Shown piece by piece: positions 1-64,000 of a stretch of 64,000 nucleotides of DNA (the first letter of the stretch is position 1; each line of letters begins with the position of its first letter). Origin of the DNA: a virus; IMG/VR virus record IMGVR_UViG_3300021375_000007, positions 1 through 64,000 of that record; one strand, written 5' to 3'. A model generated the notes under the pieces. It ran no database searches, had not been told where the DNA came from, and saw only the letters and a list, made by a program, of their open reading frames with translations. Position numbers and translations under genes: made by a program.

Positions 1-919
1 ACATGCAATTCATCATTGTAGTATCTACTGGCCTATCACTAAAGATAACTTTATATTTAGGACAAACTGCATTTTTAACTGCATATAGATCTGTTCCATT
101 CTGGTCAATTGGCTGAGTATGCATAAGTAATGCACATCGCTCTGCTTTATCCTCGGGAAGCATTTCGCAGAAATTATTAAATGCTAATATTACATCACCT
201 GGATGCTTTCTATGGATATTACGGTTATTCCAAAATACAACAAAGTCAACATCATTTGTTTTCTGAAATTCTTCCTTAAATTTAATATATTCATCATGGC
301 CATCTGTTAATGGTGTAATAGGAAAGAATTTCTTTTCATTAACTCCATGCGGTACCCATTGTACTGCCCAATCAGGTTTAGGAAATTTCCGTAATACATT
401 TTTTACGATATTCTGTGTTTGTCGTGATATATTCATTAGCAAATCACATGACTCGTAGAATGGCTCATTCCAAGTTGGATAAGGTAAATCATCCCATATG
501 TTATAATACATTAATGGCATGGTCTGACGAATTTCATGTTCCATCTGATATAACCATTGCCAGAATCTAGGATCTGTAAAATGCAATATTGCATCTGGCT
601 TTTCTATATTAATAATTTGCTTTAATATATTAGCATCGCCATATCCATCCGTTGGATATATTTTAACGTTAGCATCATCAACACCTGTTTCTTTTCTAGC
701 ATCTTCTGATATATCAAATACTTTACCTGAATCAGGATGCTTGACAGCTGCTCCTAGTTGCACCCAATCATATTCCTGGCAAGTACCTAGAACGAATTCT
801 CGTGACATAGTTGCAATTCCAGAATGCATTCGCAAATCATCTGAAAGTAAAAGTATTTTCTTTTTCTTTGGCTTGTTAGGATCTATCTTCCTCAGCCGAG
901 GTAACTTAATTGAACTCAT
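1..919 (-). CDS. Glycosyltransferase, GT-B/GT4-like (C-terminus cut by window edge)
   Basis: Partial gene. I translated it from the ATG at 917-919, and it stays open to base 1. After a basic N-terminus (KKKKILLLSDD) comes the kind of alternating hydrophobic strand and Gly-rich turn that opens GT-B glycosyltransferases. Later segments (DAILHFTDPRFW, WVPHGVNEKKFFP, FWNNRNIHRKHPGDVILAF) match the inter-domain and nucleotide-sugar regions of GT4-type enzymes. The start is well supported by TAAGGAG seven bases upstream. A second glycosyltransferase lies next to dpdA, so both may act on modified DNA or on a surface glycan. The acceptor cannot be told from sequence. Confidence 0.7.
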   Translation of the reverse strand, partial: MSSIKLPRLRKIDPNKPKKKKILLLSDDLRMHSGIATMSREFVLGTCQEYDWVQLGAAVKHPDSGKVFDISEDARKETGVDDANVKIYPTDGYGDANILKQIINIEKPDAILHFTDPRFWQWLYQMEHEIRQTMPLMYYNIWDDLPYPTWNEPFYESCDLLMNISRQTQNIVKNVLRKFPKPDWAVQWVPHGVNEKKFFPITPLTDGHDEYIKFKEEFQKTNDVDFVVFWNNRNIHRKHPGDVILAFNNFCEMLPEDKAERCALLMHTQPIDQNGTDLYAVKNAVCPKYKVIFSDRPVDTTMMNCM

Positions 920-935
920 ATAACTCCTTAAACTA

Positions 936-949
936 TTTAATATAAATAT
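936..949 (-). promoter_or_regulatory. Late-type AT element upstream of glycosyltransferase
   Basis: On the minus strand this reads ATATTTATATTAAA, about 17 bases before the start at 919, with TAAGGAG in between. It matches the element found before many structural genes in this window. Confidence 0.45.
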
Positions 950-962
950 ATATTAGAGACAG

Positions 963-1175
963 TTAATCATCTTTTTTCTTGGAGAAAATATAGGTATCAA
1001 TTGGCCAAAATACTAATGATCCTATAAATTGAAATCCGATAACTGTTGCCCAATGTGGCCATTGCAAAACATCTGTAAATAAATAAAGGCAAGGAGTTGT
1101 AATAAAGAACCCTGCTTGCCATTTAGCCATATATTTACCAAATGTTTTTGTGAAATAACTTTTTATTGTATTCAT
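963..1175 (-). CDS. Small membrane protein, two predicted transmembrane helices
   Basis: A 70-residue protein with a short basic N-terminus (KSYFTKTFGKYMAKWQ), a hydrophobic span around residues 21-36, a second around 42-58, and a charged tail ending KKKDD. This suggests a hairpin in the inner membrane with both ends in the cytoplasm. The start codon overlaps the stop of the SLOG gene as ATGA, so the two are probably translationally coupled and may work together. I do not recognise a family. It could be a membrane effector or anchor for the SLOG partner, or an unrelated small phage membrane protein. Confidence 0.6.
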   Translation of the reverse strand: MNTIKSYFTKTFGKYMAKWQAGFFITTPCLYLFTDVLQWPHWATVIGFQFIGSLVFWPIDTYIFSKKKDD

Positions 1176-1573
1176 GATATAATTACTACTGGTTTATTTA
1201 ATTTTTTTACATTTTTTATTGCACTCTCTGTTCCATTGGTAGGTGCTTTTGCTGGTACCAATGCGATCATTTTATCGCATGCTTTTGCTATTAGCATATT
1301 CCTATGATGAAATTGTGATACGTGATATGGCTTTCCATAATAAGAATCTGGCATTACTGAATATAGATTGCGTGGTGTATGTGCTGGATTGTATTCTTGA
1401 TACTTTAATCCAAATTCAATTGCATATTTTTTTACATGGTGATCGGCTCCATCTTTAGCTCCACTACCAATGATTATTAATTCATCACCTACTTTACGCT
1501 TAAGAGATGTTAGTATATCTTTTATCTTACGAGTATTATTATATTCTCTCGCACCGATTATTGCTACTTTCAT
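1172..1573 (-). CDS. SLOG-family nucleotide-binding protein (DUF2493/YspA-like)
   Basis: A 133-residue Rossmann-like protein. It begins MKVAIIGAREY, a beta strand with a Gly-rich turn, followed by LIIIGSGAKDGADHHVKKYA, the GxGxGAD signature of the SLOG/DprA-like superfamily. It ends with a strand carrying PTNGTESAIKN and PVVIIS. SLOG domains bind nucleotides or nucleotide-derived ligands and occur in conflict and signalling systems. Small phage versions are common and mostly uncharacterised. It ends in an ATGA overlap with a two-helix membrane protein. Its start overlaps the end of the Cas4-like gene by four bases (1570-1573), so the three form one translational unit. The ligand is unknown. 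Confidence 0.7.
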   Translation of the reverse strand: MKVAIIGAREYNNTRKIKDILTSLKRKVGDELIIIGSGAKDGADHHVKKYAIEFGLKYQEYNPAHTPRNLYSVMPDSYYGKPYHVSQFHHRNMLIAKACDKMIALVPAKAPTNGTESAIKNVKKLNKPVVIIS

Positions 1574-2523
1574 TCTAATATTCTTTTAGCCTTCGGACAT
1601 AAATCTTCATTATTAGCAAATTCACAATAGCGACAGTTTTTGCGTCCTTTACCTCCAACCGCTGGATATTCCTTATCTAATTTATATGAACCATCCTTAT
1701 TGAAAGAGGATTCAATGAATTGAAACAAATCTCTATTCAATTTATTACGAGTCGGCTTGCCACTTGCAGGACGGAATTGTTGCACTCTCTTCTGTGGAAA
1801 CATAGCTCCTTCTATCAATTGACGCTTCACTATAAAGTATTCAATATGAATCTTTTCTGCATTAACATCGAATTGCTTAGCATAGAACTCTTTATATAAT
1901 ACCAATTGCTGAGCTTTAAGCTTATCAGCCTTTTGATATTTATTCCACCCCATTGTACTAGTCTTGATATCTATTATAACAATTTCATCCGTAACAGTAT
2001 TGCGTAATACTATATCTAGAAACCCAATCATCATAATATGAGAACGCTCTTCTGATACAGGATGGCATATCGGAACTTCAATTCCTACCAGCTCCCAATT
2101 CTTATTAGTGAAGTATGCAGACCGCTTACGCTTTACCCAATCTAATATTTCAACGCCATGAGTATAAAATTCACCCATCTGGTCTTTAGATGTAAAATGT
2201 TCTACACCATTATCCAATGACTTCTTATACTCAGCTTTCATGTTATCAGATAACATAGTATGCAATGGTAATGCATCAGCAGCCTTAATAGATTCCGTAT
2301 ACATAACTGTAAGATATGTCTGGAATGTTTCATGGAAGGCTGTTCCAAACAAAGTATGAATACTCTGCTGGAATGTTCTTAATCCTCTGGCATATCCTAA
2401 TTCCCATTGTTTAGGACATTTAGCATACATTGCATATTGAGAATACGATATCTTCCGGTCCTCTTTCTTTGGCTCTCTCAGAGAGAATTTAATAAGAGGA
2501 CTAATATAATTAGATTCTTTCAT
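1570..2523 (-). CDS. PD-(D/E)XK exonuclease with Cas4/AddB-type Fe-S cysteines
   Basis: A 317-residue nuclease of the RecB/Cas4 class. Visible motifs are a motif I His in TAFHETF (H64), GFLD (D170), IIDIKTS (D185 and K187) and the QxxxY helix at QQLVLY (Q206, Y210). One N-terminal Cys (C36, AKCPKQWE) and three C-terminal Cys (C297, C300, C309) form the arrangement that holds a 4Fe-4S cluster in Cas4 and AddB. It probably resects DNA ends in recombination or replication; T4 uses gp46/47 and I see no homologue of those here. The promoter-like -7 box lies only four bases before the ATG, so the mRNA may be leaderless. Confidence 0.8.
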   Translation of the reverse strand: MKESNYISPLIKFSLREPKKEDRKISYSQYAMYAKCPKQWELGYARGLRTFQQSIHTLFGTAFHETFQTYLTVMYTESIKAADALPLHTMLSDNMKAEYKKSLDNGVEHFTSKDQMGEFYTHGVEILDWVKRKRSAYFTNKNWELVGIEVPICHPVSEERSHIMMIGFLDIVLRNTVTDEIVIIDIKTSTMGWNKYQKADKLKAQQLVLYKEFYAKQFDVNAEKIHIEYFIVKRQLIEGAMFPQKRVQQFRPASGKPTRNKLNRDLFQFIESSFNKDGSYKLDKEYPAVGGKGRKNCRYCEFANNEDLCPKAKRILE

Positions 2524-2526
2524 ACT

Positions 2527-2560
2527 TTAATATAAGAAAAATTATTGTAAGCTACAAATT
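2527..2560 (-). promoter_or_regulatory. Early-type promoter before the Cas4-like nuclease gene
   Basis: Minus strand TTTGT, then 19 bases, then TATATTAA at 2527-2534. The -7 box ends three bases short of the start codon. Confidence 0.55.
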
Positions 2561-2930
2561 ATTTTTTCCATAATCCACGCTCTACCAATTGAGCAATAAT
2601 ACCGTAATTTGTAATATCTTGATAGGTATCAGTTAAAGCTTCATTATTTGCTTCACGCTTATTTACTAATAGATTCTTCCATCGGTTTACTTTATCATTT
2701 AATCTAAAGAACAATCCAGATAATGCAAATTTCTTTTCATCTTCTGTTTCAAGATTAGTACCTTGAGAAATATTCCCCATTCCATAGTCGAGATGTTTTT
2801 TGCAAAATAACTCGAATTGCTCATCCATAACTTGTATATAACCATTATATATAGCTGGATATTCTTTCATCATGATTTCTCGTGATAACGTTTCTATGGA
2901 TTGGGGTTTTACGTCTCTATTCTTTGTCAT
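2559..2930 (-). CDS. DUF1599 protein (nucleotide-modification-associated domain 1)
   Basis: A 123-residue helical protein. It matches the DUF1599 pattern: FELFCKKHLDYGMGNI, then LSGLFFRLNDKVNRWKNLL, then ALTDTYQDITNYGIIAQLVERG. The conserved K..DYG, R..DK..R and DT..D..NY residues suggest an all-alpha metal- or nucleotide-binding site, as in MazG-type NTP pyrophosphohydrolases; that comparison is inference. The family was named from its association with phage DNA-base modification genes, which fits the dpdA/folE/queD/queE set here. It overlaps the gp62 gene end by four bases. The substrate is unknown; it might act on a modified or unwanted nucleotide. Confidence 0.7.
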   Translation of the reverse strand: MTKNRDVKPQSIETLSREIMMKEYPAIYNGYIQVMDEQFELFCKKHLDYGMGNISQGTNLETEDEKKFALSGLFFRLNDKVNRWKNLLVNKREANNEALTDTYQDITNYGIIAQLVERGLWKK

Positions 2931-3367
2931 TTTGGTTTTTTCAATAATCGTTTAATATTAGCATCATCATTACCATACCGCTTTAATTCAGATACTAATT
3001 CTTCCTTTGGTAACAGTTCTAAATAATCTGATGCTTCTTGTTTATTCACCCAAAAACGATCGCATATGAACTTCACTAGCTCCGGTTGATACTTATTACC
3101 TTTCTTACCTTTAATATACTTAGAAAAAGTCTTTACCTTAGGTAGCAGTTCATAATACAATTGATATACCTGCTTCTTATCTAACAAGCCAATAGTATAT
3201 TGCTGCAGCATATCAACTAACTCAATATAATCAGGATTCATTGATAGCCATCGATTAATAATATATGGACTAAACGATTTCCGGTCCACTTCGTTTAATT
3301 TATCCCAAGAGACTTTCTTATGAGTTAAATTAGCAAGATGATCAAATATAGTTGCTGGTTTTTTCAT
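2927..3367 (-). CDS. gp62: Clamp loader small subunit (gp62-like)
   Basis: A 146-residue protein resembling the short gp62 subunits of T4-like cyanophages rather than the 187-residue T4 protein. Supporting stretches are an early FDHLANLTHKKVSWDKL, then SPYIINRWLSMNPDYIELV (compare the NPFLVNRGLSYFPD-type pattern), then KVKTFSKYIKG and a C-terminal helical region ending YGNDDANIKRLLKK. It would sit with four gp44 ATPase subunits and load the gp45 clamp. GroEL separates it from gp44 by about 2 kb, unlike the adjacent 44-62 order in T4. Confidence 0.75.
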   Translation of the reverse strand: MKKPATIFDHLANLTHKKVSWDKLNEVDRKSFSPYIINRWLSMNPDYIELVDMLQQYTIGLLDKKQVYQLYYELLPKVKTFSKYIKGKKGNKYQPELVKFICDRFWVNKQEASDYLELLPKEELVSELKRYGNDDANIKRLLKKPK

Positions 3368-3368
3368 A

Positions 3369-4997
<1,629 letters not shown>

Positions 4998-5015
4998 TTA
5001 TTTTTTTATTAATTA

Positions 5016-5258
5016 TTATTCTGATGCAGGTAAAAATTCTGCATTAATATGTCCACAATCATCACATCTAAAGATTGGAATTGGAACAATCTGTTCTTTG
5101 CCGGTAGGTGAAATTATTGCTGATATCCGTTTGAACATTTGCACTGATCGAAAGATCTTTCCGCCGCATTCTTCACAACAAACATCTTTAAGATCATTTG
5201 CATTGATCTTTAGTCCAGCCTCTTGCCTTCCTATATTTAAATCGATTTCTTTTCCCAT
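5016..5258 (-). CDS. Small zinc-ribbon protein
   Basis: An 80-residue protein with two knuckles, CCEECGGK (about residues 27-34) and RCDDCGHIN (about 64-72), separated by beta-rich sequence containing SPTGKEQIVPIPIF. This is the layout of a zinc ribbon. Similar small zinc proteins occur among replication genes of T4-like marine phages, without an assigned role. It follows gp44 closely, with six bases between the genes. It could be a transcription or replication accessory protein. Confidence 0.65.
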   Translation of the reverse strand: MGKEIDLNIGRQEAGLKINANDLKDVCCEECGGKIFRSVQMFKRISAIISPTGKEQIVPIPIFRCDDCGHINAEFLPASE

Positions 5259-5264
5259 AACTTA

Positions 5265-6194
5265 TTACTTTATTTCTGTTAACAATTTTACCATCATTGC
5301 CATAACATGCAATTCTTTATCAACTGCAAACGAATCCTGGTATTGAGCTTCTGCAAGTATCAATATACAACTTGCTACATGGCCTTTAGCATAATTATCT
5401 ATCTCATCAAAAAGAAAGCGATATAATGCTGTAAAGTCTCTTACTTTACTATCATTGATCAACTGGCGTATCTGCTTAAAGCATTCTTTCTTATCAGATT
5501 CATTATTCATTATACCAAGCAGCTTAGTCATATAATTTGCCTGAACAATACTATGGTCATCTAATTTAAGCACGTTATCTACCGTATGGCTTTGACACGT
5601 ATTAAGTATTCTACGTATATCCGGATAACCATTATTAACAACAGTAACAATATCCTTGTTATCAAATGTAACTTCTCTCTCTTGCAAGATAGATACCATT
5701 CGCTTAGCTACATCTGCTTTAGAAGGTGGCTCTATTCCAAATACCTGACAGCGAGACTGTATTGGATCGATAATCTTTTCAACATAATTACAAGTCAATA
5801 TAAATCTTGTAGTCTTTGAAAATGTCTCCATTAGGTTACGAAGAGCAGCTTGAGCATTGGCCGTTAAGTAATCTGCCTCATCGAGTATACAGATCTTCCA
5901 TCTACGGAATCCAATAGTACTAGCAAAATTCTTTATCTTCTCTCTTACCGTTTCTACGTTATTCTCATCAGATGCATTGATATACATTACATCAGCATCA
6001 ACATTGTTAGCAATAATTTTAGCTAGCGTAGTTTTACCAGTACCAGCCTGGCCATATAATAATAGATGTGGCACATCTCCAGATTCAATATAAACCTTTA
6101 CTTTACCTACGATATGTTCATTACCAACATATCCATCTAATGTACTCGGTCTATAGGCCTCCGTCCAGAGGCTATTTTCTACATTTCCAAACAT
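5265..6194 (-). CDS. gp44: Clamp loader large subunit, AAA+ ATPase (gp44-like)
   Basis: A 309-residue RFC-type AAA+ ATPase. It opens with LWTEAYRPSTLDGYVG, the typical start of RFC/gp44 proteins. Walker A is GQAGTGKTT (48-56), Walker B is CILDEAD (102-108), and the SRC arginine-finger motif is at 147-149 (IQSRCQVF). T4 gp44 is 319 residues. Together with gp62 it opens the gp45 ring and places it on primer-template DNA. Six bases separate it from the dUTPase gene, so they share an operon with the clamp. Confidence 0.95.
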   Translation of the reverse strand: MFGNVENSLWTEAYRPSTLDGYVGNEHIVGKVKVYIESGDVPHLLLYGQAGTGKTTLAKIIANNVDADVMYINASDENNVETVREKIKNFASTIGFRRWKICILDEADYLTANAQAALRNLMETFSKTTRFILTCNYVEKIIDPIQSRCQVFGIEPPSKADVAKRMVSILQEREVTFDNKDIVTVVNNGYPDIRRILNTCQSHTVDNVLKLDDHSIVQANYMTKLLGIMNNESDKKECFKQIRQLINDSKVRDFTALYRFLFDEIDNYAKGHVASCILILAEAQYQDSFAVDKELHVMAMMVKLLTEIK

Positions 6195-6200
6195 TTGTTA

Positions 6201-6638
6201 TTAGTTACCTGATGAACCAAATCCTCCATCGCCTCTTTCTGAATCAGATAACTCTGATACTTCTTCGAGTTCAATTTGCGGATAAGGCATAATGATTAAT
6301 TGTCCTATTCTTTCTCCTTCCTGATATTTACGTATCATTGGATAATTCATATCCTTTGGAAATCGATATCTAAATTTAATTTCACCGCGATAGCCGGAGT
6401 CTATAACTCCTACACAATTTGTTAATGCCAAGTCGGTCTTGCTCACAGAACTTCTTGGAAACATTAATCCTACATGACCTTCTGGCACCTCTATCGCGAT
6501 CCCAGTAAAGTATTCAATATAATTGTGATTCGCATTAAACTCCATGGCTACGGCAGTGAAATCTAATCCAGCATCTCCATCTTTAGCATATTCGGGTATA
6601 ACTGCTTTAGGATGTAACTTTTTAATTGCTACTTTCAT
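6201..6638 (-). CDS. dut: dUTPase (deoxyuridine 5'-triphosphate nucleotidohydrolase)
   Basis: A 145-residue trimeric dUTPase with all five motifs in order: GDAGLDFTA, PRSSVSK, CVGVIDSGYRGEIKF with the catalytic Asp, GERIGQLIIMP, and the C-terminal arm RGDGGFGSSG that closes over the substrate. It converts dUTP to dUMP and pyrophosphate, keeping uracil out of DNA and feeding thymidylate synthesis. It overlaps the end of the clamp gene by four bases. Confidence 0.95.
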   Translation of the reverse strand: MKVAIKKLHPKAVIPEYAKDGDAGLDFTAVAMEFNANHNYIEYFTGIAIEVPEGHVGLMFPRSSVSKTDLALTNCVGVIDSGYRGEIKFRYRFPKDMNYPMIRKYQEGERIGQLIIMPYPQIELEEVSELSDSERGDGGFGSSGN

Positions 6639-7351
6639 GATGGCTGTAGCTGCACTAGATAATATGTACTTGCAAATCCATCACCTTTAAACGTAACTCT
6701 TGCTAATCCTGCTTCAGATACTTCTAAGCTACCATCCGTTGCATCCTTGTTAGCTGTTAAGATTTCTTTGAATAGATTTGCATTGAAACAAACATTAGCT
6801 ATATCTGCATCAACAGTAGCATCAACATTAAATGTAATCCTACTTGTTTTCATGCTAGAATAATTGATAACTAGCTGAGCTTTGTTATTAGATGTGTTAA
6901 CAGCAAAATTAGTTGATTCTGGCAATGCATTCTTCGATTTAATAAATCTATCAGCAAATCCCTTATCAAGTTTAATCTTAACAGTAAAGTCAGGCAGCTG
7001 CTTCATTTTAGGTACTTGCCTAATAACAGCTAAATCTGCTAGCATAAAGGTAGCATCTGAATTACTATCTGATACCTGTAAGCTGTATGCAGTTTCTTCT
7101 GCTTTTTTGATATCAATGTTGATATCATTTTCCAATGCAGATAGAATCTTTACAAGTTGAGATGTCGCATAAACTCCTAACTCGCCATTCGGTAGATCAA
7201 AATCTTCTGCAGATACAGTACCTACAACATTCTGGTCATCTGTAATAAAGTCGCAAGACATTGTTTTATCTTCTACAACTAGTTTAGTACTATTAGCATT
7301 ACCAGCCAAATAATACTTATCAATAAACGAAATTAATTTTTTCTTTTCCAT
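6635..7351 (-). CDS. gp45: DNA polymerase sliding clamp (gp45-like)
   Basis: I place the start at the ATG 7349-7351 (MEKKKLISFIDKYYLAGN), giving 238 residues, close to the 228 of T4 gp45. An upstream extension is possible but lacks clamp-like sequence and crosses the promoter. Position in the cluster (clamp, dUTPase, gp44, then gp62), length and the C-terminal strand pattern ending GFASTYYLVQLQPS support a T4-type trimeric clamp. In T4 the clamp also activates late transcription. Sequence motifs are weak, so the call rests partly on context. Confidence 0.8.
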   Translation of the reverse strand: MEKKKLISFIDKYYLAGNANSTKLVVEDKTMSCDFITDDQNVVGTVSAEDFDLPNGELGVYATSQLVKILSALENDINIDIKKAEETAYSLQVSDSNSDATFMLADLAVIRQVPKMKQLPDFTVKIKLDKGFADRFIKSKNALPESTNFAVNTSNNKAQLVINYSSMKTSRITFNVDATVDADIANVCFNANLFKEILTANKDATDGSLEVSEAGLARVTFKGDGFASTYYLVQLQPS

Positions 7352-7354
7352 ACT

Positions 7355-7388
7355 ATAATATATAAAATTTTTACTAAATATCAAAAAA
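7355..7388 (-). promoter_or_regulatory. Early-type promoter before the clamp gene
   Basis: Minus strand TTTTTTG, 19 bases, TATATTAT (7355-7362), ending three bases before the start codon of the clamp gene. Confidence 0.55.
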
Positions 7389-8561
7389 CTTACTGAAAGT
7401 TTCATTATTTGCCATTGTTAATGTTTGGCCACCATATCTGTTATACAATCCTACATGCTTTTCATATACCATATATGGATCATCTGATTCGAACATTTCT
7501 TCCATACTCTTTAGCACTAGATAAAAATCACGCGGTAATACCTTTTCTAATAACTCATCATGTGAATTTACTAATTCTTTAACCTGCTTAACTGTTTCAG
7601 TATATACAAACAAATTATTCATTGTCATTTTATTGTATACATTTGCATCATATTTAGCAACTTCATCAAAAGTAAATCCTTCATATACCGGATGACCTAA
7701 TGGATTAGGTACAGCAGTACCTGGTATATATGGAAGATTTTCTCCTTTCGGAAAGTATAAATCAGTAAAGGTCATTTTACTCAATTGAGCTGAATGAAGT
7801 GAAGTTCCATATACTGGATATAATCCTGGTGATGAAGAATCTGTTGATATTTGAATTCTACCTCCATAATGCTTATTCATCATCTTTTGGAAGTATGCTA
7901 ACAAGAAGAAATCAGATATTTTAGAAATTCCTAATACATGCACAAACTTGTTCTGCGTCTTTTCAAATTCTCTATGCTTAAGTAATGGAGCTAATCCACT
8001 CATAAACATTGATACTCTTTTCTGAGCTCCACCAATACACCAACCATTGAAATCAAAGTCTCTGACTCGGTTATACCAAGTTTCATATTCTGCAATACTA
8101 TTACCTTGTATTACATTTAAGAATTGAGTTTTACCTGATTGATTCTCTGCAAAATATTTAAAGTTCTCATATGAGATATCTAAACATTCTCTAAACTTAC
8201 CTTCATACTTGATACGTGGCGGTATATCCAGGTTAACGGCAATATCCGAATTGGCCTCTAGCCAATGGAATATCTTCTCTTTGATCTCTGGCGACCATTT
8301 AATAGCCCCTGTAACCAATTGGAATCCGCCGGAATCACCTATAACCTGGACATCATCACCACAACCATACTTCTGCCTAGCTTCCATATCTTTATAATGG
8401 TGACCAGCAGTAATTAGGAAGTATGGATGTCTCCATCGCTCTGGAAATGACTTGTCGTAGAATCTAGCAGTTAAGCCTGGCTTAACCTCTTTATTCTTTT
8501 TCAGAGCATCTGCACTACCACCTGCTGATAATGAGGGGTAGTATATTAATTCTTTACTCAT
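7374..8561 (-). CDS. dpdA: DNA 7-deazaguanine transglycosylase DpdA (TGT-like)
   Basis: A 395-residue enzyme of the tRNA-guanine transglycosylase superfamily; DpdA exchanges guanine in DNA for a 7-deazaguanine base. Key sites are GDSGGFQ (D76 at the base-binding site), NVIQG (Q152), WCIGGAQ (G177-G178), HVLGI (H208) and STDSSS (D241, matching the nucleophile Asp). The CxCxxC zinc site of canonical tRNA TGT is missing, as expected for DpdA. I chose the ATG at 8559-8561, which overlaps the glycosyltransferase stop as ATGA and has AAAAGGA upstream, instead of a longer form. folE, queD and queE occur 5-8 kb upstream. Confidence 0.88.
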   Translation of the reverse strand: MSKELIYYPSLSAGGSADALKKNKEVKPGLTARFYDKSFPERWRHPYFLITAGHHYKDMEARQKYGCGDDVQVIGDSGGFQLVTGAIKWSPEIKEKIFHWLEANSDIAVNLDIPPRIKYEGKFRECLDISYENFKYFAENQSGKTQFLNVIQGNSIAEYETWYNRVRDFDFNGWCIGGAQKRVSMFMSGLAPLLKHREFEKTQNKFVHVLGISKISDFFLLAYFQKMMNKHYGGRIQISTDSSSPGLYPVYGTSLHSAQLSKMTFTDLYFPKGENLPYIPGTAVPNPLGHPVYEGFTFDEVAKYDANVYNKMTMNNLFVYTETVKQVKELVNSHDELLEKVLPRDFYLVLKSMEEMFESDDPYMVYEKHVGLYNRYGGQTLTMANNETFSKFFDI

Positions 8562-9739
8562 ACATTTATTCCTTTTCTTGTTAATAGATGTTTGCATAAT
8601 TCTTTTTCATGCCAAACATTTAATTCATAATCAATTCCATTTGAAACGATCATTGCCTCAGCCAATATGCCAATATCACATGCTTCTGCAATACCATGCT
8701 CCGGTCTCTTTGTTTTAATAGCATTATTCAATACTTTTAAAGCACTATCAACTTTAAATGGAGTATATCTTCTACTAACATCAACCGTTTCTTTAAATGA
8801 TCTAAAATCAGGATATACTAAATCAGTATCAAATACATCACCTTCAACTGCTGTAAATGCTACATAATCTTGCAATGCAGTATTAAATTGTATTTCTGAA
8901 GTCCTGAGTTTATCATAATATTCCTGCTTAGTAATTCCTTCGCAGATTTTAAACCTTGGCTCCGCTTTAGCTAACTCTCGCAACGCTTCCACGGTACCTG
9001 GCATCATACTTCTAATTTCTTTACCTGAAGTAGTTATGTGCCATTCCCATTTTGGATTTGCATCTAGAAATTGCTTCGCCACTTCCATCATAAAGAATGG
9101 ATTCTTTTCTTTATCAAATCTTGAAGTATAAACTACTACATTATCCTTAAAGGTCTTTTGAATATCACCGGCGGTCTTCCGAACTGAGTCTGAATGAACT
9201 GGTAATCCTAATACATGAATAGGTGCAGTAAACCCTGCTTCTCTCAATTGGTCTCTATGAATTGTACTTGCTACAAATATGCCAGCTAGATATTTATCAA
9301 ATCCTAACTCGTAATATCGCATCCATTCTCTCATCGGAAACGTGAAATCATATTCATCAACCGATTGAGCCCAGCATCTTGTATAAACCTTTACATTTTT
9401 ATATCCATACAAGTCCCAAGCATAAAACAATGCTTCAACTCCAGGATGCCACATATCTTGAATATATACAACGTCTCCATCTCGGAAATCATCAGATCGA
9501 ATAGCTTCAAGTAATCGTGTTACTTGGCTCATTGCAAATACTCCACGACCTACTGCATCTAATACGGCACCAACTTTAATTTCCTGATCGGGATCATAAT
9601 CACCTGGCACTGATATAAAATCGGCATTATCTTTGAATTGATTAAATGCGGCTGGCATCCAATCTTCTGTTAATTGACCTGTATATCTTGCTTTAAGAGG
9701 TTCCAGGCCTAAATACCATACTTTTTTCTTTTTTGTCAT
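8558..9739 (-). CDS. Glycosyltransferase, GT-B/GT4-like, coupled to dpdA
   Basis: About 393 residues from the ATG at 9737-9739 (MTKKKKVWYLGLEPL). Upstream ATGs at 9757 and 9772 are possible but overlap the preceding gene. The C-terminal half holds VVYTSRFDKEKNPFFMMEVA, close to the GT4 signature at the start of the nucleotide-sugar domain, and later SEIQFNTALQDYVAFTAVEG, equivalent to the acidic donor-binding motif. Its stop overlaps the dpdA start as ATGA, a strong hint of coupled synthesis. It could glycosylate the base installed by DpdA, as T4 glucosylates hydroxymethylcytosine. A role in surface glycans is also possible. Confidence 0.72.
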   Translation of the reverse strand: MTKKKKVWYLGLEPLKARYTGQLTEDWMPAAFNQFKDNADFISVPGDYDPDQEIKVGAVLDAVGRGVFAMSQVTRLLEAIRSDDFRDGDVVYIQDMWHPGVEALFYAWDLYGYKNVKVYTRCWAQSVDEYDFTFPMREWMRYYELGFDKYLAGIFVASTIHRDQLREAGFTAPIHVLGLPVHSDSVRKTAGDIQKTFKDNVVVYTSRFDKEKNPFFMMEVAKQFLDANPKWEWHITTSGKEIRSMMPGTVEALRELAKAEPRFKICEGITKQEYYDKLRTSEIQFNTALQDYVAFTAVEGDVFDTDLVYPDFRSFKETVDVSRRYTPFKVDSALKVLNNAIKTKRPEHGIAEACDIGILAEAMIVSNGIDYELNVWHEKELCKHLLTRKGINV

Positions 9740-9740
9740 A

Positions 9741-10184
9741 TTATTGCTCGTTCCTATCATACTTGTAATCATCAGGTGTAATTCGCTGCATGCAGCCTTT
9801 CATAGATTGAATAGAAGCATACTTACCAGTATCAATTGAAATAGTATCTGTACTCTTAAGAAGATCGATTGGATACCTATCCTCTATTCTATAGATTATA
9901 TGTACTCGATTAAATACACCTAATGGAATATCTTTAATAGTATTTCGATCGGCTTCGATAGTTACTACTTGATTGGTTTCTAGTATTCCTAATATATCAT
10001 CCCATGCATCGTTTGGCGTTGGATGTAGATATGGCTGATTACAGTTTCTTACATATTCAATAGTAAAATAAATATGTGGATACTCTTTATAATTTTCTGG
10101 AATATGCTTTCGTACAAATACCGTATCGATATCTGCAAACCGGCCTTCGCATTCACGGCCATACCAATGAGATTTACCTTTCAT
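9741..10184 (-). CDS. Unknown protein upstream of the glycosyltransferase-dpdA pair
   Basis: A 147-residue soluble protein that I do not recognise. It has HWYGRECEGRFADIDTVFVRKH near the N-terminus and a central region with DDILGILETNQVVTIEADRN and GVFNRVHIIYRIEDRYP. There are no membrane segments. It is the first gene behind an early-type promoter and runs straight into the glycosyltransferase and dpdA, so it belongs to the putative DNA-modification operon and may be an accessory factor. Confidence 0.55.
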   Translation of the reverse strand: MKGKSHWYGRECEGRFADIDTVFVRKHIPENYKEYPHIYFTIEYVRNCNQPYLHPTPNDAWDDILGILETNQVVTIEADRNTIKDIPLGVFNRVHIIYRIEDRYPIDLLKSTDTISIDTGKYASIQSMKGCMQRITPDDYKYDRNEQ

Positions 10185-10206
10185 CTTTTAATTGTTTGAT
10201 TTGTAA

Positions 10207-10239
10207 ATAATATATGAAATTAATTTCAATTATCCAAAA
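10207..10239 (-). promoter_or_regulatory. Early-type promoter with internal palindrome
   Basis: Minus strand TTTTGG, 19 bases, TATATTAT. The spacer contains the perfect palindrome GAAATTAATTTC touching the -7 box, a plausible operator. It lies immediately downstream of the polymerase stop and drives the unknown-GT-dpdA set. Confidence 0.6.
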
Positions 10240-12911
10240 GAAAAGAATTGATTTAATGCTGCATTATTAGGAATAGTACCCCAATTACAAGCTGCATAGA
10301 AATCATTTAACTTGTTTTCAAATGCTCTATTGAAAATTTTATCATAGTCAATATAATCTTCAACCATCTTAACTATCTCAGGCGGATCTTCAAACCCTTT
10401 AATAGCCAGCTGGTCTATACCAAATGAATTGCTTTTTAAGTAAGTCCATTTAATCTTTTGTGCATCTAGTATTGGCGCTGTCGAAGTAATACTGTAATGA
10501 GTCAAATAATCATTATAATTCAACGCGGCCTTTACATGTACAGGAGTACGTGACTTACGCTTACCAAACAATTGGCCGGTCTTCCATTTTTTTAATTCTT
10601 TAACACCAATTGGCGACATTACTTGTAATAATGGTAATGACTTAATATGTTCTTTGAAATCTAAAATTTTAGTATCTACTAATTCTTTAGCCGATAGTTT
10701 AAGTATATCTTCTAATATTTCTGCCATGAACTTTCGAAAGGCAGGCGGGAAAGAAGATCTAACAACATCTAATCCTTTTACATCTAATCTAGATATTGTA
10801 TGTCCTTCCTGATTAATCAACCATTGAGCATAACGCTTCTTGGCAATCCACAATCCAGCCTTGGCAACAAACTCTTGCTTAATATCAAATCTATGATCTG
10901 TTACATTATGAAATCGTTGAGCATAGATATTGTACATTTCATTGATAAACTGCTGAACCTCGGATGCGACTTCGATAGTCTTTTCAGCCATCCACTTCTC
11001 ATCATTAATATCATACTCAGGATACCGCTTTTCAATAATTGGTAATGATGAAAAGAATACACTATCAGTATCTATATAGATATTGAAATCTTTTTCTACA
11101 CCAAGCTCTCGCGAATAAAATTTATTACCAATATCAGCCGTAAACTTAATTAATTGCTGACCGGTACTCGTAACGGCAACTGTATTATCAGGATCATAAA
11201 ATCTAAATCCAGCATTTCCTAATGCTCCATAAAAAGAGTTAAGCATAATTTTAGTAACTAGCTGCAGCCTATCATAATATACTGCTTTAGCATCATCACC
11301 TTCCTTTTCACTCTTCTTTCTTAAATTTTTATATTCTACACGTTCATTGAACCATTTATCCAAGATAACTGGTATCAGGCCTGGTGAATCTGTTTTATAT
11401 ACCACACCATTAGCCGCTATACTATATTTGTTAGTAGTTAACCATTCCTTAAGAGATTCAGTAGTATATCCTTCATTGCCTGGCATTAATGTTAAATGCA
11501 TTTCTTCGCCACGGATAAACTTATGGCCATCGAAGCCAACAATCTTACCTATTTTAGTTTCAGGTGAGATATTGCAAGTCATAATGATAGACGGATATAG
11601 AGATGTTAAATCTAAGTCATATACCCATTTATATAATCCTGGATCTGGAGTTTTTACATATGCACCTAATAAATCAATAGCAACATCTAATCCGCCAGGC
11701 AATGGCTTATTAAGGCCTGTTGATAGAATAAAGACATTCCGCTTGAAATCAATATCAACATATTCAGTTTTTTCACTTCCACTCTTCGATGTATGTATTT
11801 TCAATTGACCGGAAGGTGGCGTATCCTTTGGAATCTCATTAACACGAATTTCTTTGCTACGAGCTATATAATCGCCAGCCGTTTGTATCTTAACTCTTCG
11901 CTTCCTGGATGGAGCTACTATATTATTTCGTTTAAGATATGTTAATGATGCTCCGTCTAGATATCTAGTAGAATAAAATACATCTTCATATGGTACATGG
12001 CCTTTATGACATATACTCATTGCTAATTCAATAAGCTGCATCTTCTGATCTAATTCAACTACCAAATCAACATCTGTCAAGTTATAATCAATATACTTTT
12101 GAATATCGGTAGTAAAGAGAGTATTCAAATCCCCATCATATTCAATCTTACCTTTACCTAATTCTTTCCGAGATATCGCATCTAATGCATAACTAGATTC
12201 TTCGGAATATGTAAAGTTCTTATACAATGCCATATAGTCTAATGCAGATACACCTGCTATAGTATATGAATCGCTACGCTCATTATATTTAACTTCTTTG
12301 ATAGGTGACAATGCATTGGCCATCGATTTACCTAATACCGAAGTCATTCGCCTATATAAATAAGGAATATCAAATCCATCAATATTCCAGCCGGTTAAGA
12401 TAGTAGGATTAGTCTGATGATATTTAAACAAGAATTTCTGTAATAACTCTTCCTCGGTTTGACAAGATAAGATCTCACAGTCATTTGCTTCTTTAGATTC
12501 TACCAAACGACGCTTATCTAAAATAAACACGTATCGCATATCTACTTGATGATCATAATACGCGATAGATGTAATTTCTTTATTTGCAGTTTCAATATTA
12601 GGATATCCACCCTCGATATCAACCTCGATATCAAAAGTTAATATACGATGATTAACACTAGACTCATCTGAATCCGTATATCGATCAATCAGAACACGAA
12701 CCTCGGGTCTAACATCTGATTCATATAATCCATGATCATCGCGAGTAGGATTAAATACTTGTTCTAACTGATTACCATCTAATGCTACAAAAGGACCATA
12801 TGAAGATTTTTTATAAGCATATGGCTTATATTTTATCTTCTTATGACCTTCAATATCATCCCATAGATGAACAGTATTCGTCTTACGTTGATAGTATATA
12901 TTCTGATACAT
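10230..12911 (-). CDS. gp43: DNA polymerase, family B (gp43-like)
   Basis: An 893-residue replicative polymerase, nearly the length of T4 gp43 (898). The 3'-5' exonuclease motifs are intact: DIE (D94, E96), NIDGFD (N176, D178) and Y276-x3-D280. Polymerase motif A is DLTSLYPSI (D434), motif B is KIMLNSFYG (K554 to G562) and motif C is YIDTDSV (D614, D616). It copies the genome with the gp45/44/62 clamp system. The start lies two bases into the end of the phosphoribosyltransferase gene (TAATG junction), so the two are coupled. No clear Shine-Dalgarno sequence precedes it. Confidence 0.97.
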   Translation of the reverse strand: MYQNIYYQRKTNTVHLWDDIEGHKKIKYKPYAYKKSSYGPFVALDGNQLEQVFNPTRDDHGLYESDVRPEVRVLIDRYTDSDESSVNHRILTFDIEVDIEGGYPNIETANKEITSIAYYDHQVDMRYVFILDKRRLVESKEANDCEILSCQTEEELLQKFLFKYHQTNPTILTGWNIDGFDIPYLYRRMTSVLGKSMANALSPIKEVKYNERSDSYTIAGVSALDYMALYKNFTYSEESSYALDAISRKELGKGKIEYDGDLNTLFTTDIQKYIDYNLTDVDLVVELDQKMQLIELAMSICHKGHVPYEDVFYSTRYLDGASLTYLKRNNIVAPSRKRRVKIQTAGDYIARSKEIRVNEIPKDTPPSGQLKIHTSKSGSEKTEYVDIDFKRNVFILSTGLNKPLPGGLDVAIDLLGAYVKTPDPGLYKWVYDLDLTSLYPSIIMTCNISPETKIGKIVGFDGHKFIRGEEMHLTLMPGNEGYTTESLKEWLTTNKYSIAANGVVYKTDSPGLIPVILDKWFNERVEYKNLRKKSEKEGDDAKAVYYDRLQLVTKIMLNSFYGALGNAGFRFYDPDNTVAVTSTGQQLIKFTADIGNKFYSRELGVEKDFNIYIDTDSVFFSSLPIIEKRYPEYDINDEKWMAEKTIEVASEVQQFINEMYNIYAQRFHNVTDHRFDIKQEFVAKAGLWIAKKRYAQWLINQEGHTISRLDVKGLDVVRSSFPPAFRKFMAEILEDILKLSAKELVDTKILDFKEHIKSLPLLQVMSPIGVKELKKWKTGQLFGKRKSRTPVHVKAALNYNDYLTHYSITSTAPILDAQKIKWTYLKSNSFGIDQLAIKGFEDPPEIVKMVEDYIDYDKIFNRAFENKLNDFYAACNWGTIPNNAALNQFFSFG

Positions 12912-13417
12912 TAATTAATTTTATACAAATTTCTATAATTACGCTTAAGGCCATTGTCATCAAACCCATATCCTACAACCCATTCATCATCGATCTCAAA
13001 ACAGAAATGATCAATAGGAAACTCATTATCCTTTCTATTGACCAATGTAACTACCTTTACCTCTGCAGGCATTTCTGAATCTACTCTGTTTAACACTTCC
13101 ATCATTGTCTGACCTGTATCAACAATATCCTCGATAATATAAACACGCTTACCTTTTAAAGATAGTTCGATATCTTTAGTAAATTTAACGCCTCCGGAGT
13201 TATCTTTACCAATATAAGATTTTGGACGGATAAAATCAACCTCAATATCTATACCCATATCTTTCACTAGGTCCGTAAAGAACATAAAAGCGCCATTTAA
13301 TACACCGATCATTACCGGTGGATATGCTGAATTACTATTACGATGTTCTTCTGACAATGTATGAGCCATGGCTCTAACTCGTCGTTCTATTTTGTATTCT
13401 GGTATAATTATTTCCAT
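12911..13417 (-). CDS. hpt: Purine phosphoribosyltransferase (hypoxanthine PRT-like)
   Basis: A 168-residue type I phosphoribosyltransferase. The PRPP-binding loop is VYIIEDIVDTGQTM, the signature of hypoxanthine/guanine PRTs. Upstream are GVLNGAFMFFTDLV and EVDFIRPKSYIG, which match the flexible loop and hood of Hpt. It makes IMP or GMP from the free base and PRPP. In this phage it may salvage guanine released when DpdA exchanges bases, which is inference. It lies between a small unknown gene and gp43, with overlapping stop and start codons. Confidence 0.88.
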   Translation of the reverse strand: MEIIIPEYKIERRVRAMAHTLSEEHRNSNSAYPPVMIGVLNGAFMFFTDLVKDMGIDIEVDFIRPKSYIGKDNSGGVKFTKDIELSLKGKRVYIIEDIVDTGQTMMEVLNRVDSEMPAEVKVVTLVNRKDNEFPIDHFCFEIDDEWVVGYGFDDNGLKRNYRNLYKIN

Positions 13418-13596
13418 TAAGTCATTATATCATTTACAGCATCCGCAAATGCTTCCATTGGCGTTTCATGTTCCCCATGTAAGGCTAAAAGCAATGCATT
13501 ATAAACTAATTCAGCGTCCATATCAATGCGGTTAGCTAATTGTAGCTTAGTTTTAATATATTCTAAATCAGATTTAATTTGGCTATTACTACTCAT
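13417..13596 (-). CDS. Small helical protein of unknown function
   Basis: From the ATG at 13594-13596 it gives 59 residues (MSSNSQIKSDLEYIKTKL...). The reading frame stays open to another ATG at 13641, but that would overlap folE by more than 50 bases. It is predicted mostly helical (LVYNALLLALHGEHETPMEAFADAVNDIM). I do not recognise it. Its stop overlaps the phosphoribosyltransferase start by one base, so it is part of the folE-hpt-gp43 operon. Confidence 0.5.
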   Translation of the reverse strand: MSSNSQIKSDLEYIKTKLQLANRIDMDAELVYNALLLALHGEHETPMEAFADAVNDIMT

Positions 13597-14251
13597 ATCC
13601 TCTAACAAATTCATAAAACTCATTTCTAGTTGATGGATCATCTTTAAATGCTCCAGTTAGTTTAGACGTCTTCATCGAAGCACCACCATGCTTTACACCT
13701 CTACAAGATACGCAATTATGAGTAGCATCAATCATAACAGCAACTCCTTTACTGTCATTGATAATTGTATTAATTGAATTATGTATAGCAACTGTTAATT
13801 GTTCTTGTATAGCACCTCTTCTTCCGAAATGTTCTACTAGCCTATTTAATTTAGATAGTCCTATCACTTTACTATCATTGCCTGGTATATAAGCTACATG
13901 AACTTTACCCATAATGGTTTGGTGATGATGAGAACACATTGAAGTTAATGGTATGCCACCTTCAAATACCATACCATCATAGCCATCAGATGGGAATGCT
14001 GTAATATCCGGAGAACCTTCGTATCTGCCAGCCCATAAATCATTAACATATGCTTTTGCTACTCTATGAGGAGTATTATCAGAATTCGGGTCATTTCTCC
14101 AGTCACACTTAAGCGCATCTAAAAATTCACCAAATGCTTTAGTAGCATCTTTGATCATTTTTTGCTTGTCTGCATCTGTTACAGGTCCTCCGGGAGCGAC
14201 GCCATTAGCAAATCCTTCCTTAACTAATTCAATTGTTTTATCTTTTTCCAT
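13589..14251 (-). CDS. folE: GTP cyclohydrolase I
   Basis: A 220-residue FolE of normal length. Zinc ligands are visible at C106 and H109 (SMCSHHHQT) and C180 (HNCVSCRG). Flanking motifs are GKVHVAYIPG, VIGLSKLNRLVEHFGRRGAIQEQLT and the C-terminal MKTSKLTGAF. It converts GTP to 7,8-dihydroneopterin triphosphate, the first step to 7-deazaguanine bases. The same product feeds folate, but the nearby queD, queE and dpdA point to base modification. The start has a good AAGGA at the right distance. Confidence 0.95.
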   Translation of the reverse strand: MEKDKTIELVKEGFANGVAPGGPVTDADKQKMIKDATKAFGEFLDALKCDWRNDPNSDNTPHRVAKAYVNDLWAGRYEGSPDITAFPSDGYDGMVFEGGIPLTSMCSHHHQTIMGKVHVAYIPGNDSKVIGLSKLNRLVEHFGRRGAIQEQLTVAIHNSINTIINDSKGVAVMIDATHNCVSCRGVKHGGASMKTSKLTGAFKDDPSTRNEFYEFVRGYE

Positions 14252-14252
14252 A

Positions 14253-14552
14253 TTATCCTTCCGTTGATATCATTGATAATTCTGATTCTCTGATTAATGT
14301 GTACTCCTCTCCTTCTAACATAACCTTTCTTCCATCATTAAGCAAATGGTTCTGTATAAGTACCGTATCACCTACGGTAGTCGTCATTGGTATCTTATCA
14401 CCTGTTTGAGTAAATAGTCCAGTACCAACCGATATAACTTCGCCATATGTATATGACGTTTGATTGCTAGTAAGAAGAATACCTGAGGTAGTTTTCTTTT
14501 CTTCTTCCGTTACTTTAATTAGGAGCATATCTCCCATTGGTTTCATTTTCAT
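14253..14552 (-). CDS. groES: GroES-like co-chaperonin
   Basis: A 99-residue co-chaperonin. It starts MKMKPMGDMLLIKVTEEE and has TTSGILLTSNQ, matching the conserved kTagGIvLp region at the edge of the mobile loop. GEVISVGTG and VLIQNHLLNDGRKVMLEGEEYTLIRE then match the roof and C-terminal strands. It is closer to true GroES than to T4 gp31. It lies next to folE, nearly 10 kb from groEL, so the phage chaperonin pair is split between two operons. Confidence 0.88.
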   Translation of the reverse strand: MKMKPMGDMLLIKVTEEEKKTTSGILLTSNQTSYTYGEVISVGTGLFTQTGDKIPMTTTVGDTVLIQNHLLNDGRKVMLEGEEYTLIRESELSMISTEG

Positions 14553-14559
14553 TTTAAAC

Positions 14560-15309
14560 TCACTTTTTTGTTAACTTCTTAAAATATAAATAATCTTTCT
14601 GAGATTTCCTAGAATTATTTCTCTTTGTAGTTACTACTAAATTATCTAATTCGCATACTTCATTAATAGTCCATTTATCATTAAATGCCTTTAATACTGA
14701 AACTTTGTGGTCGATAGTTGGATAGTCTCCATTAGTATAATGTAATTTAAAATTATCCTTAATATACTTGCCATCATAGTGATCATATCCGTCCCAGTTA
14801 TCATATATTTCTAGTCGTTTCATTTTAGTTCGATGACGTACCTTTTTAACATATTCTTTATATGTCATTCCTTCCACTAATTTTGACGTATCTACAGCAA
14901 TTCCTTTTTTAATCCTAGTTTTAAGACTTTTAGCTTTTGCCTCAGGTGAATTTGCGTTTTCTAATCGTTTTTTATTCTGGGGTGGTTGAATTTTATTATC
15001 AGATAACCATGTAGCATAACATGCATGATTACAAAATATACCTTTGTTTCTACGTACTTTATTTACCCATTTTCCACATGAATCACAATTATCACCTTTA
15101 CCACGACAAAGGTCAGAACAATATTTTATTTTATTTGCTAACCGTTTATTCGATTTAAATTCACTATTACATTTACTACATGAATATATAAAATCTCCTT
15201 CAAGGCTTTTTTTTACCGACTCACTAATTCTATTTTTTATTTCATTAGCTTTATCTTTACCATATTCAACTACCATATCGATATTCACTCTATGACTATT
15301 TCTTGGCAT
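14560..15309 (-). CDS. HNH homing endonuclease with zinc-finger modules
   Basis: 249 residues from the ATG at 15307-15309, which has AAAGGAG eight bases upstream. An upstream ATG would cross the promoter. N-terminal Cys pairs (YSCSKCNSEF, KYCSDLC, DNCDSCGKW, IFCNHACY) form zinc-binding DNA-contact modules. The nuclease core is TIDHKVSVLKAF, then CELDNLVVTTKRNNSRKS, an HNH arrangement (DH, N, K). It is a free-standing mobile gene inserted between queE and groES. It has its own late-type element upstream, as T4 homing endonuclease genes often do. Confidence 0.88.
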   Translation of the reverse strand: MPRNSHRVNIDMVVEYGKDKANEIKNRISESVKKSLEGDFIYSCSKCNSEFKSNKRLANKIKYCSDLCRGKGDNCDSCGKWVNKVRRNKGIFCNHACYATWLSDNKIQPPQNKKRLENANSPEAKAKSLKTRIKKGIAVDTSKLVEGMTYKEYVKKVRHRTKMKRLEIYDNWDGYDHYDGKYIKDNFKLHYTNGDYPTIDHKVSVLKAFNDKWTINEVCELDNLVVTTKRNNSRKSQKDYLYFKKLTKK

Positions 15310-15320
15310 ATTATCTCCTT

Positions 15321-15332
15321 TAAGATAAATAT
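15321..15332 (-). promoter_or_regulatory. Late-type element before the HNH endonuclease
   Basis: Minus strand ATATTTATCTTA followed by AAGGAG. It is directly preceded by the palindrome ATGCATATGCAT (15330-15341). Confidence 0.45.
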
Positions 15333-15360
15333 GCATATGCATGTAGTTTTATTCCTTGAA

Positions 15361-15385
15361 GGTCAGACCCCAGTGGTCTGATCCC
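15361..15385 (-). terminator. Stem-loop at the end of queE
   Basis: Minus strand ATCAGACC, loop, GGTCTGAC forms an 8-bp stem spanning the queE stop codon. No T run follows, so it is more likely an mRNA 3'-end or processing hairpin than a full terminator. It also marks the edge of the HNH insertion. Confidence 0.35.
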
Positions 15386-16202
15386 AAGCCGAAATGTGCA
15401 TTCTAGATAGTGCTATAAATTTATATTTAATTCCCATTTCCATTACCCATTTAGTTCGCTCATGGAAATTTTCTCGCGAATCCATTCCTGGCATGCAACA
15501 TACATTTGTTATTGGAATGTTAAATGGATTGATAAATGTATCGAACATTTCTTTAATATCATCTTCATCTGAAACTACGAATTTAAATTGATAGTTAGGA
15601 TGTGACCTAATAGAATATAATGCATTTTCTCTAATGCGTTGCTTTTCATTCATACCAGAATTTGCTAGCTTAGGCGAACAATTAATCTGATCTATATAAA
15701 CGGCTAATTCAGACGTTAATGGAACTGTACCATTTGTTTCTATTTCGCAATAAGGTGTAAATGGTAAATCGCATGTATAACAATATTCTTCAAGGTATTC
15801 CATAAAGCCGACTATTGCTCGCTGATGCATTGGTATGGTAGGTTCGCCTCCGGTCCATATGATATGAATTACTCCTGATGCTATATCAGCAAGTATATCC
15901 TGCTCATCCCATCTTTCAACCAAATATTCATATGGCCGATGTGAGCCTTTTGCCCATTCTGGTATTGAATCACAAGTCCATGTAGCCTTACCTTCGAGTT
16001 CTAAATCTCCTTGAAATGATCCTGGCGTATCATCCCGTTCTTCTTTCTTAAACTTATTAACAAATTTAGGAGTAGCGCCGCATGTTAAATTGCAATTTGC
16101 CAACCTAATAAAATAAGCCGGTACCCCTGTAGTCTTTCCTTCACCTTGGATGGAATAAAAATCTTCTGAAATAAGTATCTTGTTTTGTTCTGATCCTGAC
16201 AT
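15363..16202 (-). CDS. queE: 7-carboxy-7-deazaguanine synthase (radical SAM)
   Basis: 279 residues from the ATG at 16200-16202, which has AAAGGAG seven bases upstream. The ATG two codons earlier overlaps that site. QueE hallmarks are DFYSIQGEGKTTGVPAYFIR, the first cluster cysteines in ANCNLTCG, WTGGEPT and EIETNGT. The third cluster Cys appears only in TWTCDS, about 35 residues after the second, so the usual CxxxCxxC motif carries an unusually long insertion. It turns 6-carboxytetrahydropterin into 7-carboxy-7-deazaguanine. It follows queD with a short overlap. Confidence 0.9.
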   Translation of the reverse strand: MSGSEQNKILISEDFYSIQGEGKTTGVPAYFIRLANCNLTCGATPKFVNKFKKEERDDTPGSFQGDLELEGKATWTCDSIPEWAKGSHRPYEYLVERWDEQDILADIASGVIHIIWTGGEPTIPMHQRAIVGFMEYLEEYCYTCDLPFTPYCEIETNGTVPLTSELAVYIDQINCSPKLANSGMNEKQRIRENALYSIRSHPNYQFKFVVSDEDDIKEMFDTFINPFNIPITNVCCMPGMDSRENFHERTKWVMEMGIKYKFIALSRMHISAWDQTTGV

Positions 16203-16204
16203 TG

Positions 16205-16675
16205 TCATACTCCTTTATATATAGCTGTATTTTTTTTATTTTCAAAGAATTCAACTTGTGCTACTTTAACTCTACCATTAGTCTCTTCTTGCACAAATGC
16301 ATTTAATTTCTTAAAGATAAACTCTGCAAATCTTTCGGCACCAACAGGACCAGCCATTGGTCTTAACTGTATAATACCTTTCATATGCATATCTTTAAAC
16401 ATTTCCAATTCAGGATCATCTTCTGCAATAACTACAGTATGGTCAAACATATAATCCATCCAGACCTTTGGACTGAATCCATCAATCTGAGTTTTAGATC
16501 TTTTCATACCACCAAAGTCCCAAACCCAATTTCGATGATCTAGTTCTCCTTCAAAAGTAACTTTGAATTCAATTGCATAACCATGCAAGAATCTGCAATG
16601 CGTATCTTTGGCCTGCCATTGTCGGAAGACAGTACTAAAGCCATCGAATATTTTTGTTGATTGAAATTTACCCAT
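16205..16675 (-). CDS. queD: 6-carboxytetrahydropterin synthase-like (QueD/PTPS family)
   Basis: 156 residues from the ATG at 16673-16675, preceded by AAGGA. It shows the PTPS layout: F-S-T-V-F-R-Q near the N-terminus, THCRFLHGYAIEFKV with the catalytic Cys, FDHTVVI with the Asp-His pair, and VEFFE near the end. Two of the three zinc-binding histidines of E. coli QueD appear changed: the first lies at Phe in FSTVFR, and HGH is HGY. This suggests an altered metal site or a lineage-specific form. Operon position before queE still supports a role in deazaguanine synthesis. Confidence 0.78.
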   Translation of the reverse strand: MGKFQSTKIFDGFSTVFRQWQAKDTHCRFLHGYAIEFKVTFEGELDHRNWVWDFGGMKRSKTQIDGFSPKVWMDYMFDHTVVIAEDDPELEMFKDMHMKGIIQLRPMAGPVGAERFAEFIFKKLNAFVQEETNGRVKVAQVEFFENKKNTAIYKGV

Positions 16676-16676
16676 A

Positions 16677-16982
16677 TTATCCTTCATGCGTCCAGGCTAC
16701 GAAATATTTCCGGCCTCCAGTTAATAAATGTGATGCTGTACCAGCACCGTTTAAAGCAAATTCAGCAAGATAGTTATCTCGATTATCTTCAGACTGAAAT
16801 AACGCAAAATTAGATGCATATGGATATGTCTCACTAAAAGATATCCCAGATGCTTTAACCGAATTTGCATTGACGGTCTCCATCAACATCGTGCGGAGAT
16901 ATTCTTGATCGCAGCTAGGAACTTTATACCAATTGAAGTCCAAAGCTAATTCTTTGTAATTAAATGATTTCTGTTTTGCCAT
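16677..16982 (-). CDS. Unknown protein leading the queD-queE operon
   Basis: 101 residues from the ATG at 16980-16982 (MAKQKSFNYKELALDFNWYK). It contains PYASNFALFQSEDNRDNYLAEF and ends GGRKYFVAWTHEG. There are no membrane segments or known motifs. It is the first gene behind an early-type promoter and its end overlaps the queD ribosome-binding region. It is likely co-expressed with the 7-deazaguanine genes, but its function is unknown. Confidence 0.55.
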   Translation of the reverse strand: MAKQKSFNYKELALDFNWYKVPSCDQEYLRTMLMETVNANSVKASGISFSETYPYASNFALFQSEDNRDNYLAEFALNGAGTASHLLTGGRKYFVAWTHEG

Positions 16983-17005
16983 TTTATTTAAATTAAGATA
17001 TATAC

Positions 17006-17043
17006 ACAATATAAGAAACTATTTTCAATTTACCAAACTTTTT
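17006..17043 (-). promoter_or_regulatory. Early-type promoter for the queD-queE operon
   Basis: Minus strand AAAAAGTTTGG, 19 bases, TATATTGT. The upstream A run and the GTTTGG match the duplicated promoter at 17789 and 18218. Confidence 0.65.
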
Positions 17044-17230
17044 ATAGAAACGCTGAACCCCATCCTATATGAATTATCACAGTTCGTTCTGTGAATCCAG
17101 GTAGTCTATTTTTTTCAAGCTTAGCTATTATCGCATCCATATGAGTGTTGCGAAAGGTCTTTTTACGGACCTTCCGGGCTTTTGCACTAGTCTTATATGT
17201 AATTGTAATCGGCGCTTTTACGTGTGCCAT
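17042..17230 (-). CDS. Small basic protein, unknown
   Basis: 62 residues, rich in Lys and Arg in the first half (YKTSAKARKVRKKTFRN), ending in a hydrophobic strand VIIHIGWGSAFL. It could bind nucleic acid or a host protein. It sits directly after another tiny gene with one base between them, in a cluster of small early genes typical of host-takeover functions. No family recognised. Confidence 0.5.
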   Translation of the reverse strand: MAHVKAPITITYKTSAKARKVRKKTFRNTHMDAIIAKLEKNRLPGFTERTVIIHIGWGSAFL

Positions 17231-17231
17231 G

Positions 17232-17462
17232 TTATTGTTTATCTACTAGAAAGAATCTTTCAAATTTAGCCGGACTAAATTTAGTTAACGGCTCATCTGA
17301 ATAATCCATATCAAATCTCACTGCATACTTGCCTTTCTTGGTAATCTTCTTGAGAGTACCAAAGCATCCGTTCCCATTAATGATATTATCACCTAAGGAT
17401 ACGTTAACTTCGTTGAGATTTACTTTCTCCCAGCCATCTGCTAAAAATTCTGCTTCTGACAT
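17232..17462 (-). CDS. Small protein, unknown
   Basis: A 76-residue soluble protein, beta-rich by eye (VSLGDNIINGNGCFGTLKKI, GKYAVRFDMDY), ending FERFFLVDKQ. The middle resembles small SH3-like barrels that bind nucleic acid, but this is only a shape impression. It overlaps the preceding gene by one base. Confidence 0.5.
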   Translation of the reverse strand: MSEAEFLADGWEKVNLNEVNVSLGDNIINGNGCFGTLKKITKKGKYAVRFDMDYSDEPLTKFSPAKFERFFLVDKQ

Positions 17463-17746
17463 TATGCTACTACTTTAAATTTAGGAAAGATTGCTACTCC
17501 TGGTCGACCGTATCGGTCCAAGCTATTTCCAGTAGTATCAATATAGAACCGTTCACCGTAATTATCAAGCAGATACTTCATAATCTTAACTCTGGTCTTT
17601 TCTCCTACTGCCCAATACTTGGTACGGTAATCAGCTCTTAGCTTCCGCGGCTCGGAAAATATTCTGCAAAAAGCACTTTCTCCAAACTCTGATTTAATCT
17701 CTTTCCCAATCTTACTAACAAGGGCAAAATATTCTACTTTTTTCAT
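17462..17746 (-). CDS. Small protein behind promoter copy A, unknown
   Basis: 94 residues. It starts MKKVEYFALVSKIGKEIKSE and contains RIFSEPRKLRADYRTKYWAVGEKTR and YLLDNYGERFYIDTTGNS. Basic and aromatic residues alternate. There are no membrane segments or known motif. It heads a three-gene set driven by one of two nearly identical promoter-leader copies. The start lacks a Shine-Dalgarno sequence. Confidence 0.55.
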   Translation of the reverse strand: MKKVEYFALVSKIGKEIKSEFGESAFCRIFSEPRKLRADYRTKYWAVGEKTRVKIMKYLLDNYGERFYIDTTGNSLDRYGRPGVAIFPKFKVVA

Positions 17747-17751
17747 TTGAT

Positions 17752-17845
17752 ATTATTTAATGGTTTAACTACTTAATTATCTAACACTTAAATATAAGAA
17801 TTATCTCAACGCGAACCAACCTTTTTGAAAACTTTTCTCAACTTT
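17752..17845 (-). repeat. Promoter-leader repeat, copy A
   Basis: A 94-base segment nearly identical to 18181-18274. About 47 bases of leader and -7 region and about 35 bases of upstream region match exactly; only about 12 bases of the promoter spacer differ. The upstream half contains an imperfect inverted repeat, TTGAGAAAAGTTTTCAA. Confidence 0.85.
17789..17827 (-). promoter_or_regulatory. Early-type promoter, copy A
   Basis: Minus strand AAAAAGGTTGG, 19 bases, TATATTTA, then AGTG. It is close to the Bacteroidetes sigma pattern TTTG / TAnnTTTG. Confidence 0.7.
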
Positions 17846-17864
17846 AGATTGGTTCGGTAATTTA

Positions 17865-18173
17865 TTAATAGATTGCTTCATTTTTATGAAACTTTGGATA
17901 TAAATCTATCGTTTCCAAAATCCTATGAATGGTAAAATGCAACAATGGACTTTCAACTCTTATTACTTCCATTTCTTTATCATTGCGGATTGCATTTGCA
18001 TAATCAAATCCATCATATAATCCAGCAAGCATATTAGCTACTGAACCAAATGCAAGCGATCTTTCTGATGCATTATGCTCTATTCTAAATAATTCTGTCT
18101 TGCACATTGAGATCAAATCCATCGTCTCATCACTCATACACTCATGTCTATCAAAATACTTCATTTCATTCAT
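17865..18173 (-). CDS. Small acidic protein behind promoter copy B, unknown
   Basis: 102 residues, mostly helical (ETMDLISMCKTELFRIEHNASE, VANMLAGLYDGFDYANAIRND), with His-rich stretches near the end (LLHFTIHRILETID). No family recognised. It is a single gene behind the second promoter copy, so it is probably strongly expressed early. No Shine-Dalgarno sequence is seen before the ATG. Confidence 0.55.
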   Translation of the reverse strand: MNEMKYFDRHECMSDETMDLISMCKTELFRIEHNASERSLAFGSVANMLAGLYDGFDYANAIRNDKEMEVIRVESPLLHFTIHRILETIDLYPKFHKNEAIY

Positions 18174-18180
18174 TTAACTT

Positions 18181-18274
18181 ATTATTTAATGGTTTAACTA
18201 CTTAATTATCTAACACTTAAATATAAGGTTTATATGAACGCGAACCAACCTTTTTGAAAACTTTTCTCAACTTT
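18181..18274 (-). repeat. Promoter-leader repeat, copy B
   Basis: Partner of the repeat at 17752-17845. The leader AGTGTTAGATAATTAAGTAG and the following CCATTAAATAAT are the same in both copies, so the two transcripts share a 5' end. Confidence 0.85.
18218..18256 (-). promoter_or_regulatory. Early-type promoter, copy B
   Basis: Same boxes as copy A (GGTTGG, 19 bases, TATATTTA) but with a different spacer core, CATATAAAC. Confidence 0.7.
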
Positions 18275-18279
18275 TTTTA

Positions 18280-18310
18280 GGCGAAGAAAGGATATACAAT
18301 GTGTATATCC
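18280..18310 (-). terminator. Stem-loop terminator after the ribonucleotide reductase gene
   Basis: Minus strand GGATATACA, loop CAT, TGTATATCC is a perfect 9-bp stem, followed by TTTCTTC. It separates the reductase transcript from promoter copy B. The T run is imperfect. Confidence 0.55.
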
Positions 18311-18337
18311 AATCCTCTGTACCTAAATATGTATATG

Positions 18338-20194
18338 TTAAACTATTTCGCATGCTCCGCCAGCACAGGCTAACTCTCCAGACAAATCTGTGTCATCATC
18401 TAGTTCAACTATCTTGCTCAAATCAACATTGCTTAAACTCTTCATTAACTCATGATATTCATCTTCTGTAATATCCTCGAATGGTGCTTGCTTATATGTA
18501 TGATCGGCATATGGTAATACAGATAGACCATTATAATGATCTTTGTTATTCCACATCCATTCTCCTACAGAATCCCATTCATGGTCTCGAATTGATATAG
18601 TAGCAGATACATTATGAGTATTTGAACCGGACCGATGTCCTGACTTAATCCATTCTAAATGCACTCGCTTTACTCGTTCTAGCAATTGAAATGGTGATTC
18701 GGTTCTTAAGATTGAACCTTCTGGTGCTTTCTGTGGTACTGATATTACAGCAGTATCATGTGGTCGGAAATATTCATCTTCAATTAATTCTGGATGATGA
18801 ATAGCTAAATAAGTATAAATAGCTTCATTCTTACCTACTCTCACTCGCCTAATATAATAATCGTTATGCCAGGCATGAATGCCAGATGATGTTCCTAAGG
18901 TTAATGAGGTTGTGCCTGCTGGCTTTACGGTTGTACATCTTGCTGATTTATTGATACCTAATACTTTAGCTACCCTAGCATTTTCTTCTTTAACTATTTT
19001 AGCTGCAGATTTCATATTATATCCTAACACAGTCCCGGAACCTATACCAGTCATTGAAATACCAATAAGAGCATCTTTTTCTGTTGTTCGTTGCCAAATT
19101 GGTCTTAGATAATGAAAATCGGTATATCCTGCTTGAAGCGTGCCAATAAAGGTAGCCGCTTTAACTCTAGCCTCATAATCCTCTTGTGATGTGATATCCG
19201 ATGCATTTACCTCGCATAGATTACAGAATTGGTATGGCCTTAGGGCAATTTCACAGCAAGGATTAGTTCCCCAGTCTTTATCATTTGATAAATAGATACC
19301 AGGCTCACCTGCACCAGATGCTTCAATACGTTTCCATAATGTAGTAAAGAATTCTTTAGTAACCTTATGACGCAGCAATACTGCTGAATTATTTGCTCTT
19401 CCTCTCTGTGGATGCAATTCCCACCAGTTACCAGCTTTACAAGATATCATTTCATCATCATCCGCTGAAAACAGTGATATAAGTGCAGCACGCCTAATAC
19501 CACCAGCCAGAACGGCATCAGCAATATAACAAACGATATCATGCACATCAATAGCTTTGAGCTTCTCGCCATTCTGTTTCTCATTTAATATTCCTTCTAT
19601 TTTTACCAATGCCTCTTTAAGAGGTTGAGGTCCAGGGGCTTTACCACCTGACGTAACTAAACGAGCTCCTTTTGGTCTAATATCGGAAAAATCAAATTTT
19701 AGTCTGGATCCACCATAGAAATAACTCTTCATTAAAACTTTTATAGCATCCGCCCAACCCTCGATTGAATCTGCAATTAAATATCGCCGGCGTCGATCTG
19801 GGTTTGGAGCATGAATTTCTGGTAATGCATCTACGTGATGCCTCTGCACGGAATACCCAACTCCGGTACCACCTAGTAATAAGAACATTACTTCTGAGAA
19901 TGATCTCCAATCATCGATAGGTAGATATGCACAGTTATAAACTCTGTTAGGTGATATTTCTATAGGCTTACCACCAAATTGCAAGCTTCGCATTGATGGT
20001 AATACTTTTTTATTATATACAAATTTATATGCTGCTTCTATTTCATCTTTGATAGCAGGATATTTTTTAATATGCATTTCTTTGTTCCGAGTAACTAATT
20101 CTTCCCATGTTTCTCTTCGCTGTACTTCCGATTGATATTTAGCGTACTTCATATGTACGGTGATATCGGAGAGTATTTCATTAGATAGTTCCAT
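18338..20194 (-). CDS. nrdJ: Adenosylcobalamin-dependent ribonucleotide reductase (class II, RTPR-like)
   Basis: A 618-residue monomeric class II enzyme. N311-P-C313-C314-E315 matches the active-site Asn, thiyl-radical Cys and Glu. C88 (NCAYLP) and C324 (FCNL) fit the redox pair, with C313-to-C324 spacing equal to that of Lactobacillus RTPR. A C-terminal shuttle pair, C610 and C615 (ACAGGACEIV), is present. It makes deoxynucleotides using coenzyme B12 without oxygen. T4 uses a class I enzyme, so this is a different solution suited to varying oxygen. B12 must come from the host or surroundings. Confidence 0.9.
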   Translation of the reverse strand: MELSNEILSDITVHMKYAKYQSEVQRRETWEELVTRNKEMHIKKYPAIKDEIEAAYKFVYNKKVLPSMRSLQFGGKPIEISPNRVYNCAYLPIDDWRSFSEVMFLLLGGTGVGYSVQRHHVDALPEIHAPNPDRRRRYLIADSIEGWADAIKVLMKSYFYGGSRLKFDFSDIRPKGARLVTSGGKAPGPQPLKEALVKIEGILNEKQNGEKLKAIDVHDIVCYIADAVLAGGIRRAALISLFSADDDEMISCKAGNWWELHPQRGRANNSAVLLRHKVTKEFFTTLWKRIEASGAGEPGIYLSNDKDWGTNPCCEIALRPYQFCNLCEVNASDITSQEDYEARVKAATFIGTLQAGYTDFHYLRPIWQRTTEKDALIGISMTGIGSGTVLGYNMKSAAKIVKEENARVAKVLGINKSARCTTVKPAGTTSLTLGTSSGIHAWHNDYYIRRVRVGKNEAIYTYLAIHHPELIEDEYFRPHDTAVISVPQKAPEGSILRTESPFQLLERVKRVHLEWIKSGHRSGSNTHNVSATISIRDHEWDSVGEWMWNNKDHYNGLSVLPYADHTYKQAPFEDITEDEYHELMKSLSNVDLSKIVELDDDTDLSGELACAGGACEIV

Positions 20195-20221
20195 TTTATG
20201 ACCTTATATTTTTAAAGATTT

Positions 20222-20278
20222 ATACTCTCGCGCGATACGATAATTAACGAATTCTTATATAAATATGTTCGCGCGGAG
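20222..20278. promoter_or_regulatory. GC-rich inverted repeat flanking the late-type element upstream of nrdJ
   Basis: CTCGCGCGA (20226-20234) and TTCGCGCGGAG (20268-20278) form an inverted repeat about 35 bases apart around TTATATAAATAT. CGCGCG is striking in such AT-rich DNA, so this may be an operator or a stem controlling nrdJ. Confidence 0.45.
20254..20266 (-). promoter_or_regulatory. Late-type element before nrdJ
   Basis: Minus strand ATATTTATATAAG, about 60 bases before the nrdJ start and enclosed by the CGCGCGA inverted repeat. Confidence 0.4.
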
Positions 20279-20294
20279 CTATTAACTCTGTTTT

Positions 20295-20312
20295 TGACTT
20301 AAAAAAGTAAAG
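20295..20312 (-). terminator. Weak terminator after helicase gene
   Basis: Minus strand AAAAAG, CTTTA loop, CTTTTTT directly after the helicase stop. The stem is short and all A-T apart from one pair. Confidence 0.35.
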
Positions 20313-20317
20313 CTTTT

Positions 20318-21673
20318 TCAACCGAAATCACCGCTCTTGATTTCCTTAAATTTTTGAGACAATAACTTCCGAGCCATTTCATTTCCATTAGACATTTGTT
20401 TCTGTGCATCTTTACCTTGTACAGATGTATCATTATATATATCAAATTGTCCATTAGATGTATTCATTTTACTTGGCAATGTAATACCATCAGGTCCAAA
20501 CCTATTTTTAATTACGTGCCATCTACCAGTACCAGCTAATTTATCTGTTACCTTTCTAGATAGTGATATAATGAAATCAGCCACCATTACCTTACCATAT
20601 GATTCAGCAATCTTACTTGCATCGATAACATCTTCCTCTAATGCTGATCTATTTGCTTGAGATGCGGTCCAGACTGGGATTTCATATTCACCTGCCATTC
20701 CTCGAAGGTCTTCATATATACCTTCCAATTCATGCCGCTTCTCTTGTCCGTGGCCTCGTAACAAATCAGCATAATCTACAATAATTAAGTCTGGATGCTT
20801 GCCTTGCATTATACATTTTTCAATATGAGATTTGATACCTAATACTGATACTGTCTTTGTTGGATAGTATTTGATAATTAAATCACCATCTACTCCTTCC
20901 AATTTTTCTTTTACTTCATCCTGATAATGCTTTAGATTTTGATTTGCAATACCAGTTATAACAGAATCATATCTCAATCCAACATATGCAGCATTTAATT
21001 CTAATGTATAATGTAATACAGTTTTTCCTTTCTTAACAGAATGTGCACCTATATTCATTAATGCCCAAGACTTACCAATACCGGCTGGTGCAACCATTAC
21101 ACCTAACTCACCTTTACCCAATCCACCATCAGTTAATTCATTAACAATCTCCCATGGCGTTTCTTGAGGGAACCGTACGGCATCTGTATACCGTGCATCG
21201 ATATCAATCATATAATCATGTCCAATATCTTTATCACCGCCGGCCTTTAAGGCAGTATCAATTTTAGCTTTAATATCTTCATACTTACCATTCTTAAGCA
21301 ATGATACTGAATCTAATATAGCCTTTTTGATTTCTTGATTCTTGCAAAACTCAATTGCTTGCTCTTTAATAAACTCTAAATCATCAGCGCCGGAATATTT
21401 CCATGCATCCTTAAGGTGATCTACAATTTGAGTCTTAAGAACATCATTTTCAATATCTACCATCTTAACCTTCATTACTTCTAATGAAGGCGATGCTTTA
21501 TATTCCCGACTATAATCTAATATTGTTTCAACTATCCATTGATTGGCTTCTGATTCAAAATATGACGGAATTAATATATCGGATATCTGCTGTAGAAATA
21601 TTTTATCAGTTAATAAAGATGTAATTGCTTTTATTTGGAACGTATATCCAAAATTCGACAAACGATCAGTCAT
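20318..21673 (-). CDS. gp41: Replicative DNA helicase, DnaB/gp41 family
   Basis: A 451-residue RecA-fold hexameric helicase. Walker A is APAGIGKSWAL, Walker B is DLIIVDYADLL, and the later TASQANRSALE and FIISLSRK match DnaB motifs. An N-terminal helical domain carries QQISDILIPSYFESEANQWI, typical of DnaB. It unwinds duplex DNA 5' to 3' ahead of gp43 and recruits primase; no primase is seen in this window. The promoter upstream overlaps the stop of the exonuclease gene. Confidence 0.9.
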   Translation of the reverse strand: MTDRLSNFGYTFQIKAITSLLTDKIFLQQISDILIPSYFESEANQWIVETILDYSREYKASPSLEVMKVKMVDIENDVLKTQIVDHLKDAWKYSGADDLEFIKEQAIEFCKNQEIKKAILDSVSLLKNGKYEDIKAKIDTALKAGGDKDIGHDYMIDIDARYTDAVRFPQETPWEIVNELTDGGLGKGELGVMVAPAGIGKSWALMNIGAHSVKKGKTVLHYTLELNAAYVGLRYDSVITGIANQNLKHYQDEVKEKLEGVDGDLIIKYYPTKTVSVLGIKSHIEKCIMQGKHPDLIIVDYADLLRGHGQEKRHELEGIYEDLRGMAGEYEIPVWTASQANRSALEEDVIDASKIAESYGKVMVADFIISLSRKVTDKLAGTGRWHVIKNRFGPDGITLPSKMNTSNGQFDIYNDTSVQGKDAQKQMSNGNEMARKLLSQKFKEIKSGDFG

Positions 21674-21706
21674 GTACTATTTCTTTTTATTTTTAATGTC
21701 ATACAT

Positions 21707-21737
21707 CAAATATATAATAATTTTTTAAATAATCAAA
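21707..21737 (-). promoter_or_regulatory. Early-type promoter before helicase gene
   Basis: Minus strand TTTG, 19 bases, TATATTTG. This is an exact match to the Bacteroidetes TTTG / TAnnTTTG pattern. The TTTG overlaps the preceding gene's stop codon. Confidence 0.7.
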
Positions 21738-22791
21738 TGCTAGCGTAAGCATTCAATGAATTAAATGAATTAAGCAGCCAGGAATCGACATCTTTAATAG
21801 ATGTATATAATTTATCGACCATGAACATCTTTTTGAATTCTAATATGTTAGTTCGATGAGTTGTTTCATGTGTCTTATCAAGTATCAACATTTTCGCGTT
21901 TCCTGATATATCTACTTCTTGTAACTGCATCAATTGATGGTTGCGATCTAATACACCTGAATCAATGCCTGACTGCACTTTATGGTATATCTTTAATTTC
22001 GAATCAGCAACTCTATCAGCCGTATATTCTTTCATCTCATCTAATGAGACAGGCTGGTTTAATAGCATTGGATAATTTTTAATTAATGTTTTTAATCCAA
22101 CGCCATCTACCCCTGGAATATTATCTGATTTATCTCCAGAGAACATACGATACATCAAATAATTTTTGTGATGCATTCCTACCTCATCGGCAAGTGTTTC
22201 TGAAGTATACATTTTCTTTTTAACTGGACTCCATACTTGAATACGGTTGTTAACTAGTTGTAAGAAATCTCGATCGGTAGATACTATAGTTACCTTTTGA
22301 GAATCTTTAGTATAAATTTCATTCGCGATATATGCCATGGCATCATCGGCTTCAATATTATCTATTGCCATAATATTAACAGGCAATAAATTTAAATATT
22401 CAATCATTCGGTTGAACTGTCGTCTCATCGAGGCTTGCTCATCTTCCAGATCTTCAAATTCATCATGTCGGTTGAGTCGCGTTCTTACTGCTCGATTGGC
22501 CTTGTAATCAGAATATATCTTTCTACGCTTTACAGATCCACCCTTACCATCGAATACTACTACACATCTAGTAGGCTTATGCATTCGTATAACAGCGGCC
22601 AATGACCTCATAAATCCAACAACACCTCCGATATGGTCTCCATCATCATTTAATGATGGTATAGCCGAGAAGACTCGGATGAACAGGTTAAGACCATCAA
22701 TAACCATAATATGACTATTTCTGTCTTGTCCTTCCTGTTCAACCCGCTCCTCGTTAATTTGATTTAAAATTTGCTTGTATCTAGAATTCAT
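21733..22791 (-). CDS. rnh: 5'-3' exonuclease / RNase H (FEN-like)
   Basis: A 352-residue flap-nuclease-fold protein. Metal-binding acidic sites appear in MVIDGLNLF, VVFDGKGGS, NIEADDAMAYIA and VSTDRDFLQLV, followed by the helix-hairpin-helix stretch SGDKSDNIPGVDGVGLKTL. This is the T4 RNase H / Taq 5'-nuclease family. It removes RNA primers and trims Okazaki fragments. It overlaps the uvsX gene end by four bases, so it belongs to the recombination-replication operon. Confidence 0.93.
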   Translation of the reverse strand: MNSRYKQILNQINEERVEQEGQDRNSHIMVIDGLNLFIRVFSAIPSLNDDGDHIGGVVGFMRSLAAVIRMHKPTRCVVVFDGKGGSVKRRKIYSDYKANRAVRTRLNRHDEFEDLEDEQASMRRQFNRMIEYLNLLPVNIMAIDNIEADDAMAYIANEIYTKDSQKVTIVSTDRDFLQLVNNRIQVWSPVKKKMYTSETLADEVGMHHKNYLMYRMFSGDKSDNIPGVDGVGLKTLIKNYPMLLNQPVSLDEMKEYTADRVADSKLKIYHKVQSGIDSGVLDRNHQLMQLQEVDISGNAKMLILDKTHETTHRTNILEFKKMFMVDKLYTSIKDVDSWLLNSFNSLNAYASI

Positions 22792-23930
22792 CCTTCTTCG
22801 TTTACAAATTCATCATCAATTATTATATCATCTATACCAATATCTTCACCTGGCTTATACTTAAGAATATATGATTTGCAAATTGCATTATATATCTCAG
22901 TTTTCAGAGTATCATCATCAATTACTAATTTTTCAAAATCTTTAGATAGGAATTTTACAGCCTTTCCAGCATCGCTAGTATATGTATACCATGCACCTGC
23001 CTGAGAAACTATTTTATGATCTTTCATAATATTTAGCCATCCACCATAATCATCAATACCAGACTCAAAATAGATATCATAATCAACCGTTTTCAAAGGA
23101 GGTCCCATGCGATTTTTTACAACTTGGGTTCTCGTCTTAACACCAACGACTTGATCAATGCCATCTTTTTTAACTTTGATTTGACCGACTGACTTCAATC
23201 TTAATCTTACTGATGCATGAAATGGTATAGCTTTACCACCCGAGGTGGTCCATGGATCTCCAAAACTAACACCTAACCTAGTACGCAGCTGATTTGTAAA
23301 TATCAAACAAATCTTTTCACGTCCTAACATATTAGTTAGCTTTCTCATACCCTTGGATAGAATAATGGACTTGGAAGTTGCATATCCATCCTTATCATAT
23401 TCAGCCGCCATTTCAATTTTAGTCGATGCACCCATTACGGAATCTACTACAATTGTAACTAACCGATCTTTACTAGATTTTCTAATTGATTCAATTATAC
23501 CTTCAATTGCCTCAAAAATATCCTCGATAGTTTCTAATGGAACATATAACATCTTTTCAAGATTAATTCCAATAGCCTCTAAAAAGTCTCGACTAATAGC
23601 ATTTTCAGTATCAATATATACTGCCATACCACCTGCCTTTTGAGTATTGGCCAAAGCATGGGCAGCCAATAATGACTTACCCGATGCTTCAAGACCAGTA
23701 ATCTCTGTAATCCGACCAACTGGAAATCCTCCATTAGGTCTATTGGATATTGCAAGATCTAGCATAGATGACCCGGTACCAACCCAACCCTTTACATCTG
23801 CCGGAGTATCAGTATCACCATCAAGAAAGAATGCTGTCTTATGATTGGTGTTTTTAAACTTCTTATTCAATGCCTCTGCAAGATCAATTGCTAACTGATC
23901 AGTCTGCTGGCTTTTAGTTTTACCTGCCAT
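22788..23930 (-). CDS. uvsX: RecA/UvsX-like recombinase
   Basis: A 380-residue strand-exchange protein. Walker A is ITGLEASGKSLLAA, and Walker B is LVTIVVDSVMGA. Loop regions appear around LIFTNQLRTRLGVSFGDPWTTSGG and PFHASVRLRLKS, more like bacterial RecA than T4 UvsX in places. It ends in an acidic tail (DDIIIDDEFVNEEG). It drives recombination-dependent replication and repair with gp32 as partner. AAAGG precedes the start. Confidence 0.93.
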   Translation of the reverse strand: MAGKTKSQQTDQLAIDLAEALNKKFKNTNHKTAFFLDGDTDTPADVKGWVGTGSSMLDLAISNRPNGGFPVGRITEITGLEASGKSLLAAHALANTQKAGGMAVYIDTENAISRDFLEAIGINLEKMLYVPLETIEDIFEAIEGIIESIRKSSKDRLVTIVVDSVMGASTKIEMAAEYDKDGYATSKSIILSKGMRKLTNMLGREKICLIFTNQLRTRLGVSFGDPWTTSGGKAIPFHASVRLRLKSVGQIKVKKDGIDQVVGVKTRTQVVKNRMGPPLKTVDYDIYFESGIDDYGGWLNIMKDHKIVSQAGAWYTYTSDAGKAVKFLSKDFEKLVIDDDTLKTEIYNAICKSYILKYKPGEDIGIDDIIIDDEFVNEEG

Positions 23931-23946
23931 CTATAACCTTTTTTAA

Positions 23947-24711
23947 TTACTTGTTAAACAATTCGTCAAACGCATCTGATACGTTATCGACTTTACTTAC
24001 ATTTCCAGCAGGAGCTGCCGCGGCTGGTGCTGATGCACTTTCTTCTGCCGTTTCACCTTCTTCTGGATTCAACCAATTCTCCAATGCCTTCTCAAGTTCA
24101 TCATATGATGGTTCTTTGAAGATATCCGAGATGTTAGGTTGCTTGCTAGCTACTAGCTCCGCAATATTGCGATCTTCTGTTAGAGCCGATGTATTAGGCT
24201 TTACACGAATCGCTGTCTTCGGATATGTTCCTGGAGAATCAGATGGTGTAAATTCTACTACAACATCACGCCCATTCATTGGATCTGTAATATCACCGTA
24301 ATCTGGATCTGCGATAAATCCTAGGATTTCAGTATATACTGTTTTACCGAATCCCCAAAACTTAACACCTTCAGATTCTTTACCTCTTACAACAACAGGT
24401 ACATAAGTCCTCATTTTTGGTTCCATCTTCTTACCTAACTTCCATTCATCAGATACTCCAGATGATTTTAGTTTTTCGGAAAATTCTACAACCGGGTCAG
24501 GACGACCATATGTCATTGGTGATAGATAATTGCGTTTTGCAAGATCATAATGAAAATGCATTTCAAGAAATGGATTCTCTTTGTTGTGCTGATAAGGAAC
24601 AATTCTAATTTGTTGCTTACCTGGTTCAGGCTTCCACAGATTGTTCTGCCTGGTTGTTTGTGTCTGGAGCTTGCCCAGTTTGCTTCTGATTGCGTCTAAA
24701 TCAATTGCCAT
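23947..24711 (-). CDS. gp32: Single-stranded DNA-binding protein (gp32-like)
   Basis: A 254-residue protein, shorter than T4 gp32 (301). It begins with a basic region like the cooperativity domain (SKLGKLQTQTTRQNNLWKP), then an OB-type core with QQIRIVPYQHNKENPFLEM, and ends in an Ala-rich linker and acidic tail (DNVSDAFDELFNK) that would bind partner proteins. The Cys3-His zinc knuckle of T4 gp32 is not visible. It lies directly upstream of uvsX. Confidence 0.85.
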   Translation of the reverse strand: MAIDLDAIRSKLGKLQTQTTRQNNLWKPEPGKQQIRIVPYQHNKENPFLEMHFHYDLAKRNYLSPMTYGRPDPVVEFSEKLKSSGVSDEWKLGKKMEPKMRTYVPVVVRGKESEGVKFWGFGKTVYTEILGFIADPDYGDITDPMNGRDVVVEFTPSDSPGTYPKTAIRVKPNTSALTEDRNIAELVASKQPNISDIFKEPSYDELEKALENWLNPEEGETAEESASAPAAAAPAGNVSKVDNVSDAFDELFNK

Positions 24712-24744
24712 TTGTTAATCCTATTTTTTAATGGTTAATAATTA

Positions 24745-24777
24745 TTAATATAAGTACTTTCTTTCACAAATCCTAAT
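24745..24777 (-). promoter_or_regulatory. Early-type promoter before gp32
   Basis: Minus strand ATTAGG, 19 bases, TATATTAA. The leader TTAACCATTAAAAAATAGG resembles the leaders of promoter copies A and B. Confidence 0.5.
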
Positions 24778-24839
24778 GGTTCGTAAAAAAGTATTGAAAA
24801 AAATTGTTATTTGTTATTTGTTAATTGGTAATTGTTATT

Positions 24840-25247
24840 TTATCGGATGCCTTGAGCATCACCTTTGATGTTTCCTATAGCATCATCTAACTCATCACGA
24901 AGCTCTTCGAGAACTTCTGTCATTGCAGATATACTATCCTCGCCAATGGCATATGAACCACGTCTAGCGTTTCTGATTTCATATGATATCTTAGCAGCTA
25001 AATCCATTGCCGACAATACACCATTCTCGTCAAAATAATCTTCATTCCATCCATCACTAGATTCCCATGGCTCATCATTACCATCCTCATCGTCATATTC
25101 ATCCTCTCGTAATGATTTGGATTCATGTGCGGCCTTTACATCTGCCATTGTTGGTAATGGCTTACCTGGTTGACGTTCCCATGCATGGGCTTCGTTAAGA
25201 CGGTTACCGCCAATTCTGTTAAATGTGTCTCGTAATGTTTTTTTCAT
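24840..25247 (-). CDS. Tandem paralogue 1 with shared N-terminal module
   Basis: 135 residues. The first 45 or so (MKKTLRDTFNRIGG, NEAHAWERQPGKPLPT, ADVKAAHE) are almost the same as in the next gene upstream, while the rest is unrelated: a very acidic DEYDDEDGNDEPWESSD followed by helices ending EELRDELDDAIGNIKG. A conserved N-terminus on different bodies suggests a targeting or interaction tag. In T4, capsid-targeting sequences of internal proteins look like this. AAAGGA precedes the start. Confidence 0.6.
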   Translation of the reverse strand: MKKTLRDTFNRIGGNRLNEAHAWERQPGKPLPTMADVKAAHESKSLREDEYDDEDGNDEPWESSDGWNEDYFDENGVLSAMDLAAKISYEIRNARRGSYAIGEDSISAMTEVLEELRDELDDAIGNIKGDAQGIR

Positions 25248-25258
25248 TTCGGTGTCCT

Positions 25259-25624
25259 TTATGCAAGTTCCTCAGCAACCCGCTTCAGTATTTTATCTTT
25301 AAGATATTCTTCTTCTTCATCCGATGGATACTCATACCCAGAATCCTCTGCCCAAGGTCCAAAACCTAAATCAGATAATTGTTCCCAGGCTGCGTCGATA
25401 ATTGCAGCGATGGCGTTTTCATATTCTCTAGGATTCGCTTCAATCCATGCTTCTGGTAATTTAGATGCATTTGTATCATCTTCTTGTAATGAATTGGCTT
25501 CATGCGCAGCTTTAACGTCGGCTAATGTTGGTAATGGTTTGCCTTCTTCTCGTTCCCATGCATGAGCTTCGTTAAGTCGCTTACCTCCGATTCTATTAAA
25601 TGTATCTAGTAATGGTTTTTTCAT
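25259..25624 (-). CDS. Tandem paralogue 2 with shared N-terminal module
   Basis: 121 residues from the ATG at 25622-25624 (MKKPLLDTFNRIGG). A longer frame from 25654 would cross the late-type element. After the shared module (NEAHAWEREEGKPLPTLAD) the body differs from its neighbour: DAAWEQLSDLGFGPWAEDSG and an acidic helix EEEEYLKDKILKRVAEELA. It probably arose by duplication of the first module. A role inside the head or as a late regulator is possible. Confidence 0.6.
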   Translation of the reverse strand: MKKPLLDTFNRIGGKRLNEAHAWEREEGKPLPTLADVKAAHEANSLQEDDTNASKLPEAWIEANPREYENAIAAIIDAAWEQLSDLGFGPWAEDSGYEYPSDEEEEYLKDKILKRVAEELA

Positions 25625-25652
25625 TCGGTGGTTCCGTTTGTTAATAGTATTC

Positions 25653-25664
25653 ATTTATAAATAT
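25653..25664 (-). promoter_or_regulatory. Late-type element before the tandem paralogues
   Basis: Minus strand ATATTTATAAAT, about 30 bases before the start at 25624. Confidence 0.4.
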
Positions 25665-25671
25665 GTTTCTG

Positions 25672-26058
25672 TTACAAATTCACGCGCCTATAAAAATCCA
25701 ATCTAATATGCCGTAATTCATCCTCGGCTGTTAATAATAAGGAATTTTTGTAACGATTCCAATCGATAATGAAACTTTTATCTAAAACTCCATTGTTACA
25801 TGATTTTACAACTACATTCAATGCATTAACTGTATATAATGTATTGGTTTCTTTTTTACGGTGTATTGATATTGTATTGCTAGTTCTTCTAGCCGCACCT
25901 GGTTCTATATTAAATGTTATATATAAATCGTCTGGGGTATCTGTGTTACTAAACACAAACAATCTATTCTCTGGTATTGTGTAAGAGGCCGTGACATAAT
26001 CTATAATGATATTTAAATCATTGCGATGTGCAAATGTACATAGCAGTTGTGGCCTCAT
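25672..26058 (-). CDS. Unknown protein, possible virion component
   Basis: A 128-residue soluble protein with no recognised motif. It starts MRPQLLCTFAHRNDLNIIID, and beta-rich sequence follows (NRLFVFSNTDTPDDLYITFNIEPG). It ends TAEDELRHIRLDFYRRVNL. AGGAG precedes the start. It lies between a possible nuclease-fold protein and the tandem paralogues, at the start of the accessory block between replication and structural genes. Confidence 0.5.
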   Translation of the reverse strand: MRPQLLCTFAHRNDLNIIIDYVTASYTIPENRLFVFSNTDTPDDLYITFNIEPGAARRTSNTISIHRKKETNTLYTVNALNVVVKSCNNGVLDKSFIIDWNRYKNSLLLTAEDELRHIRLDFYRRVNL

Positions 26059-26061
26059 GCA

Positions 26062-27294
26062 TTACTCCTGTGCTTCTAAATATGCATATCCTTGTGCTGT
26101 TGGTGCCTGGAGATCAATAATCATATATCTGTTTCCGGCTAATCGTTCAACACCAAAATCAGATGCGCTTGCTATATGTGGTTTTGGGTTTCTATTTTTA
26201 TACCAAATTAGGCCATATATAGATTCAAAAAAGTTAGTTTTAATAGCATTCAGCTCAGATATAAATTGGTTTGGATTCTTAATAAATTCATTTTGCATGA
26301 TGCGATTAAACCAAACTTTGATATTTGTATTAATATTATCAATCGGATCACCAACAGTAATAGTTGCCGTCGAATCATTACTTGAAGATGTATTTATTTC
26401 TTCAGCATCTTTATCTGCTATCCAATATGTTTGCTGCTTACCACCTGAGGCTACTGACAACCTCGTGTCTTTTATATCAACATCTAAATTTGTTTTATAA
26501 AAAATATTATGTAATTCTTTAAATCCTTCATACCAATTATGAAATGCGGACTTTTTCCAATTACGAATGCTTTTTATATTTTGAATATCAATACTTTCTA
26601 TAAACCGAGTCTCGAATATCATAATTAATTTTTTTAAAGATTCTGCGGATTCAGGATCCACCATATCCTTTAAACTTTCATAAGGATCGCCAATGGCAGA
26701 TACCGGTTCTACTATTTCATTATAAAACTCTTGAATGTTGCTAGATAATTTATATTGGGTAGCAATGCCTAGCGATGCCGGGTCAAATGCGTTTCCTTTA
26801 GATAATTCTTTAACTTCCCATTCACCATATGGCATGACAATATCATGTTGAGAAGTCCCACCTGGCTCAGAATCCTTTACGCCTAATAATATCGGTACTT
26901 CACCATTACCCATTCCTCCTCGAGGGCCACCGACATTTACTTCAAAGAATTTTTCAAATGATTTCCATCCGGAACTTACAAATGATTTAATAGTATGTGT
27001 TCTTAAGTTTTTATTGAATTCGTCTTTCTCTTTATCCGATAGCCCGTTATACACATCAATAATTGATGTATTTACATTTTGCGGCAATCCAATAGATTTA
27101 ATAATTGATACTATATCCGAATCTTCCTCAGTAACCAACTCCACTGCTTCTGGTATAGGTTTACCGACGGTTGCATCATGTTCGGCAATTACATCTGCCA
27201 ATACAAATAATTCTGATTCAGAATACGGTGCTTCTGCATAACCTTTTGGTAGTCGATAAAACCATTCACGTATTACATCATCATTAATATTCAT
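26062..27294 (-). CDS. Unknown protein with possible PD-(D/E)XK nuclease core
   Basis: A 410-residue protein I cannot place firmly. Around residues 120-160 it has GNGEVPILLG, then TSQHDIVMPYGEWEVKELSKG. The spacing of the Glu in GxGE, the Asp in HDIV and ExK in EVKEL fits a PD-(D/E)XK nuclease core. The N-terminal part (MNINDDVIREWFYRLPKGYAEAPYS) resembles head or tail proteins that start with a short helix. The later half is helical with FIKNPNQFISELNAIK. It could be a virion-packaged nuclease or a structural protein. Confidence 0.45.
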   Translation of the reverse strand: MNINDDVIREWFYRLPKGYAEAPYSESELFVLADVIAEHDATVGKPIPEAVELVTEEDSDIVSIIKSIGLPQNVNTSIIDVYNGLSDKEKDEFNKNLRTHTIKSFVSSGWKSFEKFFEVNVGGPRGGMGNGEVPILLGVKDSEPGGTSQHDIVMPYGEWEVKELSKGNAFDPASLGIATQYKLSSNIQEFYNEIVEPVSAIGDPYESLKDMVDPESAESLKKLIMIFETRFIESIDIQNIKSIRNWKKSAFHNWYEGFKELHNIFYKTNLDVDIKDTRLSVASGGKQQTYWIADKDAEEINTSSSNDSTATITVGDPIDNINTNIKVWFNRIMQNEFIKNPNQFISELNAIKTNFFESIYGLIWYKNRNPKPHIASASDFGVERLAGNRYMIIDLQAPTAQGYAYLEAQE

Positions 27295-27310
27295 CCTGCC
27301 CTAGTTTACG

Positions 27311-27324
27311 TTTTAAATAAATAT
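27311..27324 (-). promoter_or_regulatory. Late-type element before 26062-27294 gene
   Basis: Minus strand ATATTTATTTAAAA, 17 bases before the start codon. Confidence 0.45.
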
Positions 27325-27328
27325 CGAC

Positions 27329-28681
27329 CTAAACCAATACTTTACTAGTTACGTCGATTAAATCATGTAAATCGGCGCCTGCCTTTATCTTAACTGGAAA
27401 GTCTCCATTGTTACTCATTGCTTTTTGAATCTTCAATATGCATTCCTTACCATCCTTCATATCATAATCAAATAGCAGAGAATCATAAGTATATAATATC
27501 AATTTGGTATTGTAATCGTTTAGTACTTCATTAACTGCTTGTATGGATGTTATACTGTATTCCGTTTCTGTTGCTTGAAGATAATAATTGAAAAGCTTTG
27601 TTGCATTCATTCCTGAGTTTGCAGCTCTGGTGATTCTTCTTCCAAAGATAGGAGTTGCAATATATCCATTCGCATGAAATGTCTGATACAACTCTTTTAT
27701 GAATTCGCTGGTCTTCTGGAAGAACTCTATATGCTTGTATTTGTCATCTACTCTACCATACAGTTGCCGGAACGTTATCTGCTTGCTTTCTTCGTATTGC
27801 TCTTTGCTTAATTCTTCCGTTCCAAAATAATGCGTACCAAAATAAGCATGTATAGATTCTTTTGGCAAATCAAATCCTGTCAGCTTAGCCATTAACCGTA
27901 AATGATATGAATCATAATCCATCTCAATAAGCATTCCGGCCGGATATCTAGATACAAATGACTTTCGGCACCCGTCCTCTTTATTTAGAGCCGCATAATT
28001 TACTCCTCCAAATTTATTTGAAGGCCTTCCGGTGGATGTATATATATTGTATTCTGTATAAGCTGTATTGCGAAATAAATTGTTAGTTCTGAATGATTCC
28101 AGGAACACATTGTAATCAACCTGCATTCCATTCTGCTCTATAGAATACAAATTATCTATCACCATATGGTCATATGTATCAAATAAAGCATCCTTTTCAA
28201 ATCCGGTAAATGCTTTCATAAACTTTTTCACAATATTGCCACATCTCTCATAATGTCGAGTTATTGGTATGATATCATTAATATTGGTTTCATTGTGATA
28301 CCATTTGGCAAACCACGAATGAGCCTGAGTATCTGTATCCTCTAAATCCAATGATAAATTTGCTTGCCAATAAGATACCAAATCAGCGTCATAGACTTCG
28401 TTTGAATAGAAATGAGTGAACCGCTTCTTGTTAAGTACATAGATATCCTGGCTGGATACTAACTCTTGTAGACGTTCGGATTCCAGGCATATACAATCTT
28501 TATGATTGAATGGTACTATATAAGCATCATCTAAATCAATTAAATAAATGTATATGAATGATAATCGGGTGTTTACGTAATGACGATATTGGTCTGAATA
28601 GATTGGAATCCAAAAGCTCCTAGACTTAGCTAACTCATCTTTGAAGTTCTCTAGTTCTGGTATACTCTCGATTATTCTCAC
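27329..28681 (-). CDS. Divergent family A DNA polymerase-like protein
   Basis: A 450-residue protein with the polymerase module of Pol I in compressed form. STGRPSNKFGGVNYAAL matches TGRLSS..PNLQNIP. Motif A is MDYDSYHLRL (D255), motif B is KQITFRQLYG (K300, F304, Y308, G309), and motif C is LYTYDSLLF (D400). The two catalytic Asp are kept; the motif C His and Glu and the O-helix Arg are changed. Residues 1-140 may be a degenerate 3'-5' exonuclease domain, without its acidic triad. It is a second polymerase next to tail genes, so its job is unclear: repair, priming, or an inactive binding protein. Confidence 0.7.
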   Translation of the reverse strand: MRIIESIPELENFKDELAKSRSFWIPIYSDQYRHYVNTRLSFIYIYLIDLDDAYIVPFNHKDCICLESERLQELVSSQDIYVLNKKRFTHFYSNEVYDADLVSYWQANLSLDLEDTDTQAHSWFAKWYHNETNINDIIPITRHYERCGNIVKKFMKAFTGFEKDALFDTYDHMVIDNLYSIEQNGMQVDYNVFLESFRTNNLFRNTAYTEYNIYTSTGRPSNKFGGVNYAALNKEDGCRKSFVSRYPAGMLIEMDYDSYHLRLMAKLTGFDLPKESIHAYFGTHYFGTEELSKEQYEESKQITFRQLYGRVDDKYKHIEFFQKTSEFIKELYQTFHANGYIATPIFGRRITRAANSGMNATKLFNYYLQATETEYSITSIQAVNEVLNDYNTKLILYTYDSLLFDYDMKDGKECILKIQKAMSNNGDFPVKIKAGADLHDLIDVTSKVLV

Positions 28682-28718
28682 ATAATGAATTTAAGAAAAT
28701 AATTTCAATAATCCTAGA

Positions 28719-29288
28719 TCAAAGTTTTGTTTCGCTATATTCTGCATCCGTTTCAAACCGATCATTGAATTCAGTTAATATAGTAAGAAAATCTCGTAAT
28801 CCAATAATATCTTTTGATGCCTTTCGGATCTCATCAGCATTCTTTTTTGCAACATCTTCCGGAGTACCTATCAATTGCCATTCCAATGTGGCCGAAGCAA
28901 ATAGCGGAGAAGCAGAGATCTCTGAGTAATTAGCAGAAGATACTTCATATATGAATTGACGCTCATTTCGCTTCTGAACTATATATCGAGTGAAGAATGA
29001 GTTTTGATAATCTGAATCTTTTGGTATTGGAAAGTAAGGTTGAATTATTTGTCTTGGCTGGAATGTGCCTGATGTTAATTCATTATACTTTTTTGTATTG
29101 GCGTTATTTAGTTCTACTGGTATTCTGGTTAATTCGTATCGGCTTAGCGTTTGGCTGTTGGGATTGGATTCATAATACCGACCACGCTGTTCGAAGAATG
29201 GTCCTTCATATGTATCTGTTGTGAGTGTGTTTATGAATTCACCGTTAGTGGTATATCCGTATCGTATTTTAGTTTTCCAGCGACTCAT
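28719..29288 (-). CDS. Probable baseplate/tail protein
   Basis: 189 residues. The first half is beta-rich (KIRYGYTTNGEFINTLTTDTYEG, FEQRGRYYES) with many Tyr, Asn and Thr. A conserved stretch YFPIPKDSDYQNSFFTRYIVQKR follows. The C-terminal helix contains NADEIRKASKDIIGLRDFLTIL. Similar proteins sit next to hub genes in marine myophages, so a virion role is inferred from context. Its start overlaps the end of the putative hub gene. Confidence 0.5.
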   Translation of the reverse strand: MSRWKTKIRYGYTTNGEFINTLTTDTYEGPFFEQRGRYYESNPNSQTLSRYELTRIPVELNNANTKKYNELTSGTFQPRQIIQPYFPIPKDSDYQNSFFTRYIVQKRNERQFIYEVSSANYSEISASPLFASATLEWQLIGTPEDVAKKNADEIRKASKDIIGLRDFLTILTEFNDRFETDAEYSETKL

Positions 29289-31495
29289 TATCCATATAAT
29301 CTTTTAATTGCAGCATTGTCATCTAATCCTAAATATTTTACTGCAGCCATTTCTGCATCTGTTCTAATAGTTGCCTGGCAATCTAATTCTGTCATCCAGC
29401 GCTGGGCCGATAATCCTTTATCTTCAGATAGATCAAAGCTATGCTTGATACCTAATACAGTAAAAGCCGTATTTTTTGGTATACTACTTGGTAAGCCTCG
29501 GTTTATATGTGATGCATAGTCTGCTCGCTGTGTAATAGCAATACCATTCCCCCATTTTATTCCAACTAGAGCTCTGGCCTTTATAGTTAATCTAAAATTA
29601 GTAATTGTCGTGTTTCGTTGAGCAATTTCATCAGGAGTTGGTACTGCTGGAGAACTTAAACTTATTAAATTATTTTGATACATCTTTTGCATGGATGTTT
29701 TTATAGTATTTCTATCTTCCAATTCATTATCCGACTCGGCAATATTTTTAGCCGCAGATTCGAATTGAGATTCTATCTCACCAAGTTCATTTGGATCTAA
29801 AAAATTAAAGTCGGCATTACCTGCACGTTGATTTATTTGTCCTGAGATCAAATTTGAATCCGCAACAAATGCTTTAGCTGCTAAGTCTTTAGGTACGGAT
29901 GCATTTATTTCAAATCCAGGATTCTTATCATAATTTAAAATAAGCCGTTGGTTGGTTGCATATATATAAAATCCTAAGGGAGGTGGTAATGATTTAGGAT
30001 CATCCGGCTGTATATTTCGATCTGATATATGATATACTAATGTTTCATCTACACTTGCCGCGTCCTTTAAGGATGTATATAAATCTAAATCAACTAAGCC
30101 ACCGGTGGCAGCTCGTATTTGGCTGAATAGTTGTTTAAAAAATTGCTGGAATGTTGATTCTTGTATATTATTGCCATTAGGATTATTAGCTGTTATCGTA
30201 CTAAAAAAATCCAAAATTACATACTGGCTTATCATTACATTTGACAAATCCCCAGCATCTAGGATTCTCGAGTAATAATCAGGTGTCTGGGTATTGACTA
30301 ATTGTAATATACCTTTATCAGTAGTATTTTTATTGCCAATATAATATGCATCGCCATTGGCTGGACAATACTTCTGGCCAGTGAATACTACTAGTCCAGG
30401 ATTACATGAAACTAAATAATCTGGACAAGTACCTTTTGCGTCATCGGCAAATCTAAATTCAGTATTTTCTAGATCTTCATCAAAGGACCTTTTACCTAAG
30501 TATTTAACTAATTTATTAATAAGAATTAATATAGATCCTAAACTTATATATGAATTTTCATAATTATCTCCGCTAAAGAAATTTATAAAACTATTTGTAA
30601 TTTCACTGCTTTCACGTGCCTTATCAAATCCAAATATTAGATCTTCAGATGTTTTAATATATCCATATTTATCTGAATTCCATTCGCTTCTAGTTTCTTG
30701 AAAATATGCAGCAAATAATTCTGCTACACTACTTATGTTTTTTGCGGTACCATCCTTAATTTTAACGGTTTTATATTTAAATGGATAAAATGTAGAATTT
30801 GGATTAATATCAGCATCAACTTTTAATTGCGCATATGCATCTGTAGTACCCATAATATCTATCGTTACTTTCCATGACTGATATGACTTACCTGTGTTAG
30901 TGTATTTAAAATTATAAACTCTGCCAGAGGCTTCAAATTTATTTGCTGTAGCGGATTTGTCTTTAATTGAATCCTCAACGGAGAATCCAGCACTACAAAT
31001 AAATCGTATCTTATTACCAATTACAGCTACATTTTCTAATACATCTTCAAGAAAATCATTACCAGCCAATTCAATATCCATTGAACCTTTTACTACTTTT
31101 CCAGTGCGGTCCGTACCACCGATTGTGTATTCGAATCGTGTAATGCGTGGGGTATATAAATTACCATCCATATCATTCTCGAGAGGAATTGCGCGGCGCG
31201 TGCCAGGACGTAGCCTGGTATCACCGCCAACAGTATTTAATACAGCAGGAGTTACTGATGCTAATGCAAATGAAGGTACATCGACGTCATCATCACCTTC
31301 AAAAGTTCCTAATGTGGCAGACTCCCGATAATATACTCTGCCACTAACATTGGTATATCGTCGTAAAAATTGAGACTGTACATTTAATAATTCCGGATCT
31401 GATGAATTTGCTGTCCAATTATCTGGATTAAATCGATGATCGGTTAGTTCATGAATTAAAGCTTTATTATAACTAGTATCAAAATAGAATGACAT
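29288..31495 (-). CDS. Putative baseplate hub protein (gp27/GpD-like)
   Basis: A 735-residue tail protein. An early part has RITRFEYTIGGTDRTGKVV and GSMDIELAGNDFLEDVLE; the C-terminal part has LTIKARALVGIKWGNGIAITQR and TAFTVLGIKHSFDLSEDKG ending in WMTELDCQATI. The order of a beta-rich domain, a long helical or low-complexity middle, and a final domain ending in V..I.H.....W.T.L resembles hub proteins of the gp27/gpD class, which link spike and tube. It lies between a LysM-like tail protein and the tail accessory gene. Family membership is inferred. Confidence 0.5.
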   Translation of the reverse strand: MSFYFDTSYNKALIHELTDHRFNPDNWTANSSDPELLNVQSQFLRRYTNVSGRVYYRESATLGTFEGDDDVDVPSFALASVTPAVLNTVGGDTRLRPGTRRAIPLENDMDGNLYTPRITRFEYTIGGTDRTGKVVKGSMDIELAGNDFLEDVLENVAVIGNKIRFICSAGFSVEDSIKDKSATANKFEASGRVYNFKYTNTGKSYQSWKVTIDIMGTTDAYAQLKVDADINPNSTFYPFKYKTVKIKDGTAKNISSVAELFAAYFQETRSEWNSDKYGYIKTSEDLIFGFDKARESSEITNSFINFFSGDNYENSYISLGSILILINKLVKYLGKRSFDEDLENTEFRFADDAKGTCPDYLVSCNPGLVVFTGQKYCPANGDAYYIGNKNTTDKGILQLVNTQTPDYYSRILDAGDLSNVMISQYVILDFFSTITANNPNGNNIQESTFQQFFKQLFSQIRAATGGLVDLDLYTSLKDAASVDETLVYHISDRNIQPDDPKSLPPPLGFYIYATNQRLILNYDKNPGFEINASVPKDLAAKAFVADSNLISGQINQRAGNADFNFLDPNELGEIESQFESAAKNIAESDNELEDRNTIKTSMQKMYQNNLISLSSPAVPTPDEIAQRNTTITNFRLTIKARALVGIKWGNGIAITQRADYASHINRGLPSSIPKNTAFTVLGIKHSFDLSEDKGLSAQRWMTELDCQATIRTDAEMAAVKYLGLDDNAAIKRLYG

Positions 31496-31498
31496 GGT

Positions 31499-31771
31499 TT
31501 ACGGATTAAATGGGATTCGTATTAATTTTCCAGGCCGGATACTCAATGTACCCTTTCCTAAATTATTTGCAGATGCAATTACAGGCCATTGTGTCGATTG
31601 TCCATAAAATTCATGTGCCAATAAGTCTAATCGGTCTCCTTCTCGAGAATAGAAATAGGTATCACGTGAATCTCTTGCATATGATGGTATGATAATAGCA
31701 CGATAATATTCTTTACCTAAATTACCATTATTGTCTATTCTAGCTGTTTTTAATGAGTTATAACGTTCCAT
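31499..31771 (-). CDS. LysM-like baseplate protein (gp53/gpX-type)
   Basis: A 90-residue protein. Its second half is a LysM-like module: REGDRLDLLAHEFYGQSTQW, then PVIASANNLGKGTLSIRPG, then KLIRIPF. Tail proteins such as T4 gp53 and P2 gpX carry this fold in the baseplate, where it binds other tail proteins rather than peptidoglycan. Neighbours are the putative hub and a large tail protein. AGGATAAG precedes the start. Confidence 0.65.
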   Translation of the reverse strand: MERYNSLKTARIDNNGNLGKEYYRAIIIPSYARDSRDTYFYSREGDRLDLLAHEFYGQSTQWPVIASANNLGKGTLSIRPGKLIRIPFNP

Positions 31772-31773
31772 TC

Positions 31774-34197
31774 TTATCCTATTACTCGACTACTACCGCC
31801 GGAAAGTAATCCATTAGTATAATCACTTGCCTCGGCGCTCTTACTATTAGCCGATTCCTTGAATGTCATTGATACATTTACTATCATTGGCTGCTCATGA
31901 TCAATATCCCAGGAATATTCAGTATCAATATCAAATGATAATGTTTCTATATAGCCATATATTTTAGTATAATTACCGATAATTAATTTTAAGTTGTTTA
32001 AGACAGGTGATAATGTTGTTTTCGTGCCGCCGCCTAACCGTGCTACTGTTTTCTTTACACTATCGCCATAACCTATCTTAGCTAACGTATTTAGACTATT
32101 CATTACTCTTTCACGCTCTACTGCAGATAATACTGGTACTTTAAAATCTATACTTAAATTTCTCGATGTACTATCATAATTACCTTCTTTAATACGTGCA
32201 TATGCTTGTTGTAGCTCTCCGGTAGCAGTTGATATTGTCATACTAACCGAATCAATATACGATCTAAATCTGGCTACCGTATTATATGTATCTGTAGGCT
32301 TGTCATATTCAGCTATTACAAATTTAACCAAATCTTTCGTACTATTACCTAATACCAATTGGTCGGCTTTTTCTTTGTGCGATGTAATAACAGTGGCCTT
32401 ATTATCTATTACATATCGTGGATTGCTCCTATCCATTGTATTAAGATCGCCATAATCGCCAATACCAATTCTTTTAACTAAATTACTATCCTTATACTCT
32501 TTGTCCTTAGCATTTTTACCAACTCCGGTATTTTTAGGTCTCTGAGAAAATTCTAATCCGTAATTTGCTCTATTCAACGGCACGTTATCACGGAAATCAT
32601 TTGGTGTAATGGTACTAGTACTACCATCTGTTGTAGTTCTGTTAAGATCGCCATATGCTACTGTAGCATAACGCTTTCCTATATCTTTAATATTGCCATC
32701 ATTCTTACCTAATACTTTAGATTTAGCAGGATCTTTCTTTATTTCATCATATGTTTCACGTAATTTAATAATACCTTTGCCAGCCCATTCAGCTTCTTCT
32801 TCTTTTGTTAAAGGTGAATTATATTCTCTTGCAAGATTCGGACCAGGCAATGATGCTAACGCATCTGGCGATGTATAGGTATTATCATCTTTATATCGCG
32901 TGATATCATACGTGCTACCATCATCAACCGGCGTGAGAGCGACACCAGCAAACATAACAGGTGATTGAAGTACTGAGTATGGTGTAGTAACAAACCGTAA
33001 TCCTTTAGTTGGTTTATTCAGTAATTTACTCTGTCTTAAAGATGTATTAGTATATCGCTTATTAGATGTAATACCTATACCTAATACGGACTTAGGACCT
33101 GTTAAATCTGTTATTGTTAAATATGGTAATCCAATTGGAGTATTAAATAATGGTCCTAATCCAAATCCATTAAACGCTTCGGTATGTAATGTAGTCAATC
33201 GGTTAAATCGAGTACCAAATCCTAATATATTACGCTCCTTAATAACAGATTCATAATTATAGGATGTCAATCCAGATGGATCAAACGAATCACGTCTGAC
33301 ATGAAATGGCACTGGTGCATTTAGGCTAAATACCGATAATGGATTATATATTTTATTGGACCTAGGAGTTACCCCTGTCCAGAATCCAGTTACACCTTCA
33401 ACATTTGGATTCATTAATTGCAGGCCAAATTGCTTAGCCTGAAATATCAATCCTTTCGGTGATATCATAAACTTGCCAATTCTAGCTTTATCAACGGCTT
33501 CGCGCTCGACGGCAGTGGTTATTCCACCTCGAGGTATATCAGTTAAGGTATCTGCAAATCCTCCCCAATATTGTGGATCTGAATTATTATCTCTTTGTAT
33601 TCCTCGTAATATAAAAGGCTGATCTGTTGCTAGTCCAAAACTGTTCTTATTCCAGGCCGCAGATCTAACTTTTACTTTATTGTATATATCATCAATTGGA
33701 GAATTGGTTGTATATGTATCTGCTAATCCAGAGTTACCATATATAGCACCTATATTATCATTATATTTGTTATCTTTATTCCATCCGGTATGAGCATTTG
33801 GCTTCCAATCATATACATTACCGGTCGGTCCTATAGGGAATGGAAATCCTATACCTCCTTGATTCATTCTTCTAGATGTACCACTTTCTCCTAATGCAGT
33901 AAATATTGGATAATTATCTTTGCTTTCTCGATAGCCTGGTCCTAGGTTAAAGAATCCAAAATTATTAAATCCAGGACGGAATCTTATAAACGTGCCAATA
34001 TTGGCTGTTGTATTTTCTAAAAATAATGATTGGCCGGTAGATGAAGGAGCTGCTCCTATCGCATTTATAGGGGTATTACTAGAACCTGGGCCAATTGGCA
34101 TTGCGAATGGCGACCGTGCAGGAGTACTTCCTTGTGGCGAAGCTTCTGGATTCCATATACCAGCGGATAAATTCGATACTAATTCTGTTAATGCCAT
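31774..34197 (-). CDS. Large tail/baseplate structural protein
   Basis: An 807-residue protein. Most of it is Gly, Asn, Pro and Tyr-rich, without clear domains (FLENTTANIGTFIRFRPGFN and similar). The last 200 residues are more conserved in style: SRNLSIDFKVPVLSAVERER, NNLKLIIGNYTKIYGYIETL and QPMIVNVSMTFKES. Such an ending is found in tube-initiator and tail-tube-associated baseplate proteins (gp48/gp54 region). AGGAG is present before the start. The exact assignment is open. Confidence 0.5.
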   Translation of the reverse strand: MALTELVSNLSAGIWNPEASPQGSTPARSPFAMPIGPGSSNTPINAIGAAPSSTGQSLFLENTTANIGTFIRFRPGFNNFGFFNLGPGYRESKDNYPIFTALGESGTSRRMNQGGIGFPFPIGPTGNVYDWKPNAHTGWNKDNKYNDNIGAIYGNSGLADTYTTNSPIDDIYNKVKVRSAAWNKNSFGLATDQPFILRGIQRDNNSDPQYWGGFADTLTDIPRGGITTAVEREAVDKARIGKFMISPKGLIFQAKQFGLQLMNPNVEGVTGFWTGVTPRSNKIYNPLSVFSLNAPVPFHVRRDSFDPSGLTSYNYESVIKERNILGFGTRFNRLTTLHTEAFNGFGLGPLFNTPIGLPYLTITDLTGPKSVLGIGITSNKRYTNTSLRQSKLLNKPTKGLRFVTTPYSVLQSPVMFAGVALTPVDDGSTYDITRYKDDNTYTSPDALASLPGPNLAREYNSPLTKEEEAEWAGKGIIKLRETYDEIKKDPAKSKVLGKNDGNIKDIGKRYATVAYGDLNRTTTDGSTSTITPNDFRDNVPLNRANYGLEFSQRPKNTGVGKNAKDKEYKDSNLVKRIGIGDYGDLNTMDRSNPRYVIDNKATVITSHKEKADQLVLGNSTKDLVKFVIAEYDKPTDTYNTVARFRSYIDSVSMTISTATGELQQAYARIKEGNYDSTSRNLSIDFKVPVLSAVERERVMNSLNTLAKIGYGDSVKKTVARLGGGTKTTLSPVLNNLKLIIGNYTKIYGYIETLSFDIDTEYSWDIDHEQPMIVNVSMTFKESANSKSAEASDYTNGLLSGGSSRVIG

Positions 34198-36443
34198 TAT
34201 CTTGCTCCTACTAGATATGTACTATTAATATCCGCCTGTGCTCTGATTTCGTCTACTACTCTATCACCTACGATGACTTGTACCGGTCTTCCAGATACTG
34301 CATTTATTAACTGCTGCAATAACCCTTCTACTCGTTCCATTGATCCATTGCCAGAACCACCTCTAACATCAGAAGCTAGGCCTCCTGGATCTTGTGTTGC
34401 TAATAGATAATCGCCAGGCGCTGTTGATATGATATTTCCACTAGGATCGATAACACCATCATTTATACCTGTCACTGTCATTGCTTCTTCAGCTAAATCA
34501 TATACAGGTATATCAGTATTTCCACCAAAAAGCCCCATTATTCTTTTATATGCATTTATAGCATTTTCATATACTATCTGAAATGGAAATAATAGCTGCT
34601 CGAGCACTGATTTAGCAAACAGCTTCACGGCGCCTATTAGATCTCCACTTAGTAATTTTTCCCATCCCTCAATCGCAGTCGTTATAGGTCTAAACGCTAT
34701 TTCAAGAGCTAGGGCGGATTGCTCGATACCAAATGCAATGAGTTCCACGAGTCCACTAATTATTTTAAATATAGGTGTAAGTGCTGATATAATCTTTAAG
34801 AAAGATTTACCAGCTGGTAATAAAGCTAATTTAATTTGATTTCCCATATCTGCAAAATCAGCTGACATCCGTTTGGCCGCTTGTTCTTGTGCCAATGCCT
34901 GCTCCAATTGTTCCGGCGTCATATTGGCTAATTGTTCCGTCGATAAATTTAATCCTTTCGCCGCGAGTAATTGTCCTTTCGTTGCATTTGTTAATTTATC
35001 TTGTATTGCTAAAGATTTAGATAATTCTTCAACAGACATTCCTGCTGCCTTAGCCGCAGCTTCTTTTTGGAACAGATCCATCTTACTAAATTCATCTATT
35101 CCACCCATTCCATCTAATATTAGCTTAGTAGCACCTGCTATATCATTATTCGCTGCTAATCGACGTGCCTCATCAAAATTAATTTCTTTGCCGGTTAAGG
35201 CCATAAATTCAAATTGGTTGGCTAAACTTGATTCTATATCTAATAATGATTCAGCTGTCTTGGCCATTTGATCTAAACTTACACCTAATTTACCAGCTTC
35301 GAATGCGGCCTTAGTTAATGCTTTAACATTACCACCAAAGAATTTTGCCGTTGCTTTTGCATTTTGGGCAATATCTGCAGTAACAGCGCCTACATTAAGA
35401 CCTGCTTGTGCAGCTTCCGTAGCTAATTCTCTTTGCGCATCCGCGGCATCCGCGGCAGGTACTCCTAATCCTATTAATGCATTATTTACTGCGGCTGCTT
35501 GTTCAGCACCATAACCAAATGCTTCTCCAATATTAGCAACTTCTGCAGCAACTTCTGCAGATAACATTGACATATTACCAAATTCTTTTATCGTAGCTTG
35601 CTGAACTGTTAATACATCTTTCATTGATATTAACTGATTATCTAATGATTCAGCTACATTTTGTGATTCAATTGATAATGCCTCGGCTTGAGCTACTGTA
35701 GTGCCTATATTTTTTGCCATTTCGGCAAATTGTTTTTCTAATGTAGCTGCCAATTTTACTAATTGCACTAACGCCGCAACAATTGCCAATGCCAACAATG
35801 GTCCTAATTTTACAACTTTCATGAATTTTTTCATTGCCTGGCTTGAAGCTTTGGTTATATCGCCTCCTGTTGCAAGCGTCTCATTGAATGCATCCATAGC
35901 CGCATTATGACCTTCCTGCAGATTCGATTTTATTTTGTTAAGGCCAATAATTTTTGATAACGCTCTACCCATGGGTATATACTTATCAATAAAGCTATCC
36001 AATTCTTGGCTTGCATTGCCTAATAAATCTAAAATTTTGCGACGATTATCTATTTCATCTTCACCTAATTCTTGCAATTTTCGTTGAGCACCTATAATGT
36101 GCTCAAGTCGAGTTACTCGTTCGGCTTGTTCTGCATTTAAATTTTCTAATCCACCGTTTAAAGCCACATATGCATGCATTTCTTCTTCTAACTTATCGAC
36201 TATATTTTTACTAACTATATAATTATCTCGCAATTCATCATTATATTGATTGCTTAATCCAACAATTTTATTTAATGACTTTTCTATTTCATCAGTATCA
36301 TTGCTAAGTCTTTCCGTCTCATCTGCCGCTACTCCCATTTTTTCTGCTACCTTACCGAGAGTAAATGCTACATCTTGCATTGCACTAACTAATTGCCTTG
36401 TTAAGTCAACCTGTTCCCGTAACAAATCATTATTATCTGCCAT
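34197..36443 (-). CDS. Tail tape measure protein
   Basis: A 748-residue protein. The N-terminal 150 residues form long heptad-like helices (VDLTRQLVSAMQDVAFTLGK, LEEEMHAYVALNGGLENLN). A hydrophobic segment, LGPLLALAIVAALVQLVKLA, lies near residue 220, another near 555-580, and Ala-rich helices fill the middle. If each residue spans about 1.5 angstroms the tail would be near 110 nm, a T4-like length. AAGGAA precedes the start. It is adjacent to the gp26/gp51-like assembly genes, the classical order. Confidence 0.88.
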   Translation of the reverse strand: MADNNDLLREQVDLTRQLVSAMQDVAFTLGKVAEKMGVAADETERLSNDTDEIEKSLNKIVGLSNQYNDELRDNYIVSKNIVDKLEEEMHAYVALNGGLENLNAEQAERVTRLEHIIGAQRKLQELGEDEIDNRRKILDLLGNASQELDSFIDKYIPMGRALSKIIGLNKIKSNLQEGHNAAMDAFNETLATGGDITKASSQAMKKFMKVVKLGPLLALAIVAALVQLVKLAATLEKQFAEMAKNIGTTVAQAEALSIESQNVAESLDNQLISMKDVLTVQQATIKEFGNMSMLSAEVAAEVANIGEAFGYGAEQAAAVNNALIGLGVPAADAADAQRELATEAAQAGLNVGAVTADIAQNAKATAKFFGGNVKALTKAAFEAGKLGVSLDQMAKTAESLLDIESSLANQFEFMALTGKEINFDEARRLAANNDIAGATKLILDGMGGIDEFSKMDLFQKEAAAKAAGMSVEELSKSLAIQDKLTNATKGQLLAAKGLNLSTEQLANMTPEQLEQALAQEQAAKRMSADFADMGNQIKLALLPAGKSFLKIISALTPIFKIISGLVELIAFGIEQSALALEIAFRPITTAIEGWEKLLSGDLIGAVKLFAKSVLEQLLFPFQIVYENAINAYKRIMGLFGGNTDIPVYDLAEEAMTVTGINDGVIDPSGNIISTAPGDYLLATQDPGGLASDVRGGSGNGSMERVEGLLQQLINAVSGRPVQVIVGDRVVDEIRAQADINSTYLVGAR

Positions 36444-36451
36444 AGATTTCC

Positions 36452-36712
36452 TTATCTAGTATGACGAAATCTTTTTTTACAATTTGAAAGATGTGGATTT
36501 CTAGCACATATTGATTTTATTACTTGCTTAACATTTTGGCTTTGTTTAGCGTAATCTATTAAAGCAGCTTTTAATTCTGGATCTGCCTCTGCTTCTTTAT
36601 ATATCTTGCTAAATGTACGTTTTAATTTAGGAGCAAACATTAATCCAAGAAATGAACCTAATATAGATTCATTGATTTGCTTACCATAATGTTCTAATGG
36701 ATCTTTTGCCAT
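36452..36712 (-). CDS. Small basic protein beside tape measure gene
   Basis: An 86-residue protein. It begins MAKDPLEHYGKQINESILGS, has a hydrophobic segment FLGLMFAPKL near residues 21-30, helical AEADPELKAALIDYAKQ, and a basic Cys-containing tail (SICARNPHLSNCKKRFRHTR). The Cys pair could form a disulfide or bind metal. It lies between the gp51-like frame and the tape measure gene, where small tail chaperones or connectors are found. It has its own late-type element and an AAGGG site. Confidence 0.5.
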   Translation of the reverse strand: MAKDPLEHYGKQINESILGSFLGLMFAPKLKRTFSKIYKEAEADPELKAALIDYAKQSQNVKQVIKSICARNPHLSNCKKRFRHTR

Positions 36713-36726
36713 AATAGTACCCTTCT

Positions 36727-36739
36727 TTGTTATAAATAT
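36727..36739 (-). promoter_or_regulatory. Late-type element before 36452-36712 gene
   Basis: Minus strand ATATTTATAACAA, followed by AGAAGGG and the start codon. Confidence 0.45.
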
Positions 36740-36751
36740 AAGGATAGCGAA

Positions 36752-36967
36752 TTATCGTCGTCTAGATGACGCTGCTTTGGCCTTTTTAGTGGCTTCTTCT
36801 TCGGCCTTTGATTTTTCTTTGTGCACATTGTCTACACTTCTAATATAAAATGTACGTAACCAGATCGGCATATCATATACATCAGACCAGGTGAATCCAC
36901 CCTTACCCCAATATATAAGATCAAATATTTGTTTATGAAGTGTAAGTCGGTAGCTAGGCGTCAGGCC
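36752..36967 (-). CDS. gp51-like tail assembly/hub chaperone reading frame without its own ATG
   Basis: A 71-codon frame that begins inside the end of the gp26-like gene. It reads LTPSYRLTLHKQIFDLIYWG, then GGFTWSDVYDMPIWLRTFYI, then a charged helical tail ending SSRRR. The FDLIYWG...F...DVY.MP..LR.FY pattern matches gp51-type and tail-assembly-chaperone C-terminal parts of T4-like marine phages. The only in-frame ATG lies at codon 33, after the conserved part. It is therefore probably made by ribosomal frameshift from the gp26-like gene, or less likely from a CTG near 36964. Confidence 0.7.
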   Translation of the reverse strand, partial: GLTPSYRLTLHKQIFDLIYWGKGGFTWSDVYDMPIWLRTFYIRSVDNVHKEKSKAEEEATKKAKAASSRRR

Positions 36968-37796
36968 AAAAAAAGTTGACTCCTATCGGTAAGCCTAAAG
37001 TAAATGGATCTCCAGTCTCTTCATCAATGAATTCAATATCCATATCAACGTCAGGCTGAACTGTTTTCATATGTGCTCTTAAGGCTCTGGAATCAATTGC
37101 ATATAATTCATCACGAACAAATTTACGAACTTTTTCTTTATCCTCATCTCCATCTATAGACGTAATTGAATGTGCCAATCTAGTTGTTAATTGTGGATCG
37201 GCACCTCCAGTCTTTCTTTGAAGCTTTTTAAGACCTTTCAATTCTTTTTCAATCATATCATTGTCTCTATGCGATAGCATTTTAAACGTTATAGTTCGTT
37301 TACTGGTCGGTAGCTGGAATGAGAATTCATTTACCCCAGCCTCTATCGAACCTTCGTCAAATGGACGATCATCAATGCTAGTGAGGTCTATTGTTTCTTG
37401 TTGTTTCTTACCGGAAGGAGTAGTAACCTCTGTTACATAATCTTTACCATATCCTAAGATACGTGCAGCAATCATAATTGCATTTTTATCACCTACCAGT
37501 AAATCATTGTAATTGATTCTTTGGCCTTCACCATTTCCTACAATAAGAGATTGAAATAATTTGTCTAATACAACTCCTTGCTGAATATATGATTGAGTAG
37601 TAAGAATATCTTCTTCTTTAGCCGTCATATATTTCATTTCCACTTTACCTGATGCCAATGGATTGTCTTTTGGATATAGTAATCCTTTAGATGGCAATGT
37701 TACAATCTCCGTTGGAAATTTAGGTGGTTGTGCTGCTTCTGGGGTTGGATTGGCTGGTGTTCCTGCCGACCTATGGTTGGGTAATTCGTTGCTCAT
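36954..37796 (-). CDS. gp26: gp26-like baseplate hub / tail assembly protein
   Basis: A 280-residue protein of the T4_baseplate (gp26) type. After a Pro-rich N-terminus it has EIVTLPSKGLLYPKDNPLAS, then VEMKYMTAKEEDILTTQSYI, the conserved opening of this family, followed by ILGYGKDYVTEVTTPSGKK. It ends PIGVNFFWPDA with a run of seven T in the last codons. The start has AAGGAG at a good distance. It would act in hub assembly or chaperone the tape measure protein together with the frameshifted gp51-like tail. Confidence 0.75.
   Translation of the reverse strand: MSNELPNHRSAGTPANPTPEAAQPPKFPTEIVTLPSKGLLYPKDNPLASGKVEMKYMTAKEEDILTTQSYIQQGVVLDKLFQSLIVGNGEGQRINYNDLLVGDKNAIMIAARILGYGKDYVTEVTTPSGKKQQETIDLTSIDDRPFDEGSIEAGVNEFSFQLPTSKRTITFKMLSHRDNDMIEKELKGLKKLQRKTGGADPQLTTRLAHSITSIDGDEDKEKVRKFVRDELYAIDSRALRAHMKTVQPDVDMDIEFIDEETGDPFTLGLPIGVNFFWPDA
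36965..36976 (-). other. Candidate programmed +1/-2 ribosomal frameshift site
   Basis: Minus strand AAC TTT TTT TGG. A +1 or -2 slip on the seven-T run switches from the gp26-like frame (FFWPDA, stop) to the gp51-like frame (GLTPSYR...). A -1 slip would meet a stop after two codons. Phage Mu tail genes use a -2 shift, so there is a precedent. Confidence 0.6.
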
Positions 37797-37812
37797 TAAT
37801 ACTCCTTATAAC

Positions 37813-37826
37813 TTTTATATAAATAT
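37813..37826 (-). promoter_or_regulatory. Late-type element before the gp26-like gene
   Basis: Minus strand ATATTTATATAAAA, then GTTATAAGGAG and the start codon. Confidence 0.5.
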
Positions 37827-37833
37827 GCAGAAC

Positions 37834-37863
37834 AGTAAAAACCTCCATATAAATATGAAGGCC
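37834..37863 (-). terminator. Terminator after the tail tube gene
   Basis: Minus strand CCTTCATA, TTTA loop, TATGGAGG, then TTTTTACTGTTC. One G-T pair occurs in the 8-bp stem. The TTTTTACTGTTC tail is repeated at the terminator near 52228. Confidence 0.65.
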
Positions 37864-37888
37864 TTTACTTTAAATATATGTTTACAGA

Positions 37889-38377
37889 TTAGAACTGCAA
37901 TATTGCATAATCATATTTCAATGTAAGCTCGATTTGAACCGGGTCTTCTGTACTCCAATCCATATCACCAAAGGTGGCAGAAGAAATAAAAGCACCTTTC
38001 AATGTCCATTCCTCAACTTTATCACCAACTGGTCCTAAAGCATTGAAAGTGATATCTTTTTTGTAGAAGTCAGAATAACCATCTCTACCTGTTACAGATT
38101 CGTGATGCAATCGTACCCATTCCATTACTGCCTGAGCACCGGATGGTACTACTGGATCATATAATGTAATGCTAACATCTTGCCAACGACTCTTCCCTTT
38201 GATCTTTCTTTCAATGTTGATGTGATCTAATACAATCTCACCTTGATCGATTGATGGTCTAGATGCAGCTTTAATAAGATATGATGGAATCCCATCTACA
38301 TACATAATAAACCTGTTACTTACTTTTGGTTCATATGCGGTAAAAAATATCTCGGTTGGATCTAATAATTGTGCCAT
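37889..38377 (-). CDS. gp19: Tail tube protein (gp19-like)
   Basis: 162 residues, equal in length to T4 gp19 (163). It has FFTAYEPKVSNRFIMYVDGI, SYLIKAASRP, the WQDVSITLYDPVVPSGAQAV strand pair, and ends DPVQIELTLKYDYAILQF. These match the T4_gp19 tube family. It polymerises into the inner tube around the tape measure protein. It follows the sheath gene as in T4. GAGGA precedes the start, and a terminator lies directly downstream, as expected for a highly expressed protein. Confidence 0.93.
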   Translation of the reverse strand: MAQLLDPTEIFFTAYEPKVSNRFIMYVDGIPSYLIKAASRPSIDQGEIVLDHINIERKIKGKSRWQDVSITLYDPVVPSGAQAVMEWVRLHHESVTGRDGYSDFYKKDITFNALGPVGDKVEEWTLKGAFISSATFGDMDWSTEDPVQIELTLKYDYAILQF

Positions 38378-38390
38378 TTATGTTTCCTCT

Positions 38391-38403
38391 TTTATATAAA
38401 TAT
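38391..38403 (-). promoter_or_regulatory. Late-type element before tail tube gene
   Basis: Minus strand ATATTTATATAAA, then AGAGGAAACATAA and the start codon. Confidence 0.5.
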
Positions 38404-38418
38404 CTACTTTCCTAATTT

Positions 38419-40197
38419 TTACTCTGGAAAAGCAGCTCCCGTTGGTAAAACATTGAAATCAATAATAATGAATTCTGCTGTCTTGGCTGGTTGCAAGAAT
38501 ATCTGTCCTACTAATTGATTTCTATCAACTACGTCTGGGGTATTATTTGTTTCATCCATTACTACCTTGAATGCATATAAACCTTGACGTTGCTGGATAT
38601 CTTCAAAATAAGGATTGACAATAGAAAGGAATCTGTTTCTAGTTGCGGTCGTATTTTGCTCGAATACCAAGAACTTACTAGATGATGCAACAAATTTCTT
38701 AGATGCGATAAGTAATCTTCGTACATTAATTCTATCCAATGCAGATGATTTTTTCTGTAATGTCTTTTGTCCAAATACTACAACTCCACTGTTAGGAAAA
38801 GTTGCAATAGGATTAACATTACTTTCATAAAGATCATCTCGGTTGGTTTGAGTTAATTTTCTCTCAGCTCGAATCACTGTTTCCAATCCACCTCTGTTAA
38901 GACCTGCTGGTGCAAACCAAGGAGCAGCTACCATATCATTAAATGCATATACTCCTGGAATCAATGTGGTGGCTGGTACCCAAATATTCTGACCTAAATC
39001 ATTATCTGCGATTTGCAACCATGGCCAATACATTGCATTATAGCTTGAATCTTCTGCTTCTGCTTGTGCTTGTGCTGCTGATAATCCTGACCCGTATAAT
39101 ATTGGATCTGATATCATAAAACAATCACCTCTACCTTCTACCATGCTTTCTGCCGTAGATAATATAGCACCGTGATTGGCTGCGCTATTAAGTAATCCTG
39201 GGAATGATATCAAATTAATATCATATTCATCTTGGTTACTTAATAAATTAATAGCATCTGTATAAGCTGTTTTACCTTCATCAGTAACACTTAGATTAAA
39301 TCCTTGCGTATTGGTATTGGTAATGCCATTATAAAATTGCTGTGGATGCTGAACGTTTCCATCTGACCCATTAGCAAATGTTCCTGATACTGCTTGTGGT
39401 AATGAAGCGGAAGCAGCACCTACTCTAACATTTCCATTTGAATCTAAATAATTAAGAGTGGTTTTAAGTACCTCGGCTCTTACATATTTAGACCTTACTG
39501 GGAATGAACCTGATAATTGCAAGAATGGTGAAGTGCCACCGGAATCTCTCATTGTAAATACCTGATCACCAATTCTCCGTGCAATATAATTAGGTGAATT
39601 TGGATCTAATGTAAGATTGTTATATTGTTCAACAATGGTTTTTCTTCTTGAAGTATCATCGCCTCTTCTAATATATAAACTAAATGTACCTAAATTATTA
39701 TTAACATTTGCTACTTCCCATCGTAGGTTATCAACAGAACCGGAAACAAGCATGCTATTTGTTGTTTCATCTGCCGCTATTCCCTCTCCTTCTGACGATG
39801 CTACAGCTTGACCACTATTCATAATAGCGCCATCGGCTAATGTATATAATCTAAATGAATTACCGGCTCCGGATGATGTTACAAAAGAATCAGCAGGAGC
39901 ATACGCACCAGCCATAATTCTTGTCACGGTTAATGTATCAGCATATTTTAAATAGTTTTGTGCTGATATAGATGTTAAATATTTATACGACTTTTCATCT
40001 GCACCAGAACCACTAATGAATACATCTCCAAATATTTGTCTGTATTCATCATACCCAGATACAATTGTTGGTACCATTGCTGGACCTTTTACGGTTGGTC
40101 CTACAACTGCGGCACCAATTGCACCTATTGCGGCTGGTAAAAATGATTGGTCAACTTCCCTGGTAAACACACCAGGACTTACAATTCTTTCGGCCAT
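38419..40197 (-). CDS. gp18: Tail sheath protein (gp18-like)
   Basis: 592 residues (T4 gp18 has 659). It opens MAERIVSPGVFTREVDQSF, the typical sheath start, then AAVVGPTVKGPAMVPTIVSG and the YLKYADTLTVTRIM strand. The C-terminal domain has NSGVVVFGQKTLQ and INVRRLLIASKKFVA, followed by FEDIQQRQGLYAFKVVMDE, the conserved contraction core of T4-like sheaths. AAGGG lies before the start. It forms the contractile outer layer. Confidence 0.95.
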   Translation of the reverse strand: MAERIVSPGVFTREVDQSFLPAAIGAIGAAVVGPTVKGPAMVPTIVSGYDEYRQIFGDVFISGSGADEKSYKYLTSISAQNYLKYADTLTVTRIMAGAYAPADSFVTSSGAGNSFRLYTLADGAIMNSGQAVASSEGEGIAADETTNSMLVSGSVDNLRWEVANVNNNLGTFSLYIRRGDDTSRRKTIVEQYNNLTLDPNSPNYIARRIGDQVFTMRDSGGTSPFLQLSGSFPVRSKYVRAEVLKTTLNYLDSNGNVRVGAASASLPQAVSGTFANGSDGNVQHPQQFYNGITNTNTQGFNLSVTDEGKTAYTDAINLLSNQDEYDINLISFPGLLNSAANHGAILSTAESMVEGRGDCFMISDPILYGSGLSAAQAQAEAEDSSYNAMYWPWLQIADNDLGQNIWVPATTLIPGVYAFNDMVAAPWFAPAGLNRGGLETVIRAERKLTQTNRDDLYESNVNPIATFPNSGVVVFGQKTLQKKSSALDRINVRRLLIASKKFVASSSKFLVFEQNTTATRNRFLSIVNPYFEDIQQRQGLYAFKVVMDETNNTPDVVDRNQLVGQIFLQPAKTAEFIIIDFNVLPTGAAFPE

Positions 40198-40218
40198 TGA
40201 TTATCCCTTTTATTAAGT

Positions 40219-40232
40219 TTTTATATAAATAT
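40219..40232 (-). promoter_or_regulatory. Late-type element before sheath gene
   Basis: Minus strand ATATTTATATAAAA, then ACTTAATAAAAGGG and the start codon. Confidence 0.5.
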
Positions 40233-40253
40233 GATATTAATCAGCCAAACAAT

Positions 40254-40523
40254 CTATTCGGTAGGTATAAATTCACCTTTCTCGAGATCAACCGATCCAT
40301 CGCCATATTTTTCATTTAATGCTTTAGCTGCAGCTTGCTCTTCTTTTTGTAACGTACCAAAATCGGCATTCAATTTGGTTTTAGCATTATCCAGTGATTC
40401 TAAATATTGATGCGTTAATAGCATTTCTATTTCTAACTGCCCAAATTCATATACTTTTGAATCGCTGCGTTCTTTTAGATTTTTTAAATTATCTAGTTCT
40501 TCTTGTGTTAACTTTGTTGCCAT
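40254..40523 (-). CDS. Small coiled-coil protein upstream of sheath gene
   Basis: 89 residues. A single long helix pattern, TQEELDNLKNLKERSDSKVYEF, is followed by LEIEMLLTHQYLESLDNAKT and FGTLQKEEQAAAKALNEKYG. It is acidic at the end (DLEKGEFIPTE). Small coiled-coil proteins of this type are common in marine T4-like structural clusters and may be assembly factors or small virion proteins. The start has AAAAGG. Function is unknown. Confidence 0.6.
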   Translation of the reverse strand: MATKLTQEELDNLKNLKERSDSKVYEFGQLEIEMLLTHQYLESLDNAKTKLNADFGTLQKEEQAAAKALNEKYGDGSVDLEKGEFIPTE

Positions 40524-40532
40524 AATATAACC

Positions 40533-40546
40533 TTTTAAATAAATAT
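40533..40546 (-). promoter_or_regulatory. Late-type element before small coiled-coil gene
   Basis: Minus strand ATATTTATTTAAAA, then GGTTATATT and the start codon. Confidence 0.45.
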
Positions 40547-40550
40547 TGCG

Positions 40551-41399
40551 CTATTGATCAAACCGTCGATAAAACGGTAGGAAATTACCATTGGTACCTA
40601 TATCATCTCCATACCCATCAGGCGGCGCTGTAAATTGAGTTTCTGCTAATTTAATCTGCTTGATACCGTATTGCTTTTGCACATTTGATTTATATAATTC
40701 TGTTTCTGGAAAAATAGTGCCTTTCATTGTTACTGGTAATGTAGCTCTTACGGTTCTATCTTCTCCAGTATCATTAGATAATTCATTTGCCACATCTTGT
40801 ACTATACAAGGAAATTTCCAGGTCGTGCCCCATGCAAATCCTCCTAATGGTATTATCTGCTCTAATACTTGATTCATTTGCTCTTGCAACGACGTCCATA
40901 TAAATACATCATAAGATATATCAACAAACTCAGGTATTAGCGTTACATAATATTCTTTGTTAGGCTTTGAATTTGATGTTGCAGAGAATCTATCATATCG
41001 ATGTCTGTTCGTATACTTGCTTTCTAATACTAAATTGTTACCAGCTGGATTTCTATTAACATCTAGCTTTTTCATCGAATCACGCTCGACAATAGAATTA
41101 CGACGGATCATAATAAGAGGGGTCATTGTTTTACCTTTAGCATCTCTCATATATCCATGTGCCTGAACTTGGCTCCATTTTTCTCCATTGGCATACATGA
41201 CTGGTATATCAATAACAGCATCATTTTCTATTATCTTAGGTTTAGCAACATCTCTAAGATAAGTTAATATTGCAAAGTCATGGTCGTATATTGTACATGC
41301 TTGCGTTTTAATTGTATCATCATCTCGCCGGACTTGTTCAGCTCGGTTTGATTTTGGATTATTAGTAAATGATGAATCTGTTCTGTCTAGTTCAGCCAT
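40551..41399 (-). CDS. gp15: Tail completion/sheath terminator (gp15-like)
   Basis: 282 residues (T4 gp15 has 272). The pattern fits gp15: DFAILTYLRDVAKPKIIEND, IDIPVMYANGEKWSQVQAHG, PEFVDISYDVFIWTSLQEQM, NQVLEQIIPLGGFAWGT, then WKFPCIVQDVANEL. In T4, gp15 caps the tail and binds the neck. It lies between the neck gene (gp14-like) and sheath genes, overlapping the gp14-like end by one base. I judge this by eye from T4 and cyanophage proteins. Confidence 0.7.
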   Translation of the reverse strand: MAELDRTDSSFTNNPKSNRAEQVRRDDDTIKTQACTIYDHDFAILTYLRDVAKPKIIENDAVIDIPVMYANGEKWSQVQAHGYMRDAKGKTMTPLIMIRRNSIVERDSMKKLDVNRNPAGNNLVLESKYTNRHRYDRFSATSNSKPNKEYYVTLIPEFVDISYDVFIWTSLQEQMNQVLEQIIPLGGFAWGTTWKFPCIVQDVANELSNDTGEDRTVRATLPVTMKGTIFPETELYKSNVQKQYGIKQIKLAETQFTAPPDGYGDDIGTNGNFLPFYRRFDQ

Positions 41400-41950
41400 T
41401 AGTTATATATCCCTCTATCTGTTGGTGAAATATAAGGCGGTTTATTTATACCGGACCTAACTTCTTCAATATTAATGTTATTACGTTTAGTAACATGAGC
41501 TTCTGCTATTATAGCAACACTATATCCAAATTCCTCATCCAATTCACCAGAAGTATTGCCTAACAATGTTGATGGATTTCTACCAGCCCAATACTGCGAC
41601 GATCCTACATTATCTATTTCATAATATTCATTATCCCATTCGATAACATCACCTTCTTCAACATGAATATTTTTATCTTTTAAATCATCACGTAAAAATG
41701 CAAATATACCAGTACGATTAAATTCTAAACCAAAATCATCTGAGGTAGCTGTTTTTTCATCCTTCTGAACTATTGTTGTAATTCTTGTAGGTTTATAATA
41801 TGTACGACGTTCTGATTCGCCGTATATATTTTCATTTGTACTATCTAATACCAATTTATAATGCAATACCTCAGTATCAATATACCGTAATAATTCACGG
41901 CTCATTGATCTAATTAACGATGCATCTCTACCTGATCCAAATAATGCCAT
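41399..41950 (-). CDS. gp14: Neck protein (gp14-like)
   Basis: 183 residues. The start, LFGSGRDASLIRSMSRELLR, is followed by LVLDSTNENIYGESERRTYY and FGLEFNRTGIFAFLRDDLKD, then VEEGDVIEWDNEYYEIDNVG. These resemble the middle of T4-type gp14 neck proteins, which attach head to tail. It is shorter than T4 gp14 (256). Neighbours on both sides (gp13-like, gp15-like) agree. AGGG precedes the start. Confidence 0.65.
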   Translation of the reverse strand: MALFGSGRDASLIRSMSRELLRYIDTEVLHYKLVLDSTNENIYGESERRTYYKPTRITTIVQKDEKTATSDDFGLEFNRTGIFAFLRDDLKDKNIHVEEGDVIEWDNEYYEIDNVGSSQYWAGRNPSTLLGNTSGELDEEFGYSVAIIAEAHVTKRNNINIEEVRSGINKPPYISPTDRGIYN

Positions 41951-41953
41951 ATG

Positions 41954-43120
41954 TTACCCTACATATATTCCTAACGGAATTTTATTCATTTGTTGTAACA
42001 TCGCATCCGATTCGGCTTGCTTTCTTTCTAATTGTGCTTGACGTGATAATGAATCTAACGTTTCTTTTAATTCAGTAATCAATTCTTCTTTTTTAGTAAC
42101 AGCGTTAGATATTAAATCAGATCCATTCAATGTGATTTCTGAATTAGGTATCGGTAACGAGCTATACTTGCTTCGAACTAACCCTAATAATTCTTTTGCT
42201 AATTCCAGAGTATATCTACGTATCCAATTTCGGCCTACTTCATTAATAAGATCATAATCCATTCTACCATATGGTATTGTACTATAATCACTTATCAAAG
42301 ACCCGCTTTCTGCATTATACTTTAAAGGATTACCTTTTTCGGAGGTAAGCATATAATTGAAATATACTGTTTCATCTCCAGATGGTATTGGAAACAATCT
42401 TATTTGCTTGTTATTGATATCAAAGCCATATGCTGATTTTCGTATTTGGTCATTGAATTCAATTGCCTGGATTCTTAATACATCTGCATACATCGGCATC
42501 ATCATAAATGATACTCCTGGCGAATAACCACCCCATCCAAATGAATCCATCATTTGCTGACTACCAGCTCCGGTACCTACGAAAGGATCGAAGAATCTAG
42601 TAATGGCTGGTGGTGCCTCATGGAATACTCTTCTTATTTCAAATGAATCTGTATCCGGGGATCCTTGTTCAAATGTTACTGATGAGGTACTTGTTAAATC
42701 ATATACCTGTACTCCATTCTTAACTGCAATGGATGCTGTATAAACATTTACGTTTCCTATAGCACCAGCCTCGGTACCATAATCTTGTGCCAATTCTATA
42801 ATACCTTGAAGATTGGCAGAAACTGCTTTTTGTGTTAATTGCATGGAAGCTGTTGCAGCATATAAATTAAGAAAGTTATCTCTTATATTATATGTATTAA
42901 CATGGCCACCATATTCATTTACAGCTTCTTCAAAACAAGAATAAAACGAGCCAGATGGTAATTCTACATCATTGACCGGATATCCTAATTTTTGAGCACA
43001 CCATTTAACAACATTATCTATATCAGATGCAAAATCAGGTTGAGCATCATAAAAGCCTAACGGCGTTTGGCCAGCGGCAAATGTAGATGAACCATCCCAT
43101 ACGGGTATATTAACAGCCAT
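41954..43120 (-). CDS. gp13: Neck protein (gp13-like)
   Basis: 388 residues. The N-terminal part has NVVKWCAQKLGYPVNDVELP and CFEEAVNEYGGHVNTYNIRD. The C-terminal part has INEVGRNWIRRYTLELAKEL, GLVRSKYSSLPIPNSEITLN and a final coiled-coil helix LDSLSRQAQLERKQAESDAM. These match gp13-type head-completion proteins of marine T4-like phages and exceed T4 gp13 (309) in length. AAAAAGG is before the start. It joins the portal vertex to the tail. Confidence 0.7.
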   Translation of the reverse strand: MAVNIPVWDGSSTFAAGQTPLGFYDAQPDFASDIDNVVKWCAQKLGYPVNDVELPSGSFYSCFEEAVNEYGGHVNTYNIRDNFLNLYAATASMQLTQKAVSANLQGIIELAQDYGTEAGAIGNVNVYTASIAVKNGVQVYDLTSTSSVTFEQGSPDTDSFEIRRVFHEAPPAITRFFDPFVGTGAGSQQMMDSFGWGGYSPGVSFMMMPMYADVLRIQAIEFNDQIRKSAYGFDINNKQIRLFPIPSGDETVYFNYMLTSEKGNPLKYNAESGSLISDYSTIPYGRMDYDLINEVGRNWIRRYTLELAKELLGLVRSKYSSLPIPNSEITLNGSDLISNAVTKKEELITELKETLDSLSRQAQLERKQAESDAMLQQMNKIPLGIYVG

Positions 43121-43129
43121 GAATTACCT

Positions 43130-43143
43130 TTTTATATAAATAT
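43130..43143 (-). promoter_or_regulatory. Late-type element before gp13-like gene
   Basis: Minus strand ATATTTATATAAAA, then AGGTAATTC and the start codon. Confidence 0.5.
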
Positions 43144-43183
43144 CGAAGGCTACAAGAAAGGATGTGTTATAGTTTAAATGACA

Positions 43184-43756
43184 TTATCTTACCAAACTTA
43201 CTTTACCTACTATTTCTTTATAGTAGTTTTGATAATCTTGATAGCGTATTTTATAAGTATATACAGCTTGTGGGCATAAACGTCCTCGAACTTTTCCATT
43301 CCATCCACCATTAATATTACGAGTAAAATATAATTGTTGCCCCCACCGATTATAGATAGCCATTTCGTAATATTTGATGTTAGTTGCCTTTGCAGTAAAT
43401 ATATCATTATAACCATCATTGTTAGGTGTAAATGAATTAGGAACATAAATAGTGGTAGTATTACATGGCAATGTTTCCATTATCAAATTAACGCTACTTC
43501 CACAATTCAGATCGTTTGTCACCGTAACAGTCAGCTGACCGGTACCTGGTACATCATTCCAATCTACTAGTACATTACCATTATTGTAGTTAACTATTGT
43601 ACCATTGGTAACTTGGTAATTGTATTGATATTGTGAATTGTATGGCACTGTATATTGTACTGGCCTAATGCCATTATAGCATAAAGGTATACGATGGTAG
43701 TATTGTGCTTGTAACGTATTGCAAGCTAGTAATAAGATAATTAAATACTTAATCAT
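43184..43756 (-). CDS. Secreted protein with T9SS type-B (CHU_C) C-terminal sorting domain
   Basis: 190 residues. The signal peptide MIKYLIILLLACNTLQA is cleaved before QYYH. A beta-rich middle includes NGNVLVDWNDVPGTGQLTV. The last 85 residues form a complete gliding-motility-associated C-terminal domain: YVPNSFTPNNDGYNDIF, EMAIYNRWGQQLYF, WNGKVRG, CPQAVYTYKIRYQD and a final KEIVGKVSLVR. In Bacteroidota this domain sends proteins through the type IX secretion system to the cell surface. A phage gene with it is unusual. It overlaps the gene before it by eight bases. Confidence 0.88.
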   Translation of the reverse strand: MIKYLIILLLACNTLQAQYYHRIPLCYNGIRPVQYTVPYNSQYQYNYQVTNGTIVNYNNGNVLVDWNDVPGTGQLTVTVTNDLNCGSSVNLIMETLPCNTTTIYVPNSFTPNNDGYNDIFTAKATNIKYYEMAIYNRWGQQLYFTRNINGGWNGKVRGRLCPQAVYTYKIRYQDYQNYYKEIVGKVSLVR

Positions 43757-44090
43757 GCGTTATAGCCCCTGTTACCGGTGTCGCATTAACCGTAACATCG
43801 CATAATACTATATTACCTACACATCCATTAATATCAGTTTCAATTACTTCAACTGCATAATTGCCTGGTATTGTAGCAGACCAATCAACTTGTATCGTAT
43901 TTGTGCCTTGCCCGGCTGCTATATTACCACCTGTAATATTCCATGCGTAAGTTGAGCCTGGCGTGGCAGGTACTGAATAGGCTGTTAAATTAGCATCTGA
44001 TTCACATATGAAATCTGGACATGGTAGATTTTGAGAATAACCTGCTAGCGTCGCTAGACTTAAAAATAATATAACTGCAATCTTTTTCAT
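43749..44090 (-). CDS. Secreted Ig/PKD-like protein
   Basis: 113 residues from the ATG at 44088-44090, preceded by AAAAGGATAC. A longer frame would cross the late-type element. The signal peptide is MKKIAVILFLSLATLAGYS, cleaved before QNLP. The body is one Ig/PKD-like fold: LTAYSVPATPGSTYAWNITG, then NTIQVDWSATIPGNYAVEVI, with two Cys pairs. It ends ATPVTGAITHD, much like the gene upstream (PVLTGAITHN). It is a member of a three-gene secreted set with the sorting-domain protein. Confidence 0.75.
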   Translation of the reverse strand: MKKIAVILFLSLATLAGYSQNLPCPDFICESDANLTAYSVPATPGSTYAWNITGGNIAAGQGTNTIQVDWSATIPGNYAVEVIETDINGCVGNIVLCDVTVNATPVTGAITHD

Positions 44091-44098
44091 TTGTATCC

Positions 44099-44112
44099 TT
44101 TTATATAAATAT
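44099..44112 (-). promoter_or_regulatory. Late-type element inside the secreted-protein set
   Basis: Minus strand ATATTTATATAAAA, then GGATACAA and the start codon at 44090. Confidence 0.5.
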
Positions 44113-44715
44113 CTAGTTATGTGTAATAGCACCTGTTAATACGGGAGGACAGCATTCTATTGTAGCATTAAAAGTTTCATTTGGATCTGCTTGGCAGTCT
44201 AAATTTATCCAACTACCTGTTTCCCCATCAGCATAATTTTCAATTATAATAGATAAATCATCACCATTTGTGTTAGGTGGGCAATCCCCCACAGTAACTT
44301 GAAACTGGAATGTCCAAGGGCCGTTCAACCCATCACCCCAATTATTACCCGGATTACCATCTAATGCACCACCTAAATTAGTATCATAAAACCACCCTGG
44401 GTTATTTATGATTATGCCTGTAGCAGATGATTGTACCATATTAACCCATAACCATACACCTGTTCCTGAGTTATTTGTTGGGAAACCTACAGGAACTAAT
44501 GAGGCAGCATCCCATCCACCACCTAACGCGACTGCAACTCCATGCATCCAATTTACCGATAATCCTTGGTAGTCTACTATAGTATAAGTAAATGTTATTG
44601 TTTGGCCTGGTTGGTATGTTCCTCCTATAGGTGGTATATCAACTGCAATGTTATCATCTAATATACATTGAGAAAATACTTGGAATGGGAATAGCAGTAA
44701 TAATAACCATTTCAT
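44113..44715 (-). CDS. Secreted beta-rich protein, unknown
   Basis: 200 residues. The signal peptide MKWLLLLLFPFQVFS is cleaved before QCIL. The body is beta-rich with many Trp, Gly and Asn: TYQPGQTITFTYTIVDYQGL, NNPGWFYDTNLGGALDGNPG, NGPWTFQFQVTVGDCPPN. It ends CCPPVLTGAITHN. This resembles domains in large secreted flavobacterial surface proteins, where the PxTGxIxH type of ending joins repeats. No Shine-Dalgarno sequence is seen. It may be the N-terminal member of a surface complex. Confidence 0.7.
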   Translation of the reverse strand: MKWLLLLLFPFQVFSQCILDDNIAVDIPPIGGTYQPGQTITFTYTIVDYQGLSVNWMHGVAVALGGGWDAASLVPVGFPTNNSGTGVWLWVNMVQSSATGIIINNPGWFYDTNLGGALDGNPGNNWGDGLNGPWTFQFQVTVGDCPPNTNGDDLSIIIENYADGETGSWINLDCQADPNETFNATIECCPPVLTGAITHN

Positions 44716-44727
44716 GTGTTATATATT

Positions 44728-44958
44728 TTAGTCTGTTTCATCAGGATCTTTATTCCGTTCAACCCAGTCAAGATATTCCACGGGAGGTATTATTTTATAA
44801 TCCCACCCATCATAAGGATATTCATAACTTTCGTGATCTTCTATAAATAACTCATATGTAGGTGTTTTAATCCAATCAATGGCTACAAACCAATCTTCTT
44901 CTGGGTCGAATACTTGCTTATAAAAAGCTGGCTGTTCTGGTATTGAGAATCTTTCCAT
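44728..44958 (-). CDS. Small acidic Trp/Tyr-rich protein
   Basis: 76 residues, acidic: EDWFVAIDWIKTPTYELFIE, DHESYEYPYDGWDYKIIPP, then ERNKDPDETD. No signal peptide or membrane segment. It lies between the leucine-rich-repeat adhesin and the secreted genes and could be a fibre chaperone or tail-fibre assembly factor, which are often small acidic proteins encoded right after the fibre. This is inferred from position only. Confidence 0.5.
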   Translation of the reverse strand: MERFSIPEQPAFYKQVFDPEEDWFVAIDWIKTPTYELFIEDHESYEYPYDGWDYKIIPPVEYLDWVERNKDPDETD

Positions 44959-44964
44959 ATCTTA

Positions 44965-47094
44965 TTAGTTTACTACTGTCCACCCTTTATTGGTAGCTAT
45001 TGTTGTTGTGCATGTCGATGACCCAGGATTATTTGAAACTGTAACTGTTTTTCCTGACACCGTTGGGAGATCTGTGAATAATTCATCAATCTCAGTTGCT
45101 TCAAAATTACAGCCTGATATTGTAAAAGTAATCGGTATATTTCCTCCTTCAATCCTTCTTAGATTATATGCGTTATAAAAAGTATTGAGCATATTAGTAG
45201 CACTGGACCAATCTATACCACTCATAGTCTGGACGGTAGTGCACTCTCGGACTAGTCCTCTGAAGTTAGTTACGCTGCTTGTGTTACTTAAAAAATTAAG
45301 ATTAATTAAGCCGGTGTTTCGATAAAACATTCTATAGAGAGAATTAGTTGATGAGCAATTAATAGCTTGATAATTAACAATTCCACTAGCTTGAAACATA
45401 AACTGTAATACGGTAGCATTTGATGTATTTAAAGAAGGCATATCTGTTAACTTAGGTGTAGTTGCAAGCATACCGTTATAGTCGGTGGCGTTTGAGCTTA
45501 CAGTTATTGACCCTACAGATGCTAAAGATACACACCCACTAAACATACTATTTGGATCTAATGCATTTGGAGCATTGATATTTCCAACTTTGGTAAGTGA
45601 TATACATGATATAAATAAAGCATCGATATCAGTGGCAAGAGGAAAATTTAAATTTGGAATTTCCATTAAACTATTACAGCTTCTAAATAATACTCTAACG
45701 CTAGTAGCTGCAGAAAAATCAACATTTGGAAATTTTATTAACCTAGTACAGCCATCAAATATGACTCCCATATTTTGAACTCCTGAAGTATCAATTAAAG
45801 GAAATTCTGTAAGTGAACTACAGCCGGCTACGAATGACGTCATTGACGTTGCTGAGCTTATCACCAGGAGAGGAATTTTTGGCAATGAAAAACAATTCTT
45901 ATAAAATGTATTCAATAGTACTATTGAAGTAGCATCGAAAAATGGAGCGTATACCATAGAACTACAACCGCTAAAAAAGCTACTAGCATTTGTGCTACTT
46001 GAAATATTTAAAGTTTTTATTCCTTGTAATGACTGACAATTAATAAAAGTATTAATAGTATCTGTTGCCGTAGAGACAGAATATTCATTTAACCATTTTA
46101 AGTTTGAGCAGCCATTGAATACATTTCTTGCTTGCCCAGTTGCACTATTAGCTATGAATGATCCGTTATTAAGTTCTATAAGAGAAGAGCAGAAGCCAAA
46201 AGTATAAAGTAAAGTAGTAACAGAACTAACATCTATTTGAATTTTTTCTAAAGCAGTACAACCTCGAAATGTGTTAGACATATTGGTAATTGAATGAGAA
46301 CCTTCCCAAATGAATTGTTCTAACATTCTATGCTGAATATTCTGGGCGTAAAAAGTAAAACTAGTACAATTAACAGCTTGTACTAATACATCCAACCATC
46401 CTGTAGTTCTATTAGTTGACGAAACCGAACTGTGTCTTTGGTTAAAATCAATTAGGGTCAAATTAGATCCCACCTGAGGGTAAACTTTTACAATTGATTG
46501 CTTATAACCCAAATTAGTCAAATTACTGGCTGCTGAATAAGAAAAATCATGCTCAGCAGTTACACCTGATGCATAATTTACTACATTGCCATCTCCCCAA
46601 TCTACAGTATAATCTCCCTGGGCTTCCAATGCTACATAATTATGTTCTACATCAAAAACGGCATAAAGACCATATACAACCTGTTCATTTACGATAAGTG
46701 TAGGTAGATTAACCCATTGAGAGTTTCGTGTATAAGAATCGAGTATAGGAATAGCAAATATATTTTTTTCAGTGACAGTGTATGCACTTAATATAGGTGA
46801 GGATGAATCTTCAACATATCCGCCTATATTGATACTTCCTATAAAATCACATTCTAATGCATAACTAGACGATCCCGTTTGGTGAGTATAAGTCCCATTG
46901 GGAGTCTGTATAGTATAAATATACGTATAAGGTCCAGTACCTCCTGTAGCCGTAAGACTTAGATATATTGTATTCCCAAATGTGGTTTCCGTGATAGGAG
47001 TAGTAAGCCCGGCATCAGAAAATATACCTACTTCTAATCCGATTCCACCACCACCACCACCAGAGGTTTTAATATTAATATATTGTTGTATCAT
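44965..47094 (-). CDS. Tail fibre/receptor-binding protein with BspA-type leucine-rich repeats
   Basis: 709 residues. After a Gly-rich linker (TSGGGGGGIGLEVGIF) and an Ig-like part, residues of about 230-640 hold many BspA-like repeats of the form FxGCSSLxxxPxxDxSxxxxMxxxF, for example FDGCTRLIKFPNVDFSAATS and FSGCVSLASVGSITVSS. Such repeats form curved solenoids that bind proteins or glycans. Next to a fibre gene, it is the best candidate for the host-recognition protein. It overlaps the fibre gene by four bases and is preceded by AGGAT. Confidence 0.75.
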   Translation of the reverse strand: MIQQYINIKTSGGGGGGIGLEVGIFSDAGLTTPITETTFGNTIYLSLTATGGTGPYTYIYTIQTPNGTYTHQTGSSSYALECDFIGSINIGGYVEDSSSPILSAYTVTEKNIFAIPILDSYTRNSQWVNLPTLIVNEQVVYGLYAVFDVEHNYVALEAQGDYTVDWGDGNVVNYASGVTAEHDFSYSAASNLTNLGYKQSIVKVYPQVGSNLTLIDFNQRHSSVSSTNRTTGWLDVLVQAVNCTSFTFYAQNIQHRMLEQFIWEGSHSITNMSNTFRGCTALEKIQIDVSSVTTLLYTFGFCSSLIELNNGSFIANSATGQARNVFNGCSNLKWLNEYSVSTATDTINTFINCQSLQGIKTLNISSSTNASSFFSGCSSMVYAPFFDATSIVLLNTFYKNCFSLPKIPLLVISSATSMTSFVAGCSSLTEFPLIDTSGVQNMGVIFDGCTRLIKFPNVDFSAATSVRVLFRSCNSLMEIPNLNFPLATDIDALFISCISLTKVGNINAPNALDPNSMFSGCVSLASVGSITVSSNATDYNGMLATTPKLTDMPSLNTSNATVLQFMFQASGIVNYQAINCSSTNSLYRMFYRNTGLINLNFLSNTSSVTNFRGLVRECTTVQTMSGIDWSSATNMLNTFYNAYNLRRIEGGNIPITFTISGCNFEATEIDELFTDLPTVSGKTVTVSNNPGSSTCTTTIATNKGWTVVN

Positions 47095-48473
47095 AATTTA
47101 GATCCTGATAATATAACTAACCCTGCAGCTGATGAGGTTACTGATAATGTACTAAATTGGCTTAGTGATGAAGTAAATACATATGGAGCGCCACTGGATG
47201 AAATTTGTACAATCATTGCTGAACTGGTAACAAAACCAGCAAATTGCAAATTATAAGGTACAATGTAAGCAAATGATGTAGCTTCTTCAAAATTTAAATA
47301 TACATCAATATCTGTATTTTCTGGTACATTTGTTAATCCACTACCGTCACCACTAAATATACTAGCACTAATAATACTAGCTGTAATAGGTTGCTGAAAA
47401 GTAATACTATCGGTTACGGTAATAGGGGAAAGACCTGTAATAGTGCCAAATGAACCTGTTAAAGCAGTTACTGTTCCACTTGAACTTATATTACCTGATG
47501 CAGTTACAGGTCCTAATAAAGATAAGCCGGCTACTGTATTTAAAGTTATAGCAGTATTTGCTCCGTCACCTCCATATAGATTATTTGTCGCCAAATCATC
47601 TATAAATCCTCTACTGGCAAATACTCTTTCTCCATATAGGTAACCGGCACTTGAGCTTATATTTCCTGTTGTCGTAACGGCTCCAGCAGTTACTGTTCCA
47701 CTTGAACTTATATTACCTGATGCTGTTATGTTTAATATACCATTTATATTAGTAGCACCATCCCCTACTATATTTCCATTGGCATTAATATCATTAGTAA
47801 CGTTGAGATGACTTCCAGCAGTTATATAAGTTTGTGATATAATTCTATCTCCAAATACATTACCACTTGCACTTATATTACCGGATGCTGTTATGTTTCT
47901 GAAGATTACATCATCAGTACTAGTAAATTGCAACGAGCTAGATACTAGCCCGGCAGGTAATGTTGCTGTAGCGGTTACACCTGTCAGACCACTACCATCA
48001 CCATAATAACCAGATGCGCTAACATTACCTAATACAGATAATGTCATATAAGGAGATGTTGGTGCTAAATTAATATATGACCCACTATTAACTAAATCAC
48101 CATTATTGATTAATGCTCCATTTAATGTTAAAGCGATGCCGGATGGTATTATCAACTCACTACCTGATGATATTGTCAAGTCACCATTAAATATTAATGA
48201 GCCGTCTAATGTATATGAGCCTGATATTGGGTTCGGTATTGAATTTGGATTAATAGTAACAGATCCAGTAATCAATGTTTCTGAAAACAGATTAAATAAC
48301 GATGTTACTACTTCAATATTACTACCTGATATTCCTAACGATCCAGTAATACTATTTATCGAGCCGGACATTGTAGTTGATAACCATAACAGATTACCGT
48401 CCAGTTCATCAATAGTCAATTGAGAACCTTTTGCGGTCCTTGTTAATAATGAATATGGTGGTGTTAGTGGCAT
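47091..48473 (-). CDS. Tail fibre protein with SGNISASG repeats
   Basis: 460 residues. The N-terminal part, LTRTAKGSQLTIDELDGNLL, is a common start of phage fibre proteins that dock on the baseplate. Ser-, Gly- and Thr-rich repeats follow (ITASGNISASGNV, ITASGNISSSGTVTA, VTASGNISSSGTVTA) with YYGDGSGLTGV and FSGDGSGLTNV motifs, typical of beta-helical fibre shafts. A smoother C-terminal domain has IDVYLNFEEATSFAYIVPYN. It probably presents the leucine-rich-repeat protein encoded next to it. Confidence 0.75.
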   Translation of the reverse strand: MPLTPPYSLLTRTAKGSQLTIDELDGNLLWLSTTMSGSINSITGSLGISGSNIEVVTSLFNLFSETLITGSVTINPNSIPNPISGSYTLDGSLIFNGDLTISSGSELIIPSGIALTLNGALINNGDLVNSGSYINLAPTSPYMTLSVLGNVSASGYYGDGSGLTGVTATATLPAGLVSSSLQFTSTDDVIFRNITASGNISASGNVFGDRIISQTYITAGSHLNVTNDINANGNIVGDGATNINGILNITASGNISSSGTVTAGAVTTTGNISSSAGYLYGERVFASRGFIDDLATNNLYGGDGANTAITLNTVAGLSLLGPVTASGNISSSGTVTALTGSFGTITGLSPITVTDSITFQQPITASIISASIFSGDGSGLTNVPENTDIDVYLNFEEATSFAYIVPYNLQFAGFVTSSAMIVQISSSGAPYVFTSSLSQFSTLSVTSSAAGLVILSGSKL

Positions 48474-48483
48474 TTATTTTATC

Positions 48484-48750
48484 CTATTCAACGTAATCCG
48501 GGTCTACATATCCCGATACAACATATAATGTAGTTACTGGTGGTGTTATAGTTCCCGCATATCCACCTATAGGTCCATGTACTGGCTGTAATACTGGTAC
48601 TGCTCTTTTAACGACTCTACGTGACCTAACCGCTGCCACTAATTGCGTATTAGTTGCAGTTTCAACATTGTCACGGTATTGGCCACGCGAGAAATATGTA
48701 TCGGTGGTAGCAGGGGGTGATAAAGAACTTTTTCTTCCAGTTAATGACAT
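48484..48750 (-). CDS. Small protein upstream of tail fibre gene
   Basis: 88 residues, Arg-, Val- and Pro-rich: RGQYRDNVETATNTQLVAAV, RSRRVVKRAVPVLQPVHGPI, then TPPVTTLYVVSGYVDPDYVE. No known motif. The position between PhoH and fibre genes and a late-type element upstream suggest a minor virion or fibre-attachment protein. Confidence 0.5.
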   Translation of the reverse strand: MSLTGRKSSLSPPATTDTYFSRGQYRDNVETATNTQLVAAVRSRRVVKRAVPVLQPVHGPIGGYAGTITPPVTTLYVVSGYVDPDYVE

Positions 48751-48763
48751 CTAGTAGATTCTC

Positions 48764-48777
48764 TTTAGAATAAATAT
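48764..48777 (-). promoter_or_regulatory. Late-type element before 48484-48750 gene
   Basis: Minus strand ATATTTATTCTAAA, then GAGAATCTACTAG and the start codon. It is a weaker match than most. Confidence 0.4.
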
Positions 48778-48780
48778 TGA

Positions 48781-49437
48781 CTACTTCAATAAGTCGAAGA
48801 TTTCATCTAATGCAGCATGCCGGTGGTTATCTTTAAGCATTACCTCGTATACATACTTTGAGCCCCTTAATTTCGGTACATCATGTATAGCTGAATCGTT
48901 TGCAAACTTCAGATCGATCTGGTCTTTATCCCCGCAAAAAATCATTATAGAACCTTTACCTAATCGTCCTAATACCATTAGTAACTGTTGCTTAGTTAGA
49001 TTTTGGAATTCATCTACAATACATACTGCATTATCAAATGTACGGCCACGAAAGTGTGCTAAACTTAATAATTCAATATCTTCTGTTTGTTCCATTCTAG
49101 CTAATCCCTCTGCCTTATTATATACTTTGCGCATATTAGAACGTATTGGAATTATCCATGGATCCATTTTTTCTTCTAATGAACCTGGCAGAAAGCCTAT
49201 ATCTTCGGTAGCTACGGTTGGTCTCGTAATTACTATCTTATCAACTTCTCGCTTAAAGAATTTATCTAATGCTATCTGACAGGCTAGTAATGTTTTACCA
49301 GATCCTGCCTTTCCTATTACGAATGAAAAGGGTACGTGTAATATATTAGATTTGGCTGCTTTTTGCTCGGCCGATAATGTTAATGAAAATTTAACCGATC
49401 CCTTAGGTGGTGTTTTATCTGTATTCTTAGTTGCCAT
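48781..49437 (-). CDS. phoH: PhoH-like ATPase
   Basis: 218 residues. Walker A is VIGKAGSGKTLLACQ, Walker B is AVCIVDEFQN. ITRPTVATEDIGFLPGSLEE and the C-terminal MIFCGDKDQIDLKF complete the PhoH pattern. PhoH proteins are common in marine phages; they are ATPases linked to RNA handling or phosphate stress in bacteria, but the phage role is unknown. It is the gene after the capsid gene and its terminator. AAGG precedes the start. Confidence 0.93.
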   Translation of the reverse strand: MATKNTDKTPPKGSVKFSLTLSAEQKAAKSNILHVPFSFVIGKAGSGKTLLACQIALDKFFKREVDKIVITRPTVATEDIGFLPGSLEEKMDPWIIPIRSNMRKVYNKAEGLARMEQTEDIELLSLAHFRGRTFDNAVCIVDEFQNLTKQQLLMVLGRLGKGSIMIFCGDKDQIDLKFANDSAIHDVPKLRGSKYVYEVMLKDNHRHAALDEIFDLLK

Positions 49438-49449
49438 ATCATAACCTTA

Positions 49450-49463
49450 TTTAATATAAATAT
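49450..49463 (-). promoter_or_regulatory. Late-type element before phoH
   Basis: Minus strand ATATTTATATTAAA, then TAAGGTTATGAT and the start codon. Confidence 0.45.
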
Positions 49464-49470
49464 GTAACAT

Positions 49471-49496
49471 AAAAAAAGGGAGGCCGAAGCCTCCCC
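49471..49496 (-). terminator. Strong intrinsic terminator after the major capsid gene
   Basis: Minus strand GGGAGGC, TTCG loop, GCCTCCC, then seven T. It is the clearest terminator in the window and is fitting for the most abundant virion protein. A second inverted repeat, ATTAGTA-AG-TACTAAT (49511-49526), overlaps the capsid stop codon. Confidence 0.92.
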
Positions 49497-49525
49497 TTAA
49501 TTAAACATCAATTAGTAAGTACTAA

Positions 49526-51205
49526 TTAGATAGAGTCTAGACCTTCAACAAAGATCTTACCATAGAACTCAGGACGTACAATCTTCTTAGCGTAACGTGT
49601 CATTACACCTTTTCTCGGAGTGAAATCCTGAGGATCGTATACCAATGGAGTCATAATCAATGGAATATATGGAGCATATACAGCACCAGTTTCAAGGAAT
49701 TGTGATCCTCTGTATCCCATCAAGATAGTATTCTCAGTCATGTATGGGTTCTTGTAAACTTGGAATCTACTATTAATAGCACCAACTTTCTGAACGCCCA
49801 TTGCGAACTGCATCTTATCACCATCTGTATCAGCAGCATATCCTGGAATAGATTCTAGGATGGTAGCTACGGTTGGAGAACATACTAGGAAGTTTGCTCC
49901 TCCTCTCATAGTCAACTGATGGATCTTGTTACTTACCTTCTGAACTTTAGTTCCTAAAGTCTGGAACCAGGTTCCTTGGTTGTAAGCTTGAGCAGCAGAA
50001 TTGCCACTGGTAAATGATTCGCTAGCGGCATCATATTCAACACCAACACGTGCAGACCATCTTTCAACTGTCTGACCATTCTCGATCAACATATCAAGGA
50101 TCTCAAGATCGATTTCCTGTGAAATGTACTCAGAAAGCATTGAAGTTAATTCAGCTTCTGCATCAATTGAATGATAAGCATTTAAATCTTGAGCAAACTC
50201 AGGAGTCCAAACAGCTTTCAACTTACGTGTCTTAGCAACAATTGCTTCAGAACGCATTTGAAGATCGATTTCTGGAATCTGAATCTTACCATTTGTATCA
50301 AGCTGCTGTCCAACATTACCTACTTCAAAATCACCACGTGAGTCTGAACCTGGTTGTTTATTGAATACAACTTGAAGATCTGTTACATCTGCACCAGCAG
50401 TTGCAACCTTAACTACGAATCTGATTGTATCATCAGCAGTTGCACGAGTTACTAATTTAGTAAACTCTGGATATACAGCTTCGAGCTGAGCATCATTCGT
50501 CAAGTTAAAAGATCTAACTGCATTTACATCAGCACCAACGAGATCCGCGGTTCTTACATCTAACGTTTGAATCAATACGGGATTCGAGCCAGTTGATGCA
50601 AGAAACTCAGTATTAAAGTTAACATCAATCGGGGCAACAGAACCAGTTGCAAACCTATCGGCACTAATTGCTGTTGTAGCAGACGCTGGTGTTTCTACAT
50701 CCAAATCAGATGATGTTACAGCGTTAATAGAATATCCAAATCTTCCAGCACCATAAAGTCCTTGGGATGGAGCAGTTGTGCCACGAGCGGCATCAGTTAC
50801 ACCAAATACAGAATCTTCTTGACTCGTACGTGCTTGCCCTGTCTGGAACAATCCACCTTGAAGGTCGTTTCCATACTTGAAATCAAGATAGAATACAAGA
50901 CCTGATGGTAGGTTCATTGGTTGAACAGATACGAAATCCTTAGCAGCAATTTCAGCGAAGATTCTTCGCACTAATGGTAGAGCTACCCCTGACCATTCTT
51001 CTGAATTGGAATCTGTACCTGTTTGGTTGGCTTCAGTTACTAACTGCTTAGCCTGGTTCTCTAAAAGAACCGCCATACCTTGTGTTTCAACTTCATTCTT
51101 AAGTCCTTCAAGAAGTCCGGTTCGTTCCCATTTGGAAACAAGCGCTTTGGACTCTTTACGAGCATTAGCATGAGTATTGGTAGGCAAAAGTGAATTTACA
51201 TTCAT
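49526..51205 (-). CDS. gp23: Major capsid protein (gp23-like)
   Basis: 559 residues (T4 gp23 has 521 before cleavage). It begins MNVNSLLPTNTHANARKESK and has ESGV-type sequence GVALPLVRRIFAEIAAKDFV followed by VQPMNLPSGLVFYLDFKYG, typical of HK97-fold T4 capsid proteins. Near the end come TRYAKKIVRPEFYGKIFVEG. The N-terminal region up to about residue 65 is probably removed by the prohead protease. AAAGGGA precedes the start. Scaffold, protease and portal genes follow the usual order upstream. Confidence 0.94.
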   Translation of the reverse strand: MNVNSLLPTNTHANARKESKALVSKWERTGLLEGLKNEVETQGMAVLLENQAKQLVTEANQTGTDSNSEEWSGVALPLVRRIFAEIAAKDFVSVQPMNLPSGLVFYLDFKYGNDLQGGLFQTGQARTSQEDSVFGVTDAARGTTAPSQGLYGAGRFGYSINAVTSSDLDVETPASATTAISADRFATGSVAPIDVNFNTEFLASTGSNPVLIQTLDVRTADLVGADVNAVRSFNLTNDAQLEAVYPEFTKLVTRATADDTIRFVVKVATAGADVTDLQVVFNKQPGSDSRGDFEVGNVGQQLDTNGKIQIPEIDLQMRSEAIVAKTRKLKAVWTPEFAQDLNAYHSIDAEAELTSMLSEYISQEIDLEILDMLIENGQTVERWSARVGVEYDAASESFTSGNSAAQAYNQGTWFQTLGTKVQKVSNKIHQLTMRGGANFLVCSPTVATILESIPGYAADTDGDKMQFAMGVQKVGAINSRFQVYKNPYMTENTILMGYRGSQFLETGAVYAPYIPLIMTPLVYDPQDFTPRKGVMTRYAKKIVRPEFYGKIFVEGLDSI

Positions 51206-51216
51206 TATATTTCCCT

Positions 51217-52098
51217 TTATTTAGAAAGACCAGCCAATTTCTTCCATCTAGTTGCTAATTCATTACCTTCAGTAATTACTCTAGCAGCTGGTTTGGTAGA
51301 CCTGGTTGGCTTAGACGCGTATGATTCTTTAATACGCACCTTTGATTTTGTTTTACCGAATCCTTCGGCTAAAGTTGAATAAACTAATTTCACTTCTCTC
51401 ATATTATGAGCTCGATCAAAGTTTTCAATAACTTTCATCTTTTGTGATTCATTCAACTCGTGGTTCTTAAATAACTTATTTGAGAATAGCAATTTAGCGT
51501 TTAGAAGATTAACTTCTTGAAGTTGAGATTTCAGATAACGGATTACATTGTAAGCTTCTTCCATTTCTTTCTCGTACTTACCTTCTTCCATTTCATCTTC
51601 GTCTGCAGCTTCGTCCATGTCATCTTCTTCTTCACGTAATGAAGCGATAACTTCATCTAGGTCAATCTCTTCATCCATTTCATCGTCATACTTACCTTCA
51701 CCGATTTCTGATGAATCACCAGCATCAACATCTAATTTGTTGTCACCAGTTCCAATTTCATCTGAATCAGCAGCGTCAAGTTCACGTAAAATTTCGTCAA
51801 GATCTAATTCCATGTCAGCATCTTCCATACCGGAATCGCCATCTAAGTCAAGTTCCATATCTTCTTCAAGATCTAAATCCATTGATGGTTCGATTGGTGC
51901 TTCTATTTCATTGCCTAAGTCAAGTTCCATGTCTTCTTCCATTTCCATATCATCTTCCATCTCTTCTGCTAATTTAGCATGGAGCATAGATTGTAAACGT
52001 GGAGTGAAAGCTTCTTCTAAAGCAGCTTTGGCGTTAGCCATTGCAGTTTCTCTTACAGCCTTTGCGTCAGCAATTGCCTCTTTTAAAAGATCATTCAT
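51217..52098 (-). CDS. gp22: Prohead core scaffold protein (gp22-like)
   Basis: 293 residues. A basic and Ala-rich helix starts it (LKEAIADAKAVRETAMANAK), then a very acidic central region with repeats such as MEDDMEMEEDMELDLGNE and DLEEDMELDLDGDSG. A helical part SQMKMKVIENFDRAHNMREVK-like stretch and a basic end (RITEGNELATRWKKLAGLSK-like) close it. It fits the gp22 scaffold by position just upstream of the capsid gene and by composition. AAGGA precedes the start. Confidence 0.8.
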   Translation of the reverse strand: MNDLLKEAIADAKAVRETAMANAKAALEEAFTPRLQSMLHAKLAEEMEDDMEMEEDMELDLGNEIEAPIEPSMDLDLEEDMELDLDGDSGMEDADMELDLDEILRELDAADSDEIGTGDNKLDVDAGDSSEIGEGKYDDEMDEEIDLDEVIASLREEEDDMDEAADEDEMEEGKYEKEMEEAYNVIRYLKSQLQEVNLLNAKLLFSNKLFKNHELNESQKMKVIENFDRAHNMREVKLVYSTLAEGFGKTKSKVRIKESYASKPTRSTKPAARVITEGNELATRWKKLAGLSK

Positions 52099-52150
52099 TT
52101 GTTGTCCTTAATTATAATTTGCGGAAATAAGATTATTCTGAATCTTAATA

Positions 52151-52190
52151 GATATAAATAAATTTTGTCAGGGACTATACATTGAGGTAT
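52151..52190 (-). promoter_or_regulatory. Leader of scaffold gene: late-type element and hairpin
   Basis: Minus strand ACTATAC, loop CTCAAT, GTATAGT (7-bp stem at 52171-52190), followed by TTTATTTATATCTATTA (52151-52163), a loose version of the late-type element, about 60 bases before the scaffold start. Confidence 0.4.
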
Positions 52191-52226
52191 AGTATCGGAT
52201 AATCAGTAATATATATGCCGAACAGT

Positions 52227-52256
52227 AAAAAAGGCGACCGTTAAGCCACCTTTTTA
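52227..52256 (-). terminator. Terminator after the bS21 gene
   Basis: Minus strand AAAAAGGTGGC, loop, GTCGCCTTTTTT, then ACTGTTC. Two G-T pairs occur in the stem. The flanking A and T runs make it work on either strand. The T-run tail TTTTTACTGTTC matches the terminator at 37834. Confidence 0.75.
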
Positions 52257-52273
52257 TTTAATCTATATGAATA

Positions 52274-52531
52274 TTAATCATACATATGCTCCCATCTCTT
52301 TCGCGAATTATATATACTCGTCTTTCTTGCTACACGCCTTTTGGTAGTAGGTTTAGTATATTCTTTGTTATCTTTTAGCTTTTGAATAACATCAGTTGCT
52401 TTAAGTTTGCTTTTCCAAGCTCGGAGCGCTCCTGCAATATCACCGGAAGGATTTCTTTTTGTTTTGGCTACTCGAGTAGCATTAGGGTTACCATGTACTA
52501 TAGACTGGTGGAATCGTAACTGTCTGCTCAT
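52274..52531 (-). CDS. rpsU: Ribosomal protein bS21 homologue
   Basis: 85 residues. Residues about 29-70 follow bS21: DIAGALRAWKSKLKATDVIQ, then KLKDNKEYTKPTTKRRVARK. Host-type bS21 has ALKRYKRKF and AFTKPSVVRR at the same spacing. It has an extra basic N-terminus of about 27 residues. In Bacteroidota, bS21 helps hide the anti-Shine-Dalgarno of 16S rRNA; a phage version could alter this. Its own start has no Shine-Dalgarno sequence, and it has an early-like promoter and its own terminator. Confidence 0.78.
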   Translation of the reverse strand: MSRQLRFHQSIVHGNPNATRVAKTKRNPSGDIAGALRAWKSKLKATDVIQKLKDNKEYTKPTTKRRVARKTSIYNSRKRWEHMYD

Positions 52532-52558
52532 TTAATAATTTAATCGTTAATAATGCTT

Positions 52559-52590
52559 TTAATATAAGTAATTTATTTTATTTATCCTAA
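52559..52590 (-). promoter_or_regulatory. Early-type promoter before bS21 gene
   Basis: Minus strand ATTAGG, 19 bases, TATATTAA. The weaker upstream box is the same as for gp32. Confidence 0.45.
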
Positions 52591-53177
52591 TATTGCTCTT
52601 CATTATCAAATTCATCATCTTCTTCATCACCAAACTCATTCCATCCATCTTCTTCTTCATCATCCCACTCATTCTCCTCTTCTTCTTCATAATCAGAATC
52701 ATAATCGAATAAATCCACATCACTTTTAGTAGTTGGAATCATTTCTACATGACGCACTGCATATTTAAACAATCCTTCAAGAAACTTTTCATATTGCTTA
52801 TCCGTTGTAGTACCTACTACAGCTTTTTCAAGTTTCTTAAATGCATCTTGAATCTGAGGATCAATTTCGTTATGCCTACGTAAGAATGCCATTGCCGGTG
52901 CAGCGGTTTGTGTTCCATATCCTTGATAAAACTTATCACCGTCATTATACCATCGGTAACCGATTCTATTTACAGCACGGACTATCTCACCATTCAGAGT
53001 GCCGGCATTTCCTTGGCCTGGTACTAGCTTGTCAAAATATTTATCTAATTCTTTACCATCTTTGGTATCTCGTGCATATTCCAATAATTGGCGCTTTGTA
53101 TTACCAAATAATCTATTATAGGATTCTGCTAGATTAATTTTTTCAGCTTTAAAATTTTCTATCAAATGTTTTTTCAT
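52587..53177 (-). CDS. Probable internal head protein with acidic tail
   Basis: 196 residues. The N-terminus MKKHLIENFKAEKINLAESY is followed by RDTKDGKELDKYFDKLVPGQ and EIVRAVNRIGYRWYNDGDKF. The last 45 residues are nearly all Asp, Glu, Trp and Gly. The lead helix resembles a capsid-targeting signal. It lies among head genes between the small helical gene and bS21. No known enzyme motif. Confidence 0.55.
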   Translation of the reverse strand: MKKHLIENFKAEKINLAESYNRLFGNTKRQLLEYARDTKDGKELDKYFDKLVPGQGNAGTLNGEIVRAVNRIGYRWYNDGDKFYQGYGTQTAAPAMAFLRRHNEIDPQIQDAFKKLEKAVVGTTTDKQYEKFLEGLFKYAVRHVEMIPTTKSDVDLFDYDSDYEEEEENEWDDEEEDGWNEFGDEEDDEFDNEEQY

Positions 53178-53572
53178 TATAGCGATCCATTAACTTTGTA
53201 ATACTTGTTTAATACTGACCCCATATCTTCATATGCCGATTCTAATCGTTGCTGTAGACCATCCATCTCTCCGGAAGTCTTTTCAAATACTTTATAAGCT
53301 TCTTTTAATTGCTTCATATGACGTGATACAGTAACATTATCAAACCAATGTTCAGATTCTTGAAGAGTTAATTGTTCTGCCGCTTCTATGATATTTGCCA
53401 TATTAGATGCAGTTTCTTTTAATTTATTAGCTCTATATATGTTTTCACCGATAGAATGATAATTAGCAACTGCTTCCATAAAAGCACGTTTTTCATCCGT
53501 ATTCATTTTTGCTGGTTCTTCTTCCTGCAAAAACTTTTCATATAATGCCATTGCTGATTTAGTATCTTTCAT
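53177..53572 (-). CDS. Helical head-region protein, unknown
   Basis: 131 residues from the ATG at 53570-53572, preceded by AGGAG. It is nearly all helix: ALYEKFLQEEEPAKMNTDEK, ANKLKETASNMANIIEAAEQ, MKQLKEAYKVFEKTSGEMDG. Probably an assembly or internal head protein. It starts just after the end of the preceding gene. Confidence 0.55.
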   Translation of the reverse strand: MKDTKSAMALYEKFLQEEEPAKMNTDEKRAFMEAVANYHSIGENIYRANKLKETASNMANIIEAAEQLTLQESEHWFDNVTVSRHMKQLKEAYKVFEKTSGEMDGLQQRLESAYEDMGSVLNKYYKVNGSL

Positions 53573-53573
53573 T

Positions 53574-53891
53574 TTACTCTCCTGTATCACCTATATTGGG
53601 ATCAATGCCTGTCATATCTGGTTCTGTGATTCCTGATTGTGACTTTTTCTTTCTTGTCAAGAATTTAATTGTATTATCTAAGCCTTTCTCCAATGCTCCC
53701 ATATACCGGGAAAATGTAATGAATTGCTGTTCGTTGTTAGCTTCTAGTTCAGTACCAACCTCTTTATGCACTTGCAATAACTCATTATATAAGTCATTAA
53801 ATTTACCAATTGCATAATCATAATCAACTTGCTCGGATAATATCTTAGAATATTCTTCTCGAATAATCTTTCTTAAATCATCTTGCTTCAT
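53574..53891 (-). CDS. Head-region protein with IRE-type N-terminal helix
   Basis: 105 residues. The N-terminus MKQDDLRKIIREEYSKILSE is an amphipathic helix of a type also seen at the start of the gene at 62007-62639. A coiled coil follows (DLYNELLQVHKEVGTELEAN) and the end is Pro-, Gly- and Asp-rich (GIDPNIGDTGE). It may be cleaved and packaged like T4 core proteins. AAGG precedes the start. Confidence 0.55.
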   Translation of the reverse strand: MKQDDLRKIIREEYSKILSEQVDYDYAIGKFNDLYNELLQVHKEVGTELEANNEQQFITFSRYMGALEKGLDNTIKFLTRKKKSQSGITEPDMTGIDPNIGDTGE

Positions 53892-53902
53892 CAGTTACCT
53901 TA

Positions 53903-54316
53903 TTAATATGGTGGTGTTTGTACACCCGGTCCATATTCACCTGGTGCATTAGGTGTAAGCGCATATGGTTGATTAGCTAATATATCAGCAAATGAAGTAC
54001 CACTACTTGCAAATGGATCCATATAATTACCAGTACCTATATCCGGAGATGAATTAATAGGACCATAAAAGCTAACACCGGCTGCACCTGCATTATGCAA
54101 AGACTTTCGGTTATTTATGCTTCTACTTTTAACATTGCCAAAAGCAAAGTTTTTATTTCCTATTCCCCATACACCTGAATCTTTTGGATCATCTCCATCC
54201 GGTCCAGGATTAGAATATCCAACAAGATTAGATACTGTGGTAGCTGGTAACCCGTTTGTTCCTTGCGTATATCCACCGTATAAACTTGTTCCTGCCATTG
54301 CTGCTAAAGATGCCAT
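53903..54316 (-). CDS. Gly/Asn/Ser-rich head-region protein, unknown
   Basis: 137 residues, low in charge. It starts MASLAAMAGTSLYGGYTQGT, continues with GYSNPGPDGDDPKDSGVWGI and ends QPYALTPNAPGEYGPGVQTP. Largely disordered by composition. It sits directly after the prohead protease gene with AAAGGAA before the start. It could be a minor capsid or decoration protein. Confidence 0.5.
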   Translation of the reverse strand: MASLAAMAGTSLYGGYTQGTNGLPATTVSNLVGYSNPGPDGDDPKDSGVWGIGNKNFAFGNVKSRSINNRKSLHNAGAAGVSFYGPINSSPDIGTGNYMDPFASSGTSFADILANQPYALTPNAPGEYGPGVQTPPY

Positions 54317-54317
54317 A

Positions 54318-54929
54318 TTAGAATTCCTTTATTATATCTGTTATCAATCTATTTATAGATAAATATGGATCTACGGTGCTTTTGCTCCCGGCAGATTCAT
54401 TAACCGGTGATAGAAAAGCTCCATGCGTCGATGGATTAGAAACAAAATCAAATCCTATCAATTCAAAGTCAGGCTGTACTTGCAATTCCATTCCGCTACC
54501 AGCTTCTGTCATTACCTCTTTCACTGATCCCATACCTCTAGAAGATATTCCTAATCTGATTCCAGATTTAAATAATTCCTTAAGTATATTACCGGATGGT
54601 GTTGATAATACTTCTACAGTACCTACCAAATCATTTCCAGCCCAATGCATTTCTAATACATTATGTGACACATTATTCAAATTGATAATGTTTGAATCTG
54701 GATGATCTAATTCACCTAAAGCTCTTCGCTCTTTAATAAAGGTATCATATTTAGTAGCTTCACGTTCTAAAATAGATTTCGGATAAACTCTTTCATTCTG
54801 GTTTTTAGCATCCGCTCTTTGTAATGTACCTTTAACAATTAACCGACCACCGTTATTCTCCAAACTTTCATTAATTTGTTGCGGAGATACTTGAAATGGT
54901 ATATAATCTAATATTAATTGCTTTGACAT
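54318..54929 (-). CDS. gp21: Prohead core protease (gp21-like)
   Basis: 203 residues (T4 gp21 has 212). It has the S80 protease pattern: NERVYPKSILEREATKY, LGELDHPDSNIINLNNVSHN with the catalytic His (H76), and GIRLGISSRGMGSVKEV with the catalytic Ser in the SSRG motif near residue 130. A strand with FELIGFDFVSNPSTHGAF follows. It cleaves scaffold and capsid proteins during head maturation. AAAGGA precedes the start. Confidence 0.93.
   Translation of the reverse strand: MSKQLILDYIPFQVSPQQINESLENNGGRLIVKGTLQRADAKNQNERVYPKSILEREATKYDTFIKERRALGELDHPDSNIINLNNVSHNVLEMHWAGNDLVGTVEVLSTPSGNILKELFKSGIRLGISSRGMGSVKEVMTEAGSGMELQVQPDFELIGFDFVSNPSTHGAFLSPVNESAGSKSTVDPYLSINRLITDIIKEF
54350..54366 (-). promoter_or_regulatory. 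Late-type element inside the end of the protease gene
   Basis: Minus strand ATATTTATCTATAAAT, within the last codons of gp21 and about 35 bases before the start of the next gene at 54316. Confidence 0.35.
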
Positions 54930-54938
54930 TTTATTCCT

Positions 54939-55991
54939 TTATTTGGATAATTCTTTTAATCGATTAGATATACGAGTCATTCGTTCATTTATCTTTGCAA
55001 ATCTCTGTCCGGTTGATTTCCAGAAATGAGATGAATCAACACCTGTTTCTTGTTTGAGACGTAAATTGTTATTTACTATCTTTTCCATCTCACTTAACAT
55101 TTTATTAACTTCGGCAATACCTTTGTTAACTTTTTGCTTTGGAGTGGAATTTGGATCTTTTTTATATTCTCTATATGATACTGCTTCATCCAGTTTATTT
55201 AGAATTGGATATAATTCTCTAACCATGGTCGCGTCTTCTGGTATTTCATCTTTACCAACCATTGAGGCGCCAATGTGGTCAGCAACAGCATCAACATTGC
55301 CACCAGTTACCTTAAATCCTAGGTCTTTTAAAATATCTGCAGAAAGTTCTTCGATATCGCCGGATTCAAATTGACTATAGTTGCCTCTATTAAATTCGCG
55401 AATTTTTCTTACTGCTGCCGCTATATCAATATGCACGGCTTCTTTAAGGCCATACATTTCAGCCATCATTTTCTTAAAAGTAGATTTACCTTCCATTGGT
55501 TTGAATATTTTATTTGTTTTTGGAATCTTTTTCCATCCATCAACTTCTACGGTATCTTCATCAGCATCGCCAAATGCATTTGGAGTATCATAGCCTGGTG
55601 CCGAAGCCGTAGTCGACATTTCAGTTACACTTTCTTCTACCCAGGTATTATATCCTGGCTCAAGTATAAATGTATATGTATTGCCATCTCTAAATGTTAC
55701 TTCAACTCTATCATCTGAAATTTGTTTTACTTTTTTAGCTGTACCATAGCCTGGATAATCTTTTCCTGCCATCCATATAGCTACACCCATTCCGGTTATA
55801 TCTTCTTCCTCATCCATTTTAGCTATAGTACCAAAACGCTTATGAAGATATTCATCAGAATCATCTGTATCACCGTCATTATCAATATCCTTGTCTTCAA
55901 GGTTATCGAAATCTGTTACAGCTTCTTCATCATCAATGAAGTCTGCTTTTTCATGTATAAAATATTTTTTCATTTCAGACCTTAAACTCAT
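54939..55991 (-). CDS. Head-region protein with calcium-binding-type loop
   Basis: 350 residues. The N-terminus MSLRSEMKKYFIHEKADFID is followed by a dockerin/EF-hand-like loop DIDNDGDTDDSD (about residues 35-46). Residues about 60-125 form a beta domain (MGVAIWMAGKDYPGYGTAKK, VEVTFRDGNTYTFILEPGYN). The C-terminal third is helical and basic (GIAEVNKMLSEMEKIVNNNL). Similar mixed proteins flank protease genes in marine T4-like phages and are probably internal head proteins. Confidence 0.55.
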   Translation of the reverse strand: MSLRSEMKKYFIHEKADFIDDEEAVTDFDNLEDKDIDNDGDTDDSDEYLHKRFGTIAKMDEEEDITGMGVAIWMAGKDYPGYGTAKKVKQISDDRVEVTFRDGNTYTFILEPGYNTWVEESVTEMSTTASAPGYDTPNAFGDADEDTVEVDGWKKIPKTNKIFKPMEGKSTFKKMMAEMYGLKEAVHIDIAAAVRKIREFNRGNYSQFESGDIEELSADILKDLGFKVTGGNVDAVADHIGASMVGKDEIPEDATMVRELYPILNKLDEAVSYREYKKDPNSTPKQKVNKGIAEVNKMLSEMEKIVNNNLRLKQETGVDSSHFWKSTGQRFAKINERMTRISNRLKELSK

Positions 55992-56302
55992 TGTTGTCTT
56001 TTAAATGTAAATACATCGCCTGTATCTGCTACTATTTTACTTGGCGTAATATCATAAATAGTACCTACAACTAAATCATTGCCATCAATAGTAGCACCAC
56101 CAGCGACATGAATTTTAGTAGCGGCTACATTTGCAGCATTGCCAATTAAAACAGCACCATATCCATAATTAGAGCCGGTAAAGTTAACTGTTGCTCCTGA
56201 TGCTACCTTTAAGGCTGAATGATACTTGCCTGGAAATCCTAACCTATCAAATTGGTTTTTATCTGTTGCCACTGGATTATATGGTCCTGGATTATTTGCC
56301 AT
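55988..56302 (-). CDS. Small beta-rich protein, possible head decoration protein
   Basis: 104 residues. MANNPGPYNPVATDKNQFDR is followed by Gly- and Ala-rich beta sequence (KVASGATVNFTGSNYGYGAV, VAGGATIDGNDLVVGTIYDI). No charged helices. The fold impression is a small beta barrel or jelly-roll, as in head decoration proteins. A strong AAAAGGAG lies before the start. The role is inferred from composition and location. Confidence 0.5.
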   Translation of the reverse strand: MANNPGPYNPVATDKNQFDRLGFPGKYHSALKVASGATVNFTGSNYGYGAVLIGNAANVAATKIHVAGGATIDGNDLVVGTIYDITPSKIVADTGDVFTFKRQQ

Positions 56303-57140
56303 TCTGAACTCCTTTTAATTGATCGATTAATTCATAATATCGAAGCATTGTAAGTATATGCTTGTCTTGAATAGTTTTAATATCATTCATTCCACTAACC
56401 ATATTGGTTACTTCCTGTAATTTAATCTTAACTACCTTAGATGGAATTGTACTATTCAATGTATTTAGATTTTCAACAATTACTGGAATTTGGTTTTTAA
56501 CCTTATCTAGCAATGCAGGAGAATTATTAACTGAATTAACATATTCTTTTAATAGTTCTTTTTGATCTACATTTAATCCAGAATACTTTTCATTGAACCT
56601 ATCAACTACAATTTTAGATGCAAGCTTCCGTACTACCGGATCTTCTTTAGTAAATGATTCATTAACTGGTATGGATTCTTTTTCTTTACGAATTACATAT
56701 TCAATTATCATACCTTGACATCTAGTAATCTCTGCAGGGGAATCGGCAATATTATATTCAAATAATTTATAAATACTTGCATTCAATTTATAGTTTGAAA
56801 TACGTGCATTTATAAAGTTTTCAAATACCAATTTGTTTTTAATATCACGAATCAAATTATATTTTGATCTACGCAATGTTGTTTCATTTAATTGCTTGCG
56901 TGATTGAACTGCGGCTGATAAAAATCTAGTAGCTTGTGCTTCGGCCACGAATCTTTCTTCGGCTAATGTACGGTATAGTGATAATTCCTTATATAATTCC
57001 GTACCTTCTCTGAAATGTTTCTTTAAAAGTACTATTGCCGGCGAGTCACGATTCTCCATCGTATCGGCAGCAACTTGACGTACTAACAGTTCAAAAAGAA
57101 TAGCAGTATTCTTTACTTTAGAATGTTTTAATGAATTCAT
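56292..57140 (-). CDS. Helical prohead-region protein, unknown
   Basis: 282 residues, highly helical and basic at the start: LKHSKVKNTAILFELLVRQV, then EATRFLSAAVQSRKQ-like and TLRRSKYNLIRDIKNKLVFE, then NQIPVIVENLNTLNSTIPSK. Proteins with this start are found between portal and protease genes in large marine myophages, without a known function. They may belong to the prohead core. GGAAG lies before the start. Confidence 0.55.
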   Translation of the reverse strand: MNSLKHSKVKNTAILFELLVRQVAADTMENRDSPAIVLLKKHFREGTELYKELSLYRTLAEERFVAEAQATRFLSAAVQSRKQLNETTLRRSKYNLIRDIKNKLVFENFINARISNYKLNASIYKLFEYNIADSPAEITRCQGMIIEYVIRKEKESIPVNESFTKEDPVVRKLASKIVVDRFNEKYSGLNVDQKELLKEYVNSVNNSPALLDKVKNQIPVIVENLNTLNSTIPSKVVKIKLQEVTNMVSGMNDIKTIQDKHILTMLRYYELIDQLKGVQNGK

Positions 57141-57164
57141 TCAAATCTTCCATTTTTCTGAGCA

Positions 57165-57178
57165 TTTTTAATAAATAT
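57165..57178 (-). promoter_or_regulatory. Late-type element before 56292-57140 gene
   Basis: Minus strand ATATTTATTAAAAA, about 25 bases before the start codon. Confidence 0.4.
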
Positions 57179-57188
57179 AGAACACATA

Positions 57189-59060
57189 CTATTTCACTGT
57201 TTTTTCGTCTTCAATTAAATTACTCTCGTCTAATAATGTACCATTATCATTATCAGAAGATTTGTCTTTAAGACTTTCATTTAATATTTGCTTACTTTTT
57301 AAACTAGTTGGTAATGTACTTATAAATGATGATATATCTTTCTGTTCCGTGCTTAAAGCACTACCACCTTTGAAATCCGAGGTAGTTGAAAAGTCAGGGG
57401 CAGCTTTATCTTTAACACCAAATGGATCTCTACCAAATGCATCTTTATGCTTGCCCCAAGTTCCATATTCTTTTGGACGGCCAGGTCCTGCTTCATTGTT
57501 ATCAGGCATACCTGGTAGATTGGCACTTGTTGCTGTATGCATGGTGGCTATATCATGTGGTGTACCAAAGCTCATATTTGTTTTCTTAGGATCATTTCCT
57601 TCGCTGCTTATTTGCTCTCTTCGGAAGCGTTCTTTAAGATCTTCTATTACCTGGTCTTGTTCGTTCTTCCATTCATCCTCAGACATATCAAATATATTTT
57701 CATATATCCATTGTTCTGAGAACATATTAAGTTCAATTAAATTAGCAGCCAACCCTTGACGCTCATTCATTAATTCAACTTTTTGCTTCTCATATATAAT
57801 TGAAGGACTAGTTAAATGTAATTCAAAATCAATTAATTCTTCATCTTGAAATCCTTGACTATATAAATGAACAATTGCTATCTTAGTTAGTTCTGAAATA
57901 AAGATTCTTTGAATCCTTTCAATTGTACGTGCAAATCGAATATCTTCTGCGGCTAATGTTGCTTTTCCTTCAACACCTTCGTCATATCCTAAGAATGCTT
58001 TTGGTATTTTAAGAGCTGACATCATCTTGTTACGTAAATATTCTATATCATCAATCTGACCATCATTTGATAAGCCTTGCAATGATTCAATACGTGTTCC
58101 AGACTCTCCACCTCTTACCGGAAGATAAAAATCTTCAAGCATATTCATCAAATTGAATTTAAGATTATATTCACCTGTCTGTTCATCGATATACGGAGTC
58201 TTTTTCATTTTGTTCATGATATTCTGCATATGAGAATCAACTTCGTTAGGCGGTATATTACCTACATCAATATAAAACAATCTTCTTTCTGGGGCTCTCA
58301 TTATTCTATGCAAGAGCATTGCATCTTCCATTAATATCAATTGCTTGAATACTTTTCGAGCACCTTCAATCATTGATTTACCATATGGTAAGAAATTAGC
58401 ATCTGATAGTAATCTGAAGTGAGCTACTTCATATGGTTCTAATTCATTCTTCTGTGATACTGAATATGAATTAACTGTTTGCAATGTAAATCTATATGCA
58501 TATGGATTATCAGGATCATATCCTTCTTCACGAACTACTTCATAAGATGACATAGGAGTTACATTAATAATTCCTATTTCCGGCTCGATATCTAAATGCA
58601 AATAAAAATCACCATATTTACATGCATTTCGTACCCATGGCCATAAATTGTATTCAATATTTAAAATATCATAAAACAAGTTATGTAGTATTTTTTGTAT
58701 CTTAGCATTATTAGTCTTAATACCTAATACATCATTTTCAACATTCTTTACTGTAGATTCATCTGCATATACATCTAATGCAGAGGCTATAATAGGATCT
58801 AAGTCCATTGCCTCATATTCAGTATATAATTCTGTTCTATTAGATTGAAAACTATATCCGGTACCATTATAAGTACTATACCGGCCTGATTTCTGCTGTA
58901 CTCCGGCGAATCGATCTGCATATCGACTATTATTAGCATTACCTGCTGATTGTAATCGGTTACTGTCTACGACCTTTAATCGATCCTTACCTAACCGACG
59001 AACTACTACATTTGTAGAAAATAGTCGTTCTAGTCTTTTAAAAAATGATTTATCTGCCAT
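57189..59060 (-). CDS. gp20: Portal protein (gp20-like)
   Basis: 623 residues, larger than T4 gp20 (524). It has FFKRLERLFSTNVVVRRLGK near the start, then YTEYEAMDLDPIIASALDVY, ADESTVKN, VAHFRLLSDANFLPYGKSMI, EGARKVFKQLILMEDAMLLH and RAPERRLFYIDVGNIPPNEV. These are typical T4-type portal segments. A C-terminal extension of about 100 residues is Gly- and Lys-rich and likely disordered. It forms the 12-fold ring for DNA entry. Confidence 0.94.
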   Translation of the reverse strand: MADKSFFKRLERLFSTNVVVRRLGKDRLKVVDSNRLQSAGNANNSRYADRFAGVQQKSGRYSTYNGTGYSFQSNRTELYTEYEAMDLDPIIASALDVYADESTVKNVENDVLGIKTNNAKIQKILHNLFYDILNIEYNLWPWVRNACKYGDFYLHLDIEPEIGIINVTPMSSYEVVREEGYDPDNPYAYRFTLQTVNSYSVSQKNELEPYEVAHFRLLSDANFLPYGKSMIEGARKVFKQLILMEDAMLLHRIMRAPERRLFYIDVGNIPPNEVDSHMQNIMNKMKKTPYIDEQTGEYNLKFNLMNMLEDFYLPVRGGESGTRIESLQGLSNDGQIDDIEYLRNKMMSALKIPKAFLGYDEGVEGKATLAAEDIRFARTIERIQRIFISELTKIAIVHLYSQGFQDEELIDFELHLTSPSIIYEKQKVELMNERQGLAANLIELNMFSEQWIYENIFDMSEDEWKNEQDQVIEDLKERFRREQISSEGNDPKKTNMSFGTPHDIATMHTATSANLPGMPDNNEAGPGRPKEYGTWGKHKDAFGRDPFGVKDKAAPDFSTTSDFKGGSALSTEQKDISSFISTLPTSLKSKQILNESLKDKSSDNDNGTLLDESNLIEDEKTVK

Positions 59061-59070
59061 TATCTCGTTG

Positions 59071-59084
59071 TTTTATATAAATAT
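59071..59084 (-). promoter_or_regulatory. Late-type element before portal gene
   Basis: Minus strand ATATTTATATAAAA, then CAACGAGATA and the start codon. It overlaps the end of the terminase gene region. Confidence 0.5.
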
Positions 59085-59087
59085 TAA

Positions 59088-60668
59088 CTATTCTAATAAC
59101 CAGTTAAGATTATCATTATCTTTATCTCCAGATTGCCATTCCCAGCCTTGCGCGGTACCAGTTTTGCTAGAATATACTCCAGAATTTGATTTGCCAAAAT
59201 GGCCTAAAGCCTTACGTGATAAATCTAATCCTTGTTGCTTTAATCGTAATGCAGTATCTCGTATCCATAATGCAATTCCTAAGGACATAACTAAATCATC
59301 ATTATAACCTCGCTGAGCTTCTGCTCTAGAACCATTCCATATAAATGTAAACAATTCATCGATGCATCTATTTGAATGTACTACAATACCCTTTTCTCTG
59401 AAATATGTTTCTAATTTAGAAAGTAGCAATGGACGAGTTTTTGTCGTAGTTGAAAATCCAGGTACCATTTGTGATTTACTTTTGAGGTCATATCCTTTTC
59501 GTAAATGCACATTTTCATCTACATATGCATCTTGCTTGTAAGAATAATATAAATTATCATATCCTTTATCAATAGCAACTTGAATTGTCGCCCATCCAAT
59601 ATTATTGTTCTCAATAACTAATAACGCATTATTCCATTCAGTTGCAACTCCAATAAGCATATTACCATATTCGGTAGTACCTATCTTTCCTTTGTATTCT
59701 GCAACTTGCCGGACTTCATCTATATCAATTACATGAAACGCGCTGTAATCACTACCATCACCTCGAGCCACGTCAGCAACCACTGCGTATGATTTTGAAT
59801 AGTTCGGGTAATCCCATAACCAATAGTTTCCATCAAATCCTCTTTTTTCTATAGGGTCTTTTGTATATGTTTCTTTATACCACTGTAACAATGTACCGTC
59901 GATTACGGTATGGCCAGAAGAAACAAAATCACAATCACATTCCTGTGCTGCCATTTTCTCGCCTAAGAGCTGATCTTGTTCTGCTCTCCAAGTTTCATCT
60001 CGGTCCGGATGCATTGACCAATGTAATTCTATAGGTAAGAATTGCCCACCACTCTGAGCATCAACCCATGTTTTATGAAACCAATTACCGGTACCGTTAG
60101 GAGTAGATAATGCAATACAGCCACCACCAGTTGCTAACGTTTGTTGTGCCGCGGTCCATATCTCATCGATATTTTTAATAAATGCAGCCTCATCTAATAC
60201 TAGTAATGATAAGGCTTCTGATCTACCTGAGGTGCCTGATGATGATACGGCCTTTACTTGAGAACCATTTTTAAATCGTAAACTTAATTTGTTATTTTCA
60301 ACCAATCCACCTTGTAACCATTTTGGTAAATTATCATGCATTACCTGTATCTTAGTTACAAGATTTTTTGCAACATCTTTCGTGGTTGCAATTACTAGCA
60401 CATTGAAATCTGATTTAAAAAGCATTGACCATAAAATATAGCCAGCCGTTAATGTTGATATTCCTAATTGTCTAGATTTAAGAATAATTGAATATCGAGA
60501 ATCTCGTAATTCTGTTAATGATTGCTCTTGGAATGGATATAAATGAAAATAGGTTTTACCTCTGGTAGGATGTTGTATAATACAATACTTTTTCATGAAA
60601 TGTGCAGGATCTATTGCACATCGTTTAAACTCATCCTGTATTATTTCTCGTATTGATTTCTTGGCCAT
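59088..60668 (-). CDS. gp17: Terminase large subunit (gp17-like)
   Basis: 526 residues. ATPase: a variant Walker A, KSRQLGISTLTAG (residues 64-76), Walker B LLVLDEAAF (D159, E160), and coupling motif IALSTPNGTGNWFHKT. Nuclease: AVVADVARGDGSDYSAFHVI, IENNNIGWATIQ and the C-terminal acidic site at YNDDLVMSLGIAL. The classical Walker Lys after the Gly is Ile; the Lys lies earlier, as in several phage terminases. It packages DNA through the portal. An early-type box lies nine bases before the ATG. Confidence 0.95.
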   Translation of the reverse strand: MAKKSIREIIQDEFKRCAIDPAHFMKKYCIIQHPTRGKTYFHLYPFQEQSLTELRDSRYSIILKSRQLGISTLTAGYILWSMLFKSDFNVLVIATTKDVAKNLVTKIQVMHDNLPKWLQGGLVENNKLSLRFKNGSQVKAVSSSGTSGRSEALSLLVLDEAAFIKNIDEIWTAAQQTLATGGGCIALSTPNGTGNWFHKTWVDAQSGGQFLPIELHWSMHPDRDETWRAEQDQLLGEKMAAQECDCDFVSSGHTVIDGTLLQWYKETYTKDPIEKRGFDGNYWLWDYPNYSKSYAVVADVARGDGSDYSAFHVIDIDEVRQVAEYKGKIGTTEYGNMLIGVATEWNNALLVIENNNIGWATIQVAIDKGYDNLYYSYKQDAYVDENVHLRKGYDLKSKSQMVPGFSTTTKTRPLLLSKLETYFREKGIVVHSNRCIDELFTFIWNGSRAEAQRGYNDDLVMSLGIALWIRDTALRLKQQGLDLSRKALGHFGKSNSGVYSSKTGTAQGWEWQSGDKDNDNLNWLLE

Positions 60669-60677
60669 AAAGTACTT

Positions 60678-60710
60678 TTAATATAAGAAAAATTAAAGTG
60701 ATAACCAAAT
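60678..60710 (-). promoter_or_regulatory. Early-type promoter before terminase gene
   Basis: Minus strand TTTGG, 19 bases, TATATTAA, then AAGTACTTT and the start codon. It shares the TTTTTCTTATATTAAA stretch with the promoter at 2527. Confidence 0.5.
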
Positions 60711-61112
60711 AATTGCCGCAATTGAACCAATTGCTATTGTGGTACCACTAGCTATAATTGCAATACGCTTTCGTCGCTCTTTTTTTGCTTTAACTAGATA
60801 TAATTTAATTTGATCATCCTTTACATCTATTAGATCATTCAAATCATTTACTTCATACTTATATCTACGTATAACACCTTTATAATTAATTATTACACTA
60901 TCCTTTTCTAATAGTTGAGCATCCTTAAGTGTTACAATTTTTCGAGTTGCGAGTAATTCAGCCTTACAAAAATCCCCAGACTTTATATCTTGTATAGCAC
61001 TTATAAGATATGATTTAGGTAAACAAATAATTGTATCATTTACCGTAACGCTTTGCGAAAAACTCTGAAATGTCGTTAGTATTAAAATTACTAATAGTTT
61101 CCAATGTTTCAT
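60693..61112 (-). CDS. Signal-peptide protein with C-terminal membrane anchor, possible spanin partner
   Basis: 139 residues from the ATG at 61110-61112, which has a perfect AAGGAGG. The signal peptide MKHWKLLVILILTTFQSFS is cleaved before QSVT. A coiled-coil middle follows (VNDLNDLIDVKDDQIKLYLV), then a basic patch KKERRKR and a membrane helix IAIIASGTTIAIGSIAAIIW. It overlaps the preceding gene by 77 bases in another frame, as Rz/Rz1 pairs do. No lipobox is seen, so the spanin idea is tentative. Confidence 0.6.
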   Translation of the reverse strand: MKHWKLLVILILTTFQSFSQSVTVNDTIICLPKSYLISAIQDIKSGDFCKAELLATRKIVTLKDAQLLEKDSVIINYKGVIRRYKYEVNDLNDLIDVKDDQIKLYLVKAKKERRKRIAIIASGTTIAIGSIAAIIWLSL

Positions 61113-61389
61113 TATAATCCTCCTTAAGGTCATTAATAACGATTTGTGTACTATCAATGCTATATTGTAATTTTGTTATAGATTGATTAAGGCTATCAAT
61201 ATTTTGAAAATATTTAGCACGTGCCACTTCATGCGATTGTATTACTACGTTTAGGCTATCTACTTTTTGCTGTAATTTATATTCTTTTACAGCATCTGCC
61301 GGAGATGGCCTTGTTATAATTGTCATTATTAATATTAGTAGTAATACGGCAATTGTTATAACGTGCCAATATTGCTTAACTAATGTCAT
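61036..61389 (-). CDS. Membrane-anchored coiled-coil protein, possible i-spanin (Rz-like)
   Basis: 117 residues. An N-terminal membrane helix HVITIAVLLLILIMTIIT is followed by a long coiled coil (QQKVDSLNVVIQSHEVARAK, NIDSLNQSITKLQYSIDSTQ, NDLKEDYNETLETISNFN). This is the layout of Rz-like inner-membrane spanins, which act in the last step of lysis. The reading frame of its last 25 codons overlaps the next gene. AGAGGA precedes the start. No holin or endolysin was seen nearby. Confidence 0.55.
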   Translation of the reverse strand: MTLVKQYWHVITIAVLLLILIMTIITRPSPADAVKEYKLQQKVDSLNVVIQSHEVARAKYFQNIDSLNQSITKLQYSIDSTQIVINDLKEDYNETLETISNFNTNDISEFFAKRYGK

Positions 61390-61991
61390 GATAAATCCTC
61401 TAAAAGTTTTTTCTTGAAATCTACAAACTCATTATCCATAAAATCTAAATATGTATCTCTGTCGACTTGATCCCATGTTTCTGTGGTACCATCGCTATTA
61501 ACAAATTCTTTTTTACCTTTCAATGCTTCACGCAATAATTCGAACTCTTTATCAACATCCTTAAGCCACGATTCGGCATTAGCTTTCATGAATTTTTTAG
61601 AATACTCTTCCCAAGCTTCTTTACCTTGTTGTTTAATCTTACGTTCGTTAACTAATACACAGCTAAAGCATGTCCCATGTATGCGATACATTTTTTCATG
61701 TAATTTCTTTTCATGGTCGCGCATATCACCACCACATTCGGGACAAATGGCTGGAATTGTCAATGCTTCACGGACCGTATCTATTATACTATTTCTTGCA
61801 GTTTTAACACGAAATCCGTCTTTCTGTTCCCACCGGTATGTAGTACCTGTTGCATTTGCCTCGTACCATACATCACCTACCTCTCGCTTTTTGCTAGCAG
61901 ATTTAGTATATCCACTAACCGATCGGTTTTGTGATTTATGACTACCGTCGAGTAGTTCCTTGATGTTTTCTAAATTACTTTTTTTTGTCAT
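61386..61991 (-). CDS. Zinc-finger protein upstream of terminase region
   Basis: 201 residues. After KREVGDVWYEANATGTTYRW and EQKDGFRVKTARNSIIDTVR comes a zinc ribbon, CPECGGDM (about residues 83-90) and HGTCFSCVL (about 105-113). The rest is helical (KKFMKANAESWLKDVDKEFE). Proteins with this design sit near terminase genes in T4-like marine phages. The role is unknown; small terminase or packaging helper is possible. It ends in a four-base overlap with the Rz-like gene. Confidence 0.6.
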   Translation of the reverse strand: MTKKSNLENIKELLDGSHKSQNRSVSGYTKSASKKREVGDVWYEANATGTTYRWEQKDGFRVKTARNSIIDTVREALTIPAICPECGGDMRDHEKKLHEKMYRIHGTCFSCVLVNERKIKQQGKEAWEEYSKKFMKANAESWLKDVDKEFELLREALKGKKEFVNSDGTTETWDQVDRDTYLDFMDNEFVDFKKKLLEDLS

Positions 61992-62006
61992 AACTTGTTT
62001 TTTGGT

Positions 62007-62639
62007 TTATTCTTCTGGGAGTTCTTCTTCCTCAGGTTCTTCTATTGGCTCTTCTGGTATATCATCCACTGGTATATCATCAATAGGCTCTTCAATAGGT
62101 TCTTCCATTGGCTCTTCTTCACCTTGCTGAGCAAGCAATCCAGAAACAATATCACTAATCTTACTCGTCGGTACTCCGATCATTTTTGCAAACTTAACAA
62201 TTGCTTCTGCTCTTGCCGCATCAGGCTTAGAACCTAATCTTGCAAATCGTTTACCTAACACAGACTTACCTAGAATGCTAAATAATTGATTAACATCTAC
62301 ACGACCATCTTCTTCCGTTGGTAATGCAGGAATTTCTTCTTTTTCTTCACGTAATTTAGATTTATATCGTTTGGCACTTTCTACTAAATCCGGTAACGCT
62401 CTTTGCAATTTTTGCTTGGTAGAAGAATCTAATCCAACCTTCTTAATCATTGCAACAATAAATTCCACTTTCTGTGGCGGGGTTAGTTTACCAAATTCAG
62501 CATCAGAATCAAATTTCTTTAAAGCTGTTTTTGTAGCACCTTTTGCCTTTTTAATGTAATCAGGCTCATCTGCCTCTTTAAGATATTTACGAATTTGAGC
62601 TCTTATAGCTTCTCGTAATTTTTTTTCTGTACGTGTCAT
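62007..62639 (-). CDS. Head core-like protein with acidic Glu/Pro tail
   Basis: 210 residues. The first residues MTRTEKKLREAIRAQIRKYL are an amphipathic basic helix like that of the gene at 53574-53891. A helical body follows (KLTPPQKVEFIVAMIKKVGL, VNQLFSILGKSVLGKRFARL). The last 40 residues repeat EEPIEEPIDDIP-type units. T4 prohead core proteins share the basic helix and acidic tail design. AAAGGA precedes the start. Confidence 0.55.
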   Translation of the reverse strand: MTRTEKKLREAIRAQIRKYLKEADEPDYIKKAKGATKTALKKFDSDAEFGKLTPPQKVEFIVAMIKKVGLDSSTKQKLQRALPDLVESAKRYKSKLREEKEEIPALPTEEDGRVDVNQLFSILGKSVLGKRFARLGSKPDAARAEAIVKFAKMIGVPTSKISDIVSGLLAQQGEEEPMEEPIEEPIDDIPVDDIPEEPIEEPEEEELPEE

Positions 62640-62651
62640 ATAGTAAGTCCT

Positions 62652-62664
62652 TTGTTATAAATAT
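62652..62664 (-). promoter_or_regulatory. Late-type element before head core-like gene
   Basis: Minus strand ATATTTATAACAA, then AGGACTTACTAT and the start codon. Confidence 0.45.
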
Positions 62665-64000
62665 TACCGAGAATAACGAAATAGGCCTAATAGTTGATTT
62701 ACTGGTGCAAATGCGCCTGTATATTTGTAGGTCTTTCCTTTATATACAAATACTATGCCTTCTGATGGTACTATTTTATCAAAACCACCTAATCGTTCTA
62801 TTCTCTGTAATTGAATTTGTAATTTATTTAATGCTTCAAGATCATTTGAATCTTTAACAGCCTTTATTGCTTGTGCTACATCTTTCCTTAGGCTCTTAAC
62901 AGAATCCGCAGGATTAACTGCTAGATAATTAGTAATGTTACGCATTACATCGGCTCCTAACTCTAAAAAGATTTCTTCAAACTTTTTAATATTCTTTTTA
63001 CCTAAGGCCACTGATTGTGTTTTATCAATTTCTTTAGCCTTAGCTAATACAGCAGCATCAGGTATATTTTTTCCATTTAGCCTAAATGATTTATCACCCA
63101 ATGCCCATCGCCTCGTTAATCCATCTTTTACTTCTGGGGAGGCTTCTGGTATATTCTCATTAATGAATTTGGTCCACCATTCTTCATGATATTCAGATAC
63201 TTCTGCCTTATCCGGCAAACCAAACTCTTTTTGAATCTTATTTATCTTGCTAATATAATAAGGTACCTTTTCATCAAATTCAATATCCTTTTGCATTTGA
63301 ATTACATTTGGTGGTATAATCTTAAAATGCTCCTGTGTATCTGCATTTACTTTAGCAATTATCTTTTGAAGCTTATCACCCTGGTCTGGATATGATTTAA
63401 CTTTTTTACCAGTCTCATCAAATTCATCTAACCCATGGAATTGCAGATATGCAGCAGGTCCATATGATATAACATTTTGAGTGGCCGGATATATAATTTC
63501 CAAATTAACAAATCTACGACCATTCTGAAATAATTTAGTTCGTTGAGCTTCTGGTATTGCTAAAATAGCCTTTTCTAGATCTTCCATGGCATAAACAAAT
63601 GCTTTTTCAATATCTCCCCTGCCTTCAAATTTTTGAGCAATATCATCAATACTCATTGGATTGATAACTGTTGATTTATTTCTAGCAGCACCGACTTGAC
63701 CGTCTTTAAACGTAACTTGCAAATTCTGGCCATCCGTCTTTTCAGATACAGCTGATTCTAAATCTAATTCACCTGCCAATGACCGTCTTACTAATTCTTT
63801 AAGATCTTCAAAAGTTAAATCATTATCATCAAATGGATGTGCCATATGGCCTGCTGCTCCGCCTTCTGTTAATAATTTAGATTCTTTAAGAATTGATTTG
63901 AATTGCATGTTCCACCATTCTTTACTAGTTACAGATTCATCCATTGCTATTGGGTCCTTGCTAATTGTTTTAGGTGTTGCCTTAAGTACACTGGTAGGCT
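62664..64000 (-). CDS. Ligase/nucleotidyltransferase-fold protein (start beyond window)
   Basis: An ATG at 63942-63944 gives 426 residues, but the frame stays open to base 64000 (PTSVLKATPKTISKDPIA before that Met), so the true start may lie outside. Counting from that Met, VSEKTDGQNLQV has the K-x-D-G motif I (K69), followed by ARNKS, VNLEIIYP (E149) and PSEGIVFVYKGKTYKYTG near the end, resembling ligase motifs III to V. It could seal or cap nucleic acid, or be an inactive fold used in the head. Similar proteins lie near head genes of marine T4-like phages. Confidence 0.55.
   Translation of the reverse strand, partial: PTSVLKATPKTISKDPIAMDESVTSKEWWNMQFKSILKESKLLTEGGAAGHMAHPFDDNDLTFEDLKELVRRSLAGELDLESAVSEKTDGQNLQVTFKDGQVGAARNKSTVINPMSIDDIAQKFEGRGDIEKAFVYAMEDLEKAILAIPEAQRTKLFQNGRRFVNLEIIYPATQNVISYGPAAYLQFHGLDEFDETGKKVKSYPDQGDKLQKIIAKVNADTQEHFKIIPPNVIQMQKDIEFDEKVPYYISKINKIQKEFGLPDKAEVSEYHEEWWTKFINENIPEASPEVKDGLTRRWALGDKSFRLNGKNIPDAAVLAKAKEIDKTQSVALGKKNIKKFEEIFLELGADVMRNITNYLAVNPADSVKSLRKDVAQAIKAVKDSNDLEALNKLQIQLQRIERLGGFDKIVPSEGIVFVYKGKTYKYTGAFAPVNQLLGLFRYSR

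What the first reader, a model, noticed from the sequence alone, without database searches (positions are those of the whole stretch)
43184..44715. Phage-encoded secreted trio with a T9SS type-B sorting domain
Three consecutive genes encode signal peptides, and the last ends in a full gliding-motility C-terminal domain (PNSFTPNNDGYNDIF to VSLVR). The other two end in matching TGAITHN and TGAITHD. A late-type element lies before the middle gene. Such domains direct host proteins through type IX secretion to the surface. A phage could use this to coat the infected cell late in infection, for example to block superinfection, or to prevent new virions from being trapped. They may also be pieces of a captured host adhesin.
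Basis: partly seen in the sequence, partly recalled or inferred. Interest (0 to 1): 0.78.

Follow-up and report, generated by a model that had tools for sequence, protein, structure and literature searches.

The report
Phage surface adhesin split into three
Some marine viruses of Bacteroidota bacteria carry, as three separately exported proteins, what their relatives and their hosts make as one long cell-surface adhesin; two pieces end in a short matching tail and the third bears the address label for the host's surface-export machine, so the virus probably rebuilds a sticky structure on the outside of the cell it has infected.

Summary
Three adjacent minus-strand genes (g1 44113-44715, g2 43749-44090, g3 43184-43756) of a T4-like phage encode proteins with Bacteroidota-type signal peptides; g3 ends in a true T9SS type-B sorting domain (CHU_C 2.8e-15, TIGR04131 1.6e-16). 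The trio recurs in divergent phages at two unrelated sites (before the neck gene; between DNA polymerase and UvsX), is under purifying selection, and is more alike between the two phage lineages (55-73%) than their UvsX (26%) or polymerase (28%), so it probably moved between them. g1 is an unnamed domain near the N-terminus of many bacterial T9SS adhesins. Other phages encode g1-PKD-PKD-CHU_C as one chain of 520-610 aa; there the 'ITHN' that ends g1 runs straight into g2 (ITHN-FIPCPDTTC against ITHN|QNLPCPDFIC). The trio is thus a split phage adhesin, each piece with its own signal peptide. The ends of g1 and g2 generalise to I-x-H-[D/N]-COOH in about 30 distinct phage proteins, in none of 2252 bacterial frames. 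Best explanation: tip, connector and anchor reassemble, and g3 takes them to the surface through the host T9SS. Assembly and the benefit to the phage (superinfection exclusion, less progeny trapping) remain inference.

The parts
44113..44715 (-). g1, 200 aa: signal peptide plus an unnamed Ig-like head domain; probable tip subunit
   Evidence: Orthologues L005, L008, L010, L011, L133; found as one domain, mostly near the N-terminus, in about a hundred Bacteroidota adhesin loci; confident AF2 model, pLDDT 92
44116..44136 (-). C-terminal tail TGAITHN of g1, immediately before its stop
   Evidence: I-x-H-N end kept in all g1 but the truncated L006
44097..44112 (-). Late-type element ATATTTATATAAAAGG before g2
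   Evidence: 11 motif copies in the window against 1.27 expected, mostly before structural genes; also before g2 in L004
43749..44090 (-). g2, 113 aa: signal peptide plus PKD_6 domain; probable connector subunit (start ATG 44090)
   Evidence: PF19408 4.2e-7; alignment of 8 orthologues; related to the N-terminal half of g3
43752..43772 (-). C-terminal tail TGAITHD of g2, immediately before its stop
   Evidence: I-x-H-[D/N] end in every g2 found
43184..43756 (-). g3, 190 aa: signal peptide, PKD-like domain and T9SS type-B sorting domain; probable anchor subunit
   Evidence: CHU_C 2.8e-15 and TIGR04131 1.6e-16; alignment of 8 orthologues
43220..43447 (-). CHU_C type-B sorting domain within g3
   Evidence: Only match to PF13585 in the 153 kb record, E 1.4e-16 in that search
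43128..43143 (-). Same late-type element before the neck gene, marking the downstream border of the module
   Evidence: L134 has the neck gene directly after a DUF285-type frame, without the trio

Best explanation
The trio is a phage-encoded T9SS type-B adhesin split into three exported subunits. Shown by sequence: each piece has its own Bacteroidota-type signal peptide; together they reproduce, in order, the architecture of single-chain phage adhesins (g1 domain - PKD - PKD-like - CHU_C); the break after g1 lies where fused proteins read ITHN-FIPC, and the second break lies at the matching place before the g3 part; the pieces that precede a break keep a conserved I-x-H-[D/N] C-terminus; only the last piece has a T9SS signal. 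Inferred: after Sec export g1, g2 and g3 join in the periplasm or on the surface through the tails (for example by the tail completing the first strand of the next domain), g3 takes the assembly through the host T9SS with a host PorP/SprF-like shuttle, and the tip is shown on the infected cell. More weakly inferred: the displayed tip, or occupation of the host's adhesin shuttles, changes the surface so that further phages do not adsorb or progeny are not retained.
For: T9SS type-B domain. Q-rule leaders on all three and on orthologues. Same three genes at two unrelated genomic sites and an empty site. dN/dS 0.06-0.31. Module identity 55-73% against 26-28% for UvsX and polymerase between lineages. 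Fused phage forms and junction alignment. Tail specificity: 45 of 45 frames ending I-x-H-[D/N] belong to the family, 0 of 2252 bacterial frames. An alternative tip subunit with the same tail beside g2/g3. No PorP/SprF in any of 14 phage records, with positive bacterial controls.
Against: No complex was modelled and no experiment exists. g1 and g2 lack a CTD; I know of no case of T9SS piggyback and found none in the papers read. L006 g1 has lost its tail and L003 shows g2+g3 without g1 next to them. g3 (172 residues after its leader) is shorter than the up to 235 residues reported as needed for efficient type-B secretion in F. johnsoniae fusions (PMC12618676). The host is not identified.
Confidence: 0.52

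Rival explanations
1. Shuttle or translocon decoy: the part that matters is the CTD. g3 occupies the T9SS or its PorP/SprF shuttles and stops the host from displaying its own type-B adhesins (possible phage receptors); g1 and g2 are accessory or act in the periplasm.
For: Other viral contigs encode proteins of 105-108 aa (120 aa by the first start codon in L212) that are little more than a leader and a type-B CTD (L166, L212, L243, L244, L263). Type-B substrates depend on limiting cognate shuttles (PMC12618676). The phages bring no shuttle.
Against: Does not explain why head and connector domains, their leaders and their tails are kept under selection and moved together.
Confidence: 0.2
2. Periplasmic or outer-membrane function: the proteins act before or at lysis or on the envelope and g3 is simply retained at the outer membrane.
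For: In L003 a pair that looks like inner-membrane and lipoprotein spanins, and in L011 a short gene with a membrane segment, lie directly upstream.
Against: No fixed lysis partner across loci; the window has its own spanin-like pair elsewhere (60693-61389); the CHU_C domain is a surface-export signal.
Confidence: 0.13
3. Virion accessory: the secreted subunits bind progeny outside the cell as decoration or adhesive fibres.
For: In the window lineage the genes sit among structural genes and share their late-type element.
Against: At the other site they sit among replication genes without the element; Sec leaders keep them away from cytosolic virion assembly.
Confidence: 0.08
4. Non-functional remnants of a captured host adhesin.
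For: The domains are shared with host adhesins; L006 g1 is truncated.
Against: dN/dS 0.06-0.31, intact frames, leaders and tails over many phages, and probable transfer as a block.
Confidence: 0.03

Closest known systems
T9SS type-B substrates such as F. johnsoniae SprB and P. gingivalis PG1035 (TIGR04131/PF13585)
   Same: Sec leader, PKD/Ig-type domains, type-B CTD at the C-terminus; need of a PorP/SprF-like shuttle expected (PMC9143113, PMC12618676)
   Different: SprB is one giant chain (669 kDa per PMC9143113); here three small chains, two without CTD; no shuttle gene in the phage records
Phage-encoded T9SS type-A cargo of 'Cryophage' (PMC7468147)
   Same: A Bacteroidota phage codes for proteins addressed to the host T9SS; superinfection exclusion proposed there too
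   Different: Type-A CTD on single enzymes or PA14 proteins; here type B, adhesin domains, split into subunits with C-terminal tails
Q-rule secreted proteins of Porphyromonas gingivalis phages (PMC10367356)
   Same: Phage proteins whose predicted leader cleavage exposes Gln
   Different: Unknown function; the searched text holds no mention of T9SS
Grappling hook protein GhpA of Aureispira (PDB 9flp)
   Same: Only solved relative of the g3 CTD by profile search, E 1e-7
   Different: A single 5898-aa bacterial protein
Single-chain huge-phage adhesin in LR756502 (L014 3379-8391)
   Same: g1 domain, repeats, PKD and CHU_C in one phage-record protein
   Different: Unsplit, 1670 aa, with many SprB repeats; record unannotated
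Pilins joined by donor strands (general knowledge)
   Same: Ig-like subunits that could be joined by a short terminal strand
   Different: Resemblance of principle only; tail is C-terminal, no usher or chaperone seen, not tested

Membership tests
T9SS type-B substrate (g3) | Type-B CTD (TIGR04131/PF13585) at the extreme C-terminus | tested here: met
   1.6e-16, residues 104-190 of 190; 2.8e-15
T9SS type-B substrate (g3) | Sec signal peptide | tested here: met
   Hydrophobic leader with Q-rule site in all orthologues, by rule and not SignalP
T9SS type-B substrate (g3) | Cognate PorP/SprF gene next to it (usual, not universal) | tested here: not met
   None in 14 phage records; 9 and 17 in bacterial controls. 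Orphan substrates served by a shared shuttle are known
T9SS type-B substrate (g3) | Secretion that depends on the T9SS | not testable with these tools
   Needs an experiment
T9SS substrate (g1 and g2) | Any T9SS CTD | tested here: not met
   No CTD family on g1 or g2; no type-A CTD in the record
SprB-type gliding adhesin | Long chain with SprB repeats | tested here: not met
   No PF13573 match in g1-g3, unlike host relatives
Cryophage-type phage T9SS cargo | Type-A CTD | tested here: not met
   PF18962 absent from the record
Isopeptide-joined subunits (SpyTag-like), considered for the tail | Conserved acceptor Lys in mature g2 | tested here: not met
   No invariant Lys in mature g2 over 8 sequences
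Strand-complemented subunit fibres (works-like idea) | Tail inserted in the next subunit | not tested
   Only single-chain models could be run

The most novel reading that the evidence does not exclude
I-x-H-[D/N]-COOH is a docking tag: separately exported subunits with exchangeable tips (the g1 domain or a 387-aa tip) attach to a CHU_C anchor and leave through the host T9SS by piggyback, so that phages can swap tips as separate genes. This would be a modular multi-subunit T9SS surface structure that I found only in phages, and a route for cargo without a CTD to leave by the T9SS.
Probability: 0.35. Interest if true: 0.87.

Novelty: new variant of a known kind. Interest (0 to 1): 0.7.

Why it matters
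Type-B cargo is known as single-chain adhesin with its own signal. A phage module that makes the same architecture from three exported chains, with a conserved end tag at each break, suggests assembly after export and T9SS passage by piggyback, both directly testable. It also points to a widespread way in which Bacteroidota phages may remodel the host surface (at least 119 IMG/VR stretches hold the type-B core motif; the scan stopped at its limit), and gives a sequence handle (I-x-H-[D/N] end plus Q-rule leader) to find more subunits.

Tried and rejected
Chance or overlap origin of the matching tails: rejected, the codons vary synonymously and the motif persists where the gene overlap differs. 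Host linker remnant: T[GSPAT]xI[TYFLS]H[DN] was not found at a matching place in the bacterial proteins that hold the g1 domain, and no bacterial frame ends in I-x-H-[D/N]. Isopeptide joining to g2: no invariant Lys. A free-standing bacterial ancestor of g2: in samples of 396 Bacteroidota genomes relatives lie only in frames of 710-4115 aa and 733-4209 aa. Known fold for g1: Foldseek gives only weak Ig-like adhesin/pilin matches (query TM 0.42 or less in the PDB rows listed); best viral match TM 0.64 to a GEVED-domain protein of Virus NIOZ-UU157. Named relatives of g1 or g2 in PHROGs: none. The first genome scan with g1 found nothing because its peptides were too specific; a degenerate DNA pattern worked. 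A paper on phage resistance of sprB mutants was not found in the library.

Full report
WHAT IS THERE. The window is part of a 153 kb IMG/VR record of a T4-like phage: gp23-type major capsid protein, PhoH, tail sheath and tube, neck adaptor, gp43-type polymerase and UvsX are recognised. Between a DUF285 repeat protein (44965-47094) with a small gene (44728-44958) and the neck gene (41954-43120) lie g1 (44113-44715), g2 (43749-44090) and g3 (43184-43756), all on the minus strand. g3 ends in a T9SS type-B sorting domain well above curated cut-offs. g2 is a PKD_6 domain; g2 and the N-terminal half of g3 are related (hhalign probability 94%). g1 has no match in Pfam, NCBIfam or PHROGs. All three leaders end before Gln, the Bacteroidota Q-rule (PMC5837995); only one other gene-like frame in the window shows this.

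IT IS CONSERVED AND SELECTED. Viral contigs L002, L003, L004 and L011 carry the genes (whole or in part) at the same place; L006, L008, L010 and L133 carry them between a DNA polymerase and a UvsX gene. L134, with an 83% identical neck protein, goes from a DUF285-type frame directly to the neck gene, so the module is optional. dN/dS is 0.06-0.31 where dS is measurable. Between the two lineages g1 is 73%, g2 70% and g3 55% identical (window against L008), but UvsX 26% and polymerase 28%. The simplest reading is horizontal transfer of the block.

WHERE THE DOMAINS COME FROM. A degenerate DNA pattern from g1 and a profile search find the g1 domain in about a hundred loci of Bacteroidota genomes, in frames usually several hundred to over two thousand residues long, mostly near the N-terminus, and in the five checked in Pfam (four bacterial, one huge-phage) followed by SprB, PKD or Ig repeats, with CHU_C where the end of the chain is included. 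The unannotated huge-phage record LR756502 has the same single-chain layout (1670 aa). So g1 is the head domain of a class of T9SS adhesins.

THE ROSETTA STONE. A scan for the type-B core motif in viral contigs gave at least 119 stretches; in 116 of 118 frames the motif is C-terminal. Several contigs encode g1 domain, PKD, a second Ig-like part, PKD-like part and CHU_C in one chain of about 520-610 aa (L195, L264, L148, L169, L151, L228, L173; L167 lacks the first PKD). Others encode separate genes (L192, L209, L162) or g2+g3 pairs (L197, L241, L156/L259, L196; in L234 g2 is followed by the end of the stretch held). In L148 and L228 the chain reads ITHN-[FL]IPCPDTTC where the window reads ...TGAITHN-stop and, after a new leader, QNLPCPDFIC.... 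The second break, best seen in L192 (PIEHD|QQVIELC) against fused L195 (PITYDFLSLDLC), is at the equivalent place. Split and fused forms are therefore the same protein, cut at its domain junctions. Which state came first is not proven; since nearly all bacterial relatives are long single chains, fission is the likelier direction.

THE TAIL. Pieces that lie before a break end in I-x-H-[D/N]. Over all loci and the window 45 frames of at least 90 aa end so, all members of this family (about 30 distinct after removing repeated loci), against none in 2252 bacterial frames. The loci were fetched by family searches, so this measures the specificity of the tail and not its frequency in nature. The tail also revealed a further subunit, about 385 aa, with an N-terminal domain unnamed in Pfam and a PKD_4 domain, beside g2 (and g3) in L196, L197, L234 and L241: an alternative tip. 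In single-chain models g1 is confident (pLDDT 92) and both tails are among the less confident parts (last blocks 73 and 69). This fits a peptide that is ordered only with a partner but does not show it.

HOW IT MOST LIKELY WORKS. Shown: leaders, domains, tails, order, conservation. From the literature: type-B CTDs need a PorP/SprF-like shuttle, direct cargo to the surface (for SprB to the gliding machinery), and one shuttle can serve several orphan substrates (PMC12618676, PMC9143113, PMC10202324). The phage records have no such shuttle, while two bacterial controls have 9 and 17, so a host shuttle would have to be used. Inferred: g1 and g2, which lack a CTD, leave with g3 as a complex held by the tails. 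The benefit to the phage is open; masking of the surface or occupation of adhesin shuttles are the likeliest, and the short CTD-only phage proteins (L166, L212, L243, L244, L263) make the decoy idea a serious rival.

TIMING. The element before g2 is real and shared with sheath, tube and neck genes, so late expression is likely in this lineage. At the polymerase/UvsX site the element is absent, so 'late' is not a property of the module as such.

CAVEATS. The assignment as viral was spot-checked for three further contigs (gp25-type baseplate wedge in L192, gp23-type capsid in L162, RNA ligase/tail-fibre attachment protein in L148). Signal peptides were judged by a hydrophobicity rule, not by SignalP. 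The host was not identified beyond Bacteroidota, and that by inference. L006 g1 has lost its tail, so either the tail is not needed in every phage or that copy is decaying. L209 g2 has no recognisable leader or start in frame.

VERDICT. It is not a simple captured fragment but a mobile, selected, three-gene split adhesin with a C-terminal signature that I found described nowhere in the literature held here. Phage-encoded T9SS cargo of type A has been described (PMC7468147); the split type-B form is a new variant of that kind.

Noticed in passing
60693-61389 (-): Overlapping pair: 117-aa membrane/coiled-coil protein (61036-61389) and 139-aa Q-rule leader, coiled-coil, C-terminal membrane segment (60693-61112), next to the large terminase; looks like a two-part spanin pair.
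   Followed up: partly
44965-47094 (-): 709-aa DUF285 repeat protein without a leader upstream of the trio; DUF285-like frames also stand at this place in L005 and L134; possibly a virion tip protein.
   Followed up: no
37811-62664 (-), scattered: ATATTTATATAAAARG element repeated just before many structural gene starts: probable late promoter of this phage group.
   Followed up: partly
L008 3014-3490, L010 8080-8505, L133 660-1133: Conserved 141-158 aa multi-membrane-segment protein directly before g1 at the polymerase/UvsX site; no family above cut-off; not in the window's record.
   Followed up: partly
L166 6237-6560, L212 1860-2222, L243 12330-12653, L244 6156-6482, L263 3597-3914: Viral contigs encode proteins that are little more than a leader and a type-B CTD, with no tail-tagged partner beside them: possible T9SS or shuttle decoys.
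   Followed up: partly
L003 256-848: Spanin-like pair (coiled-coil membrane protein and lipoprotein-like protein, overlapping) in the place of g1 before g2.
   Followed up: no
L014 and L015 (LR756502.1, LR745206.1): Two huge-phage records encode long single-chain type-B adhesins (1670 and 732 aa).
   Followed up: partly
L006 7022-9633, L010 10959-13589, L010 6384-8021: The UvsX genes, and in L010 the polymerase gene, appear interrupted by intein/homing-endonuclease-like sequence at the site next to the trio.
   Followed up: no
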